Part shown: one piece after another, positions 1 to 53,356 of the stretch | How the letters are laid out: each line of letters begins with the position of its first letter | Numbering within the stretch: the first letter of the stretch is position 1 | From: an uncultured Oscillibacter sp. | GTDB taxonomy: Bacteria; Bacillota; Clostridia; Oscillospirales; Oscillospiraceae | DNA: 53,356 nucleotides | Direction: 5' to 3' | NCBI GenBank assembly: GCA_947644365.1 | Contig: CANRYZ010000005.1 | Span: 1 to 53,356, forward strand | Notes under the pieces: generated by a model | What the model saw: only the letters and a program-made list of their open reading frames with translations | Told to the model about the DNA's origin: nothing | Database searches by the model: none | Made by a program: the position numbers and the translations under genes

Positions 1-70
1 ATCCTCCACGAAAGGAAGCTCCAGTTCTTCCAAAATATTGCGGATATGCGCCTCCTCTTTTTGAGCGCCC
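1..70 (-). other. window edge, possible start of a downstream minus-strand gene
   Basis: The bases after the MATE stop codon, read on the minus strand, stay open in one frame to the window edge and give a plausible acidic peptide (NILEELELPFVED). An AGAGGAGG sequence precedes it, but no ATG or GTG lies at a good distance; only a TTG about 17 nt downstream is in frame. This may be the first codons of another gene in the MATE operon, or simply intergenic sequence. It is too short to decide. Confidence 0.15.
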
Positions 71-1447
71 TCACGGCCGGGGCGGTCCCGTCCGCTCCTC
101 CTGCCCCATGGGGGGCATCAGGCGCTCCTTGTTTTTCAGATAGATCAGGAATCCGGTGAGGTCCGCCAGGGCCCAGCCGATGGGAATGGACCACCAGATC
201 CCCGCCACCCCGATCTCCGGGATGGGGGCCAGGGTGTAGGACAGGGCCACCCGGGTGCCCAGGGAGATCACCGTCAGCACCAGGGAGACCGCGGGCCGGC
301 CCAGGGCCCGGTACAGCCCGTAGAGCAGGAACAAACATCCGATGCCGCAGTAGAAGGGCCCCACGGTGTGGAGGTACCGGACGCCCTCCGCCACCACGGC
401 GGTCTCGCCGGGGTCGATGAAGATCAGGATCAGGGGCCTCGCCAGGAGCACCAGGACCAGCGACGTCACGGCGCAGTACCCCGCCACCGTTCCCACGCCG
501 CAGCGGACGCCCCGCTTGATGCGCTCCGGCTGCCGGGCGCCCATGTTCTGGGCGATAAAGGTGGAGAAGGCGTTGCCGTACTCCTGCACCGGCATATAGG
601 CGAAGGCGTCGATCTTCACGCCGGCGGCGAAGGCCGCCATGACCCCGGTGCCGAAGCTGTTCACCAGTCCCTGGACCATAAGAATGCCCAGGTTCATGAC
701 GGACTGCTGCATACAGGTGAGCAGGGAGTAGCTGGCGATCTCCCGCAGGCTGGCGGTCCTGATCCGGAAACGGCGGAGGGCCCGCCGCAGCCGCCCGTCC
801 CGCAGGAGGGTGTAGAGGCCGATGCCAAGCCCCGAGACGTATTGAGCAATGACGGTGGCGGCGGCGGCCCCGGCGGCGCCGAAGGGGTACACCGCCACCA
901 GCAGCAGGTCCAGGGCGATGTTCAGCGCCGTGGAGACCCCCAGGAACACCAGAGGCACCACGGAGTTTCCCAGGGCCTTGAGATAGGCGGCGAAGAAGTT
1001 GTACAGGGCGATGGCCGGGATGCCCCCAAACACCAGAACCAGATAGTCCCGGGTCATCCCCGTGATCTCCGCCGGGATATTCATCCAGGCCACAATGGCG
1101 TCCACCCCCAGGAGGGAGACGGCGGTGAGCAGGGCCGCCACCGCCGCCGTCAGCACGCAGGAGGCCCGGAGCCCGTTCTCCAGCCGTTTTTCGTCCCGGG
1201 TGCCGAAGCACAGGGAGAACACCACTCCGCTGCCCATGCACAGCCCCAGCAGCACCGAGGTCAAAAAGGTCATCAGGGCGAAGGCGGAACCCACCGCCCC
1301 CAGGGCGGCGGAGCCCACATAGCGCCCCACCACCCAGGAGTCCACGATATTGTAGCACTGCTGCAGCAGGTTCCCCAGAATCATGGGCAGGGCGAAACCG
1401 CACATGGTGGGGAATACGGCCCCCTTTGTCAAATCCCTCTGTCCCAC
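71..1447 (-). CDS. MATE family efflux transporter
   Basis: A 458-residue, very hydrophobic protein with about 12 predicted membrane helices. The N-terminal region (residues about 8-60) with PMILGNLLQQCYNIVDSWVVGRYVG is typical of the MATE/NorM-DinF family, which exports cationic drugs or metabolites in exchange for Na+ or H+. Length fits the family. The start is a GTG with AGAGGAG about 9 nt upstream. The C-terminus ends in a short charged tail (QEERTGPPRP). It follows the cation/proton antiporter on the same strand after a 165 bp gap that holds a hairpin, so it may be co-transcribed with or separate from it. The substrate cannot be told from sequence. Confidence 0.93.
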   Translation of the reverse strand: MGQRDLTKGAVFPTMCGFALPMILGNLLQQCYNIVDSWVVGRYVGSAALGAVGSAFALMTFLTSVLLGLCMGSGVVFSLCFGTRDEKRLENGLRASCVLTAAVAALLTAVSLLGVDAIVAWMNIPAEITGMTRDYLVLVFGGIPAIALYNFFAAYLKALGNSVVPLVFLGVSTALNIALDLLLVAVYPFGAAGAAAATVIAQYVSGLGIGLYTLLRDGRLRRALRRFRIRTASLREIASYSLLTCMQQSVMNLGILMVQGLVNSFGTGVMAAFAAGVKIDAFAYMPVQEYGNAFSTFIAQNMGARQPERIKRGVRCGVGTVAGYCAVTSLVLVLLARPLILIFIDPGETAVVAEGVRYLHTVGPFYCGIGCLFLLYGLYRALGRPAVSLVLTVISLGTRVALSYTLAPIPEIGVAGIWWSIPIGWALADLTGFLIYLKNKERLMPPMGQEERTGPPRP

Positions 1448-1526
1448 AGGCAGGCGCTCCTCTCTTCTCTCTACAAATCCGTATTCACAGCCGCTGAACC
1501 CGGGCTGTGAAAATCCCCATGACGAA

Positions 1527-1567
1527 CGCGCCGGGGAGGGCGGAAAAACTCCGGCCTCTCCGGCGCG
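1527..1567 (-). terminator. GC-rich hairpin between antiporter and MATE genes
   Basis: A 13-nt arm at 1527-1539 pairs with 1555-1567 with one mismatch. On the minus strand it follows the antiporter stop. No clear U-tract follows, so it is a weak terminator candidate or an mRNA-stabilising hairpin. Confidence 0.35.
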
Positions 1568-1612
1568 CGGACGTCAGCGCAGTTTATATGGTACACGGCC
1601 TCCGGGGAAAAA

Positions 1613-2926
1613 TCAATCCCCTTTTCGGGCGGACGGCCGCTTCATTCCGTCCTGCCGGCGCTCCGTCTCCTTGTTCAGCAGCTGGGCGGACACCAGATCC
1701 ATCTGCTCGATGGCCCGGTAGTTGTCCGTGAGGCTGCTCTCGTGGGGGATGGACTCCGGCTGGCCCCGGAAGACCAGCTTCAGCAAAATGGGCGTCAGCA
1801 CCGCGCAGCCCACCACGGTAATGATGATGGGCGTCATCATGGCCTGGCTCATGACCCCCATGCTCAATCCCCGGTTGGCCACGATCAGGGCCACCTCGCC
1901 GCGGCAGGCCATGCCCGCGCCCACCTGGACGCACTCCATTCCCTGGAAGCCGCACAGCCGCGCCCCCAGGCCGCAGCCGATGACCTTGGACAAGATGGCC
2001 GTGGCCAGCAGCAGCGCCGAGAAGAGCATCAGCTGCCCGTCCAGGGAGGGCAGCTCCACCTTAACGCCGATGCCGGCGAAGAACACCGGCGTCAGCAGCA
2101 GGTAGCTCAGGGGCTCAAACTTGGACTGGATGTACTTGGCCTTGGGCGTGGAGGCCACGATGAGTCCCGCCACAAAGGCGCCGATGATGTCCGCCACGCC
2201 GAAGAACTCCTCGGCGCAGTAGGACAGCAGCAGGCAGATCACAAAGGCGAACACCGGATAGCGGCGCAGGTTCTTCCCCCTGGCGTGGGAGATCATCCAG
2301 CGGAACAGGCGGATGGCCAGGAAAGAGGCCACGATGGCAAAGACAAAGAACAGCACGATCTTCACCAGCACCAGCGCCAGGCTGGTGCCCTCTCCCGCCA
2401 GGCTCGCCACCACCGTCAGGGCGATGAGGCCCAGCACGTCGTCGATGAGGGCGGCGGCCAGGATGGTGCTACCCACCTTGGTATCCAGCCGGCCCAGCTC
2501 CCGCAGGGTCTCCACGGTGATGCTGACGGAGGTGGCGGTGAGGACCGTGCCCAGAAAGACATTCTCCAGAAGGGTGTTCCCCGGCAGCCAGCCGCACCGG
2601 CCCGCCAGGTATCCGAATCCCGTGCCCATCACCATGGGCACCAGTACGCCGCACAGGGCCACGAAGAAGCCGGACTTCCCGGCGCCCCGCAGCTCCCGCA
2701 GGTCCGTGCCCATGCCGGCGGTGAACAGGATGACGATGACCCCCATCTCGCTGAGCTGGGAGAGGAAGGCCGTCTCCGACAGAACGTTCAGCATGGCGGG
2801 GCCCAGCACCAGGCCCGCCAGCAGGGACCCCACCACCCGGGGCATCTGGAATTTGCCGGTGATGATCCCCAGGAATTTGGTGCTCAGCAGAATCAGAGCC
2901 AGGTCCAGCAGATAGTGATAAGACAT
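1613..2926 (-). CDS. cation:proton antiporter (CPA2 / Na+/H+ exchanger family)
   Basis: A 437-residue membrane protein with 12-13 hydrophobic segments. It shows the Na+/H+ exchanger domain throughout: the GVIVILFTAGMGTD region near residue 70, ALIDDVLGLIAL (the paired Asp residues of the ion site in CPA2 antiporters) near residue 150, and a GMACRGEVALIVANRGL segment near residue 355 that is typical of Kef/NapA-like proteins. It likely exchanges Na+ or K+ for H+ at the cytoplasmic membrane. The C-terminal tail is short and carries no RCK/TrkA-N domain. The start is the ATG at 2926 because AAAGGAG lies 7 nt upstream; an open extension to 2968 has no ribosome binding site. A promoter is visible just upstream. 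Confidence 0.93.
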   Translation of the reverse strand: MSYHYLLDLALILLSTKFLGIITGKFQMPRVVGSLLAGLVLGPAMLNVLSETAFLSQLSEMGVIVILFTAGMGTDLRELRGAGKSGFFVALCGVLVPMVMGTGFGYLAGRCGWLPGNTLLENVFLGTVLTATSVSITVETLRELGRLDTKVGSTILAAALIDDVLGLIALTVVASLAGEGTSLALVLVKIVLFFVFAIVASFLAIRLFRWMISHARGKNLRRYPVFAFVICLLLSYCAEEFFGVADIIGAFVAGLIVASTPKAKYIQSKFEPLSYLLLTPVFFAGIGVKVELPSLDGQLMLFSALLLATAILSKVIGCGLGARLCGFQGMECVQVGAGMACRGEVALIVANRGLSMGVMSQAMMTPIIITVVGCAVLTPILLKLVFRGQPESIPHESSLTDNYRAIEQMDLVSAQLLNKETERRQDGMKRPSARKGD

Positions 2927-2994
2927 AGGGATACTCCTTTGCTCCGTGCGGCGCTCCGCCGTACGCAAACGTTTAAACTTGCAATCGTAACCAT

Positions 2995-3022
2995 ATCATA
3001 GCGTTTTTTTCCGGATTTTCAA
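2995..3022 (-). promoter_or_regulatory. sigma-A-type promoter for the antiporter
   Basis: On the minus strand, TTGAAA (3017-3022) and TATGAT (2995-3000) are separated by 16 bp, about 70 bp upstream of the antiporter start. Confidence 0.6.
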
Positions 3023-3072
3023 GTGACAATCTGCACGAAAAGCGCCCGGTCCCTCACAGAATTTCCGGCAGG

Positions 3073-3765
3073 TCACGGCCGTTCCAGGATCTCCCGGACC
3101 GTGGCCACCCCGTCCGCCACGGAGAAGCGCACCTCCACGCCCCCGAAGCCGAAACCGTAGACCCGGTCCGGGTCCTCCTGGTAGCGGGGGCGGGGGTCCT
3201 GGGCCAGCACGCCCCGCAGGGCCTCCCAGCGCTCCGCGGGGACGCGCTCCAGCAGGTCCGGGGGAATGTCCACCGCCAGCGTCTCCCCGGCGGGAACGGC
3301 GGCAAAGCCCCCCAGGGCGCCGGGGACGCAGTCCGCGTAGGGCAGATAGGGCTTGACGTCCAGCACCGGAGTGCCGTCCATCAGGTCCGCGCCCCGGAGG
3401 CGGAGCACGGTCCCGTGCTCCCTGGTGCGCTCCATCCCGTCCAGCCTCACGGCGGAGAGGCCGATGGGGTTGGGCCGGAAGGGGGAGCGGGTGGCAAAGA
3501 CCCCCATCCGGGCGTTGCCCCCCAATCGGGGCGGGCGCACCGTGGGGGACCAGTCCCGCCGGGCCGCCTGGTGGAACACCCATACCAGCCACAGGTGGGA
3601 GAAGCCCTCCAGGCCCCGCAGGGCGTCCTCGCTGCGGAACTCCGGCTCAAAGACCAGCGTGGACGTCAGCTCCTCCACCAGGCCGCTCTGCCTGGGCACG
3701 CCGAATTTTGTGGGAAAGTCGCTGTGGACGCGGGCGATCACCCGCATGGAGAACTCCTGGCTCAT
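3073..3765 (-). CDS. trmO: tRNA (N6-threonylcarbamoyladenosine-37) N6-methyltransferase TrmO
   Basis: A 230-residue protein of the TsaA/YaeB/TrmO family, which methylates t6A37 of tRNA-Thr using S-adenosylmethionine. The family signature is clear: IARVHSDFPTKFGVPRQ near the N-terminus, FSHLWLVWVFH near residue 55, then ATRSPFRPNPIGLSAV (the SAM-binding core) and LDVKPYLPYAD. The C-terminal third (RPRYQEDPDRVYGFGF) matches the longer TrmO form. The start is the ATG at 3765 with AAAGGA 11 nt upstream; the reading frame opens up to 3828, but those residues are not family-like. It is a single gene upstream of the antiporter, with its own reading direction the same. Confidence 0.9.
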   Translation of the reverse strand: MSQEFSMRVIARVHSDFPTKFGVPRQSGLVEELTSTLVFEPEFRSEDALRGLEGFSHLWLVWVFHQAARRDWSPTVRPPRLGGNARMGVFATRSPFRPNPIGLSAVRLDGMERTREHGTVLRLRGADLMDGTPVLDVKPYLPYADCVPGALGGFAAVPAGETLAVDIPPDLLERVPAERWEALRGVLAQDPRPRYQEDPDRVYGFGFGGVEVRFSVADGVATVREILERP

Positions 3766-3867
3766 GGCACATGCCGTCCTTTCCGCCGGGGCGCTCCGCC
3801 AAGGGCGGCCCGGCGCCTCTTGGGCCATTATACAGGAGCCCCCGGGAAAAGGGAAGTAAAAGACGGA

Positions 3868-3906
3868 TAAAAAAGAACGCCCCAGAGCAGCTTCTGCTCT
3901 GGGGCG
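3868..3906 (-). terminator. intrinsic terminator of the Gly-rich lipoprotein gene
   Basis: A 13-bp perfect stem (arms starting at 3878 and ending at 3906) with a TTC-type loop is followed on the minus strand by TTCTTTTTTAT. This is a textbook Rho-independent terminator. Confidence 0.85.
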
Positions 3907-3941
3907 CCGGCCGTCCTGGCCTTGGCGCTCACAGGCCGCGG

Positions 3942-4331
3942 TTAAAACACGCGGCCGTTCTGCACCATCTGGTCATAGGTGTAGCCGTTCATCTGATGGT
4001 TGGTGTAACCGGTGGCGCCGCCGGTGAGGGCGTCCCCGGCGTCCCGGACGACGTCCCGGGCCATGCCGCCCGCATCGTCCATGGTATCCTCGGCGCCGTC
4101 CATCATGGAGCCGCCGCTGCCGCCGTTGACGCCGCCGGTGACGGATTCACCGGCCATTCCGCCGGAGCCGTCCGCGGCCCCGCCTGTCTGGCCGCCGCTG
4201 CCGGTGTCCCCGGCCACGGAGCCGCCGGAGGCGCTGCCGTCAACGCCGCCGGGCTGCTGGTCCTTGCCGCAGGCCGCCAGGGAAAACGCGAGCAGCAGGG
4301 AGGTCAGCAAAAGCGCAAGACTTCTTTTCAA
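3942..4331 (-). CDS. Gly/Ser/Asp-rich putative lipoprotein
   Basis: A 129-residue secreted protein of unknown function. The N-terminus has a positive charge (LKRS), a hydrophobic stretch (LALLLTSLLLAFS) and a lipobox LAAC, so it should be lipid-anchored on the outer face of the membrane. The mature part to about residue 100 is low complexity, dominated by Gly, Ser, Ala and Asp; the last 25 residues (YTNHQMNGYTYDQMVQNGRVF) look like a small defined tail. The start is a TTG at 4331 with AAGGAGG 8 nt upstream; no ATG is correctly placed. It is monocistronic with its own terminator. No family is recognised. Confidence 0.75.
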   Translation of the reverse strand: MKRSLALLLTSLLLAFSLAACGKDQQPGGVDGSASGGSVAGDTGSGGQTGGAADGSGGMAGESVTGGVNGGSGGSMMDGAEDTMDDAGGMARDVVRDAGDALTGGATGYTNHQMNGYTYDQMVQNGRVF

Positions 4332-4678
4332 CGCAGGGTCCTCCTTTGCGCAGGTAATGTGCGCGATACCCAAAAGACCCGCCAAGGCCGGCAGAAGCGG
4401 ACGGGCCGTCCCTGCTGGCTGTGGGTATTGTCCCCGGAAACGCCTGAAAAAGTCCCGGCAGTTTTTGAAAAAAGCGCCCGGATCTGCCAGCGGCGGACGG
4501 CGGGGCGGACGGCCGCGGCGCCGTCCGCCGGAGGCGAAAGGGATTTTTTTGCCTCAAAGGCGCTTTCCGGCGCAAAAGAAAGCAGTTCTTTGGTATAAAA
4601 CCGGGCAAAACTGGTGTAAACTGCTAAAAAGGATTTTCTCAAAAACAAGATTTCCTCAAATGTTTGTGAAAAATACCG
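4332..4678. other. intergenic region between lipoprotein gene and ptsH
   Basis: These 347 bp separate two divergent genes. I see no conserved coding sequence. The composition shifts from GC-rich to AT-rich towards the ptsH promoter, and runs of A/T lie at 4540-4560 and 4620-4680. The lipoprotein promoter must be here, but no convincing -35/-10 pair stands out. Confidence 0.4.
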
Positions 4679-4707
4679 TTGACGGGATGGAAAAAAGCAG
4701 GTATGAT
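4679..4707 (+). promoter_or_regulatory. promoter of ptsH
   Basis: TTGACG (4679-4684) and TATGAT (4702-4707) are spaced by exactly 17 bp. The expected start of transcription near 4714 leaves a leader of about 57 nt with AAAAGGAG in front of the ATG. Confidence 0.75.
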
Positions 4708-4770
4708 GGTAACAGAAATTAACTTGACGCAGTCTGACTTTAACTTAGTGTAGAAAAGGAGAGCTGTAAT

Positions 4771-5034
4771 ATGTATACGCAGGAAATCACTGTTAATAAC
4801 GAAGTGGGTCTGCACGCCCGCCCCGCCACCTTCTTTATCCAGAAGGCCAACGAGTTCAAGAGCGGCATCTGGGTGGAGAAGGAGGACCGCCGCGTGAATG
4901 CCAAGAGCCTGCTGGGCGTTTTGTCCCTGGGCATTGTGAAGGGCACCACCGTCACCCTGATCGCCGACGGCGCCGACGAAAAGGAGGCCGTGGGCGCTCT
5001 GGTGGAGCTGGTCAACGACAACTTCGGCGAGTAA
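4771..5034 (+). CDS. ptsH: phosphocarrier protein HPr
   Basis: An 87-residue HPr, the small cytoplasmic phosphocarrier of the PTS. The phospho-accepting His15 lies in GLHARPA, and the regulatory Ser46 in NAKSLLGVLSLG, the site phosphorylated by HPr kinase in Firmicutes to control CcpA-dependent catabolite repression. Having both residues marks a true HPr rather than Crh, which lacks the His. Length is standard. It is monocistronic with its own promoter and a strong terminator; no ptsI is adjacent. That solitary arrangement suggests a regulatory as well as a transport role. Confidence 0.96.
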   Translation: MYTQEITVNNEVGLHARPATFFIQKANEFKSGIWVEKEDRRVNAKSLLGVLSLGIVKGTTVTLIADGADEKEAVGALVELVNDNFGE

Positions 5035-5056
5035 GCACAGAATCAGGCGCATGGCG

Positions 5057-5083
5057 AGGCGGCTTCCACGGAAGCCGCCTTTT
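5057..5083 (+). terminator. intrinsic terminator of ptsH
   Basis: Perfect 9-10 bp GC-rich stem with a CAC-type loop (5057-5080), followed by TTTT. Confidence 0.85.
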
Positions 5084-5086
5084 CTG

Positions 5087-5115
5087 TTGCGTCCGGAGAA
5101 AATCTGTGCTATACT
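5087..5115 (+). promoter_or_regulatory. promoter of the DUF4234-DUF2752 gene pair
   Basis: TTGCGT (5087-5092), a 17 bp spacer and TATACT (5110-5115), about 37 bp upstream of the coding start. Confidence 0.6.
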
Positions 5116-5151
5116 GTACGGAGATTCTATTCGGAGAGGGAGAGATCGCCT

Positions 5152-5502
5152 ATGTCCATTCAGAGAAAGAGCATCGGCCTTTGCATTGTGCTGTCCATCG
5201 TCACCTGCGGCATCTACAGCCTGTACTGGCTCTACTGCATGGCCGAGGATGTGAACCTGGTGACGGCCCGCCCCAACGCGCCCTCCGGCGGGCTGGTGCT
5301 GCTGCTGACCATCGTCACCTGCAATATCTACGGCCTCTACTGGCTCTACCGCGCCGGCGACGACCTGGACCGCCAGCGGGTCAGCCAGGGCCAGGCGCAG
5401 GGCCACCTGGGAATCCTCTATCTGCTGCTCGCCGTCTTCGGATTCAGCATCATCTCCTATGCCCTGCTGCAGTCCGAGCTCAACGAGTATGCGGCGGCGT
5501 AA
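5152..5502 (+). CDS. DUF4234 domain membrane protein
   Basis: A 116-residue small membrane protein with two near-repeated halves: IVTCGIYSLYWLY at residues 15-27 and IVTCNIYGLYWLY at residues 53-65, then a third hydrophobic helix near the C-terminus. The (I/V)TCGIY..YW pattern is the signature of DUF4234, a family of unknown function common in Clostridia and often next to DUF2752 or TM2 proteins. Here a DUF2752 gene overlaps its end by 14 bp, so the two are translationally coupled and probably act together in the membrane. The function is unknown. Confidence 0.88.
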   Translation: MSIQRKSIGLCIVLSIVTCGIYSLYWLYCMAEDVNLVTARPNAPSGGLVLLLTIVTCNIYGLYWLYRAGDDLDRQRVSQGQAQGHLGILYLLLAVFGFSIISYALLQSELNEYAAA

Positions 5503-5827
5503 AACGCTCCTGGCCGGCGCGGGCTTGCTCTGCGCCGGCCTTTTCTATGGCTATGCGCTGATCCCCCTGGGCCTCCGGGTGCCCTGCCTCTTCCGGCGCC
5601 TCACGGGGCTGCGCTGTCCCGGCTGCGGCGTCACCGACCTGTGCCTGGGGCTGCTCCACGGGCGCTTTGTGCCCGGATACAACTGGGGACTGGTACTGGC
5701 GGCGCCCTGGGTGCCCGGGCTGCTCTGGCTCCAGCGGCGCCGGCCCAAGGCCGCCGGGATACTGGCCTGGGCGCTGGCGGCGCTGCTGCTGGCCTGGGGC
5801 GTCCTGCGGAACGTATGGGGTATCTGA
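5489..5827 (+). CDS. DUF2752 domain membrane protein
   Basis: A 112-residue membrane protein. The motif RCPGCGVTDL at about residues 35-44 is the DUF2752 signature. About three hydrophobic segments are visible, and the C-terminus is Trp/Arg-rich. The start is the ATG at 5489, inside the end of the DUF4234 gene; an open extension to 5459 repeats the DUF4234 reading and has no ribosome binding site. The family has no established function. The paired CxxC could bind metal or form a disulphide, which is only an inference. Confidence 0.85.
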   Translation: MRRRKTLLAGAGLLCAGLFYGYALIPLGLRVPCLFRRLTGLRCPGCGVTDLCLGLLHGRFVPGYNWGLVLAAPWVPGLLWLQRRRPKAAGILAWALAALLLAWGVLRNVWGI

Positions 5828-5943
5828 GGGGGCGCAGCCAGCGCCCGGACCGCCGGGGAGGGCGGTTTCCGCTCTCCCGCCGGCCGGAAAATTGATATTT
5901 GTGACAGGCACATCGGAAGATTCTTAAAAAAGGGAGTGCGTCC

Positions 5944-7791
5944 ATGACCCGCGACGAATTGAAGGATAAGGCCAACGCCCTGCCCCTGGCCCCCGGGGTC
6001 TATCTGATGATGGACAAGACCGGCAAGGTCATCTATGTGGGCAAGGCGAAGAAACTGAAAAACCGGGTGAGCCAATACTTCCAGGACAGCGCCTCCCACA
6101 CCGCCAAGACCCGGCAGATGGTCAGCCAGGTGGACCGCTTCGACACGATTTTCGTCACCAGCGAGTTTGAGGCCCTGGTGCTGGAGAACTCCCTCATCAA
6201 GCGCCACATGCCCCGCTACAACATCCTGCTCAAGGACGACAAGGGCTATCCCTTCGTGCGCCTTTCCAAGGACGCCTATCCCCGCTTCACCATGACCCAC
6301 AAGTGGGCAAACGACGGAGCCCGGTACTTCGGCCCCTTCGGCGGCCGGTTCGAGACCCGCCAGGCCCTGGACGCGGTGCTCTCCGCCCTGCGCCTGCCCA
6401 CGTGCAGCCGGAAATTCCCCCGGGACATCGGGACGGAGCGGCCCTGCCTGAATTTCCACATGGGCCGGTGCGACGGCTTCTGCCGCCCCGAGATGACGGC
6501 GGAGGAGTACCGCCGCCGCATTGACCAGGCGGCTCTGATGCTGGAGGGCCGGGCCAGGCAGCTCCTGCGGGAGATGACCGCCGAGATGGAGGCGGAGGCG
6601 GAGGCCCTGCGGTTCGAGCGGGCGGCGCTGCTGCGGGACCGGATCAGCGCCATCCAGGCCCTGGGCAAGAAGCAGACGGTCATCGCCGGGCTCTGCGCCG
6701 ACACGGACATCTGGGGCCTCTACCGGGGCAGCGGCAAGTGCTGCTACGCCGTGCTCCACATGGAGGAGGGAAATCTGGCGGGCCGGGAGACAGAGCTCTT
6801 TACCGCTCCCATGGAGGAGGACGAGACGGAGATGCTCTCCGCCCTGACGGCCCAATACTACCTCCCCCGGGCCATACTGCCCCACGAGATCCTCCTGCCT
6901 CTGGGAGCGGAGGAGGACTGTGAAAACCTCTCCCAGGTCCTGACGAAACGGGCGGGGCACAAGGTCTGGGTCCACGTCCCCCAGCGGGGGGAGAAGGCGG
7001 AGCTGCGGGCCATGGCCCAGCGCAACGCCGCCGAGGAGGCGGAGCGGGCCACCACCGCCCAGGAGCGTGTGGCCCACACCCTGGAGCTGCTCCAGAAGAT
7101 GCTGGACCTCCCCGCCCCCCCGGAGCGGATGGAGTCCTTCGACATCTCCAACACGGGGAAGAGCGACATCGTGGCCTCCATGGTGGTGTACGCCGGCGCC
7201 CGGCCCTTGAAGAGCGCCTACCGCCGCTTTCACATCAAGGAGCTGCCGGAGGGCCGCCCGGACGACTACGCCTCCATGCGGGAGGTCCTGCGCCGCCGCC
7301 TCCAGCGGGCCGCCGACGGGGACGAAAAATTCCTTCCCCTGCCGGACGTGTTTTTGATCGACGGCGGCGAGACCCACGCCCGGGCGGCTCTGGACGTGGC
7401 CCAGGCCTTCGGCGCCGCCGTCCCCATTTTCGGCATGGTGAAGGACGACCGCCACCGCACCCGGGCCCTGGTGACCCCCGAGGGCCGGGAGATCGGGATC
7501 GTGGGCAATCCGGCGGTGTTCTCCCTCATCGGCCAGATCCAGGAGGAGACCCACCGCTTCGCCGTCGCCTTTCACCACGAGAGCCACAGCAAAAGCGCCA
7601 CCCGCTCGGCCCTGGACGGCATCCCCGGCGTGGGGCCCAAGCGGCGGGAGGCTCTGCGGAAGCGCTTCGGCACCATAAAGGCCATCCGGGAGGCGGATGT
7701 GGAAGCCCTGGCGGAGGTGCTCCCCCGGGACGCGGCGGAGGCGGTGTGGAGCCGCTTCCATCCGGCGGAGCCGGAAGCAAAGACCCCCTGA
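5944..7791 (+). CDS. uvrC: excinuclease ABC subunit UvrC
   Basis: A 615-residue nucleotide-excision-repair nuclease that cuts DNA on both sides of a lesion marked by UvrA-UvrB. Domains in order: the N-terminal GIY-YIG nuclease (GVYLMMDKTGKVIYVGKAKKLKNR, residues about 18-42, for the 3' incision), the Cys-containing linker (CSRKFPRDIGTERPCL), a UVR motif near residue 210 that contacts UvrB, the RNase H-like endonuclease (SFDISNTGKSDIVASMV and VFLIDGGETH, for the 5' incision), and a C-terminal helix-hairpin-helix (GIPGVGPKRREALRKRFG). Length and motifs are complete. The ATG at 5944 follows AAAAAAGGGAG. A small membrane protein gene starts 12 bp after its stop. Confidence 0.97.
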   Translation: MTRDELKDKANALPLAPGVYLMMDKTGKVIYVGKAKKLKNRVSQYFQDSASHTAKTRQMVSQVDRFDTIFVTSEFEALVLENSLIKRHMPRYNILLKDDKGYPFVRLSKDAYPRFTMTHKWANDGARYFGPFGGRFETRQALDAVLSALRLPTCSRKFPRDIGTERPCLNFHMGRCDGFCRPEMTAEEYRRRIDQAALMLEGRARQLLREMTAEMEAEAEALRFERAALLRDRISAIQALGKKQTVIAGLCADTDIWGLYRGSGKCCYAVLHMEEGNLAGRETELFTAPMEEDETEMLSALTAQYYLPRAILPHEILLPLGAEEDCENLSQVLTKRAGHKVWVHVPQRGEKAELRAMAQRNAAEEAERATTAQERVAHTLELLQKMLDLPAPPERMESFDISNTGKSDIVASMVVYAGARPLKSAYRRFHIKELPEGRPDDYASMREVLRRRLQRAADGDEKFLPLPDVFLIDGGETHARAALDVAQAFGAAVPIFGMVKDDRHRTRALVTPEGREIGIVGNPAVFSLIGQIQEETHRFAVAFHHESHSKSATRSALDGIPGVGPKRREALRKRFGTIKAIREADVEALAEVLPRDAAEAVWSRFHPAEPEAKTP

Positions 7792-7803
7792 GGAGGTTGC
7801 GGA

Positions 7804-8283
7804 ATGTCACTTCGGCAGAAGCTGCTTGCAGTCAAGGCGGACTGGGAAAAGTGGGAGGACGGGCTGATGATCGCCATCACGGCGTTTTTCGCCGCGTCCA
7901 TCGCCGCCAATGTGGGGCTCTTCTTCTCCGTCCGCAAGACCCCCTCCGTGCCCGGCGCAGCATTCAGCTGGCTGTACGTGGTCTCCTGGTTTGCGGGGGC
8001 GCTCCTGCTGCGGAACCGGGCCGCCTGGGTGCGGGCCGTACGCGCGGTCCGGTGGGCGGCGGTGGGGGCGATCCTCCTGGGCATTGCCGCCGGCGCCGGC
8101 GGCGGGATGGGCCTGCTCTCAGCCCTGTGCGTCATGCCCTACGCCGTGCTGGTCTCCCCGTACAGCGGGCTCTCCCAGCCGGCCTGGGTCTCCTATTTCC
8201 TGCCCCTGGTCCAGGCCGCCGCGGCCTCCCTCCTCTCCCGCCGCCTGCGGCGCAAGCGGACGGACCGGCCCGGGGATGACTGA
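7804..8283 (+). CDS. hypothetical membrane protein downstream of uvrC
   Basis: A 159-residue protein with four likely membrane helices (residues about 20-42, 55-70, 84-120 and 128-148) and a very basic tail (SRRLRRKRTDR). The start ATG follows AGGAGGTTGCGGA, an excellent ribosome binding site, and it lies 12 bp from uvrC, so it is probably co-transcribed. I do not recognise a family. The helix spacing is ordinary for small Clostridial membrane proteins of unknown function. Confidence 0.75.
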   Translation: MSLRQKLLAVKADWEKWEDGLMIAITAFFAASIAANVGLFFSVRKTPSVPGAAFSWLYVVSWFAGALLLRNRAAWVRAVRAVRWAAVGAILLGIAAGAGGGMGLLSALCVMPYAVLVSPYSGLSQPAWVSYFLPLVQAAAASLLSRRLRRKRTDRPGDD

Positions 8284-8298
8284 ACACCCGAAAAAGAT

Positions 8299-8332
8299 AC
8301 GGCGGCGGGCCATGCGCCCGCCGCCGTCTTTT
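8299..8332 (+). terminator. bidirectional terminator between convergent operons
   Basis: A perfect GC-rich stem (8299-8327, 12-13 bp) is flanked by T-rich runs on both strands: CTTTTAT on plus and ATCTTTTT on minus. It ends the uvrC operon and the opposing LtaS-like operon. Confidence 0.8.
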
Positions 8333-8344
8333 ATCTTGGAGTCA

Positions 8345-8863
8345 TCAGGGCTGCCGGAAAAACCGCCTCCGGAGTCTCCGCCGCCACAGCAGCGCCAGCC
8401 GCTCCAGCGCCCGGTCCAGCAGCAAAAAGGCCGCGTTTGCCAGCGCCAGCAGCAACAGCCCAAACGCCCCGGAGAGGGCCGGGTCCTCCGGCAGGCCCAG
8501 CGCCCGCCAGACAACTCCGTAGAGCAGGAGGCACGTCCCGGTGCACACCGCGATTTTTACCGCCGTCCGCGCCGTGGGGGAGGACAGCTTCGCGATATTG
8601 GGCCGCAGAAGGGGATACCACCCGAAGCACAGATATACCAGCGCCGCCTCCCGGTCCGGGTCCAGCATCAGGGCCAGGAGGGACACGGCGACCCACGCCG
8701 TCCCGGCGGCCCGGGGGCCGTACTCCTCCAGCACCGGCAGCAAAACCGCCATGGCCAGCATGGGCGCGCAGAAGGTGGCGATCGGCACCACGCCCCCCAG
8801 GGTCAGCAGCGCCGCCGCCAGGGCGCAGAGGACGCCGCACAGGGCCATCTCCCGGCTCTTCAT
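8345..8863 (-). CDS. ECF-S-like or conserved hypothetical membrane protein
   Basis: A 172-residue membrane protein with five to six hydrophobic helices. The N-terminal region (REMALCGVLCALAAALLTLGGVVP) resembles small Clostridial integral membrane proteins related to substrate-binding S components of ECF vitamin transporters, but no substrate motif is identifiable. The start is the ATG at 8863 with AAGGAGA 7 nt upstream, and it overlaps the stop of the LtaS-like gene in an ATGA, so translation is coupled. The partner suggests an envelope-related role; this is inference. Confidence 0.75.
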   Translation of the reverse strand: MKSREMALCGVLCALAAALLTLGGVVPIATFCAPMLAMAVLLPVLEEYGPRAAGTAWVAVSLLALMLDPDREAALVYLCFGWYPLLRPNIAKLSSPTARTAVKIAVCTGTCLLLYGVVWRALGLPEDPALSGAFGLLLLALANAAFLLLDRALERLALLWRRRLRRRFFRQP

Positions 8864-10743
8864 GAGCGGATCTCCTTGTATTTCAGCTTGTAGTAGCTCC
8901 ACTGGCGCCACTTGGCCACATCCGCCGCCAGATCACCGGAGATCCCTGTGAACGCGGCGCCGTCCATGGGCAGGCAGGTGTCCCTCTGAACCACGGGGAC
9001 CTGCCGCCGCAGCTGATTGAGGAAGTCGAACCAGGGGCTCTCCCCGGTCCGGCCCGTCAGCTCCAGCAGCGCCGCCCCCAGGAAGCAGGCGGAGAGCCGT
9101 CCGTCCGGCCGCAGGTCCAGCGCCCTCACGGCGTTCTCCCAGTCCAGGACCTCCGCCGCCGCATCGTTGACCCAAATGACGTAGGGGGTCTCATAAGCCG
9201 CCAGATTCTCCTGCCCGTCCTCCCGGGTGGACACGTCCAGCGCCAGCTCACCGTAGCCCAGCTGATTATCCCCCAGGTAGGGCAGGTGGTCCCCCCAGAA
9301 GGCCAGCACCACCGGCTCCTCCGTCCCGGAGAAGTAGTCCACCAGGCGGCCCAGCATGGCGTCGGCGTCCCGGGCTCCCTCGGCGTACACCGCCAGCATG
9401 GTCTCCACCTCCTCAGAGAGGGCGGCGGAGGTCCGCAGGGGCGGGAAGTCGTAGTCCGGGCCGTACTTCTCGGCGGTGTAGGCCATGTGGTTCTGGATGG
9501 TGGTGGTGTAGCTGCACAGCCGCCGGCCGTTTGCCGCGGCCTCCTGGAATTTCTCCTCAATGAAGCCCGCCATGTAGTCGTCCGTGACCCAACGGCCCTT
9601 GTACTCCAGGTCCTCCATCTCGTCGGCGAACACCGTCTCCGCCGCTCCCAGCCAGCGGTAGACGTTCTCCCGGTTGTAGAACCAGTCATCCCCGGGGTGG
9701 AAGAAGGAGGTATGGTAGCCGTCGTTGGCAAAGACCCGGAGGACGCTGTCCAGATTCCGGTTCACCGTCCGCATGGCGGAGGTGGCGGTGGCGGAGAGGG
9801 CGTTGGTCTGCATCCCCGTCAGCACGTCGAACTCCGTGTTGGCGGTGCCCCCGGCAAAGCCCGGCACCACCACATGGCCGGAGATGGCGCGGGGGTCCTC
9901 CCGCAGGGCGTGGAGATTGGGCAGCGGGTCCTCCTCCGGTCCGTAGGTGAACACAGGGTCGTCCGTGATGTCGGAGAAGCCCTCGTTCATCACCATGACG
10001 AGGTGCACGTCCGCCCCCAGGCCGGACCGGTCCCCGGTCTCCCACCTGGCGGCCGCGGACCGGCTGAACTCCTCCGGCTTGTCCACCAGATACGTGGTGA
10101 ACTGGTGGAAGAAGCTGTATGGAAATCCGGTCTCGTTGAACACCGTGGACAGGTGATAGGGGTTGGACGCGCCGATGGACTCATACAGACTGCTGGACCC
10201 CAGCAGCGTCACCGTGACCAGGACCAGCGCGCCGAAGCTGGCGGCGGCGCCCAGCAGGCTCCCCCGCCAGCCCCGGAGCTTTTCCGCGGGGAGGGGCTGG
10301 TGCCCCACAAAGACGCCCAGCGCCGCCAGCGCCGCCGTAACCAGCAGCACCAGAACAATGGCTTTCACCGGGTAGTGGATCTCGTAATTCCCCACGGCGC
10401 TGAAAACCTCTTTCAGCAGCGACAGGTCCCGGGGAAACACCGGCTCGTCCCGGACCTCGATCTTCACCCGGTTGGCGATGGAGAAGCCGCAGACCAGCAG
10501 ATTCGTCAGCGCCGCGCCGAAGAACAGATTGCGCAGCAGGCAGGCCAGCCCCAGCAGGAGCAGTCCCACCGGCAGGGCGTTGAGCACAATGAGAATGGGC
10601 TTGTTCAGGAAAATGCGCACCACGCTCCGCAGGGCGTTGGGCTGGCACCACAGCGCCAGCAGCGTGATCGCTCCCGCCAGCAGCACCGCCGCCGGCAGCG
10701 CCAGCGGCAGAGAGAGGCGGTATTTCGGAAGGCGTGTTTTCAA
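8860..10743 (-). CDS. LTA synthase family sulfatase (LtaS-like phosphoglycerol transferase)
   Basis: A 627-residue membrane enzyme. Five N-terminal membrane helices (residues about 10-190) are followed by an extracellular sulfatase/alkaline-phosphatase-fold domain. Visible motifs: HLVMVMNEGFSD (first metal site), GGTANTEFD (with the Thr nucleophile), TSFFHPGDDWFYNR, and FWGDHLPYLGD (metal-binding Asp-His). These match the LtaS family, which transfers glycerol phosphate to polymers such as lipoteichoic acid. The start is a TTG at 10743 with AAAGGA 9 nt upstream; the reading frame is open to 10800, but that extension lies upstream of the promoter -10 box. The exact polymer made is unknown. Confidence 0.9.
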   Translation of the reverse strand: MKTRLPKYRLSLPLALPAAVLLAGAITLLALWCQPNALRSVVRIFLNKPILIVLNALPVGLLLLGLACLLRNLFFGAALTNLLVCGFSIANRVKIEVRDEPVFPRDLSLLKEVFSAVGNYEIHYPVKAIVLVLLVTAALAALGVFVGHQPLPAEKLRGWRGSLLGAAASFGALVLVTVTLLGSSSLYESIGASNPYHLSTVFNETGFPYSFFHQFTTYLVDKPEEFSRSAAARWETGDRSGLGADVHLVMVMNEGFSDITDDPVFTYGPEEDPLPNLHALREDPRAISGHVVVPGFAGGTANTEFDVLTGMQTNALSATATSAMRTVNRNLDSVLRVFANDGYHTSFFHPGDDWFYNRENVYRWLGAAETVFADEMEDLEYKGRWVTDDYMAGFIEEKFQEAAANGRRLCSYTTTIQNHMAYTAEKYGPDYDFPPLRTSAALSEEVETMLAVYAEGARDADAMLGRLVDYFSGTEEPVVLAFWGDHLPYLGDNQLGYGELALDVSTREDGQENLAAYETPYVIWVNDAAAEVLDWENAVRALDLRPDGRLSACFLGAALLELTGRTGESPWFDFLNQLRRQVPVVQRDTCLPMDGAAFTGISGDLAADVAKWRQWSYYKLKYKEIRS

Positions 10744-10779
10744 GGCGGTTGATCCTTTCCAAAGAAAATTGATAGTCCT

Positions 10780-10807
10780 ATTATAGGTGTTTTTCCGCAA
10801 AAAGCAA
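10780..10807 (-). promoter_or_regulatory. promoter of the LtaS-like operon
   Basis: On minus: TTGCTT (10802-10807), 16 bp spacer, perfect TATAAT (10780-10785). It shows that translation must start downstream, at the TTG at 10743. Confidence 0.65.
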
Positions 10808-10820
10808 GCGGACTATTGGA

Positions 10821-10857
10821 AAACTCCCCTTCGCGTCAATACGAAGGGGAGTTTTTA
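10821..10857 (-). terminator. terminator of the CobW operon (bidirectional)
   Basis: A 12-13 bp stem (arms AACTCCCCTTCG and CGAAGGGGAGTT) ends in TTTTCC on minus and TTTTTAT on plus. On minus it follows the 309-residue GTPase gene. Confidence 0.8.
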
Positions 10858-10879
10858 TAAAAAATATTACGAAGAGCAA

Positions 10880-11809
10880 TCAGAAGGTGACGACCTCCTG
10901 GGCCGGCTTCTCACAGGGGCTCAGGGAGAGGACGTCCATCACGGGTCCCTTGCCCTTGTAGGCCTTGTGCTTCTCCACCGCCATCTTCGCCGTGACCTCG
11001 ATCCAGTCCCGGTTCTCCAGCCGGTCCAGCCCGTCGCCCCTGGCGATGAGCCCCAGGAACTGCACGTCGTTCTCACAGCACACCATGGCGAAGCGGCCCG
11101 GACAGTGAATGCCGGGGTACTTCTTGGAGTGGCACATCATCAGCTTCATGTGGACCAGCCTGCCGTCGTAGCGGTCCGGGTGGTCCATCACGTCCACGTA
11201 CCACACGCCGAAGTCCTCGTCGGGGATCTCCACCACCTCCTGGCTCAGGTCGAAGGGGCACTCGTCTCCGGTGAGGTAGTCCTCGCTGGTGCCGTCGGTG
11301 TTCTCAAAATAGATGTCCGCCCGGCGGTTCACCATCCGGAGGTTCCGCTTCCGCAGGGCGTCCCGCAGCTCCGGCGTGGCCCGGTTGAACACCAGCAGGT
11401 CCGCGTTTGTGATCTTCTCCATCATCAGCTGGCCCATGTTCTTGGCGTAGACCTCGAAGGTGTCCGCCTTCACAAAGGTCATGATCTGGTAGAGCACCCA
11501 GTTGGCCGGCAGGACCTCCCGGTACAGCCGTTCCATCTGCCACATGCCGTTGTACTCAATGAGCACCTGCTTGGGCCGGTACTCCTTCTCCCAGGCCTTC
11601 ATCCGGGAGCATTTCAGGTCCTCCTCGTCCTCCACGGTGACAACGGTCACGTTGTCCAGGGCCTTGGGGTTGTACTCCTCCTCCCCCTCCTCGCAGCAGA
11701 TCAGCAGAGTCCGGTCCTGGCGGGCAAAGCCGTCCTCCAGGACGCCGTTGATAAAATTGGTCTTGCCGCCGTCCAGAAACCCGGCGACCAGATAGACAGG
11801 AATATCCAT
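10880..11809 (-). CDS. CobW-like GTPase with C-terminal TIGR03943/YcgQ-like domain
   Basis: A 309-residue protein with two parts. Residues 1-180 are a CobW/HypB-type P-loop GTPase; the Walker A motif is GFLDGGKT near residue 10, and CCEEGEEEY near residue 39 replaces the usual CxCC metal motif. Residues about 200-300 (RFAMVCCENDVQFLGLIARGD then DWIEVTAKM) resemble the C-terminal domain of YcgQ/TIGR03943 proteins, which occur with COG0523 GTPases and metal permeases. It sits 22 bp behind a His-rich COG0523 protein, so both are likely one operon for metal, probably zinc, trafficking. The metal is inferred from the neighbour's His cluster. Confidence 0.82.
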   Translation of the reverse strand: MDIPVYLVAGFLDGGKTNFINGVLEDGFARQDRTLLICCEEGEEEYNPKALDNVTVVTVEDEEDLKCSRMKAWEKEYRPKQVLIEYNGMWQMERLYREVLPANWVLYQIMTFVKADTFEVYAKNMGQLMMEKITNADLLVFNRATPELRDALRKRNLRMVNRRADIYFENTDGTSEDYLTGDECPFDLSQEVVEIPDEDFGVWYVDVMDHPDRYDGRLVHMKLMMCHSKKYPGIHCPGRFAMVCCENDVQFLGLIARGDGLDRLENRDWIEVTAKMAVEKHKAYKGKGPVMDVLSLSPCEKPAQEVVTF

Positions 11810-11831
11810 GGTATACGCTCTCTTTCCCCAG

Positions 11832-12926
11832 TTACAGTCCGAACAGCTCCGCCAGCTTCCTCTCGTTCAGCTCCGCGCCGATGACGCAGAGGCGGCCGGT
11901 GTAGTCGGGGCGGCCGGTCCGGACCTCGTGCTCCTCGGGCACGTAGTCGAACTCCACCCACGCGCCGTCCGTGCCATTGACGATGCCCTTGGCCCGGAGG
12001 ATCCTGCCGTACTCCCCGGAGTCCAGGGCCGTGAGAATCCGGGCGATGTCCGCCTGGGAGAAGGGCTTGGGAGTCTCCCTGCCCCAGGAGGTGAACACCT
12101 CGTCGGCGTGGTGGTGATGGTGGTGGTCGTGGCAGGAGCAGCTGGGATCGTCACACTCGTGGTCATGGTCGTGGTGATGCTCGTGCTCGTGATGATGCTC
12201 ATGCTCCTCATGCTCATGGTCGTGGTGGTGCTCATGCTCCTCATGGTCGTGGTGGTGATGGTGCTCGTGCTCCGCCTCCTCGGCCTCGTGCTCCGCCCGC
12301 ATCTTGGCCAGCAGCTCGTCGGCCAGGGACACCTTCTCCATGGCGGAGAGGATGGTCCCGCCGTCCAGCTGGTCCCAGGGGGTGGTGAGGATGGCGGCGG
12401 AGGGGTTCTTCTCCTGGAGCATGGACACCGCGGCCTCCAGCTTCTCCTGGGAGAGCTTCTGGGTCCGGGAGAGAACGATGGTCCCGGCGGACTCCACCTG
12501 GTTGTTGTAGAACTCGCCGAAATTCTTCATATACACCTTTACCTTGGTGGCGTCCGCCACGGTGACAAAGCTGTTGAGCTTCAGCTCCGGCACGTCGGAG
12601 ACGGTGTTCTCCACCGCCACGATGACGTCGGAGAGCTTGCCCACGCCGGAGGGCTCGATGAGGATGCGGTCCGGGTGGAACTGGTCCGCCACGTCCTTGA
12701 GGGCCTTGTTGAAGTCCCCCACCAGGGAGCAGCAGATGCACCCGGAGGACATCTCGGAGATCTGGACGCCGGACTCCTTCAAAAAGCCGCCGTCGATGCT
12801 GATCTCGCCGAACTCGTTTTCAATCAGCACCAGCTTCTCCCCGGGGAAGGCCTCGGAGAGCAGCTTTTTGATGAGGGTGGTCTTGCCCGCCCCCAGGAAA
12901 CCGGAGATAATGTCAATTTTTGTCAT
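11832..12926 (-). CDS. His-rich COG0523 (CobW/ZNG-type) metallochaperone GTPase
   Basis: A 364-residue G3E GTPase. Walker A is GFLGAGKTT, the metal-binding motif GCICC is near residue 62, and the DRILIEPSGVGK region is the Walker B/GTPase core. A linker at about residues 218-285 is dense in His, Asp and Glu and includes a CDDPSCSC cluster. The C-terminal CobW_C domain follows. This architecture is typical of zinc metallochaperones that load client proteins when zinc is scarce. The start is the ATG at 12926 with AAAAGGA about 10 nt upstream. A second, divergent family member follows 22 bp downstream. Zur control is likely but no canonical Zur box was found. Confidence 0.92.
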   Translation of the reverse strand: MTKIDIISGFLGAGKTTLIKKLLSEAFPGEKLVLIENEFGEISIDGGFLKESGVQISEMSSGCICCSLVGDFNKALKDVADQFHPDRILIEPSGVGKLSDVIVAVENTVSDVPELKLNSFVTVADATKVKVYMKNFGEFYNNQVESAGTIVLSRTQKLSQEKLEAAVSMLQEKNPSAAILTTPWDQLDGGTILSAMEKVSLADELLAKMRAEHEAEEAEHEHHHHHDHEEHEHHHDHEHEEHEHHHEHEHHHDHDHECDDPSCSCHDHHHHHHADEVFTSWGRETPKPFSQADIARILTALDSGEYGRILRAKGIVNGTDGAWVEFDYVPEEHEVRTGRPDYTGRLCVIGAELNERKLAELFGL

Positions 12927-12966
12927 AGCGATCAAGTCCTTTTATAAAATTTCTGAACCAGACCCT

Positions 12967-12994
12967 ATCATACCATTAAAAATGCAAAATGCAA
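12967..12994 (-). promoter_or_regulatory. promoter of the CobW operon with candidate operator
   Basis: On minus: TTGCAT (12989-12994), 16 bp spacer, TATGAT (12967-12972). The -35 region carries two copies of the palindrome TGCA three bases apart (TGCATTTTGCA), the only operator-like feature. It does not match the Zur consensus known from Bacillus, so the regulator is unresolved. Confidence 0.55.
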
Positions 12995-13010
12995 TATTTT
13001 TACAGAAAGT

Positions 13011-14387
13011 TTACGTTTTCCGCCGTCTCCTGCGGACCTCCGGCTGAAACGCCTCCAGCTCCCGGGCCACAGTACCGGAGAGCAGCAGCAGGCACACCAG
13101 ATTGGGCAGGCACATCAGGGCGTTGCAGACGTCGGAGAAGCGAAATACCGCCTCCAGCTCCGCCGCCGCGCCCCAGGCCGCCGCCAGGGCGAAGGCCAGC
13201 CGGTAGAGCAGCAGAAACCGGGCGCCGAAGAGGTACTCGAAGGCCTTCTCCCCCTGGTACGCCCCGCCCAGGATGGAGGTGAAGGCGAAGAGGACGATGG
13301 AGAGACTCACCAGCGCCCCCCCAGCGCGCCCCAGCACGGACCGAAAGGCCAGGATCGTCAAGGCCGCGCCGTCCACGGGATTTCCGGCGGCGTCCACGGC
13401 CCCCAGAGCTCCGGAGCAGCAGATGACGAGGCCGGTGACGGTGCAGACCACGCAGGTGTCGAAAAAAGCGCCGGTCATGCCGATGTAGCCCTGCCGGGCG
13501 GGACTGCCGGCGGCCGCGGCGGCGGAGATGCCGGCGGAGCCCATGCCCGCCTCGTTGGAGAACACCCCCCGGGCCACGCCCCAGCGGACGGTGTTCAGCA
13601 GCGTCCCGGCGGCGCCCCCCGCCGCCGCCCGGGGGGCCAGGGCGCAGCGGAAAATCCCGGCGATGCCGGCGGGCAGGTTCTCCCGGCAGCCCCACAGCAC
13701 CGCCAGAGCCGCCCCCAGATACACCGCCGCCATCACCGGCACCACAGCGGCGGAGGCCCGGGCCACGCTTTTGACGCCCCCCAGGATCACCGCCAGGGCC
13801 AGCCCCGCCGTGGCCAGGCCGGCGATCCGCACCGGCACGCCGAAGGAGGCCTCCAGCGCCCCGGCGATGGAGTTGGCCTGGGCCATGCCGCCGATGCCAA
13901 AGGAGGAGCACACGGCAAAAAAGGCGTAGGCCGCCCCCATGGCGGCCCCAAGCCGCCCCAGGCCCAGCCCGTCCCGCATGACGTACATCGGCCCGCCGGA
14001 CGTCTCCCCCCGGCTGTTCCGGCGGCGGAACCGCACCGACAGCAGGCACTCCGAGAGCTTTGTGGCAAGACCCAGCAGGGCGGCCAGCTCCATCCACACC
14101 AGGGCCCCCGGGCCTCCCGCCGCCAGCGCCGTGGCGACGCCCACGATGTTGCCGGTGCCTATGGTGGCGGCCAGGGCGGTCATCAGCGAGGCGAAGGGCG
14201 TCACGTCGCCCTCCCGGTTCTTCACCCGGGCCTCCCGGCCCAGGGCGGCCCGAATGGCGTAGCCCAGGTTCCGCCAGGGGAGAAACCGGGTGCGGAGCGT
14301 CAAAAACGCCCCCGTTCCCACCAGCAGCGCCAGGGTGCCCGGCCCCCAGAGAACGTCGTCCGCCGCCCGCAGCCACTCCAAAACCAT
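13011..14387 (-). CDS. alanine/glycine:cation symporter (AgcS) family protein
   Basis: A 458-residue membrane protein with about 11 helices. It has the AgcS signature: FASLMTALAATIGTGNIVGVATA near residue 65, GGPGALVWMELAALLGLATKLSE, SGGPMYVMRDGLG and GVFSNEAGMGSAGIS. It imports alanine or glycine with Na+ (or H+). The start is the ATG at 14387 with GGAGGTG 7 nt upstream; the frame is open for 43 more codons, but these are not family sequence. It stands alone, and the upstream spacer is unusually structured. Confidence 0.93.
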   Translation of the reverse strand: MVLEWLRAADDVLWGPGTLALLVGTGAFLTLRTRFLPWRNLGYAIRAALGREARVKNREGDVTPFASLMTALAATIGTGNIVGVATALAAGGPGALVWMELAALLGLATKLSECLLSVRFRRRNSRGETSGGPMYVMRDGLGLGRLGAAMGAAYAFFAVCSSFGIGGMAQANSIAGALEASFGVPVRIAGLATAGLALAVILGGVKSVARASAAVVPVMAAVYLGAALAVLWGCRENLPAGIAGIFRCALAPRAAAGGAAGTLLNTVRWGVARGVFSNEAGMGSAGISAAAAAGSPARQGYIGMTGAFFDTCVVCTVTGLVICCSGALGAVDAAGNPVDGAALTILAFRSVLGRAGGALVSLSIVLFAFTSILGGAYQGEKAFEYLFGARFLLLYRLAFALAAAWGAAAELEAVFRFSDVCNALMCLPNLVCLLLLSGTVARELEAFQPEVRRRRRKT

Positions 14388-14465
14388 ACGCCCACCTCCG
14401 CTAAAATCCCTGGTACAAGGATATCGCGTGCGGGGGGATGTATGCCAAAAACAGGCGGCCGCCCA

Positions 14466-14503
14466 GGCTGTCGGGAAAGTCCTGATGGACTCTCCCGACA
14501 GCC
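14466..14503. repeat. perfect-arm hairpin upstream of AgcS
   Basis: Arms GGCTGTCGGGA (14466-14476) and its complement ending at 14503 enclose a 16-nt loop that has its own short pairing (AGTCC/GGACT). It lies close to the AgcS 5' end and is not followed by a U-tract. Confidence 0.6.
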
Positions 14504-14507
14504 TATA

Positions 14508-14592
14508 ATGTCTCAATTTTCAAACCGCTACGCATTTTGAAAATTTGCCGCTACGCGGCGCAAAGGCCTGCTGTGCAGGCCTTTGCAGACAT
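14508..14592. repeat. multi-hairpin element (three stems closed by an outer stem)
   Basis: Outer arms ATGTCT/AGACAT (14508-14513, 14587-14592) enclose three hairpins: TTTTCAA/TTGAAAA, GCCGC-TAC-GCGGC and AAAGGCCTGC-TGT-GCAGGCCTTT. The TAC and TGT loops recur in a second element at 37383-37457 with different stems. Confidence 0.5.
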
Positions 14593-14845
14593 TCGATCCA
14601 ATACGAGGCTTCACATCTGCCGTGAAGTCTGCCGAGGCCCGTCCCTCTGGGCCGAGGCTGGCGGGCGCCGCATCTCCGCGCTAAGAGCCGCCCTGCGGGC
14701 AGTTGCGCTCCGAAACGCATCTGCGGATGCAGCCCTCGTGCTCCCCCGCATAACAGGTGGTCTCTTCCTTCTTTCCAGCAGTTCTTCCACAAGCTGGGCG
14801 GCCGCCGATCCTGCGCGCGGGCATTTTCCTTCTCCCCGGAGGCCC

Positions 14846-15652
14846 TTACGTGGCCTCCCGCCGGTACTGGGGCTTGATGTCGAAGGCATGGTCCATGGGG
14901 CCGGGGCCCCGGCCCAGGTCCAGCATGGCTCCCAGGGCGCCGGAGAGGTAGGTCTTGGCCCGCTCCACGGACTCCGCCAGACCGTACCCCTTGGCCAGGT
15001 TGGAGGCAATGGCGCTGGAGAGGGTGCAGCCGGTGCCGTGGGTGTTGGGGTTGTCGATGCGGCGGCCCCGGAACCATTGGCCGCCGTCCTCCTGCCAGAG
15101 CAGGTCGTTGGCGTCGCTGAGGCTGTGGCCGCCCTTGCACAGCACGGCGCAGCCGTAGGCCTCATGGATGGCCCGGGCGGCGGCCTCCATATCCGCGGTG
15201 CTGCGGATGTCCCGGCCCCAGAGGAGCTCCGCCTCCGGGATGTTGGGGGTGATGACCGCCGCCAGGGGCAGCAGGCGGGCCTTCAGGGCCTCCACCGCGT
15301 CCTCGGAGATCAGCCGGTCTCCGGAGGTGGCCACCATCACCGGGTCCACCACAAGGTTTTTGGCCCCGTACTCCGTCAGCTTGTCCGCGATGACCTCGAT
15401 CAGAGGGATGCTCGCCACCATCCCCGTCTTCACCGCGTCGGGGAAGATGTCGGTAAACACGCAGTCCAGCTGCTCCGCCAGGAAATCCGGGGCGCACTCC
15501 ACGATGCTCCGCACGCCGGTGGTGTTCTGGGCCACCAGAGCCGTGACGGCGCTCATGGCGTAGACCCCGTTGGCGGTCATGGTCTTGATGTCCGCCTGAA
15601 TGCCGGCGCCGCCGCTGGGGTCGGTGCCGGCGATGGTCAGCGCTGTTCTCAT
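14846..15652 (-). CDS. thiD: hydroxymethylpyrimidine/phosphomethylpyrimidine kinase
   Basis: A 268-residue ribokinase-fold kinase that phosphorylates HMP and HMP-P to give HMP-PP for thiamin synthesis. Motifs: ALTIAGTDPSGGAGIQADIKT at residues 4-24, VDPVMVATSGDRL near residue 100, and the anion-hole/catalytic GTGCTLSSAIASNLAKG near residue 205. Length is standard. It lies 3 bp behind thiE, in one operon controlled by the TPP riboswitch. No thiC, thiG or thiM is present in the window, so the operon serves HMP activation and joining only. Confidence 0.96.
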   Translation of the reverse strand: MRTALTIAGTDPSGGAGIQADIKTMTANGVYAMSAVTALVAQNTTGVRSIVECAPDFLAEQLDCVFTDIFPDAVKTGMVASIPLIEVIADKLTEYGAKNLVVDPVMVATSGDRLISEDAVEALKARLLPLAAVITPNIPEAELLWGRDIRSTADMEAAARAIHEAYGCAVLCKGGHSLSDANDLLWQEDGGQWFRGRRIDNPNTHGTGCTLSSAIASNLAKGYGLAESVERAKTYLSGALGAMLDLGRGPGPMDHAFDIKPQYRREAT

Positions 15653-15655
15653 AGT

Positions 15656-16303
15656 TCAGTCCTCCTCCGCGATTTTGTCACAGAGCCGCCGCAGCTCCGC
15701 CGTAGCGGCCCGCACGTCCGGCCGGGCGAACAGGGCGGATACCACCGCCGCGCCGTCCAGGCCGCAGCCTCTCAGCTCCAGGATGTTGTCCCGGGTAATG
15801 CCGCCGATGGCCACCACCGGAATGTCCACCGCCGCCGTAATGGCCCGGATGGTCTCGCGGGAGATGGGCCGGGCGTCGGCCTTGGTGCCGGTGGCGAAGG
15901 CGGCTCCCACGCCCAGGTAGTCCGCTCCCGCAGCCTGGGCCCGCAGCGCCTCCTCCACGCTGTGGGCGGAGACGCCCAGGATCTTATCCGGTCCCAGCAG
16001 GGCCCGGGCGGAGCCCGCCTCCAGGTCTCCCTGACCCACGTGGACGCCGTCGGCCCCGGAGCGCAGGGCGGCGTCCACGCTGTCGTTGATGATGCTGACG
16101 GCCCCCTTGCGGCGGCACAGGGCCGCAAACTGCTCTGCCTCCGCCAGAAAGGCGGCGGGGTCCAGGTGTTTCTCCCGCAGCTGGACGATGGACGCGCCGC
16201 CGTCAATGGCGGCCTCCACCTGGCGGAGGAGGGCGTCCTCGTCCGCCGCCCAGGTCCGGTCGGTGACGGCATAGAGCCGCAGGCGTTTTCCGGTGATGTT
16301 CAT
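15656..16303 (-). CDS. thiE: thiamine phosphate synthase
   Basis: A 215-residue TIM-barrel enzyme that joins HMP-PP and thiazole phosphate to make thiamin phosphate. Motifs: LYAVTDR at the N-terminus, GASIVQLREK (pyrophosphate site), SIINDSVDAAL, DGVHVGQGDLE, and VVAIGGIT near the C-terminus. The start is the ATG at 16303 with GGGAGG 8 nt upstream; a further open extension to 16348 overlaps the riboswitch terminator and cannot be translated. It is the first gene of the thiED operon. Confidence 0.95.
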   Translation of the reverse strand: MNITGKRLRLYAVTDRTWAADEDALLRQVEAAIDGGASIVQLREKHLDPAAFLAEAEQFAALCRRKGAVSIINDSVDAALRSGADGVHVGQGDLEAGSARALLGPDKILGVSAHSVEEALRAQAAGADYLGVGAAFATGTKADARPISRETIRAITAAVDIPVVAIGGITRDNILELRGCGLDGAAVVSALFARPDVRAATAELRRLCDKIAEED

Positions 16304-16318
16304 AGCGGTATCCTCCCA

Positions 16319-16356
16319 TAAAAAACCACGGATATGCACGTATGGCATATCCGCGG
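16319..16356 (-). terminator. riboswitch-controlled intrinsic terminator
   Basis: On minus, a 12-bp stem (GGATATGC core) with a short loop is followed by TTTTTT, between the TPP aptamer and thiE. A CCACGG segment just upstream (complement of 16361-16366) can compete for the CCGTGG half, offering an antiterminator. This fits transcription attenuation by TPP. Confidence 0.8.
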
Positions 16357-16368
16357 CGTTCCGTGGCT

Positions 16369-16452
16369 ATTTCCCTACGTTGGCATGATCCAAATCAGGT
16401 CTCGGGTCGAAGCGGCGCTTCCTCTCAGCCCGCGGACGGGCTCCCCTGTTGT
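16369..16452 (-). ncRNA. TPP riboswitch (THI element)
   Basis: Minus-strand sequence shows the conserved TPP aptamer segments in order: GGGGAGCCC, GGGCTGAGAGG (the CUGAGA motif), ACCCGAGACCTGA, TTGGATCATGCCAACG and GTAGGGAA. It lies about 70 bp upstream of thiE. On binding thiamin pyrophosphate it should favour the downstream terminator and switch off thiED. Confidence 0.95.
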
Positions 16453-16459
16453 CGTGTCT

Positions 16460-16488
16460 ATCATACGCCGTTTTCTCCGGCTTTGCAA
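16460..16488 (-). promoter_or_regulatory. promoter of the thiED operon
   Basis: On minus: TTGCAA (16483-16488), 17 bp spacer, TATGAT (16460-16465), just upstream of the aptamer. Confidence 0.7.
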
Positions 16489-16496
16489 GAGGAGAT

Positions 16497-16525
16497 TTGA
16501 CAGCCGGGGAGGCCTGTGGTATACT
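16497..16525 (+). promoter_or_regulatory. promoter of the DUF4180 gene
   Basis: Consensus TTGACA (16497-16502), 17 bp spacer, TATACT (16520-16525). It is divergent from the thi promoter, with the two -35 boxes only 8 bp apart. Confidence 0.75.
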
Positions 16526-16581
16526 CTCTCCCCAGCTGGAGCCGACGCCGCGAATCTTGAGACAGGAGGACATGACAGATC

Positions 16582-16956
16582 ATGATGAAAATCGAACATA
16601 TCAAGGACCACGGAATGGATATTGCGGTCGTCTCCAGTGATGAGAAGGTCATTGTGGACGCGCCCTCCGCCCTGGACCTGGCAATGACCGTAAAATACGA
16701 GACGGGCGCGGCCCGGATCGCCGTGGCGAAGGACCTGATCTGCGAGGATTTCTTTATCCTCAGCACGGGCCTCGCCGGTGAGATCTTACAGAAGTTTATC
16801 AACTACCGGGTAAAGGCCGCTATTTACGGCGACTACTCCCGTTACACCAGCAAGCCCCTGCGGGACTTTATCCGCGAGTCCAACAGGGGACGCAACTTCT
16901 TCTTTGTCTCCACCAAGGAGGAGGCCGTTGGAAAATTGACAGAGGCGCGGCCATAG
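16582..16956 (+). CDS. DUF4180 domain-containing protein
   Basis: A 124-residue soluble protein. The pattern GMDIAVVSSDE near residue 11, then AVAKDLICEDFFILSTGLAGEILQKFINYRVKAAIYGDYS and the C-terminal RESNRGRNFFFVSTKEEA match DUF4180, a small STAS/alpha-beta-like family of unknown role. The start is one of two adjacent ATGs (16582 or 16585) with AGGAGG about 12 nt upstream. It is monocistronic, with its own consensus promoter and strong hairpins after it. No function can be given. Confidence 0.88.
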   Translation: MMKIEHIKDHGMDIAVVSSDEKVIVDAPSALDLAMTVKYETGAARIAVAKDLICEDFFILSTGLAGEILQKFINYRVKAAIYGDYSRYTSKPLRDFIRESNRGRNFFFVSTKEEAVGKLTEARP

Positions 16957-16987
16957 GCCCGCGCGGCGGCATACGGATTCCGGAACC

Positions 16988-17060
16988 GGCAGGGGCTGTC
17001 CAATCTGGACAGCCCCTGCGCTTGCGCTGAAAGAGGGGGAGCGCCGCGGCGCTCCCCCTC
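16988..17060. terminator. two strong hairpins between convergent genes
   Basis: Hairpin 1 (about 16988-17020) has a 13-bp stem with loop AATCT; hairpin 2 (17033-17060) is an almost loopless 13-bp stem of GAGGGGGAGCGCC type. They separate the DUF4180 gene and carbamate kinase. U-tracts are weak, so they may work in both directions as blockers. Confidence 0.6.
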
Positions 17061-17073
17061 CGGGTCTGAGCGT

Positions 17074-18015
17074 TTACAGGGAAATCGCGGTGCCGGTCTC
17101 CCCGGCGATGCCGGCCTTGGCCTTCTCCAGCAGCGTGATAAGGGCCGTGCGGCCGGGCTTGGACTCGGCGAACTTCACCGCCGCCTCCACCTTGGGCAGC
17201 ATACTGCCCGGGGCGAACTGGCCCTCCGCGGCGTACTGCCGGGCCTCCGCCGGGGTCAGGCGGTCCAGCCACCGCTGGTCCGGCTTTCCGAAGTTGACGG
17301 CCACCTTCTCCACGGCGGTGAGGATAATCAGCACGTCGGCGTCCAGCTCCTCCGCCAGCACCTCGCTGGCAAAGTCCTTGTCGATCACCGCCGCCGCGCC
17401 CTTGAGGTGGTGCCCCTCGGTCTTAAAGACGGGGATGCCGCCGCCGCCGCAGGCCACCACAATGTGCTCGCTCTCCACCAGGGCCCGGATGGTATCCAGC
17501 TCGATAACGGACACGGGCTTGGGCGAGGCCACCACACGGCGCCAGCCTCGGCCGGAGTCCTCCACCACGTTATAGCTCCGCTCGGCCACCATGCGCTTGG
17601 CCTCCTCCTCGGTCATGAAGGCGCCGATGGGCTTGGTGGGATTCCGGAAGGCGGGGTCCTGGGGGTCCACCTCTACCTGGGTGAGCACGGTGGCCACGCC
17701 CTTCTGGATGTTCCGGTCCAGCAGCTCCTCCCGCAGGGCGTTCTGGAGGTCGTAGCCGATATAGCCCTGGCTCATGGCCACGCAAACGGACAGGGGGCAG
17801 GGGATGTACTTCTCGGGGTTGGAGCGGGTGAGCTCCGCCATGGCCTTTTGGATCATGCCCACCTGGGGGCCGTTGCCGTGGGCCACGATGACCTCGTTGC
17901 CGCCCTCGATCAAATCGGCGATGGCCCGGGCGGTCTGCTTCACCGCCGCCATCTGCTCCGGCAGGTTATTGCCCAGGGCGTTGCCGCCCAGAGCCACTAC
18001 GATACGTTTACCCAT
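17074..18015 (-). CDS. arcC: carbamate kinase
   Basis: A 313-residue carbamate kinase, which makes ATP from carbamoyl phosphate and ADP. The N-terminal GKRIVVALGGNALG, AHGNGPQVGMIQKAM, ACGGGGIPV near residue 210, VIDKDFASEVLAEELDADVLIILTAVEKVAVNFGKPDQRWLDRLT and GSMLPKVEAAVKF are diagnostic of the family. The start is the ATG at 18015 with AGAGGT 8 nt upstream. No arcA or arcB accompanies it; the nearest carbamoyl enzyme is YgeW, 1.4 kb away on the same strand. That points to ATP recovery from ureido-compound breakdown rather than the arginine deiminase route (inference). Confidence 0.95.
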   Translation of the reverse strand: MGKRIVVALGGNALGNNLPEQMAAVKQTARAIADLIEGGNEVIVAHGNGPQVGMIQKAMAELTRSNPEKYIPCPLSVCVAMSQGYIGYDLQNALREELLDRNIQKGVATVLTQVEVDPQDPAFRNPTKPIGAFMTEEEAKRMVAERSYNVVEDSGRGWRRVVASPKPVSVIELDTIRALVESEHIVVACGGGGIPVFKTEGHHLKGAAAVIDKDFASEVLAEELDADVLIILTAVEKVAVNFGKPDQRWLDRLTPAEARQYAAEGQFAPGSMLPKVEAAVKFAESKPGRTALITLLEKAKAGIAGETGTAISL

Positions 18016-18360
18016 GATATGCAACCTCTTTTTTACTTTCGTTGTGATGAGACGTAATGTATAAAGGGTGGTTTCACCAAGCCGCTACATTACATTGACT
18101 GCGGTTCATTTCCGGCAGAATGGCACAGGCTGGAGGGCGGTGATACTGCCTCCGGCAGTCATGCGCTCTCCGAGGGGCGGTCCACCGGGCGTCCCTTCCC
18201 TGCCCAGTATGGACAGGCCAGCAGACGCCAACGGCGGCTTGTGCATTGGGCGGAGCTGCGCCGATGCACTGGGGACTTGGGGGCCATTGGCCACCAACAA
18301 GCTACTCCGAGTATATACCGGGGCATTGCTTGCTACTGCTATTAACGCTTAAAACGAAAA
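18016..18360. other. intergenic region with hairpins, no gene
   Basis: This spacer between arcC and the ankyrin gene has no family-like reading frame. It contains a hairpin ACTGCC-TCC-GGCAGT (18145-18159) and another with arms GTGCAT/ATGCAC (18241-18269). These resemble pieces of dispersed hairpin repeats. Confidence 0.4.
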
Positions 18361-18389
18361 TTGAATATCGTGCGCGTTGATGGTATACT
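18361..18389 (+). promoter_or_regulatory. promoter of the ankyrin-repeat gene
   Basis: TTGAAT (18361-18366), 17 bp spacer, TATACT (18384-18389), 37 bp before the start codon. Confidence 0.7.
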
Positions 18390-18425
18390 TTGTTCGTATC
18401 AATTTGACAAGAAGGAAGAGCTGAC

Positions 18426-19238
18426 ATGAAAAAGCTGTTTACCATGATCCGACGGGGCAATCTGGAGGAGGTCGCCGCCATTCTGGACAAGAAGCCCGAC
18501 CTAATCTCTTGTCTTGCCAAAGCACCACCCAAGAAGGACGATGGTCAGTCCCCCCTGATGGTGGCCATCAAGAGCGACAACTTGGAGGTGGCCCACCTGC
18601 TGCTGGACCGGGGGGCGGACGTGAATTTCGCAGACGCCGTCAACCCCTACGGCATCAACTTCTCCGCCCCCATCTGGTACGACGCCGTGGGCCAGTGCTT
18701 CATGCGGGCTGGAGATCATGTGTCCCAGGAACGCAAGGAGCGGACAAGGGGCTATTTCCTGCTCCTGCGCCGCCTGCTGGACATGGGGATGGACCCCAAC
18801 CAGAAAACCTCCCACGGCCTCACTGCCTGGCAGCACGCACTGGAGCAGTATGACGAGTTCGCCCACGATTCCTACCCCAGCTACTACGTCGAGCAGACCA
18901 AGACCAGCAACCGTCAACTGCGGGAGATGCTCAAGGCGGTGCTGGATGAGCTGCTCAAGCACGGGGCGGACATCCACGACTTCAGGCCGCCCAATGAGGA
19001 GGGCCTGTCCCACGTCTCGGTGATCCTGCGCAACCTGGAGGAGGGCCGGGAGCTGCTGGACGGTCTGCACGGCTTGGACCCGGACTCCAGCGCCTTCAAG
19101 CCTTACACCATGAAATACCGGGGCAAGGAACAGCTCATCACGCCCTCCCGCACCGTGGAGACCTACCGCCAGGAGTATGAGATCAAGTGGCGGGAGCTGG
19201 AACCTATTCTCCGCGCCTATTATAAAAAGGCACACTGA
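18426..19238 (+). CDS. ankyrin repeat protein
   Basis: A 270-residue soluble protein without signal peptide. Ankyrin-type helices are visible at residues about 1-30 (MIRRGNLEEVAAIL), 40-68 (SPLMVAIKSDNLEVAHLLLDRGADVNF), 105-135 (RLLDMGMDPNQKTSHGLTAWQHAL) and 160-190 (VLDELLKHGADIHDF). The C-terminal 80 residues do not resolve into repeats. Such proteins mediate protein-protein contacts; no partner is known. The start ATG has AGAAGGAAGAG upstream. It is inserted between carbamate kinase and ygeW, transcribed the other way, so it is probably not part of the catabolic operon. Confidence 0.88.
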   Translation: MKKLFTMIRRGNLEEVAAILDKKPDLISCLAKAPPKKDDGQSPLMVAIKSDNLEVAHLLLDRGADVNFADAVNPYGINFSAPIWYDAVGQCFMRAGDHVSQERKERTRGYFLLLRRLLDMGMDPNQKTSHGLTAWQHALEQYDEFAHDSYPSYYVEQTKTSNRQLREMLKAVLDELLKHGADIHDFRPPNEEGLSHVSVILRNLEEGRELLDGLHGLDPDSSAFKPYTMKYRGKEQLITPSRTVETYRQEYEIKWRELEPILRAYYKKAH

Positions 19239-19248
19239 TTTCCAAATG

Positions 19249-19279
19249 GGGGGATTTCATCTTCATGGTGAAATCCCCC
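19249..19279 (+). terminator. hairpin after the ankyrin gene
   Basis: Stem GGGGGATTTCA / TGAAATCCCCC with a 9-nt loop, 10 bp after the stop codon. The trailing tract is short (TTGAC), so termination efficiency is uncertain. Confidence 0.55.
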
Positions 19280-19347
19280 TTGACAAATGTTCTCCTGACA
19301 GGGCCGCAGGAGCGGGCCGACGGCCGGCAGACAGGGTCGTAAGCAGG

Positions 19348-19370
19348 CAGGCGGCCCGGAGGGCCGCCTG
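19348..19370 (-). terminator. hairpin after ygeW
   Basis: Perfect 10-bp stem CAGGCGGCCC / GGGCCGCCTG with a 3-nt loop, 17 bp past the ygeW stop on the minus strand. There is no strong U-tract. Confidence 0.5.
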
Positions 19371-19387
19371 TCCCCGTGAAAATCGTC

Positions 19388-20578
19388 TCAGAAGAATTTG
19401 CGCTTGTCGCCGCCGTCCAGGGCCATGAGGGCCGCGGCGGGGTCCTTCACCTTGCTCATCATAATCATGGCGGCGATGACATAGGGCTTGTAGCTGGCCT
19501 CCTTGTACAGGGGCACCAGGTAGCGGTCGAACACGGAGTTGTCCACCTCGCCCTCGGGGCAGCTGAGGCCGGTGATGTCGGCGGGCAGACAATGGAGGTA
19601 GAGGGCCTTGCCGTCCCTGGTGCGCTTCATCATCTCCTCGGAGCAGGTCCAGTCCTTGTGCTGGGCGTTCTGAGCCAGGAGCCGCTGCTCCAGGGCGTCG
19701 ATGCCCGCCTGGTCCCCGGCCTGGTAGAGCTTGGTGCGCTCCTCCATGGCGGCGAAGGGGGCCCAGCTCTTGGGATAGACGATGTCCGCGCCGTCGAAGG
19801 CCTCCTCCATGGTGGCCACCTTACGGTAAGAGCCGCCGGTGGCCTGGGCGTTCTTGCGGGCGATCTCCTCCACCTCGGGCATCACGTCATAGCCCTCGGG
19901 ATGGGCCAGCACCACGTCCATGCCGAAGCGGGTCATGAGGCCGATGACGCCCTGGGGCACGGACAGGGGCTTGCCGTAGGAGGGGGAGTAGGCCCAGGTC
20001 ATGGCAATCTTCTTGCCCTTGAGGTTCTCCACGCCGCCGAACTGGTGGATGATGTGGAGCATGTCGGCCATGCACTGGGTGGGGTGGTCCACGTCGCACT
20101 GGAGGTTCACCAGGGTGGGCTGCTGCTCCAGGATGCCGTCCCGGTAGCCCTCCTTCACGGCGTCCATGAAGGTCTTCTGGTACTTGTGGCCCTCGCCGAT
20201 GAACATGTCGTCCCGGATGCCGATGACGTCGGCCATGAAGGAGACCATGTTGGCGGTCTCCCGGACGGTCTCGCCGTGGGCGATCTGGCTCTTCTTCTCG
20301 TCCAGGTCCTGGACGGCCAGGCCCAACAGGTTGCAGGCGGAGGCGAAGGAGAACCGGGTGCGGGTGGAGTTGTCCCGGAAGATGGAGATGCCGAGGCCCG
20401 AGTCGAAGATCCGGGTGGACTTGTTCCGCTCCCGCAGGTCCCGCAGGGCGTCGGCCACGGTGAAGATGGCGTCCAGCTCCTCGTCGGTCTTGTCCCAGGT
20501 CCAGTAGAAGTCGGACTTGTACATGTTGTTGATGTGCAGCTTCTCCAGGTGCTGCGCCAGCTCAATGGTCTTAGACAT
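19388..20578 (-). CDS. ygeW: YgeW-type knotted carbamoyltransferase
   Basis: A 396-residue member of the aspartate/ornithine carbamoyltransferase superfamily. The carbamoyl-phosphate site STRTR is at residues 71-75, HPTQ at 165-168 and HCLPAD near residue 345. The insertions, long N-terminus (LHINNMYKSDFYWTWDKT) and overall length exceed OTC (about 330) and match YgeW, a knotted transcarbamylase of the E. coli ygeWXY-arcC cluster. The likely direction is breakdown: transfer of a carbamoyl group from a ureido compound to phosphate. The start is the ATG at 20578 with AAAGGAGA 7 nt upstream. It is last in the ygeY-small protein-ygeW operon. Confidence 0.93.
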   Translation of the reverse strand: MSKTIELAQHLEKLHINNMYKSDFYWTWDKTDEELDAIFTVADALRDLRERNKSTRIFDSGLGISIFRDNSTRTRFSFASACNLLGLAVQDLDEKKSQIAHGETVRETANMVSFMADVIGIRDDMFIGEGHKYQKTFMDAVKEGYRDGILEQQPTLVNLQCDVDHPTQCMADMLHIIHQFGGVENLKGKKIAMTWAYSPSYGKPLSVPQGVIGLMTRFGMDVVLAHPEGYDVMPEVEEIARKNAQATGGSYRKVATMEEAFDGADIVYPKSWAPFAAMEERTKLYQAGDQAGIDALEQRLLAQNAQHKDWTCSEEMMKRTRDGKALYLHCLPADITGLSCPEGEVDNSVFDRYLVPLYKEASYKPYVIAAMIMMSKVKDPAAALMALDGGDKRKFF

Positions 20579-20636
20579 AATCAAGTCTCCTTTTACGATT
20601 TAGTTTCATGGACGGTGAATAATTGACAAAGCAGGT

Positions 20637-20670
20637 ATTTGCCTCCGGCAAATGAGCTTGAAGGCGCTCA
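20637..20670. repeat. tandem hairpins between the small membrane gene and ygeW
   Basis: ATTTGCC-TCC-GGCAAAT (20637-20653) is followed directly by TGAGC/GCTCA (20653-20670). They lie in the transcribed spacer and may be mRNA processing or stability elements, or a repeat fragment. Confidence 0.5.
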
Positions 20671-20695
20671 TTGCCTGTTTTTAATGATTGCGGTA

Positions 20696-20992
20696 TCACC
20701 GTTTCCGGCGGCACCAACAGTATTTGACAGTGAGAAACAGGATGGAAAGCAGCCAGAAAATACAGTAAAACAGCAGGAAACTGTACAATATCATGAACCA
20801 TTCCCGCAGGGCATCCGCAAACTCGGTGATTAGCCGGGAAATCAGCAGGATCACCACAACCGCCGCCAGGGAGAAGGCTCCGCTTCGGACCACCGTGCCA
20901 AAGCTCTTTTCATCCGCGCCCAAAGGGAACGCCAGAGCAAGGGCCAGGGCCAGAAGCGCTGCCAGCCCCATGCCAAAGACAATCAGCTGCAT
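20696..20992 (-). CDS. small membrane protein in the ygeY-ygeW operon
   Basis: A 98-residue protein with three hydrophobic segments (residues about 3-24, 36-54 and 66-88) and a basic, Cys-containing tail (KYCWCRRKR). It starts 8 bp after the ygeY stop and runs in the same direction, so co-transcription is near certain. No strong Shine-Dalgarno is visible, which suggests coupling to ygeY translation. Codon use is a little AT-richer than the neighbours. I recognise no family; it might be a small transporter helper or a recently acquired orphan. Confidence 0.65.
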   Translation of the reverse strand: MQLIVFGMGLAALLALALALAFPLGADEKSFGTVVRSGAFSLAAVVVILLISRLITEFADALREWFMILYSFLLFYCIFWLLSILFLTVKYCWCRRKR

Positions 20993-21000
20993 ACCAGGGC

Positions 21001-22413
21001 TTACTGGATATTGTTATCCGTCAGGCTCTGGCGGAACTCCGTCACGTCGGCGGTCTTGTTCTCCGGCTTGTACAGGGGAATCGCGGCGGCGTACAGGGCG
21101 GCGCAGGTCACCAGGTCCTGCTTCCAGGTGATCTCATTGGGGGCGTGGGCCTGGCTCTCCGCGCCGGGGCCGAAGCCCACGCAGGGGATGCCGTACCGGC
21201 CCTGAATGGAGACGCAGTTGGTGGAGAAGGTCCACTTGTCCGTGAGAGGCCGGCCCTCCCGCAGGTGCATGGCGTCCTTCCTGGGGTCGGCGTCGGCGTG
21301 GCCGATGCGCTTGTCGCCCCACAGGGCGTGGTGGGCGTCCACCAGGGCCTGGACGTGGGCGGCGCTGGCCTTGTTGATCCAGGTGGGGAAGAAGCACTCG
21401 GTCTCATAGACGGTGCCGGTCCAGGCGGGGCGGTCGTACATGTACATGGAGACCTTCACATCGTCGCCGTACTTTTGGACGCTGGGCAGCTGCCGGATCT
21501 CCTCCAGGCAGGAGTCCCAGGTCTCGCCGGCGGTCATGCGGCGGTCGATGGAGATGGCGCAGCTGTCCGCCACGGCGCAGCGGCTGGGGGAGGTGTAGAA
21601 GATCTGGCTGGTGGTGCAGGTGCCCCGGCCCAGGAAGCGGGCGTCCTCATAGTGCTCCGGGTTGAACTCCTCGTTGAGCATCTTCACAAGGCCCTTGACC
21701 TTGTTGGAGGGGCCGTCGCCGTTCTCGTTCAGGGCCCGGACGTCCTGGAGGATGTCGGCCATCTTGTAGATGGCGTTGTCGCCCCGTTCCGGGGCGGAGC
21801 CGTGGCAGCTGACGCCCTTCACGTCCACCCGGATCTCCATGCGGCCCCGGTGGCCCCGGTAGATGCCGCCGTCGGTGGGCTCGGTGGAGATGACGAACTC
21901 GATCTTGTCTCTGGCGTCCTCGGGGCCGTTGAAATACTTGTTGACGATGTACTGCCAGCACATGCCGTCGCAGTCCTCCTCCTGCACGGAGCCCACGACC
22001 ATGATCTTGTAGCCCTCGGGAATGAGGCCCATGTCCCTCATGATCTTGGCGCCGTACACGGCGGAGGCCATGCCGCCCTCCTGGTCGCTGCCGCCCCGGC
22101 CGAAGATGATGTCGTCGGTCTCGTAGCCCTGGTAGGGGTCGGCCTCCCAGTTGTTGATATTGCCGATGCCCACGGTGTCGATGTGGGAGTCGATGGCGAT
22201 GATCTTCTCGCCCTGGCCCATCCAGCCGATGACGTTGCCCAGGCCGTCGATCTCCACCTTGTCAAAGCCCAGCTTCTCCATCTCGGCCTTGATGCACATG
22301 ACCACGTCCTTCTCCTCGCAGCTCTCGCTGGGGTGGGAGATCATGTCCCGCAGGAACCGGGACATCTCGGCCTTATAGCCCTCTGCCGCCGCTTTGATCG
22401 CCTCAAAATCCAT
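21001..22413 (-). CDS. ygeY: YgeY family M20 peptidase-like hydrolase
   Basis: A 470-residue zinc hydrolase of the M20/ArgE/DapE group. Metal and catalytic residues are visible: SHIDTV (His77, Asp79), [17 protein letters not shown] near residue 110, and [11 protein letters not shown] with the catalytic Glu pair near residue 150; the lid domain follows ([18 protein letters not shown]). It matches the YgeY family described as linked to selenium-dependent purine metabolism. It likely hydrolyses an amide or ureido bond of an amino-acid derivative. The start is the ATG at 22413, as GGAGG lies 8 nt upstream. First gene of its operon, with a strong divergent promoter. Confidence 0.92.
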
Positions 22414-22469
22414 GATACAGCCCTCCATAAAATTATTTTGACAGGTTGCGTTCTGTTGCTTACAGCATT

Positions 22470-22497
22470 ATCATATCACAAGATTTCCCGTTGTCAA
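22470..22497 (-). promoter_or_regulatory. promoter of the ygeY-ygeW operon
   Basis: On minus: consensus TTGACA (22492-22497), 16 bp spacer, TATGAT (22470-22475). Confidence 0.75.
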
Positions 22498-22500
22498 ACA

Positions 22501-22535
22501 AAATTTTTGAAAACCAAAAAAATTTTTTGAAAAAG
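22501..22535. promoter_or_regulatory. AT-rich direct repeats between divergent promoters
   Basis: AAATTTTTGAAAA (22501-22513) recurs as AAATTTTTTGAAAA (22520-22533). The repeats are offset by about 20 bp, two helical turns, and lie exactly between the -35 boxes of the two divergent promoters. They are a candidate operator for the adjacent YheO-type regulator. Confidence 0.45.
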
Positions 22536-22537
22536 TG

Positions 22538-22565
22538 TTGCTTTATACAAAAAGTGTGGTATTAT
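22538..22565 (+). promoter_or_regulatory. promoter of the regulator-PLP enzyme operon
   Basis: TTGCTT (22538-22543), 16 bp spacer, TATTAT (22560-22565). Predicted transcription start is near 22572. Confidence 0.6.
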
Positions 22566-22621
22566 ATAGAGGTGTAATAGAGCGTTTATATAAATTTGCC
22601 ATAGGAAAGAGGGGATATTCC

Positions 22622-23269
22622 ATAGAAACCGGAAAACTGGAACTGCTGAAGCAGGTGGCGGCGGGCATCGCGGCCCAATTCGGCAGCAGCTGCGAGGTGG
22701 TGATCCACGACCTGAGCCGGAACCCGGACCACAGCATCGTGGCGATCATCAACGGTCACGTCTCCGGGCGGAAGGTGGGGGACGGCGCGTCCAACGTGGT
22801 AATGGAGCAGCTGCAGACCAACGACCCGGAGCCCAAGGACCACCTGTCCTACCTGATGAAGACCCCGGACGGCAAGATTTTGAAGTCGTCCACAGTATAC
22901 ATCCGCAACAGCAAGGGGAGGGTCTCCGCCATTCTCGCCATCAACTACGACATCTCCGCCCTGCTGATGGTGGAGAGCGCCCTCCACGGCCTGGTGTCCA
23001 CCGAGGGGCCCCAGCCCTCGGAGCCGGAGAAGATCGTCAACATCAACGACCTGCTGGAGGAGCTGATCCAGCAGTCCGTGGCCCTGGTGGGCAAGCCCGT
23101 GGCGCTGATGAACAAGGACGACAAGGTTCGGGCCATCCAATTTCTGAACCAGAACGGCGCGTTTCTCGTCACCAAGTCCGGCGACAAGGTCGCCAAATAC
23201 TTCGGGATCTCCAAGTACACCTTGTATTCCTATATCGACACAAAACTGGAGGAGGACAAACCATCATGA
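22622..23269 (+). CDS. YheO/DauR-type transcriptional regulator
   Basis: About 215 residues. The N-terminal YheO-type PAS domain is clear (ELLKQVAAGIAAQFGSSCEVVIHDLS, IVAIINGHVSGRKVGDG, LKSSTVYIRNSKGRVSAILAINYDISALL), and the C-terminal 60 residues form the matching helix-turn-helix (FLNQNGAFLVTKSGDKVAKYFGISKYTLYSYID). DauR/YheO proteins sense small molecules and control amino-acid catabolism. The start is uncertain: the frame is open from a GTG at 22535, but that is inside the promoter. AGAGGGG precedes an ATA at 22622; the next standard start is a GTG at 22652. The stop overlaps the next gene in an ATGA, so it is co-translated with the PLP enzyme. Confidence 0.82.
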   Translation: METGKLELLKQVAAGIAAQFGSSCEVVIHDLSRNPDHSIVAIINGHVSGRKVGDGASNVVMEQLQTNDPEPKDHLSYLMKTPDGKILKSSTVYIRNSKGRVSAILAINYDISALLMVESALHGLVSTEGPQPSEPEKIVNINDLLEELIQQSVALVGKPVALMNKDDKVRAIQFLNQNGAFLVTKSGDKVAKYFGISKYTLYSYIDTKLEEDKPS

Positions 23270-24741
23270 TCGACCTTTCCATCAACCAGCAGGGCCTGGC
23301 CCACAATATCAAAAAAGCCAGGGAGAACGGCATCGTCATCCCCACCATCGCCCAGATGCAGCGCCCCGAGACCATCCCCGAGAAGGTGCAGGACAGGCTC
23401 AAGAACATGGGCCTGTGGGACGTGGACCCCATGAACCTCTTCCGCATCACCTGGAAGAACGAGGCAAAGGAGTCCGGCGGCCTCTTCCAGGCCGTGCCCA
23501 ACTACATCGAGCTGCCCCCCGCCCTCACCGGCGTGCCCTGCCGGATCATCGCCATGGTGGGCAAGTGGTTCCCCACGGGCTGCCACAAGGTGGGGGCCTC
23601 CTTCGGCTGCCTGGCCCCGCGCCTTGTGACGGGCCAGTTTGATGTGGACGTCCACAAGGCCGTGTGGCCCTCCACCGGCAACTACTGCCGGGGCGGCGCC
23701 TTCAACTCCCGCCTCCTGGGGGCCCAGGGCGTGGCGATCCTCCCGGCGGAGATGTCGAAGGAGCGGTTCGACTGGCTCCACGAGATTGGGGCCGAGGTCA
23801 TCGCCACCCCCGGCTGCGAGTCCAACGTGAAGGAGATCTTCGACAAGACCAACGAGCTCAAGCTGGACCCCCAGTACATGATCTTCAACCAGTTTGAGGA
23901 GATGGGCAACCCCCTGTGGCACTACAATGTCACCGGCAACGCCCTGGCGGACGTGTATGAGGCCGTCAAGCGCCCCGGAGACCGCTTCGCCGCCGCCGCC
24001 TTCACCTCCGGCTCCGCCGGCACCATGAGCGCGGGGGACCGCCTCAAGGAGCTGTATCCCCATTTGAAGCTGGCGGTGGGCGAGGCCCTCCAGTGCCCCA
24101 CCATCCTGAACAACGGCTTCGGCGGCCACCGGATCGAGGGCATCGGCGACAAGCACATCCCCTGGATCCACAACGTGAAAAACAGCGACATGGCCATCGC
24201 CATTGACGACGAGGACAGCCAGCGCCTGCTGCGCCTGTTCAACACCCCGGAGGGCCAGGACTACCTGCTGAACACCCTCAAGCTGGACCCCGTCCTGGTG
24301 GAGCGGCTGACCTGGCTGGGCATCTCCGGCATCGCCAACGTCCTGTGCTGCATCAAAATGGCCAAATACTACGAGCTCACGGAGCGGGACGTGGTGGGCA
24401 CGGTGCTCACCGACAGCGCCGTGATGTACGGCAGCCGCGTGGAGGAGCTCAACGGGCAGTACGGGGCCTACACCGTCCAGGCGGCGGAGCTGGACCACAA
24501 TCTCCACATGCTGGGCCTCAAGACCGACAACCTGATCGAGATGACCTACGCCGACCGCAAGCGGGTGCACAACCTGAAATACTACACCTGGGTGGAGCAG
24601 CAGGGGAAGGACATGCACGACCTCAACGCCCTGTGGTACGACACCGAGGGAACCTGGGACGCCGTCCACGCGCAGGCCAGGGACCTGGATGAGCTGATCA
24701 ACGCCTTCAACGAGGAGACCGGCGTTTTGAAGAGCCTGTAA
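23266..24741 (+). CDS. fold-type II PLP-dependent enzyme (tryptophan synthase beta-like)
   Basis: A 491-residue enzyme. The expected PLP lysine is Lys108 in TGCHKVGAS, followed by the substrate loop STGNYCRGGAF near residue 137 and the phosphate-binding FTSGSAGTMSAGD near residue 245. These place it in the tryptophan-synthase-beta/cysteine-synthase superfamily. It is longer than, and not alignable by eye with, YgeX diaminopropionate ammonia-lyase (about 400 residues), the enzyme expected beside YgeW and YgeY. It is probably an amino-acid lyase acting on the product of YgeY or YgeW. It starts in a 4-bp overlap with the regulator gene and leads to an exporter and a second PLP enzyme. Confidence 0.82.
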   Translation: MIDLSINQQGLAHNIKKARENGIVIPTIAQMQRPETIPEKVQDRLKNMGLWDVDPMNLFRITWKNEAKESGGLFQAVPNYIELPPALTGVPCRIIAMVGKWFPTGCHKVGASFGCLAPRLVTGQFDVDVHKAVWPSTGNYCRGGAFNSRLLGAQGVAILPAEMSKERFDWLHEIGAEVIATPGCESNVKEIFDKTNELKLDPQYMIFNQFEEMGNPLWHYNVTGNALADVYEAVKRPGDRFAAAAFTSGSAGTMSAGDRLKELYPHLKLAVGEALQCPTILNNGFGGHRIEGIGDKHIPWIHNVKNSDMAIAIDDEDSQRLLRLFNTPEGQDYLLNTLKLDPVLVERLTWLGISGIANVLCCIKMAKYYELTERDVVGTVLTDSAVMYGSRVEELNGQYGAYTVQAAELDHNLHMLGLKTDNLIEMTYADRKRVHNLKYYTWVEQQGKDMHDLNALWYDTEGTWDAVHAQARDLDELINAFNEETGVLKSL

Positions 24742-24770
24742 GGCGCAGCGCTTCCCCTTATGACGAAGTG

Positions 24771-25685
24771 ATGAAAATGAGCCGGCGCAGCGCCTCCTGG
24801 CTGCTTCTGGCCGCCTCGGCCATGTGGGGCAGCAGCTTTGTGGCTTCCAAATACTGCATCAACAGCGGCATGCTGCAATTTGAGATCGTGTTCTGCCGCT
24901 TCGCCCTGGGGAGCGTCCTCACCGCCGCGGTGTTCTGGAGGCAGCTCCGCCGCCCCGCGCGGTCCGCCGTGCGGACGGGCATCGCCATGGGCCTGCTGAC
25001 GGCGCTGACCTTTACCCTGGAGATGTTCGGCCTGGCCGTGACCGGGGCCTCCAAGGCCTCCTTCCTGACGGCCACCAACCTCGTCATGATGCCCTTCCTC
25101 TACGCCCTGTTCTTCCGGGTGCGGCCCGCCCGGCGCTCCGTGCTGGCGGCGGTCCTGGCCCTGACGGGGGTGGGGCTCCTCAGCCTGACGGAGGGCCTGG
25201 GCGGCGCGGCCCCGGGGGACCTGCTCCTGCTGGCGGACGCGGCCACTTACGCCCTCAACAGCCTCCTGCTGGTGCGGCTGGCGGGGGAGGACTCCCGGGT
25301 TCAGATCTCCTTTTTCCAGTTTCTCACCACGGCGGCCTGCATGGGCGCGCTGACGCTGCTCCAGGGGACGGGAGGCGCGTATACCGCCCCGGCGGCGCTG
25401 TCGGTGCTGTACCTGGCGGCGGTGCCCACGGTGCTGTGCTACCTCATCAAAAACTTTGCTCTGAAATATCTGGACCCCGTGCGCTGCACGCTGATCCTGT
25501 CCACGGAGAGCATCTTCTGCGCCATCCTCTCCGCCGTTTTGCTGGGAGAGCGGATGAACGGGCGGATGCTGGCGGGCGCGGCGCTGATCTGCGGCGGCGT
25601 GGCGGCGGAGATCCTGCGCCCGGCGGGACCCGGGGCCAAACAGGAGGCGGAGGCCCCGCAAAATCTGACGGAGGAGACGAAATGA
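24771..25685 (+). CDS. EamA/DMT family transporter
   Basis: About 304 residues with ten membrane helices arranged as two EamA repeats; WLLLAASAMWGSSFVASKY at the N-terminus and the second-half LSTESIFCAILSAVLLGERMNGRMLAGAALI are typical. Such proteins often export amino acids or metabolites. The start is ATG 24771 or 24777 (a GTG at 24768 is also possible); no strong ribosome binding site is present, consistent with coupling to the upstream PLP enzyme 26 bp away. It ends in a 4-bp overlap with the threonine-synthase-like gene. The substrate is unknown; an amino acid from the pathway is a reasonable guess. Confidence 0.9.
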   Translation: MKMSRRSASWLLLAASAMWGSSFVASKYCINSGMLQFEIVFCRFALGSVLTAAVFWRQLRRPARSAVRTGIAMGLLTALTFTLEMFGLAVTGASKASFLTATNLVMMPFLYALFFRVRPARRSVLAAVLALTGVGLLSLTEGLGGAAPGDLLLLADAATYALNSLLLVRLAGEDSRVQISFFQFLTTAACMGALTLLQGTGGAYTAPAALSVLYLAAVPTVLCYLIKNFALKYLDPVRCTLILSTESIFCAILSAVLLGERMNGRMLAGAALICGGVAAEILRPAGPGAKQEAEAPQNLTEETK

Positions 25686-26923
25686 AACACGTAAAATACG
25701 GAAAGTGCGTCAAGTGCGGCAGGACCTATCCCGCCGCGCCGGATCTGACCGCCTGCGCCTGCGGCGGCATTCTGGACATTGTATATGATTACGAGTACAT
25801 CAAGACCCGGCTCACCAAAGAGACCCTGGCGGCCCGGCCGGAGCGGTCCATGTGGCGCTACCGGGAGCTGCTGCCCATCGAGGACGCCACGGAGCCCACG
25901 CCCCTGCGGGTGGGCTGGTCCCCCCTGTACGACGAGCCCCGCCTGGCGGAGGCCCTGGGCCTCAAGCGCCTCTGGGTGAAGGACGACGGCCAGAATCCCA
26001 CCGCCTCCCTAAAGGACCGGGCCAGCGCCATGGCGGTGGCCAAGGCCCGGGAGGCCGGGGCCGGGACCATCGCCTGCTCCTCCACCGGCAACGCCGCCTC
26101 GTCCCTGGCGGGCAACGCGGCGGCGGCGGGCCTTGCCACCTACATCTTCGTGCCCTCCCGGGCGCCCAAGGGCAAGGTGGCCCAGCTGATGACCTTCGGG
26201 GCAACGGTCATCTCCGTCCAGGGCAGCTACGAGGAGACCTTTGAGCTCTCCAAGCAGGCCATCGACCGCTGGGGCTGGTACAACCGCAACGCCGCCATCA
26301 ACCCCTACCTCTCCGAGGGCAAGAAGACCGTGGCCCTGGAGATCATGGAGCAGCTGGATTGGCAGGTGCCGGACTACATCGCCATCAGCGTCGGCGACGG
26401 CTGCACCATCGCCGGGCTCTGGAAGGGCCTCAAGGACCTGTACGCCATCGGCTTTATCGACCGCCTCCCCCGGCTGATCTCCGCCCAGGCGGAGGGGTGC
26501 TGCCCCCTGAACCGCGCCATCGAGACCGGGGAGGACTGGCGCCCCATGGAGGAAAACACGCTGGCGGACTCCATCGCCGTGGGCGTGCCCCGGAACGCGG
26601 ACAAGGCCCTCATGGCCATCCGGGAATCCCGCGGCCTGGTGGTGAACGTGTCCGATGAGGAGATCATGGCCGCCCAGAAGCTGCTGGGCCGGACCTGCGG
26701 CGTCTTCGGCGAGCCGGCGGGCGTCACCGGCACGGCGGGGGTGAAGAAGCTCTGTGAGCGGGGCGTCATCGGCGGGAACGACACCGTGGTATCCGTGGTG
26801 ACGGGCAACGGCCTCAAGGATGTGGAGAATGCCATCAAGGCCTGCGGCGAGCCCATCTCCATCCCCTCGGACATGGACCGGCTGCTGGCGGCCTTCGCGG
26901 AGCGCCGGATTGCCGTGGAGTGA
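25682..26923 (+). CDS. threonine synthase-like PLP enzyme
   Basis: A 413-residue fold-type II PLP protein. An N-terminal zinc-ribbon-like part (Cys9, Cys12, Cys25, Cys27: CVKCG...CACGG) precedes a catalytic core with the PLP lysine in NPTASLKDRAS (residues about 103-113), the SSTGNAASSLAGNAA loop and the Gly-rich SVGDGCTIAGLWKG. This is the ThrC architecture. No thrA or thrB is nearby. Its position in a catabolic operon with another PLP lyase suggests it may have been recruited to a beta/gamma-elimination step, but biosynthetic ThrC cannot be excluded. The ATG overlaps the EamA stop. Translation is likely coupled. Confidence 0.88.
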   Translation: MKHVKYGKCVKCGRTYPAAPDLTACACGGILDIVYDYEYIKTRLTKETLAARPERSMWRYRELLPIEDATEPTPLRVGWSPLYDEPRLAEALGLKRLWVKDDGQNPTASLKDRASAMAVAKAREAGAGTIACSSTGNAASSLAGNAAAAGLATYIFVPSRAPKGKVAQLMTFGATVISVQGSYEETFELSKQAIDRWGWYNRNAAINPYLSEGKKTVALEIMEQLDWQVPDYIAISVGDGCTIAGLWKGLKDLYAIGFIDRLPRLISAQAEGCCPLNRAIETGEDWRPMEENTLADSIAVGVPRNADKALMAIRESRGLVVNVSDEEIMAAQKLLGRTCGVFGEPAGVTGTAGVKKLCERGVIGGNDTVVSVVTGNGLKDVENAIKACGEPISIPSDMDRLLAAFAERRIAVE

Positions 26924-27028
26924 CACGCGGTTCCGGCGGAAAGGGTGACCTTTGACGGATCCGTGAAAAAACAGAGCGGCGCGGCCGGGAATTACATCGC
27001 ATTTTTTTCCGAAACGGGAAAATTTGGA

Positions 27029-27057
27029 TTGTATTTTTTGGAATTTTGTTGTATGAT
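27029..27057 (+). promoter_or_regulatory. promoter of the BMP-type ABC transporter operon
   Basis: TTGTAT (27029-27034), 17 bp spacer, TATGAT (27052-27057); the region is AT-rich and is followed by a 65-nt leader. Confidence 0.6.
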
Positions 27058-27126
27058 GATAGGGGATGAGGTCATCCCACCTCATCCGGTTTCTTTTCAT
27101 ATTGATTTGTAAGGAGGAAAACCAGA

Positions 27127-28404
27127 ATGAAGAAGTTTCTTGCAATCCTGCTGTCCCTGGCGATGGTTTTAAGTCTGGCTGCCTGCGGAGGCGGCGGAGG
27201 CGGCCAGCCCGTCCAGGACAACAAGCCCGCCGAGAACCAGCCTGCGGCTCCCGACGCTCCCGCGGCCCCCGAGGGCAAGACCGTGAAGGTGGGCCTGATC
27301 TGCATCGGCGACGAGAACGACCAGGGCTACACCTACAACTTTATCCGCGGCAAGGAGGCCGCCACCGAGGCCCTGGCCGCCAAGGGCATCAACGTGGAGT
27401 GGGTCACCAAGTGGAACATCGGCGAGGACTCCGGCTGCGAGGACGCCAACATCGAGCTGGCGGACGAGGGCTGCGACCTTATTATCAACAACTCCTTCGG
27501 CTTTGAGCCCTTCATGTTGAAGGTAGCTCCCGACTATCCTGAGATCGAGTTTATTGCCTGCACCAACCAAGCCTCCTGGGGCGACAGCCTGGACAACACG
27601 CACAACGCCTTCGCCAACATCTACGAGGGCCGGTATCTGGCCGGCGTGGTGGCGGGCATGAAGCTCCAGCAGATGATCGACGAGGGGACCATCACCGCCG
27701 ATAAGGCCGTCATCGGGTACGTTGGCGCCTTCTCCTTTGCCGAGGTCATCTCCGGCTTCACCAGTTACTTCCTGGGCGCCCGGAGCGTGTGCCCCAGCGT
27801 GACCATGAAGGTCCAGTTTGTGGGCTCCTGGTCCGACGCCACCGAGGAGGCCAACGCCGCCTCCGCCCTGGCGGACATGGGCTGCGTGATGATCTCCCAG
27901 CACTCCGACAACACCACCCCCGCTACCACCGCCCAGTCCAAGGGCGTGTTCCACACTGGCTACAACAACGACATGATCTCCGTGGCCCCCGAGGCATCCC
28001 TCATCGGCACCCGGATCAACTGGGCCCCCTACTTTGAGTACGCCATCGAGTCCGTGGCCAACGGCGAGAGCTTTGACCAGGACTGGTGCCACGGCATGGA
28101 CATGGACGCCGTGGTGATGACGGACCTCAACGAGGACATCGCCGCCCCCGGCACCGCCGAGAAGCTGGCCGAGGTGGAGGCCGACATCCGCTCCGGCAAG
28201 CTCCAGGTGTTTGACACCAGCACCTTCACCATCGAGGGAAAGAAGCTGGAGACCGCCTTCGCCCTGGACACCGACGGCGATTTTGCCCCCGACTCCGAGG
28301 AGGCCGTGTTCGACGGTGCGTTCCATGAGTCCTATTTCCAGTCTGCTCCCTACTTTGCCCTGACCATCGACGGCATTGAGTGGCTGAACGCCGAATTCGG
28401 CTGA
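27127..28404 (+). CDS. BMP family ABC transporter substrate-binding lipoprotein
   Basis: A 425-residue lipoprotein: Lys-rich N-terminus, hydrophobic core and lipobox LAAC at about residues 17-20, then a Pro/Ala linker to residue 50. The mature part begins VKVGLICIGDENDQGYTYNFIRG, typical of BMP/Med proteins that bind nucleosides or related purine compounds. Later motifs (GYVGAFSFAEVISGFTSYFLGARS, SQHSDNTTPATTAQSKGVFHTGYNND) fit the family. It should deliver ligand to the downstream permeases. The ATG has AAGGAGG about 8 nt upstream. A strong terminator follows, so it is probably made in excess of the other subunits. Confidence 0.95.
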   Translation: MKKFLAILLSLAMVLSLAACGGGGGGQPVQDNKPAENQPAAPDAPAAPEGKTVKVGLICIGDENDQGYTYNFIRGKEAATEALAAKGINVEWVTKWNIGEDSGCEDANIELADEGCDLIINNSFGFEPFMLKVAPDYPEIEFIACTNQASWGDSLDNTHNAFANIYEGRYLAGVVAGMKLQQMIDEGTITADKAVIGYVGAFSFAEVISGFTSYFLGARSVCPSVTMKVQFVGSWSDATEEANAASALADMGCVMISQHSDNTTPATTAQSKGVFHTGYNNDMISVAPEASLIGTRINWAPYFEYAIESVANGESFDQDWCHGMDMDAVVMTDLNEDIAAPGTAEKLAEVEADIRSGKLQVFDTSTFTIEGKKLETAFALDTDGDFAPDSEEAVFDGAFHESYFQSAPYFALTIDGIEWLNAEFG

Positions 28405-28422
28405 TAAACAGAAGAACTCTAT

Positions 28423-28452
28423 AGGGGGCCGCGCGCGGCCCCCTGTTCTTTT
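28423..28452 (+). terminator. intra-operon terminator after the binding-protein gene
   Basis: A perfect GC palindrome (28423-28444) is followed by GTTCTTTT. It lies 19 bp after the BMP stop and should reduce transcription into the ATPase and permease genes. Confidence 0.8.
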
Positions 28453-28490
28453 AGGAGAACGGGCTTATAAACCGGGCGCGGAGCGCTGAT

Positions 28491-28868
28491 AAAGTTTTCG
28501 TCCACCTTTTCCAAAAGGTGGTGGGGTCCAGGGGCAAAGCCCCTGGGCGCGCCGCGCACGGCGCGCGGCTCCCCATGGCGTCCTATTAGACAGAACCCGG
28601 AAGAGGGAGCGCCTTTGCCGCAAGGCGGCAAACAGCGTCCTTCGTCAGAACGTCAGTCTCCTCTCCCTGCTTCCCGGCTGCCTGCCGGACTGAAAGAGGA
28701 GTTTATCGAAACTGCCCACTCCCCCGCAAGCACGGCGGGACGCTTCGCTGCCGCCTGTTACTTATCGCGGTCCTTCGCTGCCGCGCTTTGCGCGGAATTA
28801 CGAGGGACGAGAGCGCGGGGCTCCGCCCCACACCCCGCCACCTTTTGAAAAAGGTGGACGAAAACTTT
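28491..28868. mobile_element. 378 bp inverted-repeat element (MITE-like)
   Basis: Terminal arms at 28491-28526 and 28833-28868 are inverted copies matching at 34 of 36 positions. Each arm itself folds (CCACCTTTT..AAAAGGTGG), and both continue inward into a GGGG-N5-CCCC hairpin. The interior holds more hairpins (for example GCCGCAAGGCGGC) and no credible gene. No transposase is present, so it would be a non-autonomous element if mobile. It separates the binding-protein gene from the ATPase gene of one transporter operon. Confidence 0.65.
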
Positions 28869-28931
28869 AACAATCCTCCATCCGGACTCCGCCCGGCCTG
28901 CCGGGACCTCTTAGAAAGGATGTGACAGTAT

Positions 28932-30467
28932 TTGAGCGATCCTGTATGCGCCATTGAACTCAGGGGCATCACCAAGCGCTTCGGCGAGGTGGTGGCCAAC
29001 GACGGCATCGACCTGCAATTGAACCGGGGGGAGATCCTCTCCTTGCTAGGGGAGAACGGCAGCGGCAAAACCACGCTGATGAACATGCTCTCCGGCATCT
29101 ACTTCCCCGACGAGGGCCAAATTTTCGTAAACGGCCAGCCTGTCTCCATCCGCTCCCCCAGGGACGCCTTTGCCCACGGCATCGGCATGATCCACCAGCA
29201 CTATAAGCTGGTGGACGTGTTTACCGCCACGGAGAATATTGTCCTGGGGCTGGAGGAGGGCGGCAAGCTGGACGTCAGGGCCGCCGGGGCCAAGGTCCGG
29301 GACATCTGTGAGCGGTACGGCTTCGACATCGACCCCGCCCAGAAAATTTATGATATGTCCGTCTCCCAGAAACAGACGGTGGAGATCGTCAAGGTCCTCT
29401 ACCGGGGGGCTGAAATTTTGATCCTGGACGAGCCCACCGCCGTCCTCACCCCCCAGGAGACCGATAAGCTCTTTGACGTGCTCCGGGCCATGAAGGCCGA
29501 CGGCAAGGCCATCGTCATCATCACCCACAAGCTCCACGAGGTCATGGCCCTCTCCGACAAGGTGGCCGTGCTGCGCAAGGGCAAGTACATCGGCACGGTC
29601 AACACGGCGGAGACCAACCCCCAGGCCCTCACCGACATGATGGTGGGCCACGCCGTGACGCTGAACATCCACCGGCCCCGGTATGAAAATCCCGCGCCCC
29701 GGCTGGAGGTGCGGAACCTCACGTGCCTGGACGGCGAGGGCGTGAAAAAGCTCAGCGGCGTCTCCTTCACCGCCATGGGCGGCGAGATATTGGGCGTGGC
29801 CGGCATCGCCGGCTCCGGCCAGCGGGAGCTGCTGGAGGCCATCTCCGGCCTCTACCCGGCGGCGGAGGGCGAGATCATCTACACCCCGGAGGGACGGGAC
29901 CCCTCGGACCTTGTGGGCAAGACCCCCATGCAGATCAAGAAGGCCGGCGTGGCCATGGCCTTCGTCCCCGAGGACCGGCTGGGCATGGGGCTGGTTGGCT
30001 CCATGGGCATGACGGGCAATATGATGCTCCGCTCCTGGAGGAAGGGCAAGGGCGTCTTTGTCAACCGCAGGGACCCCAACGCCCTGGCCATGGAGATCTG
30101 GAAGGAGCTGGAGGTGGTGACCCCCAGCACCGAGTTTCCGGTCCGGCGCATGTCCGGCGGCAACGTGCAGAAGGTGCTGGTGGGCCGCGAGATCGCCAGC
30201 GCCCCCTCGGTCCTCATGACCGCCTACGCGGTGCGGGGCCTGGATATCAACACCTCCTATACCATCTACAATCTGCTGACGGAGCAGAAGATGAAGGGCG
30301 TGGCGGTGATCTACGTGGGCGAGGACCTGGACGTGCTGCTGGAGCTCTGCGACCGCATCCTGGTGCTCTGCGGCGGCCAGGTCAGCGGCGTGGTGGACGC
30401 CCGCGCCGCCACCAAGGAACAGATCGGACTGCTGATGACCCGCCTGGGCGGAAAGGAGGGGGCGTAG
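28932..30467 (+). CDS. ABC transporter ATP-binding protein (nucleoside/simple-sugar type, two NBDs)
   Basis: A 511-residue tandem ATPase. NBD1 (residues about 5-240) is complete: Walker A GENGSGKTT, signature YDMSVSQKQTVEIVKVLYRG, Walker B LILDEPTAVLTP, switch His in IVIITHKL. NBD2 (about 255-500) has a degenerate P-loop (GIAGSGQRELLEAI) as usual for this family, but the Walker B/D-loop region reads SVLMTAYAVRGLDI, where family members have QPTRGLD. The protein powers the two permeases that follow. The start is a TTG at 28932 with AAAGGA about 11 nt upstream. The stop lies directly before the first permease ATG. Confidence 0.93.
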   Translation: MSDPVCAIELRGITKRFGEVVANDGIDLQLNRGEILSLLGENGSGKTTLMNMLSGIYFPDEGQIFVNGQPVSIRSPRDAFAHGIGMIHQHYKLVDVFTATENIVLGLEEGGKLDVRAAGAKVRDICERYGFDIDPAQKIYDMSVSQKQTVEIVKVLYRGAEILILDEPTAVLTPQETDKLFDVLRAMKADGKAIVIITHKLHEVMALSDKVAVLRKGKYIGTVNTAETNPQALTDMMVGHAVTLNIHRPRYENPAPRLEVRNLTCLDGEGVKKLSGVSFTAMGGEILGVAGIAGSGQRELLEAISGLYPAAEGEIIYTPEGRDPSDLVGKTPMQIKKAGVAMAFVPEDRLGMGLVGSMGMTGNMMLRSWRKGKGVFVNRRDPNALAMEIWKELEVVTPSTEFPVRRMSGGNVQKVLVGREIASAPSVLMTAYAVRGLDINTSYTIYNLLTEQKMKGVAVIYVGEDLDVLLELCDRILVLCGGQVSGVVDARAATKEQIGLLMTRLGGKEGA

Positions 30468-31562
30468 ATGAACCACGAGAAGAGAACACCGCTGATCCGT
30501 CTGGCCAAGCGGGAGGGGCTGGAGGGCTGGAAGGTCTGGTGCATCCGGTGCGGGTCCATTCTGCTGGCCCTGCTGCTGGGGGCCCTGGTGATGGGCCTGA
30601 CGGGGGCCAACCCCGTCACGGCTTACGGCACCATGATCTCCGGCGCTCTGGGCAAAAAGAGCGCCATCCGCCAGACGGTGAAGATCGCCGTTCCGCTGCT
30701 GGGCTGCGCCCTGGCCATCGCCCCCTGCTTCAAGATGCGCTTCTGGAACATCGGCGCGGAGGGTCAGATCACCGCCGGGGCCGTGGCCGCCAGCTACTTC
30801 GCCCTCTTCTGGGCGGACCGTCTGCCCTCCCCCGTACTGCTGATTGTCATGGGCATTGCCGGGGCCGTCGCCGGCGGCGTGTGGGCCCTGATCCCCGCCT
30901 TTTTCAAGGCGAAGTGGAACACCAATGAGACGTTGTTCACCCTGATGATGAATTACATCATCATCGGCGTGGTCCGCTGGCTCCAGGGCGGCCCCTGGGA
31001 GGGCCGCAAGGGCTCTCAGATCATTCCCCAATTCGACTCCGCCGCCTGTCTGCCCCGGGTGCTGGGGGTCCACTGCGGCTGGATCATCGTCCTGGTGCTG
31101 GTGGTGTTCATGCACGTCTACATGAACCACACCAAGCACGGCTACGAGATCGCCGTCATCGGCGACAGCGTCAATACCGCCCGGTACGCCGGCATGAACG
31201 TGGGCCGGGTGATGATGCGCACCATGTTCCTCTCCGGGGCCATCAGCGGCGTCGTTGGGTTTATCGTGGCCTCCGGGGCCAACAACACCCTGTACGACGG
31301 CGTGGCCGGCGGCGTGGGCTTCACCTCCATCACCGTGGCCTGGCTGAGCCAACTGAACGCCTTTGCCATGGTGGGCATCTCCGCCATGCTGGCGGTTTTG
31401 AGCAAGGGCGCGGAGACCCTCCAGACCCGCATGGCCGTGCCCACCTCCATCTCCGACATCATCACCGGCATCCTTCTCTTCTGTATGCTGGGGTGCGAGT
31501 TCTTCATCAACTACCGGTTGATCTTCCGGAAAAACAGTCATAAGGAGGCGGCAAAGTCATGA
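30468..31562 (+). CDS. BMP-type ABC transporter permease, subunit 1
   Basis: A 364-residue membrane protein with about ten helices. Features of the BPD_transp_2 family are visible: FWNIGAEGQITAGAVAASYFAL near residue 90 and GANNTLYDGVAGGVGFTSITVAWL near residue 270 in the C-terminal half. It forms the pore together with the next gene product. It begins at the base after the ATPase stop codon, with GAAAGGAGGGGG as ribosome binding site, and ends in a 4-bp overlap with the next permease, so the three are strictly co-expressed. Confidence 0.94.
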   Translation: MNHEKRTPLIRLAKREGLEGWKVWCIRCGSILLALLLGALVMGLTGANPVTAYGTMISGALGKKSAIRQTVKIAVPLLGCALAIAPCFKMRFWNIGAEGQITAGAVAASYFALFWADRLPSPVLLIVMGIAGAVAGGVWALIPAFFKAKWNTNETLFTLMMNYIIIGVVRWLQGGPWEGRKGSQIIPQFDSAACLPRVLGVHCGWIIVLVLVVFMHVYMNHTKHGYEIAVIGDSVNTARYAGMNVGRVMMRTMFLSGAISGVVGFIVASGANNTLYDGVAGGVGFTSITVAWLSQLNAFAMVGISAMLAVLSKGAETLQTRMAVPTSISDIITGILLFCMLGCEFFINYRLIFRKNSHKEAAKS

Positions 31563-32554
31563 GTAATTTCCTGAGCCTGTTTCTGGCCCTGGTCATCGCC
31601 GCCATCACCTACGGCACGCCCCTGCTCTTCGGCACTCTGGGCGAGATCCTCACGGAGAAATCCGGCAACCTAAACCTGGGCGTGGAGGGCATTATGTTCA
31701 TGGGCGGCGCCCTGGGCCTGGGGGGCGTATTCTACTATGAGAAGGCGGCGGGGTCCGGCGCCAGCGGTTTTGTCGCCGTGCTGGTGGGCATCCTGTGCGC
31801 CTTCCTGGCGGGGGCCCTGGCCTCCCTGATCTTCAGCTTTCTCACCACCACCCTCCGGGCCAACCAGAACGTCACCGGCCTGGCCCTGTCCATCTTCGGC
31901 ACCGGCGTGGGCCAGTTTATCGGCGAGTATATGCGGGTCCGGGAGAACGGGTACATCGCCATCGGCAACCAGCTCAAGGGCTTCTTCCAAAACTCCCCCT
32001 TTCCCGCGTTCCTCCAGAGGATTCCCGTGGCGGGCGGCGTGCTCTTCGGCAACAGCGTGTTTTTCTACCTGGGGCTGATCCTGGCCGGGGGGATGTTCTT
32101 CTTCCTGAACCGCACCCGGACGGGGCTCTACCTCCGGGCCGTGGGCGAGTCCCCCGCCACGGCGGACGCCGCGGGCATCAACGTGGAGCGGTACAAGTAC
32201 CTGGCCACCGTGATCGGCGGCGGCATCTCCGCCGTGGGCGGCATGGTGTACATCATGACCATCGCCGGTTGCGTGTGGAACCACGAGGGCCTCAGCGGCG
32301 TGGGCTGGCTGGCGGTGGCCCTGGTCATCTTCTGCATGTGGCGGCCCCTGTCTGCCATCTGGGGCTCCGTGCTCTTCGGGGCGCTGATGATCCTGTACCT
32401 GCGGCTGGTGATCCCCTTTATCCCCACCCAGCTCTACAAGATCCTGCCCTATGTGGTGACGGTCATTGTCCTGATCGCCTCCAGTATGCGCAACAACAAG
32501 GAGAAGCAGCCCCCCGCCAGCCTGGGGCTGGCCTACTTCCGGGAGGACCGGTAA
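31559..32554 (+). CDS. BMP-type ABC transporter permease, subunit 2
   Basis: A 331-residue membrane protein with nine or ten helices. It has the family motif GEILTEKSGNLNLGVEGIMFMGG near residue 25 and GLYLRAVGESPATADAAGINVERYKYLATVIGGGISAVGG near residue 195, the cytoplasmic coupling region. It pairs with the upstream permease. The overlap ATGA with that gene and AAGGAGGCGG upstream set the start. A strong terminator follows, closing the transporter operon. Confidence 0.94.
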   Translation: MSNFLSLFLALVIAAITYGTPLLFGTLGEILTEKSGNLNLGVEGIMFMGGALGLGGVFYYEKAAGSGASGFVAVLVGILCAFLAGALASLIFSFLTTTLRANQNVTGLALSIFGTGVGQFIGEYMRVRENGYIAIGNQLKGFFQNSPFPAFLQRIPVAGGVLFGNSVFFYLGLILAGGMFFFLNRTRTGLYLRAVGESPATADAAGINVERYKYLATVIGGGISAVGGMVYIMTIAGCVWNHEGLSGVGWLAVALVIFCMWRPLSAIWGSVLFGALMILYLRLVIPFIPTQLYKILPYVVTVIVLIASSMRNNKEKQPPASLGLAYFREDR

Positions 32555-32579
32555 ACTCCCCCGGAACCGAGAGACCGCA

Positions 32580-32613
32580 AAAATTCCCGGAGCTTGCGCT
32601 CCGGGAATTTTTT
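32580..32613 (+). terminator. terminator of the BMP transporter operon
   Basis: A 14-bp stem AAATTCCCGGAGC / GCTCCGGGAATTT with a TTGC-type loop and a run of six T. Confidence 0.9.
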
Positions 32614-32707
32614 GGCAAAGTTTATAAATTATTCGCAGATTATTCATGTTTTCGACAGGCGGTCTGTGTTATGGTAAACCAAAATCCAGAGAAAACCAGG
32701 TGATACC

Positions 32708-33364
32708 GTGCGTCTCTCCGACCATACCCGCCGCCCGCCCTGGCGGGACCTGAAATACGCCCTGTGGCTGCCCCTCTATCTGCTGCTGTTCCTGGCCCTG
32801 GAGCGGATGCCCACGGGGCGGTACTGGGCCACCCAGCTGCCCGTGGACGCCCGCATTCCCTTCTGTGAGTGGTTTGTCATCCCCTACTGCCTGTGGTATC
32901 CCTTTTTGGTGATTACGGGGCTGTACCTGCTGCTGCGGGACCGGGCCGCCTTCCGGCGGTACATGCTGTTCCTGGGGAGCACCTTTCTCCTCAGCGAGCT
33001 GATCTGGTTTTTGCTGCCCAGCGGCCAGGACCTGCGCCCCGCGGTTTTTCCCCGGGAAAATCCTCTCACCGCCCTGACGGCGGGCCTGTACCGCATTGAC
33101 ACCAATACCAACGTCTTCCCCTCCGTCCATGTCCTGGGGGCCGTCGGCGCGGCCCTGGCGGTGCGGGACTGCCGCGGCCTGGAGCAAAAAAGGCTCCTGC
33201 GGGCGGGAACGGCGGCGCTGGCGGCGGCCATCTGCCTGTCCACGGTGTTCATCAAACAGCACTCCGTGCTGGACATGCTGGGCGGACTGCTGCTGGGAGG
33301 CCTGGCGGCCCGGGCGGTCTACCGGTCCTCTCCCGCCCTCCGGTTTTCCCGGAAAATGGCATAA
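32708..33364 (+). CDS. PAP2 family phosphatase-like membrane protein
   Basis: A 218-residue membrane protein with about six helices. The PAP2 signature is present in the second half: NVFPSVHVLGAV (PSxH motif, near residue 137) and STVFIKQHSVLDMLGG (the SxxxxxxHxxxD motif, near residue 180). The first PAP2 motif (KxxxxxxRP) is not obvious, as in inositol-phosphorylceramide-synthase-like members. It probably removes phosphate from a lipid such as undecaprenyl or phosphatidyl phosphate, or transfers a head group. The start is a GTG at 32708 with AGGTG upstream. It stands alone, with its own terminator. Confidence 0.85.
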   Translation: MRLSDHTRRPPWRDLKYALWLPLYLLLFLALERMPTGRYWATQLPVDARIPFCEWFVIPYCLWYPFLVITGLYLLLRDRAAFRRYMLFLGSTFLLSELIWFLLPSGQDLRPAVFPRENPLTALTAGLYRIDTNTNVFPSVHVLGAVGAALAVRDCRGLEQKRLLRAGTAALAAAICLSTVFIKQHSVLDMLGGLLLGGLAARAVYRSSPALRFSRKMA

Positions 33365-33368
33365 GCGG

Positions 33369-33407
33369 ACGCCCCGCCCATTGGAAATCCAACGGGCGGG
33401 GCGTTTT
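33369..33407 (+). terminator. terminator of the PAP2 gene
   Basis: A long GC-rich stem (CGCCCCGCCC core, pairing across 33370-33403) followed by TTTT, 5 bp after the stop codon. Confidence 0.85.
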
Positions 33408-33420
33408 GCGCCTTTTCGGA

Positions 33421-33585
33421 ATTAAGAGCTGATCCCGAAATCAGCCGTGTGCAGATCGCGCAGCAAATTTTTTGCTGGGCAAGGCGATTTGACACAGGAA
33501 TACTCTGTGTATTTCAAGAATTTCTAACGCAGCACAGCGGAAAAAGATCCGCCGATTGGGTGTTTTGACATTTTTCAAACATGGC
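33421..33585. repeat. structured intergenic repeat candidate downstream of serA
   Basis: About 165 bp without a gene. It contains CAGCAAA-TTT-TTTGCTG (around 33460-33476), GACACAG/CTGTGT (around 33490-33509) and a palindromic-looking ATCCCGAAAT start. The layout looks like a compact structured repeat rather than decayed coding DNA. No second copy is in this window, so repeat status is not shown here. Confidence 0.35.
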
Positions 33586-34500
33586 CTAAGCCTCAAAGTG
33601 CTCCACGATGTCCACCAGCTCCGCGCCGATGCGCTTCTGGGCCTCCTTTGTGCCCGCGCCGATGTGGGGCGTGCAGGAGACCGCCGGATGCTGGGCCAGG
33701 GCCCAGTTGGGGTCCTTCTCGCTCATCCACACGTCCAGACCCGCCGCCCGGACCTTGCCGGTATTCAGGGCGTCCAGCAGGGCGGCCTCGTCCACGTTGC
33801 TGCCCCGGGAGACGTTGATAATCACCACGCCGTCCTTCATCTTTGCCAGGGACTCCGCGTCCACCAGCGCCTTGTCGCCGCCGGGGGCGCAGAGCACAAT
33901 AACGTCGGACCCGGCCAGCAGCTCGTCCATGGAGACAAACCGCATGGTCTCGCACTCGCAGCCCTCGGGCTTATTCCGGTGGACCACGGAGAGGACCTTC
34001 ATGCCCAGGGCCTGACCCTTCCGGCCCACCATCTGGCCGATGCGGCCGTAGCCGATGACGCCCATGGTCTTGCCCTCCAGCTCGAAGCCCTTGGAGTAGG
34101 CCTTCTTCTCCCACTTGTTCTCCCGCATGGTGTGGCCGGCGATAGAGATATTCCGGGCGCAGGAGAACAGCAGGGCCAGGGCCAGCTCCGCCACGGCGTT
34201 GGAGGAGGCCCGGGGGGTGTTGCGCACGGCGATGCCCGCGCTCTCCGCGTACTTCACGGCGATGTTGTCCACGCCCACGCCGGCCCGGATGATGAGCTTG
34301 AGGCGGCCGCCCCTGGCGGCGTCGATCTGGGGCTCCTTGATCTTCGTGGCGGAGCGGATGATGACCGCGTCAAAATCCCGCAGGGCCGCCCCCAGGGCAT
34401 CCGGCTCGTAGAACTGTTCCACTACCTCATAGCCGTCCGCCCGGAGCTTCCCGATGGCGGAGGCGTCCATTCCGTCGGTGACCAATACGCGCTTTAACAT
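33586..34500 (-). CDS. serA: D-3-phosphoglycerate dehydrogenase
   Basis: A 304-residue short-form PGDH catalysing the first step of serine synthesis. It has the NAD-binding GVIGYGRIGQMVGRKG near residue 145, VDNIAVKYAESAGIAVRNTPRASSNAVAELA before it, ALVDAESLAKMKDGVVIINVSRG, and the catalytic His in CTPHIGAGTKEAQKRI near the C-terminus. It lacks the ACT regulatory domain, as usual for many Clostridia. The start is the ATG at 34500 with AAAGGGG 9 nt upstream; the 64-codon open extension upstream reads into the spacer and is not conserved sequence. It follows serC on the same strand. Confidence 0.93.
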   Translation of the reverse strand: MLKRVLVTDGMDASAIGKLRADGYEVVEQFYEPDALGAALRDFDAVIIRSATKIKEPQIDAARGGRLKLIIRAGVGVDNIAVKYAESAGIAVRNTPRASSNAVAELALALLFSCARNISIAGHTMRENKWEKKAYSKGFELEGKTMGVIGYGRIGQMVGRKGQALGMKVLSVVHRNKPEGCECETMRFVSMDELLAGSDVIVLCAPGGDKALVDAESLAKMKDGVVIINVSRGSNVDEAALLDALNTGKVRAAGLDVWMSEKDPNWALAQHPAVSCTPHIGAGTKEAQKRIGAELVDIVEHFEA

Positions 34501-34616
34501 AACTATGTACCCCTTTCGTATCCGGCACACCCCAGGGGTGCCTCGTCGTCGCAAAGTCCGCTTCACCGGGTCCGCCCTCCGGGCAGGCCTGGCGCCGCTG
34601 CCTTGCTTCTCCTCTT

Positions 34617-34649
34617 CCGCCGGGAAACGCTTGGCCGGTTTCCCGGCGG
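34617..34649. repeat. perfect 12-bp hairpin in the serC-serA spacer
   Basis: Arms at 34617-34628 and 34638-34649 are perfectly complementary with a 9-nt loop, midway in a 221-bp spacer inside the operon. No U-tract follows on minus. It may tune serA relative to serC. Confidence 0.5.
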
Positions 34650-34721
34650 ATCCGCGAATAAATGACCCGCGCCCATTGGGGGACAGGCGCATCCGGCAAA
34701 CCCGGAAGGGGACGGCGACGC

Positions 34722-35810
34722 TTACGGATGCTCCGCCTCGTATTTTCTGAGGAAGTCCACCAGGGCCTCCACGCCCTCCTTGGGCATGGCGTTGTAGATG
34801 GACGCCCGGAGGCCGCCCACGCTCTTGTGGCCCTTGAGGTTGTCAAAGCCCGCGGCCTTGCTGGCGGCCACCACGTCGGCGTCCTGCTCCTTGCTGGGAG
34901 TGACGAAGGGCACGTTCATCAGGGACCGGTCCTCCTTGGCCACGGCGCCGGTGAAGAGCCTGCTGCCGTCCAGGAAGTCATAGAGGATCTTGGCCTTTTC
35001 CTCGTTGCGGGCGTTCATGGCCTCCAGGCCGCCGTTTGCCAGCAGGTACTTGAACACCTTGCCGCAGCAGTAAATGGCCCAGCAGTTGGGGGTGTTGTAC
35101 AGGGAGTCGTTGTCGGCGTGGGTCTTGTAGCTCATATAGGTGGGGACAAACTTGGGCAGGTCGTCCCGGATCAGGTCCTCCCGGATGATGACCACGGCCA
35201 TGCCGGCGGGGCCCACGTTCTTCTGCACGCCGGCCCAGATGAGGCCGTACTTGCTCACGTCGCAGGGACGGGAGAGGAACATGGAGGACTGGTCGGACAC
35301 CAGGACCTTGCCCTTGGTGTTGGGAAGGGTAAAGTAGGTGGTGCCGTTGATGGTCTCGTTCTCGCAGATGTAGACGTAGTCGGCGTTCTCGGGGATGTCC
35401 AGGTCGGAGCAGTCCGGAATGTAGGAGAAGTTTTTGTCGGCGGAGGAGGCCGCGATCTTCACCTCGCCGTACTTCTTGGCCTCGGCGATGGCCTTTTTGG
35501 ACCAGGCGCCGGTCTCCACATAGCAGGCGAGGCCGTTTTTCATCAGGTTCATGGCCACCATGGCAAACTGCACCGTGCCGCCGCCCTGGATGAAGAGGAC
35601 CTTGTAGTTGTCGGGAATGCCCATGAGCTTCCGGAGATCGGCCTCGGCCTCATCCCGAATCTGCTGGAATACCTTGGAGCGGTGGCTCATCTCCATGACG
35701 CACATGCCGCTGCCCCGGTAATTCAGCATCTCGGCGGCGATTTCCTCAAGGACGGGCTCCGGCATCATGGCGGGACCTGCGGAGAAGTTATACGTGCGGT
35801 TGTATTTCAT
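34722..35810 (-). CDS. serC: phosphoserine aminotransferase
   Basis: A 362-residue class V PLP aminotransferase making phosphoserine from phosphohydroxypyruvate. The N-terminus YNFSAGPAMMPEPVLEEI, the FIQGGGTVQFAMVAMNL phosphate-binding region, and WAGVQKNVGPAG carrying the PLP Lys197 are diagnostic. Full length. It is the first gene of a serC-serA operon with its own promoter; the ribosome binding site upstream of the ATG is GGAGGAACGC. serB is not in the window. Confidence 0.96.
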   Translation of the reverse strand: MKYNRTYNFSAGPAMMPEPVLEEIAAEMLNYRGSGMCVMEMSHRSKVFQQIRDEAEADLRKLMGIPDNYKVLFIQGGGTVQFAMVAMNLMKNGLACYVETGAWSKKAIAEAKKYGEVKIAASSADKNFSYIPDCSDLDIPENADYVYICENETINGTTYFTLPNTKGKVLVSDQSSMFLSRPCDVSKYGLIWAGVQKNVGPAGMAVVIIREDLIRDDLPKFVPTYMSYKTHADNDSLYNTPNCWAIYCCGKVFKYLLANGGLEAMNARNEEKAKILYDFLDGSRLFTGAVAKEDRSLMNVPFVTPSKEQDADVVAASKAAGFDNLKGHKSVGGLRASIYNAMPKEGVEALVDFLRKYEAEHP

Positions 35811-35880
35811 GCTGCGTTCCTCCAGTCTTCAAAATAGATGGTTCCCTGCGTTCGGTCAAAATAACTGAAATATATATTCT

Positions 35881-35908
35881 ACTATACCATAAATTAGAAA
35901 ATATTCAA
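35881..35908 (-). promoter_or_regulatory. promoter of serC
   Basis: On minus: TTGAAT (35903-35908), 16 bp spacer, TATAGT (35881-35886), in an AT-rich spacer. Confidence 0.6.
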
Positions 35909-35967
35909 CAGAAAATTGGTCGACCTTTTAAAAAATTTTCAAACCGGTAAAAATATTTTAAGATTCG

Positions 35968-36002
35968 GCGGGAGGCGGGGCCCTCAGGGCCCCGCCTCCC
36001 GC
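35968..36002 (-). terminator. terminator of the Xre regulator gene
   Basis: A 15-bp very GC-rich stem with a 3-nt loop is followed on minus by CGAATCTTAAAATATTTTT. It ends transcription between the regulator and serC promoter. Confidence 0.7.
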
Positions 36003-36009
36003 TCTGCCG

Positions 36010-36486
36010 TCACGGATTGTGCTCCGCCGATCGTCCCGCCCGGCTCCCTTTGTACGCCCGGTACACCATGTCCTTAACCACCAGAAAGGTATCCAGCTCC
36101 GACAGGCCGAATTCCGCCTTTACCCTGCCGCAGAGGATGGAGACCTGTTCCAGATACCGGTCCATGCCCGGCAGGGAGCGGTACGAGGCCAGAATGGGAT
36201 ACCGCCTGCTCCAGGCGCTGCTCCAGTCGATCCGCTCCTCCCGCTTCTCGTCGGTTTTGGCCATGATCTCCTCAATTTCCTTCAAGTCCATGTCAAAGTC
36301 AATGAGCTCGTCCAGGGTCAGGTGGTAGAGGTTTGACAGCCGCTTGGACTGGCGGATGTCCGGGAGCGTCTCGTCCAGCTCCCACTTGGAGATGGTCTGG
36401 CGGCTCACTCCCAGCTTTTCGGCCACGGCCTCCTGGGAGAGGCCGCTCTTCTTCCGGGCGTTGAAAAGACTGTTTCCCAAACTCAT
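36010..36486 (-). CDS. Xre-family helix-turn-helix regulator
   Basis: A 158-residue DNA-binding protein. Residues 5-60 form a classic HTH_3 domain (LFNARKKSGLSQEAVAEKLGVSRQTISKWELDETLPD). The C-terminal 90 residues are charged and helical, with no recognised effector domain. The start ATG follows ACAGGAGGCACGAAATT. It is monocistronic and divergent from tmk. The target is unknown; autoregulation is plausible. Confidence 0.92.
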   Translation of the reverse strand: MSLGNSLFNARKKSGLSQEAVAEKLGVSRQTISKWELDETLPDIRQSKRLSNLYHLTLDELIDFDMDLKEIEEIMAKTDEKREERIDWSSAWSRRYPILASYRSLPGMDRYLEQVSILCGRVKAEFGLSELDTFLVVKDMVYRAYKGSRAGRSAEHNP

Positions 36487-36519
36487 AATTTCGTGCCTCC
36501 TGTCGCGTTGTTGAAGCCG

Positions 36520-36548
36520 ATTATAGGGAAATCAGGGACAAAAGTCCA
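36520..36548 (-). promoter_or_regulatory. promoter of the Xre regulator
   Basis: On minus: TGGACT (36543-36548), 17 bp spacer, perfect TATAAT (36520-36525). Confidence 0.5.
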
Positions 36549-36604
36549 CAGAGAAAGCCTTCCATTTCCGCCCGTTTTCCCGGCAGACTTCGGGACTTCC
36601 CCGC

Positions 36605-36633
36605 TTGAAGCCGGGAGGAGATTGTGTTAAAAT
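36605..36633 (+). promoter_or_regulatory. promoter of tmk
   Basis: TTGAAG (36605-36610), 17 bp spacer, TAAAAT (36628-36633), 30 bp before the tmk start. The open frame that begins at 36624 is therefore not the real start. Confidence 0.6.
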
Positions 36634-36662
36634 GGGTCAAACGGGAAAAGCGAGGTTTTTCT

Positions 36663-37295
36663 ATGAACGGACAGACGGCGGGCCGGTTTCTGGCCCTTGA
36701 GGGCATCGACGGCTCCGGGAAGAGCACCCAGCTCCAGCTGCTGCTGGAGCGCCTGCGGGCCCGGGGCGTGGCGTGCATGGGCACCCGGGAGCCCTCGGAC
36801 GGACCGGTGGGCGCCATGATCCGCCAAATTCTCACCGGCAGGGTGACGGCGGATAACCGGGTCATCGCGGGGCTCTTCGCCGCGGACCGACTGGACCACC
36901 TGGTAAACGGGCGGGACGGCGTCCTGGACCAGGTGCGCGGCGGCGTCACTGTGGTAACGGACCGGTATTACTTCTCCTCCTACGCCTACCACGGCGTGGA
37001 CGTGGACATGGACTGGGTCATTGACAGCAACCGCCTCAGCGCGGAGCTGCTGCGGCCAGACGCCACCGTTTTCCTGGACGTGCCCGTTGGCCGGGCCCTG
37101 GACCGGATCGGACGGAACCGCTCCCACACGGAGCTCTTTGAGCGGAAGGACCGCCTGGCCGCCACCCGGGCAAAATATCTGGAGGCCTTTGAGAAGCTGC
37201 GGGACGTGGAGAACGTGCTGGTTGTGGACGCGGACGCGGACGCGGACACGGTGGCGGAGCGGCTCTGGGCCGCCGTTTCATATCTGTTTGACTGA
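36663..37295 (+). CDS. tmk: thymidylate kinase
   Basis: A 210-residue dTMP kinase making dTDP. P-loop EGIDGSGKSTQ at residues 12-22, TREPSDGPVG near residue 40, the DR(Y) motif TDRYYFSSYAYHG near residue 98, and the LID-like RIGRNRSHTELFERKDRL are visible. The start is the ATG at 36663 with GAGG 7 nt upstream. It is monocistronic, without the holB/yaaQ neighbours common elsewhere, which suggests a second tmk copy could exist in the genome (inference). Confidence 0.93.
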   Translation: MNGQTAGRFLALEGIDGSGKSTQLQLLLERLRARGVACMGTREPSDGPVGAMIRQILTGRVTADNRVIAGLFAADRLDHLVNGRDGVLDQVRGGVTVVTDRYYFSSYAYHGVDVDMDWVIDSNRLSAELLRPDATVFLDVPVGRALDRIGRNRSHTELFERKDRLAATRAKYLEAFEKLRDVENVLVVDADADADTVAERLWAAVSYLFD

Positions 37296-37300
37296 TACTA

Positions 37301-37336
37301 CTCTCCAATAGAAAATGTACATTTTCTATTGGAGAG
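37301..37336. repeat. 36-nt perfect palindrome after tmk
   Basis: The 18-nt arm beginning CTCTCCAATAG is followed immediately by its exact complement, with no loop. It starts 5 bp after the tmk stop. No U-tract follows, so it is not a typical terminator; it can form a cruciform or a long mRNA 3' hairpin. Confidence 0.75.
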
Positions 37337-37357
37337 GCCGCCGCCCATGGCGTCGGC

Positions 37358-37457
37358 CATTTGCGCTCTGCGCAAATGACGTCTCATAAAACTTCAACGC
37401 GCCTACGGCGCTATAAAAAGTAGGCTGTGCCTACTTTTTAATGAAGTTTAGTATGAG
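37358..37457. repeat. hairpin plus three-way-junction element
   Basis: CATTTGCGC-TCT-GCGCAAATG (37358-37378) precedes an element whose outer arms (about 37383-37396 and 37442-37457, CTCATA..TATGAG) enclose two hairpins, GCGCC-TAC-GGCGC and AAAAAGTAGGC-TGT-GCCTACTTTTT. Loops match the element at 14508-14592. Confidence 0.55.
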
Positions 37458-37466
37458 GGAGCGGAT

Positions 37467-37504
37467 GAAAAAGAGCCCCCGGAAGCGGCGCTTCCGGGGG
37501 GCTC
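37467..37504 (-). terminator. terminator of the RND efflux operon
   Basis: Stem GAGCCCCCGGAAGC / GCTTCCGGGGGCTC (37473-37504) followed on minus by TTTTTC, 15 bp past the pump gene stop. Confidence 0.9.
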
Positions 37505-37518
37505 TCCTTTATATGGGG

Positions 37519-40500
37519 TCATACGCCCTCGGGAACCGGCTCCTCCTCCGCCTGGGGGAGGGCCTTCTTCCTGCGGCGGAACACATGGCTCAGATCGTCG
37601 ATGACGGAGTAGAACACAGGGGTGAGCACCAGCGTGATGACGGTGGAGATCACCATGCCGCTGATCATCACCACGCCCATGTCGCTCATCATCTCGTTGG
37701 TCTCGCCGATGCCCACGGCCATGGGCACCATGGCCAGCACTGTAGTGAGGGTGGTCATCATAATGGGCCGGATGCGCAGGGGGCAGGCGTTGAGGATGGC
37801 GGTCTCCCGCTCCTCCCCCATCTCCCGGCGGATCTTGATGTACTCCACCAGAATGATGGAGTTGTTGACCACCGTGCCCGCCAGCATAATGAGGGCCACC
37901 AGGGAGATGATGGACAAATCCTTGCCGCACAGGGGCAGGGCGAAGAGGGCCCCGGCGAAAGCCACCGGCAGGATCATCATGACGATCACCGGCATCAGGA
38001 AGGACTCAAACTGGGCCGCCAGCACGAAGTATACCAGGCCCAATGCCACCAGCAGGGCCAGCAGCAGGTCGGAGAAGCTCTCCATCATGCTCTCGTAGCT
38101 GCCGCTGATCTCCACCGTATAGCCCTCCGGCATCTGGTAGTCCGCCAGGATGGCCCGGAGCTGCCGGGTCATGGCGGTGGTGTCGCCGCTGAGGGTGGAG
38201 CCGGTGACCTGCACCTGCCGGGACTGGTTCACCCGGGAGATGCTCTGAGGTTCCTGGACCACGGATACGTCCGCCACGGAGCTCAGGGGCACCGTGCCGC
38301 CGAAGGCTGTGGCCACGGGCATGGAGCGCAGGGCGTCCAGGCTCTCTCCGGCGCTGCCGTCGCCCCGCACCACCACATCCAGCTCGTGGTTGGCGATGGT
38401 GACGGTGGTGGCAGTGCTGCCCGTCAGCTCCGAGCGGACCGCCATGCCGATGGAGGCCGCCGTGAGGCCGTACTGGGCCGCCGCCTCCCGGTTGACCGTC
38501 ACCTTCACCTGGGGCACCTGCTCCGCCAGGGAGGTCTGCACGTCGATGGCGTCCGGCAGACGGGCGATCCGGGCCGCCAGGTCGTCGGCGATCATGGACA
38601 GAGTAGCGTAGTCGATGCCGGTGATGTCCAGGCTGATGTCGCTGCCGCCCATCATGCCCATGGTGCTGGAGGCGTCCACGGTGATCTCGCACCCGGCGAT
38701 GTCCTCCAGCAGCGGGCGCAGATCGTCGGCGATGTCAAAGCTGCTGCGGCTGCGCTGAGTCTTGCTGATGAGGTTCAGCATCATGGTAACGGACTCGTCC
38801 TGGGCGATGTAATACATCTCCTCCAGCTCCGGGATCTCCTCCTGGGCGATGACGGAGATCCGGTCCGCGATGGCGGCGGACTCCTCCATCTCCGACCCGA
38901 TGGGCATGGAGACGCCGACGGAGACCTGCCCCTGGTCCATGTCCGGGATCAGCACCATAGTGGTGGCGAACACCGGCACGGCGAAGAGGACCACCAGGGC
39001 CACAGAGGCCAGCATACCCGCCTTGAGGTGGCGGACGAAGTAGTTGAGCAGGCGCAGGTAGAAGTCATAGAGCTTTTTGATCCAGCCGCCGATCCTGGCC
39101 AGAACGGCGTTGGGCTTCCGCTCCGCCTTTTTCAGCTCCTGGCGGCGGACCTTCTCCTCGTCCAGCAGCATATAGCACAGCAGCGGCACCAGAGCCAGGG
39201 CGATGACCAGGGACGCGAAGATCAGCGAGGCAATGGTGAGGCAGAAGTCCCGGAACATCATGCCCGCCAGGCCCGTCACCATGCCCAGGGGGACGAACAC
39301 CGCCAGGGTGGTGAGGGTGGAGGCCAGCACGGAGGTGGTGACCTCCTTTGTGCCCTCCACGCAGGCGCTCATGCGGTCATGGCCCTCGGCGGCGAAGCGG
39401 TAGATGTTCTCCAGAACCACGATGGAGTTGTCCACGATCATGCCCACGCCCATGGCCACGCCGCCTAAAGACATCATGTTCAGCGTCAGGTCCATGGCGT
39501 TCATGAGGATGAACACCGTCAGGATACACACGGGCATGGACACCGCAATGGTCATGGTGGCGCCGCCCCTGCGCAGGAAGAGGAACACCACAATGGCCGC
39601 CAGCAGCACGCCCTGGAGGATATTCTGGAAGGCGGCGCTGACGGACATATCGATGTACTCCGCCGCGCTGTAGGGCACGCTGTAGACGATGGAGGGGTTC
39701 TCCTCATGGAGCTCCGCCAGCCGCTTTTCCACGGCCTTGGCGGCGGCGGCCTCGTTGGCGCCGGACTGCTTGGAGATCTGGAGGACCACGCAGGCGGTGC
39801 CGTCCACCTTGGCGGAGGCATCGGAGACGTCTGTCTCCAGCACCACGTCGGCTACCTCGCTCAATCGCACCACGCCGCCGGTGGGCAGGGAGAGGAGCAT
39901 ATTGGCCACGTCCTCCACGGACTGAAACTTGGCGTCCGTGCTGACGGTGAGGGTCTTGGAGCCGTTTTCCATGCTGCCGCCGGGATAGAGCAGGTTCTGC
40001 CCCGCCAGAAACTGGGAGACCTGGGCGGTGGAGAGCCCCAGGCCTGCGGCCCGGGTGGCGTCCAGCTCCACGGCGATCTTCTGGGTCACGCCGCCGTTGA
40101 CGGTGACCCGGGCCACGCCGTCGATGCGCTCCAGGGCCGGGGCCACGGTGTCCTCCGCCAGGGTCTGGAGCTCCGCCAGGTCGTCTCCCGCCAGGGCCAC
40201 GATGGCGGTGGGCATCAGCTCACTGATGTTCAGGTTCATGATGATGGGGTCGATGGCGTCCTCCGGCAGGCTCAGCCGGTCGAACTGCTCCCGCAGCTTG
40301 GTGGCGGCAATGTCCAGGTCCGTGCCCTCCACGTAGGTCACCTGGATCTGGCTGACGCTGTCGGCGGAGGTGGAGGAGACCTCGTCCACGCCGGAGACCG
40401 ACATGATGGCGGACTCCAGGGGCCGGGTCACCAGCTCCTCGATATCGCTGGGGTTGGCGCCGTTGTAGTAGCACACCACCACGGCCATGGGGGCCTCCAT

Positions 40501-40617
40501 CTCCGGCATCAGGGCCATCTGCAGCCGCGTGGCGAACACCAGGCCGAAGACCGTAACCATGATGACGGCCAGGAGCGTGGCCACCTTGTGCTGGATACAG
40601 AATTTAGAAACACTCAT
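37519..40617 (-). CDS. RND family efflux permease (HAE1/SwrC-like)
   Basis: A 1032-residue pump with the AcrB architecture: helix 1 near residues 10-30, a large external loop to about 330, helices 2-6 with GGVAMGVGMIVDNSIVVLENI (the proton-relay Asp near residue 400), a second external loop (about 560-850), and helices 8-12. The N-terminal TRLQMALMPEMEAPMAVV and porter motifs fit the Firmicute SwrC/YerP group. It drives export of lipophilic compounds with proton uptake. The ATG overlaps no gene; the adaptor stop is 6 bp upstream. Last gene of a three-gene efflux operon. Confidence 0.95.
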   Translation of the reverse strand: MSVSKFCIQHKVATLLAVIMVTVFGLVFATRLQMALMPEMEAPMAVVVCYYNGANPSDIEELVTRPLESAIMSVSGVDEVSSTSADSVSQIQVTYVEGTDLDIAATKLREQFDRLSLPEDAIDPIIMNLNISELMPTAIVALAGDDLAELQTLAEDTVAPALERIDGVARVTVNGGVTQKIAVELDATRAAGLGLSTAQVSQFLAGQNLLYPGGSMENGSKTLTVSTDAKFQSVEDVANMLLSLPTGGVVRLSEVADVVLETDVSDASAKVDGTACVVLQISKQSGANEAAAAKAVEKRLAELHEENPSIVYSVPYSAAEYIDMSVSAAFQNILQGVLLAAIVVFLFLRRGGATMTIAVSMPVCILTVFILMNAMDLTLNMMSLGGVAMGVGMIVDNSIVVLENIYRFAAEGHDRMSACVEGTKEVTTSVLASTLTTLAVFVPLGMVTGLAGMMFRDFCLTIASLIFASLVIALALVPLLCYMLLDEEKVRRQELKKAERKPNAVLARIGGWIKKLYDFYLRLLNYFVRHLKAGMLASVALVVLFAVPVFATTMVLIPDMDQGQVSVGVSMPIGSEMEESAAIADRISVIAQEEIPELEEMYYIAQDESVTMMLNLISKTQRSRSSFDIADDLRPLLEDIAGCEITVDASSTMGMMGGSDISLDITGIDYATLSMIADDLAARIARLPDAIDVQTSLAEQVPQVKVTVNREAAAQYGLTAASIGMAVRSELTGSTATTVTIANHELDVVVRGDGSAGESLDALRSMPVATAFGGTVPLSSVADVSVVQEPQSISRVNQSRQVQVTGSTLSGDTTAMTRQLRAILADYQMPEGYTVEISGSYESMMESFSDLLLALLVALGLVYFVLAAQFESFLMPVIVMMILPVAFAGALFALPLCGKDLSIISLVALIMLAGTVVNNSIILVEYIKIRREMGEERETAILNACPLRIRPIMMTTLTTVLAMVPMAVGIGETNEMMSDMGVVMISGMVISTVITLVLTPVFYSVIDDLSHVFRRRKKALPQAEEEPVPEGV

Positions 40618-40623
40618 GGGGCC

Positions 40624-41799
40624 TTAACCCTCCCCGGAGACCACCCGGACGGGGTCTCCCTCGTGGAGGTAGGCCTGCCCCACGGTCACCAGCTGCTGCC
40701 CGGCGGTGAGGCCGCTCGTCACCTCAGTGACGCCGCTGCCGGTGAGGCCGGTGACAACCTCCGTGTACCGGGCAATCCCGTCCTCCACCACGAAGACATA
40801 CTGGCTGCCGCCGCTGGTGAGGATGGACTCCGTGGGAACCACGACGGCGTTCTGGGAAACGTCGGTGAAGAAGGTGACGTCGGCAAACATCCCGGAGAGG
40901 AGCCCGCCCACGTCCGCCGGGACGGTGAGGGTGACGGTGTAGAGCCGGGTCTGCATGTTGGCCGCCTGCTCCACGGAGCGGATGACGGCGGTGAAGCTCT
41001 CGTCGATGGCGCTGACATACACATCCGCGCTGGACCCGATGGAGAGCTTAGGCACCAGGGCCTCGGACACGGACACGGAGACCTTCATCTGGTCCGGCCC
41101 GTCGATGACCGCCAGGGGCATGGAGTTGGAGATGAAGCTGTTCTCCACGGCGCTCATGGTCACCAGAGTCCCCGCCATGGGGGCGACCACGTTGCCGTCC
41201 GGGTCCACATTCTCCAGGGCGGTGTCCAGCTGGCTCAGGCCGGACTTGGCGCTCTGGATGCCGGACTCCAGCTGCGTGAGGGCGGAGTTCCGCCCGGCCA
41301 CGGCGTTGCTGTAATTCAGCTCCGCCTGGTCCACCTCCAGCTGAGAGGCGGCGCCGATCTCAAAGAGGGCTTTGGTGTTGGCCACGTTGTCCGCCGCCAG
41401 CTGGACCTGCTTATCCAGGACGGCCTTCTGGTCGTTGTAGCTCTGGACGGCGCCGTTGTAGCCGATGCGGGCGGCGTTGTAGTTGGCCAGGGCGCTGCCC
41501 AGCTCCAGGGTGCAGAGGATATCCCCGGCCTCCACCTGGTCGCCGGCCTCAAAGTACACGGCGGTGCACTTGGCGGTGGAGGCGATCATGATGACGGCCT
41601 CGTTGTCGGCGGAGATCTTGCCGGAGACCTTGTTCTCCGTGGCGATGGTATCCTGGACCACGGTCTCCACCTGGACGGCCACGCCCGCCTCCGCGGCCTC
41701 GTCCCCGGCCGGTTCCGCCTCTCCGCCGCCGCAGGCGGCGAGGGACAGGGCCAGAACCGGAGCCAGCAGAAGGACGGCGGTTTTTCTCAGTATGTTCAT
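40624..41799 (-). CDS. RND efflux adaptor lipoprotein (membrane fusion protein)
   Basis: A 391-residue MFP. The signal peptide ends in the lipobox SLAAC, so it is anchored on the outer face of the cytoplasmic membrane. A lipoyl half-motif (ATAKCTAVYFEAGDQVEAGDILCTLE), a coiled-coil hairpin (about residues 85-175), the second lipoyl half (VDPDGNVVAPMAGTLVTM) and beta-barrel domains follow. It links the RND pump to the TolC-like partner. The start is the ATG at 41799 with AGGAGG upstream; a TTG five codons earlier lies within the ribosome binding site. It starts 11 bp after the TolC-like stop. Confidence 0.93.
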   Translation of the reverse strand: MNILRKTAVLLLAPVLALSLAACGGGEAEPAGDEAAEAGVAVQVETVVQDTIATENKVSGKISADNEAVIMIASTAKCTAVYFEAGDQVEAGDILCTLELGSALANYNAARIGYNGAVQSYNDQKAVLDKQVQLAADNVANTKALFEIGAASQLEVDQAELNYSNAVAGRNSALTQLESGIQSAKSGLSQLDTALENVDPDGNVVAPMAGTLVTMSAVENSFISNSMPLAVIDGPDQMKVSVSVSEALVPKLSIGSSADVYVSAIDESFTAVIRSVEQAANMQTRLYTVTLTVPADVGGLLSGMFADVTFFTDVSQNAVVVPTESILTSGGSQYVFVVEDGIARYTEVVTGLTGSGVTEVTSGLTAGQQLVTVGQAYLHEGDPVRVVSGEG

Positions 41800-41810
41800 G
41801 GATGGCCTCC

Positions 41811-43226
41811 TCAATTTAAAATGCCGTGCTGGACGGCCCAGCAGTAGGTGTTGTAGGTGGAGAACAGGTCCCCCGCGGCGGAGCGGACCTTCTCCTCCGC
41901 CTCCCGCAGGTCGTCCTCCGCCGTCAGCAGCGCGTTGCGGGAGATCGTGCCCTGCTGGTATTTCAGCTCCGAGGCGGCGTAGGCCGACTGCTCACAGGCC
42001 AGGGAGACCCTGGCGGCCTCCCAGATCTGGCGGCAGTCCCCCACCTGAGCGTAGAGGGTGCGGAATTTCAGCTCGTAGTTCTGCACGGTGTTGTTGTATG
42101 TATACTGGGCCGCCTGCCAGGTGCGCTTGACGTTGCGGAATTCCATGCGCGTCTCGTCGTAGGCCCAGTTGTCGGCGTCCTCCTTGTACTGGTCCCGGGC
42201 GTCCTCCAGGGTCTTCTCCGCGTCGTAGAGCTCGTAGCTCCTCTCCTTGGCGGAGGCCAGGTCCCGCTCCAGGTCCATGGCCGAGAGCTGTTCCTCCGCC
42301 GCCTCCGGCAGGGGGGCCAGAGCGATCTCTCCGGTCTGCTCCGCGCCGATGAGCATCTCCAGCTGGAGCTTGTAATTTTTCACGTTCATCGCCAGGGTGG
42401 CCAGGCCGCTCTCCAGGGCGGTCCGCCCGGCCCTCACCTCCGCCAGCTGCATGGCGGAGATCTGGCCCAGCTGATAGCGGAGCTCCATCTCCTCCACGGT
42501 GCGGTCCAGGCCCTCCAGCTGCCGCCGGAGCCCGGCCTCCTGAATCTCCATGGCCGTCAGGGCCGCGTACAGCGACTCTCCCGCCATCACGATCTGGTCC
42601 TGGAGGTTGTTCAGCTGCCGGATCACGTCGGCGTTGTCCTTCTGCATGTCGTCCTCTTTGATGGCCTCAAACTGATCCCGCACGGCGTCATAGGCCCGGT
42701 CCAGCTGATTGTAGGTGGTGTGGTACTCGTAATCGCTGTACTCCACCCCCGGCACACCCTGCGCCGCCAGGGATTTCAGCGCTCCGCTTCCCCGGACAAA
42801 GGCCCACTGGGCCTGGGCGATGTCATTGAGCTGGCGCCGCAGCTGATCGTAGAGCTTGTCGTAGTCGATGTCCTCAATGGTCAGCACGCTCTGCTCCAGG
42901 GCCAGGAGCTGGAGGTTGTTCTCCCGCATCCGGCGCTCCACGTTGGCAAAGCTCACCTCTCCCACGGGGTCCGGCTGGATGGTCACATTCTCCGCCAGAT
43001 CCGGCCCGGCCGGGGAGGGGGCCTCCGGCTCCGGCGGCGCGGTCTCCTCCGTCTCCTCCGGGCCGGGCGTTTCCGCCTCCGGCGGCTCCTCTGCCTGGGC
43101 GGTTCCCGCCGGCTCCGCCGCCGCGCCCTCAGCCGGGGCTCCGCGCTCCTCCGCCAGGGCGGATACGGCGCACACCGACGCCAGCATCGCCAGCGCCAGC
43201 AGCAGGGCAATCAGTCTCTGTCTCAT
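41811..43226 (-). CDS. TolC family protein
   Basis: A 471-residue secreted protein. A Sec signal peptide (IALLLALAMLASVCAVSALA) is followed by an acidic, Pro/Glu-rich low-complexity stretch to about residue 75, then long amphipathic helices with TolC-like repeats: VERRMRENNLQLLALEQSV, and the internally repeated ELRYQLGQISAMQLAEVRAGRTALESG and ELKYQQGTISRNALLTAEDDLREAEEKV. This is the outer-membrane-factor fold, here in an apparently monoderm cell. The protein presumably forms a channel or sleeve across the peptidoglycan, or acts as a periplasm-like partner. First structural gene of the efflux operon, 13 bp after the TetR gene. Confidence 0.88.
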   Translation of the reverse strand: MRQRLIALLLALAMLASVCAVSALAEERGAPAEGAAAEPAGTAQAEEPPEAETPGPEETEETAPPEPEAPSPAGPDLAENVTIQPDPVGEVSFANVERRMRENNLQLLALEQSVLTIEDIDYDKLYDQLRRQLNDIAQAQWAFVRGSGALKSLAAQGVPGVEYSDYEYHTTYNQLDRAYDAVRDQFEAIKEDDMQKDNADVIRQLNNLQDQIVMAGESLYAALTAMEIQEAGLRRQLEGLDRTVEEMELRYQLGQISAMQLAEVRAGRTALESGLATLAMNVKNYKLQLEMLIGAEQTGEIALAPLPEAAEEQLSAMDLERDLASAKERSYELYDAEKTLEDARDQYKEDADNWAYDETRMEFRNVKRTWQAAQYTYNNTVQNYELKFRTLYAQVGDCRQIWEAARVSLACEQSAYAASELKYQQGTISRNALLTAEDDLREAEEKVRSAAGDLFSTYNTYCWAVQHGILN

Positions 43227-43239
43227 GAGTTCCTCCTTT

Positions 43240-43872
43240 TTATGTATCCGACAGGTTGGCCCGGCAGCTCCCCAGGCACCCGTACTTGATGATGTCCAGC
43301 TGGGCCTCCAGCTCTCCCCGGATCTCCGCGGTCCTCTCCGGCCGGAGCAGGAAATCCATAAGGGACCGCCCCAGCACGCCCAGAGTCATCAGAAACACCG
43401 TGCGCACATATTCCGGGTCCTGCCGGGCCAGGCTGGTCACACGGATCTTCTCCAGCAGCTCCGGCGGCATCTCCTCCTGGAGCTTGTCGGAGAGCAGCAT
43501 CTGAAGATCGATGCCCGGGTTGATCTTCAACAGCCGGAAGCACCGGTCCAGCATAGGCGGGTGCCCCCGGTCCCAGCTGGTAATGCCGTCGTACAGGGCC
43601 AGCTGCACCTGAAAGATATCCCCGTCCGTTTGGTCCAGCAGCTCCCTCAAAATCTGAACCACGTGGGCCTGAACGTCCTCCAGCAGGTAGGCGAACAGGT
43701 CCTCCTTATCCGTGAAATACTGGTAGAAGCTGCCCCGGGGGATGCCGGCGTGCCGGACGATCTGGTTGATGGAGGCGTCGGCGAATTTCACCCTGGTAAA
43801 TTCGCCCCAGGCCGCTTCCAGGAAGCGGCCCCGCTTCTCCTCCGGCAGCCGGAGGAACGTCTCTGTACACAT
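43240..43872 (-). CDS. TetR/AcrR family regulator of the efflux operon
   Basis: A 210-residue repressor. The N-terminal HTH (EFTRVKFADASINQIVRHAGIPRGSFYQYFTDKEDLF, residues about 20-56) is typical; the C-terminal helices would bind an inducer, perhaps an exported compound. The start is the ATG at 43872 with GGAGGGGG upstream; a longer open frame runs into the promoter. The gene is first in its operon, with TolC-like, adaptor and pump genes downstream. Two palindromes lie at the transcription start, indicating autorepression of the whole operon. Confidence 0.92.
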   Translation of the reverse strand: MCTETFLRLPEEKRGRFLEAAWGEFTRVKFADASINQIVRHAGIPRGSFYQYFTDKEDLFAYLLEDVQAHVVQILRELLDQTDGDIFQVQLALYDGITSWDRGHPPMLDRCFRLLKINPGIDLQMLLSDKLQEEMPPELLEKIRVTSLARQDPEYVRTVFLMTLGVLGRSLMDFLLRPERTAEIRGELEAQLDIIKYGCLGSCRANLSDT

Positions 43873-43893
43873 ATGCCCCCTCCTCTCCAAAAA

Positions 43894-43925
43894 TGACACT
43901 TTGTCATTTTGTGACACATTGTCAC
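43894..43925. promoter_or_regulatory. tandem palindromic operators of the efflux TetR
   Basis: TGACA-CTT-TGTCA (43894-43906) and GTGACA-CAT-TGTCAC (43911-43925) share the half-site TGACA with 3-bp spacers. They lie just downstream of the -10 box, so a bound dimer pair would block initiation. Confidence 0.75.
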
Positions 43926-43927
43926 TG

Positions 43928-43956
43928 ATTATACACGGGGACCCGGGACCTGTCAA
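43928..43956 (-). promoter_or_regulatory. consensus promoter of the TetR-efflux operon
   Basis: On minus: perfect TTGACA (43951-43956), 17 bp spacer, perfect TATAAT (43928-43933). Such a strong promoter fits an operon held down by repression. Confidence 0.85.
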
Positions 43957-44002
43957 TCCCCTATCCGGCCGGGGGTGTTAAAATTCTGTGAATTTGGAGC
44001 CC

Positions 44003-44039
44003 AAAAGACCACCCTGCCGGAGCCCCGGCGGGGTGGTCT
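44003..44039 (-). terminator. terminator of the HAD-zincin operon
   Basis: Stem AGACCACCC / GGGTGGTCT with an inner GCCGGGG-type pairing (44006-44039), followed on minus by TTTTGGG. Confidence 0.75.
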
Positions 44040-44051
44040 GCAATGGAGTTG

Positions 44052-44438
44052 TTATTGTCCTGGAAAATACTCCTGCCGCCAGGCCTCCAGCTCCTCCGCG
44101 TCCCGGTCGTCCAGGGCGTGGAGACCGCCCCGGGCCTCCATGTGGTGCGTCAGCTCATGGGAGAGGGTGGCGCGCAGCTCCTCCTCCCAGGTCCCGCGAT
44201 CCCAGTCCTCCCGCGCCGCCAGGGCGGCAAAGGAGCCGTAGTACAGATTGATGTACCGCCCCAGCAGGTCGTCGCAATACTCCCCCAGGACATACATCTC
44301 CCCCGGCGGAAACTCCGGGTCCGGCACGGCCTCCTCCAGCAGGTTTATCCCGCCGTTGAGACCGTCAAAGAGCGCCTGCGGGAACCCCTCCGCCATGGCG
44401 TCCAGCAGCTCCCCGGCCCGGTCGAAGCTCAGGACCAC
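44052..44438 (-). CDS. small zincin-like metallopeptidase family protein
   Basis: A 128-residue soluble protein. The motif [15 protein letters not shown] near residue 93 is a HExxH zinc site with a third ligand region after it; short length and the LPxxxxxGxNLLEE-like N-terminal part match the minimal metalloprotease (zincin_1) family. Members are thought to be soluble peptidases with no known substrate. The GTG start at 44438 overlaps the HAD gene end by 10 bp, so translation is coupled. Function beyond possible peptidase activity is unknown. Confidence 0.82.
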
Positions 44439-45091
44439 GCGGCGCGCAGGAGCACCTGCTCCAGCTCCTCCACGGTGTCCGCCAGGAAGTCCGCCCCGGC
44501 CTCCTCCAGGGACGCCCGGGACCGGAAACCCCAGGTGACGCCGCAGGCCCTGGACCCGGCGTTATGGCCTGTTTGGATGTCCACGCTGCTGTCCCCCACA
44601 AAGACGGCCTCCGCGGGGTCCGCCTCCAGCTCCGCCAAAATGGCCCGGGCGGCGGCAGCGTCCGGCTTCACCGGCACGTCCGGCAGCTTGCCCCGCACCA
44701 GCCGGAACACGCCGGGGAAGAAGTGCTCCACGATCTCCCGGCTGAACTCGTCGGCCTTGTTAGAGTACACCGCCATCTGCACCCCGGCGGCCCCCAGCCG
44801 CTCCAGCAGCTCCGGAACGCCAGCGTAGGGGGCGGTCTGATCCATGTTGTGGGCGCCGTAATAGCTGGTGAACTGGGACAGGGCGCTGGCGATCAGCAGG
44901 GGGCTGCGGCAGGTCTCCGGGGTGAATTGGGAGACGAGATTGGGGATGCCGTGGCCCACCATGGCCTTAAACCGCTCCACGGTGTGTTCCGGCCAGCCGT
45001 GCTGGCGGCAGACCCAGTTTCCGGCGGCGGCCAGGTCCTCAATGGTGTCCAGGATGGTCCCATCCAGATCAAAGATCACAGTGCGAGCCAT
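44429..45091 (-). CDS. HAD family hydrolase (phosphoglycolate phosphatase-like)
   Basis: A 220-residue HAD phosphatase. Motif [13 protein letters not shown] (residues 4-15), motif II VYSNKAD near 106, motif III Lys in [17 protein letters not shown] near 143, and motif [15 protein letters not shown] near 165 are all present, with a helical cap between motifs I and II. It resembles Gph, but the substrate cannot be assigned. The start is the ATG at 45091; a GTG four codons upstream lies within the TGAGG ribosome binding site. It is co-transcribed with the small zincin. Confidence 0.92.
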
Positions 45092-45165
45092 AAAACGCCT
45101 CACTTTTCATTCGTAGTCATCCTATTTTACCAACAGATGTGTGATAAGACAATTGACAAGAAGCC

Positions 45166-45195
45166 AAAAGGCGCGGCTTTCGCCGCGCCTTTTTC
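45166..45195 (-). terminator. bidirectional terminator between TetR and HAD genes
   Basis: Stem AAAAGGCGCGGC / GCCGCGCCTTTT with a TTTC loop; T-runs on both strands. On minus it ends the 204-residue TetR gene. Confidence 0.85.
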
Positions 45196-45224
45196 ATACA
45201 ATTTCCACGCAAACTCCGGGAAAT

Positions 45225-45839
45225 TCAGCCAGCGCCCCCCTGAAAAAAGCATTTCACGGCGTATGCCGCGGTTTTCCGCCCGCTCTCCTGGAGATCATAC
45301 GCGCCGCCGGAGAAGCACCACGTGGCCATCACGCCCCGGACGACGCTCTCCAGATAGGAGAAGGCCTCCTCCCGACCGAAGCCCTCCGGCAGGAGGGGCG
45401 CCGCCTCCTCCAGCAGCTCCCAGAGGACGTCCGAAAAGGGCCGCCGCCGGAAGTGCTCCGACAGCCCCGGGCGGCAGGCCGACAGGTTCATGGCGTAGGC
45501 CAGACACGTCAGCTCGTACCCGGCATAGGCCGCGAAGTCCAGCTGCACGCAGAGGAACGCCTGGATGCGCTCCACCACCCCCAGATCCGGGCGCTCCTCC
45601 AGGCGGGCCTCATAGGCCTCCCGAACATAGCGGTCCATATCGGAGTAGTAGCTCTCCCGGACAATGTCCTCCTTCGCCCGGTAGTGGACGTAAAAGGACC
45701 CCTTGGCGATCCCCGCCGCCTGGCAGATCTGGCTGACCGTCACCTGGTCGTAGCCCTGGGCCTTGATCAGCGACACCGCCGTGTCGAAAATTTTGGCCTT
45801 GGTCTGCAGGGCCCGCGCCTGCCGTGTCTCCCGTCCCAT
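45225..45839 (-). CDS. TetR/AcrR family regulator
   Basis: A 204-residue regulator with the HTH at residues about 12-58 (AKIFDTAVSLIKAQGYDQVTVSQICQAAGIAKGSFYVHYRAKEDI). The C-terminal domain is helical with Cys and aromatic residues. The ATG follows AAAGGAGGCGGCCC. It is divergent from the YciI gene and shares a palindromic operator with it, so it probably represses that gene and itself. Confidence 0.92.
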   Translation of the reverse strand: MGRETRQARALQTKAKIFDTAVSLIKAQGYDQVTVSQICQAAGIAKGSFYVHYRAKEDIVRESYYSDMDRYVREAYEARLEERPDLGVVERIQAFLCVQLDFAAYAGYELTCLAYAMNLSACRPGLSEHFRRRPFSDVLWELLEEAAPLLPEGFGREEAFSYLESVVRGVMATWCFSGGAYDLQESGRKTAAYAVKCFFQGGAG

Positions 45840-45862
45840 GGGCCGCCTCCTTTGAAATATTC

Positions 45863-45891
45863 TTGACTGCGCGGCTCCCCGGCAGTATAAT
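45863..45891 (+). promoter_or_regulatory. promoter of the YciI gene
   Basis: TTGACT (45863-45868), 17 bp spacer, perfect TATAAT (45886-45891). Confidence 0.8.
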
Positions 45892-45916
45892 GACCGCAGT
45901 CACTGACCTCGGTCAT
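45890..45916. promoter_or_regulatory. 27-bp palindromic operator for the TetR regulator
   Basis: Outer arms ATGACCG / CGGTCAT with an inner GTCA..TGAC half-site pair centred on CACTG. It begins at the last bases of the -10 box, so binding would block transcription of the YciI gene. Confidence 0.7.
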
Positions 45917-45938
45917 AAATATGAGAGGAGCAAACGCC

Positions 45939-46232
45939 ATGTTTCTGTTCGATCTGACCTATCAAACGCCCCTGTCCCAGGTGGACGATCTTCTCCCCGC
46001 CCACATCGCCTATCTGGAGCGCCACTACCGGTCCGGCCGCTTTCTCTGCTCCGGCAGGAAGGTGCCCCGGACCGGCGGTGTCATTCTCTGCCGGGCGTCC
46101 ACGCCGGAGGAGGCCCAAACCATCCTGGAGGAGGACCCGTTTTACACCGCTGGAATCGCCTCGTACAAGGTCACGGAGTTCCTGCCCTCCAAGTACCACG
46201 CCGCCCTGGCCCCTCTCCTGGAGAACGGCTGA
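45939..46232 (+). CDS. YciI family protein
   Basis: A 97-residue dimeric alpha/beta-barrel (ferredoxin-like) protein. The pattern LFDLTYQTPLSQVDDLLPAHIAYLERHYRSGRFLCSGRKVPRTGGVILCRASTPEEAQTILEEDPFYTAGIA matches YciI, including the His-Asp type active-site region. Members are small enzymes or stress proteins of mostly unknown role. The start is the ATG at 45939 with AGAGGAG 8 nt upstream; six upstream codons are open but belong to the leader. Controlled by the divergent TetR. Confidence 0.88.
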   Translation: MFLFDLTYQTPLSQVDDLLPAHIAYLERHYRSGRFLCSGRKVPRTGGVILCRASTPEEAQTILEEDPFYTAGIASYKVTEFLPSKYHAALAPLLENG

Positions 46233-46271
46233 GCGGCGCTCCGCCGCGCCCTCCCGGCGGGACCGCCCCTT

Positions 46272-47093
46272 TTACGGAAGGGGCCGCTCCTCGGCCCCCG
46301 CAGCGGTCAGCAGGACCGAGCCGGCAAACCCCGCCGCCCGGGCCAGCTCCGCCGCCTGACCGTAGCCATAGACGATGGCGGAGGCGCTGTGGGCGTCGGC
46401 GGTGAGGATGATCCTTCCGCCCATGCGCCGCCACTCCTCCAGCAGGAACAGCGCCGGATAGGGGACCGTCCGGTACCCCCGGGACATGGCACCGGTGTTG
46501 ATCTCCAGTAGCGTCACGGCGGGGTCCGCGGCGTGGAGGGCCTCCAGGGCCGCGGCGCGGTACCGGGGGGACGCCTGGTCAAAGAGGGGCGTTCCCTCGT
46601 TGAATTTGGTGATGAGATCAATGTGGCCCAGAATGGCGGGCCCCATGGCCGCCATGCGGCACACCTCCCGATAGTACGCCTCCGCCATGGCCAGGCCGTC
46701 GCCGCCGAAGGCGGTCTCACAGCACCCGGCCAGGGTCTCCGCGTCCCAGTCCACGGTGTGCCAGCGGCCGTCGGGCCCTCTGAGCCGGTGGGCGCTGCCG
46801 ATCCAGTAGTCGAAGCCCTCCGCCGTCACGTCGGCGCAGTTGTCCAGCTCAATGCCCAGCAGCACGTCCATGCGGCCCCGGTACTCCTCCCGCAGGCGCA
46901 GGACCTCCGCCCGGTAGGCGGTCATGTCCGCGGGCAGGACGCAGCCCTGGTCCTCCGGCAGGGGGGTGTGGCTGTGTCCCGAGGCCCCGAAGGACGCCGC
47001 CCCGGCCTCGAAGGCCGCCCGGGCCATCTCCGCCAGGGTGTTTTTCCCGTCGCACATGGAGGAGTGGGTGTGGACGGAGCAGAAATTCCTCAT
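46272..47093 (-). CDS. PHP-type histidinol-phosphatase
   Basis: A 273-residue PHP-domain phosphatase (HisK/HisJ type), performing the histidinol phosphate to histidinol step. Metal ligands: [12 protein letters not shown] (His8, His10), [10 protein letters not shown] near residue 40, GIELDN near 83, GHIDLI near 170 and TADAHSA near 238. It takes the place of the HisB N-terminal phosphatase, which is missing here. The ATG at 47093 overlaps the hisIE stop in an ATGA, so it is the translationally coupled last gene of the his operon. Confidence 0.9.
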
Positions 47094-47734
47094 TGCATCC
47101 GCTCCTGCTTTACCTTGTGGTCCACCACGTGGCGCCGCTCCAGCTCCCGGGTGACGTCCTCCACGGTGATGCCCATCTGCACCATGAGGACCATGACGTG
47201 GTAGCACAGGTCCGCGATCTCGTAGACGGTCTCCGCGCGGTCCTCCTTGCGGCCGCCGATGATGACCTCGGTGCACTCCTCGCCCACCTTTTTCAAAATC
47301 TTGTCCAGACCCTTCTCGAAGAGGTAGGTGGTGTAACTGCCCTCCACGGGGCTGGTCTTTCGCCCCTGGATCAGGCGGTAGAGCCCCTCGTAGCTGAACT
47401 GCTTCAATTCCTCGGAGAGATAGAGCTCATTGAAAAAACAGCTCTCCGCGCCGGTGTGGCAGGCGGGGCCGTCCTTCACCACCTCCACCACCAGGGCGTC
47501 GCCGTCGCAGTCGGCGGTGATGGAGACCACGTGCTGGCGGCTGCCGCTGGTCTCCCCCTTGCGCCAGAGCTCCTGCCGGCTGCGGCTCCAGAAGCAGGTG
47601 CGGCGCTCGTCAATGGTGATGGCCAGGCTCTCGGCGTTCATATAGGCCAGCGTCAGGACTTCTTTTGTATAGTGGTCCTGCACAATCGCAGGGATGAGGC
47701 CTTTTTCATCGAATTTTAATTCCTTGATTTCCAT
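47090..47734 (-). CDS. hisI: bifunctional phosphoribosyl-AMP cyclohydrolase / phosphoribosyl-ATP pyrophosphatase
   Basis: A 214-residue HisIE fusion for steps 2 and 3 of histidine synthesis. The HisI part (residues 1-105) has [42 protein letters not shown] and the metal-binding [21 protein letters not shown]; the HisE part (115-214) has [28 protein letters not shown] and [11 protein letters not shown]. The start is the ATG at 47734 with AAGGAGC 7 nt upstream. An open extension to 47932 reads into the repeat element and is not protein sequence. It is separated from hisF by 697 bp filled with the structured element. Confidence 0.95.
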
Positions 47735-47751
47735 AGATGCTGCTCCTTCTG

Positions 47752-47770
47752 GTCCCCCTGACAGGGGGAC
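47752..47770. repeat. hairpin at the hisIE-proximal edge of the element
   Basis: GTCCCCC-TGACA-GGGGGAC, a perfect 7-bp stem about 18 bp upstream of the hisIE start. It may be part of the element or a separate leader structure. Confidence 0.55.
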
Positions 47771-47789
47771 GGGGATTGTACTCGCCCTT

Positions 47790-47908
47790 GCGGGCGGGGC
47801 GGAATTCAGCCATGTCGATGGCTGGTCCAGATGCACCCCCCATTTTCTCTTTTCGCCGCGCCGAAAAGAGAAAACGGGCCGTGCACGGTCCAAAAGAGAA
47901 AAGGGCGC
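47790..47908. repeat. left terminal inverted repeat of element copy 1
   Basis: Pairs with 48288-48410 over most of its length; the outer 45 bp differ only at a few positions, with small length differences in the TCTCTTTTC stem. Confidence 0.8.
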
Positions 47909-47986
47909 TTTTGGCACTCGCGGGAGCCTCACGCTTCGATGGAAGGGCGCTCAGGAAATTTGATGGTTAGACGCATAGACGTTCTT

Positions 47987-48101
47987 CTCTTCCCGCGCTT
48001 CGCGCCTAGTCCCCACCGTGCGGGGAAGAGAGTTTGTCTACCGGCGGTAGGACGGCGAGCCCGCCCAAACGTGCCGGGCCAGGCGCGAAGCGCGGGAAGA
48101 G
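47987..48101. repeat. core long-range stem of element copy 1
   Basis: Arms 47987-48006 and 48082-48101 are perfect 20-bp complements (CTCTTCCCGCGC..). The 75-nt interior holds CCCC/GGGG, CTACC-GGC-GGTAG-type and GGCG/CGCC small hairpins. Confidence 0.8.
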
Positions 48102-48251
48102 GCGCTAGGGACGATGCGTCAAAGATGCAAAACAACCTCGGGGGCACTCGCAGATGCGGCAGAGCGCCCCATCGAGGTACGCTGTCAGACGCAGCCGGCA
48201 GAAGGCTACCAGGGTCCTATGGGCACCGGTTCAGGCCAGCCCCCGTACTTT

Positions 48252-48287
48252 GGGCACAATTTGACCCTCGCGGTCAAATTCGTGCCC
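48252..48287. repeat. distal core hairpin of element copy 1
   Basis: GGGCAC..TTTGACC pairs with GGTCAAA..GTGCCC around a CTCGC-type loop, directly inside the right terminal repeat. The window ends in the same hairpin of copy 2. Confidence 0.75.
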
Positions 48288-48410
48288 GGCGCCTCTCTTT
48301 TCTCTTTGGACCGTGCACGGCCCGTTTCTCTTTTCTCTGGCAAGACAGAGAAAAGAGAAATGGGGGGTGCATCTGCCCAGCCATCGACATGGCTGAATCC
48401 CGCCCCCGCG
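48288..48410. repeat. right terminal inverted repeat of element copy 1
   Basis: Reverse complement of 47790-47908. It ends about 20 bp from the hisF stop codon. Confidence 0.8.
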
Positions 48411-48431
48411 GCGCCAGCCGCGCCCACCATC

Positions 48432-49187
48432 TCACACCCGCACGGGCACCCCCATATCCCTCAAATACGCCTTCAAGGCAGAGATTTCCACCTGCCGGGT
48501 ATGGAAAATTGAAGCCGCCAGCCCGGCGTCCACCCCAGGATGAGTGAAGAGCTCCGCAAAATCCTCCATCCTCCCGGCCCCGCCGCTGGCGATAATGGGC
48601 ACGTTCACCCGGCTGGCCAGCTCGTCCAGCATCTCCAGGTCGAAGCCCCGCTTCACCCCGTCGGTGTCGATGGAGTTCAGCACGATCTCCCCGGCCCCGG
48701 CGGCCACGCCCTTTACGGCCCACTCCATGGCGTCGATGCCGGTGTCCTCCCGGCCGCCCTTGGCGAAGAGGCGGAATTGCCCCTCCACCCGCTTCACGTC
48801 CATGCTCAGCACCACGCACTGGTCGCCGTACTTCTTGGCCCCCGCGGCAATGAGCCCCGGGTCCGCAATGGCCCCGGAGTTGACGCTGACCTTGTCCGCG
48901 CCGCACTTGAGCACCCGGTCAAAGTCCTCCAGGGTCCGGATGCCGCCCCCCACCGTCAGGGGGATGAAGATCTCCGCGGCCACCCGGCGCAGAATGTCCG
49001 TGAACAGGTTCCGCCCCTCGGCGGAGGCGGTGATGTCGTAGAACACCAGCTCGTCGGCGCCGGATTCATTGTAGAACCGGGCCATGTCCACCGGGTCCGC
49101 CATGTCCCGGAGGCCCTGGAAATTGGTGCCCTTCACCACCCGGCCGTCCTTCACGTCCAGGCAGGGGATGATGCGCCGCGCTAACAT
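48432..49187 (-). CDS. hisF: imidazole glycerol phosphate synthase cyclase subunit
   Basis: A 251-residue TIM barrel, the cyclase half of IGP synthase; it uses ammonia from HisH to make IGP and AICAR. Catalytic Asp11 (IIPCLDVKDGRVVKG) and Asp130 (VVLSMDVKR) are both present, with GGGIRTLEDF and IASGGAGRMEDF phosphate sites. Full length. The start overlaps the hisA end by 7 bp. It is the last gene before the structured element. Confidence 0.97.
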   Translation of the reverse strand: MLARRIIPCLDVKDGRVVKGTNFQGLRDMADPVDMARFYNESGADELVFYDITASAEGRNLFTDILRRVAAEIFIPLTVGGGIRTLEDFDRVLKCGADKVSVNSGAIADPGLIAAGAKKYGDQCVVLSMDVKRVEGQFRLFAKGGREDTGIDAMEWAVKGVAAGAGEIVLNSIDTDGVKRGFDLEMLDELASRVNVPIIASGGAGRMEDFAELFTHPGVDAGLAASIFHTRQVEISALKAYLRDMGVPVRV

Positions 49188-49900
49188 GACCCCACCTCCC
49201 GGATGACGGCGCTCAGGTCCAGCCGTCCGGTGTACAGCGCCTTGCCCAGAATGGCGGCTCGGGTGCCGATGGCCTGGAGCTCCCTGAGCTCCTCGATGCT
49301 GCTGACGCCGCCGGAGGCGGTGACATCCAGCCCCCGGATCTCCGCCAGCTCCCGGTAGAGGGCCAGGTTTGTGCCGGACTCCGCGCCGTCCCGGCTGATG
49401 TCGGTGTAGATGACCGTTTGAACGCCGGCGTCACGAAGGCGGCGGCAGAAGTCCACCCCCCGCTCCCGGGAGAGCTCCTTCCACCCGTTGACGGCCACGA
49501 AGCCGTCCCGGGCGTCCACGCCCACGGCGATCTGCCCGCCGTACTTCTGGGCCATGCGGGCGGTGAAATCAAAGTCCTTCACCGCCGCGGTGCCCAGGAT
49601 GCACCGGCCCACGCCCAGGTCCAGGTACTGCCGGATGCGGTCCTCGGTTCGGATGCCGCCGCCCACCTCCATATAGAGGCCGCCCTGTTTGGCGATGGCG
49701 GCGATGGAGTCAAAATTGGCCGGGGCGCCGCCCCTGGCCCCGTCCAGGTCCACCACGTGGAGATACCGCGCCCCGGCGGCCAGGAAGGCCCCGGCCGCGG
49801 CGCAGGGGTCCTGCCCGTAGACGGTCTCTTTGTCATAATCCCCCTGGTAGAGGCGGACCACCTGTCCGCCCCGCAGGTCGATGGCGGGAAAAATCTGCAT
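49181..49900 (-). CDS. hisA: ProFAR isomerase (HisA)
   Basis: A 239-residue TIM barrel that isomerises ProFAR to PRFAR. Catalytic Asp8 (FPAIDLRGGQVVRL) and Asp129 (VGVDARDG) are conserved; EVGGGIRTEDRI and VTASGGVSSIEEL are the phosphate-binding loops. The ATG has GAGAGGAGCGG upstream. It lies 15 bp behind the oxidase-like gene and overlaps hisF by 7 bp. Confidence 0.96.
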   Translation of the reverse strand: MQIFPAIDLRGGQVVRLYQGDYDKETVYGQDPCAAAGAFLAAGARYLHVVDLDGARGGAPANFDSIAAIAKQGGLYMEVGGGIRTEDRIRQYLDLGVGRCILGTAAVKDFDFTARMAQKYGGQIAVGVDARDGFVAVNGWKELSRERGVDFCRRLRDAGVQTVIYTDISRDGAESGTNLALYRELAEIRGLDVTASGGVSSIEELRELQAIGTRAAILGKALYTGRLDLSAVIREVGSC

Positions 49901-49915
49901 GGCTCCGCTCCTCTC

Positions 49916-50395
49916 TCACGGGTGGACTTTACAGGTCAGCTCCTCCGCCTCCAGGCGGATGACCTGGGTCCTGTCCAGCATGACCCTGTCAAAGTCCCAT
50001 AGACCCGCTCCGGCGATATGGGCCATGATGGCCTCAAGGCCCGCCCGCTTCTCCTCCGCCGTCTCCAGCAGCGCCGCCGGACCGCCGCCCATGACGCACT
50101 GATACCGGGCGGTGTACTCGCAGGCAACATCGTCGGGGACCGTCTCATGCCCGGTGTCCATCTCAAAGGACGCCCAGCCCGCCTCTCGGATCAGGTCGAT
50201 CTTCCGGCCCTCCCCGGCGCTGTGAAAATAGAACGTGTACCGGCCCTCCCGCTCCGTGAAGCCGAAGTCCAGCGGCACGATGTACGCCCGCCCGCCGTCG
50301 CACAGCCCCAGGCGGCAGCAGCCGCAGGCGGCGATGATCTCCCGGATCCTCTCCGGGTCCGTCACCTGGCGGTCTTTTCTTCTCATCTCTCTCAT
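49916..50395 (-). CDS. pyridoxamine 5'-phosphate oxidase-like (split-barrel flavin) protein
   Basis: A 159-residue protein. RKDRQVTDPERIREIIAACGCCRLGLCDGGRAYIVPLDFGF at the N-terminus, YTFYFHSAGEGRKIDLIREAGWASFEMDTGHE and ACEYTARYQCVMGGG match the NimA/PNPOx-like split-barrel family that binds FMN, F420 or haem. Its activity is unknown, but relatives confer nitroimidazole resistance. The start is the ATG at 50395 with GGGAGGAG upstream; neighbouring ATGs at 50386 and 50410 are alternatives. It is inserted between hisH and hisA, in frame with the operon and tightly spaced, so it is co-transcribed with histidine genes. Confidence 0.88.
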   Translation of the reverse strand: MREMRRKDRQVTDPERIREIIAACGCCRLGLCDGGRAYIVPLDFGFTEREGRYTFYFHSAGEGRKIDLIREAGWASFEMDTGHETVPDDVACEYTARYQCVMGGGPAALLETAEEKRAGLEAIMAHIAGAGLWDFDRVMLDRTQVIRLEAEELTCKVHP

Positions 50396-50409
50396 AGGCT
50401 CTCCTCCCA

Positions 50410-51021
50410 TCACAGCTCCGCGAAGGCCCGCAGCAGCCGCAGCCCCGCGTCTCCGGATTTCTCCGGGTGAAACTGGGTGCCCCAGACGCTCCCGTTCCGC
50501 ACCGCGCCGGTGACGGCCACGTTTCCGTACCGGGAGACGCCCAGGGTGCTGGCGGCACAGCCCGCGGCGTAGAAGCTGTGAACGTAGTAGACGTACTCGC
50601 CGTCCCTGAAATACCGGAAGAGCGGGTCGTCCCGCACGACGTCCAGACCGTTCCACCCCATGTGGGGAACCTTCAGGGCCTTGTCCTCCAGGTCCTCCCG
50701 CAGGCTCACCACCTGCCCGGGCACCAGGCCCAGGCCGGGGTGCTCCCCGTACTCAAAACCCCGGTCAAACAGCAGCTGCATCCCCAGGCAGATGCCCAGC
50801 AGCGGCTTGCGCTCCGCCTCCTCCCGGAGGACGGGCACCAGGCCGGTGCCGTCCAGCTTTTCCCGGGCGTCCCCGAAGGCCCCCACGCCGGGGAGGATGA
50901 TATGGCTGGCGGAGCGCAGGCGTCCGGCGTCCCGGGTGACCTCCGTCTCCGCTCCCAGAGCCCGCAGGCTGGATTGCAGAGAGAACAGGTTTCCCACGCC
51001 GTAATCCACAATGGCGATCAT
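50410..51021 (-). CDS. hisH: imidazole glycerol phosphate synthase glutaminase subunit
   Basis: A 203-residue class I glutamine amidotransferase that feeds ammonia to HisF. The nucleophile Cys78 lies in LLGICLGMQLLF; His185 and Glu187 are in TQFHPEKSG. The N-terminal IVDYGVGNLFSL and ILPGVGAFGDA are typical. It abuts hisB (stop at 51022) and ends just before the oxidase-like gene, which separates it from hisA and hisF. Confidence 0.97.
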   Translation of the reverse strand: MIAIVDYGVGNLFSLQSSLRALGAETEVTRDAGRLRSASHIILPGVGAFGDAREKLDGTGLVPVLREEAERKPLLGICLGMQLLFDRGFEYGEHPGLGLVPGQVVSLREDLEDKALKVPHMGWNGLDVVRDDPLFRYFRDGEYVYYVHSFYAAGCAASTLGVSRYGNVAVTGAVRNGSVWGTQFHPEKSGDAGLRLLRAFAEL

Positions 51022-51609
51022 TTACAGCACACCCTTTGTACTCGGGATCTCGTCCCGGTGCTTTTCGTCCAGGGCCGCGGCCATTTTCAGCGCCCGGCCC
51101 ATGCCCTTGAACACCGCCTCCAGAATGTGGTGGGTGTTTTCGCCCGCCATCTGGCGGATATGGACGGAGCCGGGGCAGTTTCGCACAAAGCCCAGCCAAA
51201 ACTCCTTCGCCAGCTCCGTGTCGAAGTCCCCCACCTTCCCGGCGGGCAGGTCCAACGCCCAGCCCAGGTAATCCCGGCCGCTGAGGTCCACGGCGCACAG
51301 CACCAGCGCCTCGTCCATGGGCAACAGAAACTGGCCGTAGCGGGCGACGCCCCGCTTGTCCCCCAGGGCCTGGGCAAAGGCCTTCCCCAGGCAGATGCCA
51401 ACGTCCTCCACGGAGTGGTGGAAGTCCACCTGGGCGTCCCCGCGGCAGGTGAGGCGGAGGTTGAAGTCCCCGTGGCGGGCGAAGAGCTCCAGCATGTGGT
51501 CCAGGAATCCCACCCCGGTGTCCACGGAGGACCTGCCCGTGCCGTCCAGGTCCAACGCCAGCTGAATCTGGGTCTCCCGGGTGTCCCGCTTAATGTCGGC
51601 AGTACGCAT
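51022..51609 (-). CDS. hisB: imidazoleglycerol-phosphate dehydratase
   Basis: A 195-residue monofunctional dehydratase producing imidazole acetol phosphate. Duplicated Mn-binding motifs are visible: GFLDHMLELFARHG and FHHSVEDVGICLG in the first half, and IRQMAGENTHHILEAVFKGMGRAL in the second. It has no phosphatase domain, consistent with the separate PHP phosphatase at the end of the operon. The ATG has AGGAGGCGCC upstream, 12 bp from hisC. Confidence 0.96.
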   Translation of the reverse strand: MRTADIKRDTRETQIQLALDLDGTGRSSVDTGVGFLDHMLELFARHGDFNLRLTCRGDAQVDFHHSVEDVGICLGKAFAQALGDKRGVARYGQFLLPMDEALVLCAVDLSGRDYLGWALDLPAGKVGDFDTELAKEFWLGFVRNCPGSVHIRQMAGENTHHILEAVFKGMGRALKMAAALDEKHRDEIPSTKGVL

Positions 51610-51621
51610 GGCGCCTCCTCC

Positions 51622-52686
51622 TTATACTTCTTCCAGCATCTGGGCCAGCTCGTCCGTCAGCGCCGCCAGCTGCTCCATGGAGCCCACGGTGATGCGGATG
51701 AAGTCCCGGATGCGGTCCTTGTCAAACCAGCGGACCAGAATGCCGTTCTCCTTCAGCCGGCGGTACAGCTCCCCGCCGCCGAGGCGGCCGCTTTTGGCGA
51801 AGACAAAGTTGGCGGAGGAGGGCAGCACGGTAAATCCCAGCCCCTCCAGCTCCTCCGTCAGCCAGGCCCGGTTCTCCCGAATGGTCCCGCAGCAGCTCTG
51901 GAAGTAGGCCTCGTCCTCCATGGCGGCGGTGCCGGCGATGAGGGAGAGGCGGTTCACATTGTAGGGGTTGAAGCTGTATTTCACCCGGTTCAGGGCCCCG
52001 ATCAGCGCCTCGCCTCCCAGGGCGAAGCCCACCCTGCCGCCGGCCAGCTGGCGGCTCTTGGACATGGTCTGGACCACCAGGAGATTGTCATAGCGGAAGA
52101 GCATGGGCACGCAGCTCTCGCCGCCGAAGTCCACATAGGCCTCGTCCACAATCACCACCCGATTGGGATCGGCCTCCAGCAGCCGCTGGACGTCCTCCCG
52201 GGGCACGGCGATGCCGGTGGGAGCGTTGGGGCTGGCGATGACGATGGTGCCGGGAAAATCCATGTAGTCGTCCGCATTCAGCGTGAAGTCCTCCCGCAGA
52301 GGAATCACCCTGGCCTCCAGGCCGAACAGGGCCGCCTGGGCCTGATAGAAGCTGTAGGTGACGTCGGCGTAGGCCACAGGCCGCCCCGTGCCGCAGAAGG
52401 CCCGGAAGGCAAAGGCCAGAATCTCATCGGAGCCGTTGCCGGAGACGACATTCTCCGGCCGCAGGCCGTAATGGGCGGCAATGGCGGCGTTGAGCTGCGT
52501 GCAGGCGGGGTCGGAGTACAGGTTCAGCTTCAAGAGCTCCGCCCGGGAGAGGGCCTTGAGCACCCGCCGGGAGGGCGGGAAGGGGCTCTCGTTGGTGTTC
52601 AGCTTGACATACTGCTGGTCCCGGGGCTGCTCACCAGGGGTGTAGGGGGCGAGGCTGCGCGCCTCGGCGGAGAGGAAATTGTTCAT
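51622..52686 (-). CDS. hisC: histidinol-phosphate aminotransferase
   Basis: A 354-residue class I/II PLP aminotransferase. NTNESPFPPSRRVLKAL near residue 31, ASPNAPTGIAVPR near 151, VDEAYVDFGGE near 180 and the PLP lysine Lys210 in TMSKSRQLAGGRVGFAL are diagnostic. The ATG at 52686 has GAGGTG 7 nt upstream. It is the first his gene in the window; hisG, hisD or hisZ would be expected upstream, beyond the second copy of the structured element. Confidence 0.96.
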   Translation of the reverse strand: MNNFLSAEARSLAPYTPGEQPRDQQYVKLNTNESPFPPSRRVLKALSRAELLKLNLYSDPACTQLNAAIAAHYGLRPENVVSGNGSDEILAFAFRAFCGTGRPVAYADVTYSFYQAQAALFGLEARVIPLREDFTLNADDYMDFPGTIVIASPNAPTGIAVPREDVQRLLEADPNRVVIVDEAYVDFGGESCVPMLFRYDNLLVVQTMSKSRQLAGGRVGFALGGEALIGALNRVKYSFNPYNVNRLSLIAGTAAMEDEAYFQSCCGTIRENRAWLTEELEGLGFTVLPSSANFVFAKSGRLGGGELYRRLKENGILVRWFDKDRIRDFIRITVGSMEQLAALTDELAQMLEEV

Positions 52687-52743
52687 GTTGAAACACCTCT
52701 TTCAGATATGGGGGTAATGCCCCTTTGGGGCGGGGGGCGGGGC

Positions 52744-53356
52744 TTGTACTCGCCCTTGCGGGCGGGGCGGATTTCAGCCATGTCGATGGCTGGTCCAGAT
52801 GCACCCCCCATGTCGTCGGAAGAAACTCCGCCGCTACATTTCCGGCTAACGCCGAAAATTCCGCTCAAGCTCCGTTCCTTCCTCCTCTCCCCACCGGACC
52901 CGCTTCGCTGGGCTCCGGCGGGGGCCCCTTTCTTTTCGCCGCGCCGAAAAGAGAAAACGGGCCGTGCACGGTCCAAAAGAGAAAAGGGCGCTTTTGGAGG
53001 TCGCGGGAGCCTCACGCTTTGATTGAAGGGCGCGCAGAAAATTTGATGGGTAGACGCATAGACTTCCTTCTCTTCCCGCGCTTCGCGCCTAGTCCGCTCC
53101 GTGCGGGGCAGAGAGCTGGTCTACCGGCGGTAGGAGGGCAGGCCTGCCCAAACGTGCCAGGCCAGGCGCGAAGCGCGGGAAGAGGCGCTAGGGGCGATGC
53201 GTCAAAGCAGCAAAACAGCCTCGGGGGTATTCGCAGATGCGGCAGAGCGCCCCCGCAAGGTACGCTGTCAGACGCAGCCGGTAGAGGACTGGCAATTCAC
53301 CTTGGCACCGATTCAGGCCAGCCCCCGTACTTTGGGCACAATTTGACCCTCGCGGT
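52744..53356. mobile_element. structured repeat element, copy 2 (truncated by window end)
   Basis: Same orientation as copy 1 and alignable from TTGTACTCGCCC onward. The left arm (52744-52990) carries about 120 bp of extra sequence (about 52811-52930) relative to copy 1, with its own GC-rich hairpin. The 20-bp core stem is unchanged (53070-53089 with 53165-53184). The window stops inside the distal hairpin, so the right arm is not visible. Confidence 0.8.
53070..53184. repeat. core long-range stem of element copy 2
   Basis: Arms 53070-53089 and 53165-53184 are perfect complements identical to those of copy 1. Inside, GGGCAGG/CCTGCCC replaces the GGCG/CGCC of copy 1 and CCGC/GCGG replaces CCCC/GGGG, so pairing is kept while sequence changes. 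Confidence 0.8.

Follow-up and report, generated by a model that had tools for sequence, protein, structure and literature searches.

What occupies the gap between hisF and hisIE, two co-directional genes on the minus strand of the window (the whole stretch of 53,356 nucleotides analysed here, from an uncultured Oscillibacter sp.), is the question raised by this locus. The gap measures 697 bp, or 700 nt when the hisF stop codon is counted, and an earlier note made from the sequence alone had proposed that it is nearly filled by one large element, either a mobile element, a structured RNA or both. Our analysis confirmed such an element, which probably represents the ORF-less form of a new family of large, non-autonomous mobile elements of foldback-like type in Oscillospiraceae.

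Architecture of the element between hisF and hisIE

The element is one giant imperfect palindrome without coding capacity at about 47771-48430, slightly longer than the previously assigned 47776-48413, with host DNA starting directly outside 47771. Terminal inverted repeats are present as described, but with two small outer hairpins counted in, the arms measure ~135 nt instead of ~120 bp; the outer arm consensus was read from the first 110 of 240 collected arms. Each end of the his copy carries three successive hairpins. The outermost, hp1 (CGCCC-GGGCG), has diverged in the right arm; it is followed by hp2 (CAGCCAT-ATGGCTG) and by the large hp3, in which a pyrimidine/purine hairpin starting with TGCACCCCCC runs into the palindrome CCGTGCACGG. 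The following features were assigned from the evidence named in each line (strand given as a dot throughout):

47771..48430, strand., whole element, ORF-less form, in the hisF/hisIE gap (inverted arms, arm consensus, copies)
47783..47796, strand., left-arm outer hairpin hp1, CGCCCttgcGGGCG (sequence, collected arms)
47807..47824, strand., left-arm hp2, CAGCCAT-ATGGCTG (sequence, collected arms)
47832..47894, strand., left hp3, type A: terminal hairpin 47832-47885 plus palindrome GGGCCGTGCACGGTCC at 47876-47891 (inverted-repeat search, hp3 covariation, comparison of ends)
47907..48289, strand., core, itself an imperfect palindrome (inverted-repeat search, copies, core covariation)
47987..48012, strand., core stem, 5' side (inverted-repeat search, I2)
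48038..48050, strand., centre CTACCGGCGGTAG (sequence comparison with L085, L088 and L093)
48076..48101, strand., core stem, 3' side (inverted-repeat search, I2)
48305..48371, strand., right hp3, type C: hairpin 48314-48371 plus palindrome 48308-48323 (inverted-repeat search, hp3 covariation, comparison of ends)
48378..48395, strand., right-arm hp2 (sequence)
48408..48421, strand., right-arm hp1-like hairpin, diverged form GCGGCgccaGCCGC (sequence)

The arms are inverted repeats over the outer 30 nt (47796-47825/48377-48406, 97%), over 18 nt (47828-47845/48358-48375, 100%) and over 23 nt (47872-47894/48305-48327, 100%), and each also folds on its own, at 47832-47885 and 48314-48371, as had been predicted. 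The two halves of the ~380-nt core are again roughly complementary around the centre CTACCGGCGGTAG. The perfect long-range core stem of the earlier note was recovered as 21 successive perfect pairs within a 26-nt stem of 92% identity (47987-48012/48076-48101). Folding of 658 nt yielded -395 kcal/mol (z = -15.9) and folding of the reverse strand -407 (z = -16.2), with 0 of 20 shuffles as low in either case. No promoter- or terminator-like site was detected in 47700-48480. A search of the whole window against Rfam at gathering score gave no match on the element, and for 11 related loci in E-value mode only sub-threshold, chance-level matches fell on it. The sole Rfam match in the window is a TPP riboswitch at 16354-16457 (-), just above its gathering score; among the related loci, a T-box leader-like match below gathering score (64.7 of 93 bits) adjoins an element at L061:183-391 (-).

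Copies, distribution and occupied sites

The search for further copies that the earlier note had called for retrieved 40 separate places with similar DNA in the element's own draft genome (G000; 117 contigs, 70% complete), the his copy included. These places result from the merging of 42 search rows, the 41 other rows being 80-94% identical, and since 24 of the 40 lie within ~30 bases of a contig end, some of them represent the halves of a single copy. A second copy was found within the window:

52740..53356, strand., second copy, cut by the contig end (copy search), with a ~119-bp foreign repeat inside its hp3 at about 52813-52931

A second repeat of ~115-120 bp is nested in hp3 of several copies, i.e. 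at 52813-52931 of the window, near 1072-1250 of L085, on the thiI side of L033, and in L214 and L217. It is flanked in L033 by AATGGGG on both sides, which by eye resembles a target duplication, and it looks like a smaller mobile repeat targeting the larger element.

Contig titles place the element family in Oscillibacter/Dysosmobacter, and cultured carriers of the hp3 pattern include Oscillibacter sp. 1-3 and O. valericigenes An411/An860. Within this genus group, the arm covariance model of hp3 (R1) matched 30 of 41 genomes, with 1 to 78 matches per carrier (at most 85 candidates per genome scored), and gave no match in the other 11. Across the order, matches were obtained in 3 of 197 genomes, comprising the own genome and weak matches in two other genera of the same family. 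The elements of these genera (L274 and L271 in G111; L275 and L272 in G224) follow the same design in different letters, with a pyrimidine hairpin at each end. They have the inner motif CCAGAGGGGG-CCCC(T)CTGG in common. In L274, an ORF of Cro/C1 type (HTH_26, 44.6 bits, cut-off 22) lies divergent from a 52-codon ORF without Pfam match.

An arm profile yielded 305 arms in 211 loci, with overlapping loci entering twice. Most loci of the other G genomes had been gathered by similarity to the his element, and a further set of loci, among the matches listed, with the exact 23-nt hp3 pattern. The 83 inward-facing arm pairs correspond to 74 distinct elements of 388-1720 bp with a G+C content of 0.49-0.65, distributed over 30 genomes (counted after merging of duplicate genomes; further duplicate pairs are possible). 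No inward-facing pair exceeding 1720 bp was present among the collected loci. Half elements, consisting of one arm and ~230 nt of half core as judged by eye, occur as well. According to a rough ORF rule, 183 of the 241 arms with enough flank adjoin a gene start or end, with 58 unassigned.

Element-free counterpart sites exist at yidC-yidD, at two sites of G024 (L039 and L077) in comparison with G061, and at hisF-hisI. The left flanks of the two G024 sites are 96% and 90% identical to G061 and the right flanks 78% and 74-91%, with alignments ragged at the outer ends. Thirty hisF-hisI loci were taken from 36 genomes with a hisF match: four hold an element, 15 have a gap of 8-72 bp, nine contain other DNA, and the remaining two are L235, with ~170 bp before the contig ends in hisI, and L239, which ends too soon. 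On a his-locus tree of 29, the four filled sites require three changes, and only G000 and G006 are sisters. No clean target-site duplication was seen at three empty/filled comparisons, and the outer boundaries vary. The suggestion of a non-autonomous mobile element is thus supported by many copies with shared ends and variable flanks, by element-free sites in relatives and by covarying end hairpins.

Elements also recur at the same loci across genomes, forming 36 clusters that comprise 98 of 246 unique flank sides. In G005 and G033, the elements at obgE and at L060/L167 have outer arms and a near-identical hp3 in common, and their XRE proteins are alike by eye, so we regarded them as inherited; at thiI-cinA, a switch of type has taken place in one arm, with the outer flank still alignable. 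Same-locus arms of different genomes had a likeness of 0.763 versus 0.756 for other loci of the same two genomes (73 pairs, 37 of them above background), and were less alike than paralogs (0.81-0.84). This pattern indicates concerted evolution, or else that identical sites were targeted repeatedly. Recurrence at the same loci, together with the inheritance of some elements, is compatible both with mobility and with elements that have long been resident and perhaps serve the host.

Constant hp3 ends and variable interiors

The most constant part of the element is hp3, a terminal hairpin of 66-72 nt. When the proposed covariation test was applied to the copies, the signal was strong in hp3 and weak in the core. 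Alignment A1, consisting of 18 of 22 non-redundant arms (<90% alike) out of 113, fits the hairpin model with 99.1% of cells pairing, and both-side changes were found in 12 of 25 pairs versus 4.3 in shuffles (0/500), with a covariation score of 0.258 versus 0.105; for a measure of further pair types, the result (60/500) was ordinary. Template-switch correction is another potential source of covariation in palindromes.

For the own genome, copies were taken from the whole-element search, and their arms were selected by means of two short motifs and a profile built on hp3. Among 27 left ends, 15 carry exact hp3 type A, as in the his copy, and 11 exact type B, while nine of 13 right ends carry exact type C, which is that of the his copy and is also present in G006. 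In a comparison of the adjoining DNA that additionally required an hp3 motif with up to four mismatches, the inner 120 nt beside hp3 were 86-90% alike among these copies, and identity at 70-100 nt outside hp3 was 0.26-0.30 for types A and C, and 0.65 for type B, whose elements share DNA further out. In G005, one exact hp3 is present in 9 of 18 arms and the next 100 nt inward are unrelated (0.35 identity). All 13 genomes with at least five arms have hp3 more alike than the DNA on either side, a likeness due in part to the choice of loci, hp3 also being the feature used to find the arms. Arms with an exactly repeated hp3 are common in G000, G005, CAJTFN, G033, G006 and KE159707, but most arms have an hp3 sequence of their own in G013 (7 arms, 7 sequences), JAFBIV (5, 5), CANAWG (10, 8), JACSNX (9, 8) and G024 (14, 10). 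On balance, hp3 behaves as a movable end.

The interiors vary: some hold a non-coding core, others a gene for an XRE repressor and, divergent from it, a small DUF6809-like gene. The lack of protein-coding capacity put forward by the earlier note therefore applies to the his copy and not to the whole family; these gene-bearing relatives, like the constancy of hp3, had been missed because a single window was seen. XRE matches were obtained for 15 of the 74 distinct elements, in eight genomes, and for none of the other 59. The XRE gene usually has a divergent neighbour, an ORF of ~70-100 codons with a match or a resemblance to DUF6809, and the centre CTACCGGCGGTAG of the his copy lies near the site of this gene pair in longer copies. 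In L085 and L088 the reading frames end beside the central motif, and L085 contains a 12-of-12 consensus promoter between the XRE gene and its divergent partner.

With the DUF6809 model (PF20648, cut-off 27 bits), the partners in L062 (35.1 bits) and L167 (28.5 bits) pass, and those of L088 (19.6 bits) and L085 do not; three of seven partner proteins match at E up to 0.01. Among the 60 best DUF6809 matches of the genus (without one split piece and the weaker matches), an arm lies within 1.2 kb in 14 of 20 XRE-paired cases versus 0 of 40 unpaired ones, and in four of those 14 (L300, L303, L319, L332) a complete ORF-less element follows immediately downstream of XRE. An association of DUF6809 with arms at the level of whole genomes was discarded: it is confounded, as the highest-scoring DUF6809 matches lie far from arms. 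The best NCBIfam score of the element XRE proteins was that of the RstR phage repressor model in 4 of 4 tested (43.8-68.3 bits, cut-off 80), and two XRE proteins matched general HTH-type models only in PHROGs and PADLOC. None of seven partner proteins matches PHROGs, PADLOC returned nothing for the partner proteins, and the name DUF6809 was not found in the literature searched. The XRE/DUF6809-like pair may constitute a control or addiction module.

The longest element (L193:5186-6905, 1720 bp) contains, besides an XRE gene, a further long ORF with many cysteines as possible extra cargo. At L170:3697- and L178:3951+ (L069 being the same place as L178), half elements are followed by an ORF in the neighbouring DNA, which by eye is XRE-like but of a different type.

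Competing explanations, known systems and significance

Occurrence at ~40 genomic places, an intergenic position and the occasional presence of two small genes led us to regard the his block as one copy of a miniature mobile element and not as an isolated special RNA. The RNA that the earlier note had envisaged, a discrete functional molecule of ~640 nt closed by its own ends and acting in processing, attenuation or as a ribonucleoprotein, would agree with the very low folding energy, the covarying arm hairpins and the location between co-directional his genes. An element acting as one end-closed RNA should have two matching arms, whereas arm likeness was 0.762 within elements (n = 45) versus 0.790 for arms taken from different elements in one genome (208 comparisons), 1993 of 2000 random re-pairings scored as high as the true arm pairs, and the own-genome ends fall into distinct types (left-left 0.850, right-right 0.923, left-right 0.716; 0/1000). 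As the arms of one element match no better than those of different elements, such an RNA is not conserved. In the core, 4 (plus strand) or 1 (minus strand) of 88 predicted pairs vary between Watson-Crick types, in a test of low power because the 16 cores are similar. Considering also the unrelated interiors of elements with the same hp3 in G005, the missing promoter inside the his copy and the missing Rfam family, we regard this RNA as highly improbable.

A resident host element, whose hp3 arms serve as sites for a host DNA- or RNA-binding process such as chromosome organisation or mRNA 3'-end formation or processing, at fixed intergenic sites and with mobility being ancient, would account for the same loci in different genomes, for the outer arms, inner genes and near-identical hp3 shared by G005 and G033 at obgE and L060/L167, and for the greater constancy of hp3 relative to core or flanks. 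It is nonetheless unlikely given the 11 genus genomes without match, the range of 1 to 78 matches among carriers, the element-free sites in related species, and same-locus arms that are no more alike than other-locus arms. More doubtful still is a mini-element of a phage-like or plasmid-like replicon, in which XRE and its small partner would form a switch, hp3 an origin or packaging hairpin, and a helper would be needed. While the RstR scores (below cut-off) and the divergent gene pair with its perfect consensus promoter in L085 point in this direction, the hp3-to-hp3 DNA of the his copy matches none of 50,697 phage and 72,556 plasmid records, viral contigs give one pattern match only, no partner protein matches a PHROG, and 59 of 74 elements are without XRE match. 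The viral-contig match, L211, has its arm at 6607-6686, near the end of a 6.8-kb contig.

The mobile reading is based on the copies, the covarying hp3, presence and absence at orthologous sites, the variable interiors and the within-genome homogenisation. In such an element, the hp3 hairpins would be the functional ends, recognised in trans by a factor, such as a recombinase, that binds the hairpins and would move or recombine the elements, leaving the interior free to hold a non-coding core or the divergent XRE/DUF6809-like pair. Copies would exchange sequence, with gene conversion as the putative cause of homogenisation, and ORF-less copies would be passengers; the his copy itself would contribute nothing but stable hairpins in the operon transcript. 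Among the inner ORFs, part of which was family-searched, no transposase was seen. Three candidate mobilisers were rejected: Y1 transposase (PF01797) occurs in 15 of 41 genomes and was undetected in G000, G005, G006 and G020 (incomplete drafts; G020 92%), RVT_1 occurs in 16 of 41 and was undetected in G000, G005, G018 and G024 (G018 95% complete), and IS110 (Transposase_20, PF02371) occurs in 15 of 41 and was undetected in G000, G005, G006 and G024 (G024 91% complete). All three were undetected in G000, G001, G002, G005 and G060, drafts of 56-83% completeness.

Eukaryotic foldback transposons possess long inverted repeats around a variable or missing interior, as do the present elements, but their ends are long arrays of subrepeats instead of one covarying hairpin and two small ones, and they belong to another domain of life. 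REP/BIME/REPIN elements are moved by RAYT (Y1) transposases, in contrast to the present family with Y1_Tnp undetected in the carriers G000, G005, G006 and G020. Palindromes in inverted pairs with variable spacing and high copy number are shared with REP/BIME/REPIN, whose REPs measure 20-40 bp (PMC3116915, PMC3733652). Structured RNA and mobile ends recall IStrons and group I and II introns (PMC4227781), while no Rfam intron match was obtained and reverse transcriptase was undetected in G000, G005, G018 and G024. The nearest known kind are bacterial MITEs, although they differ from the present family in size, base composition and gene content. MITEs such as Correia/NEMIS, ERIC/RU-1, RUP and RPE, for most of which no mobiliser is known, stay below 200 bp and are A+T-rich; most have TA ends and target-site duplications, and as a unit they encode no protein (PMC2229807). 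The present elements resemble them in being multi-copy and intergenic with terminal inverted repeats, strong RNA structure and no transposase inside, and differ in their 388-1720 bp, their G+C-rich composition (0.49-0.65), ~135-nt composite ends, no clean target duplication at the three sites compared, and an optional gene pair (XRE in 15 of 74) (PMC2229807). In keeping with the earlier note, neither Rfam nor the literature searched provided a named family; no account of these elements was found in that literature, which included parts of PMC2229807 and PMC2267715, with most subscription papers and all preprints outside the search.

A more far-reaching view, to which we assign a low likelihood, is that of a self-spreading element class in several Oscillospiraceae genera, with a conserved hairpin as movable end for arbitrary interiors, a mechanism without the three tested transposase/reverse transcriptase types, uniformity through conversion and its own XRE/DUF6809-like control module. 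A mobiliser of a new kind would mean a further chemistry of transposition or recombination. The elements form a high-copy repeat in a gut genus; they sit inside operons of core genes and probably break draft assemblies, given the 24 of 40 places near contig ends. They offer a natural test of how a hairpin is kept while its surroundings drift, and the XRE/DUF6809-like pair provides a first handle on DUF6809.
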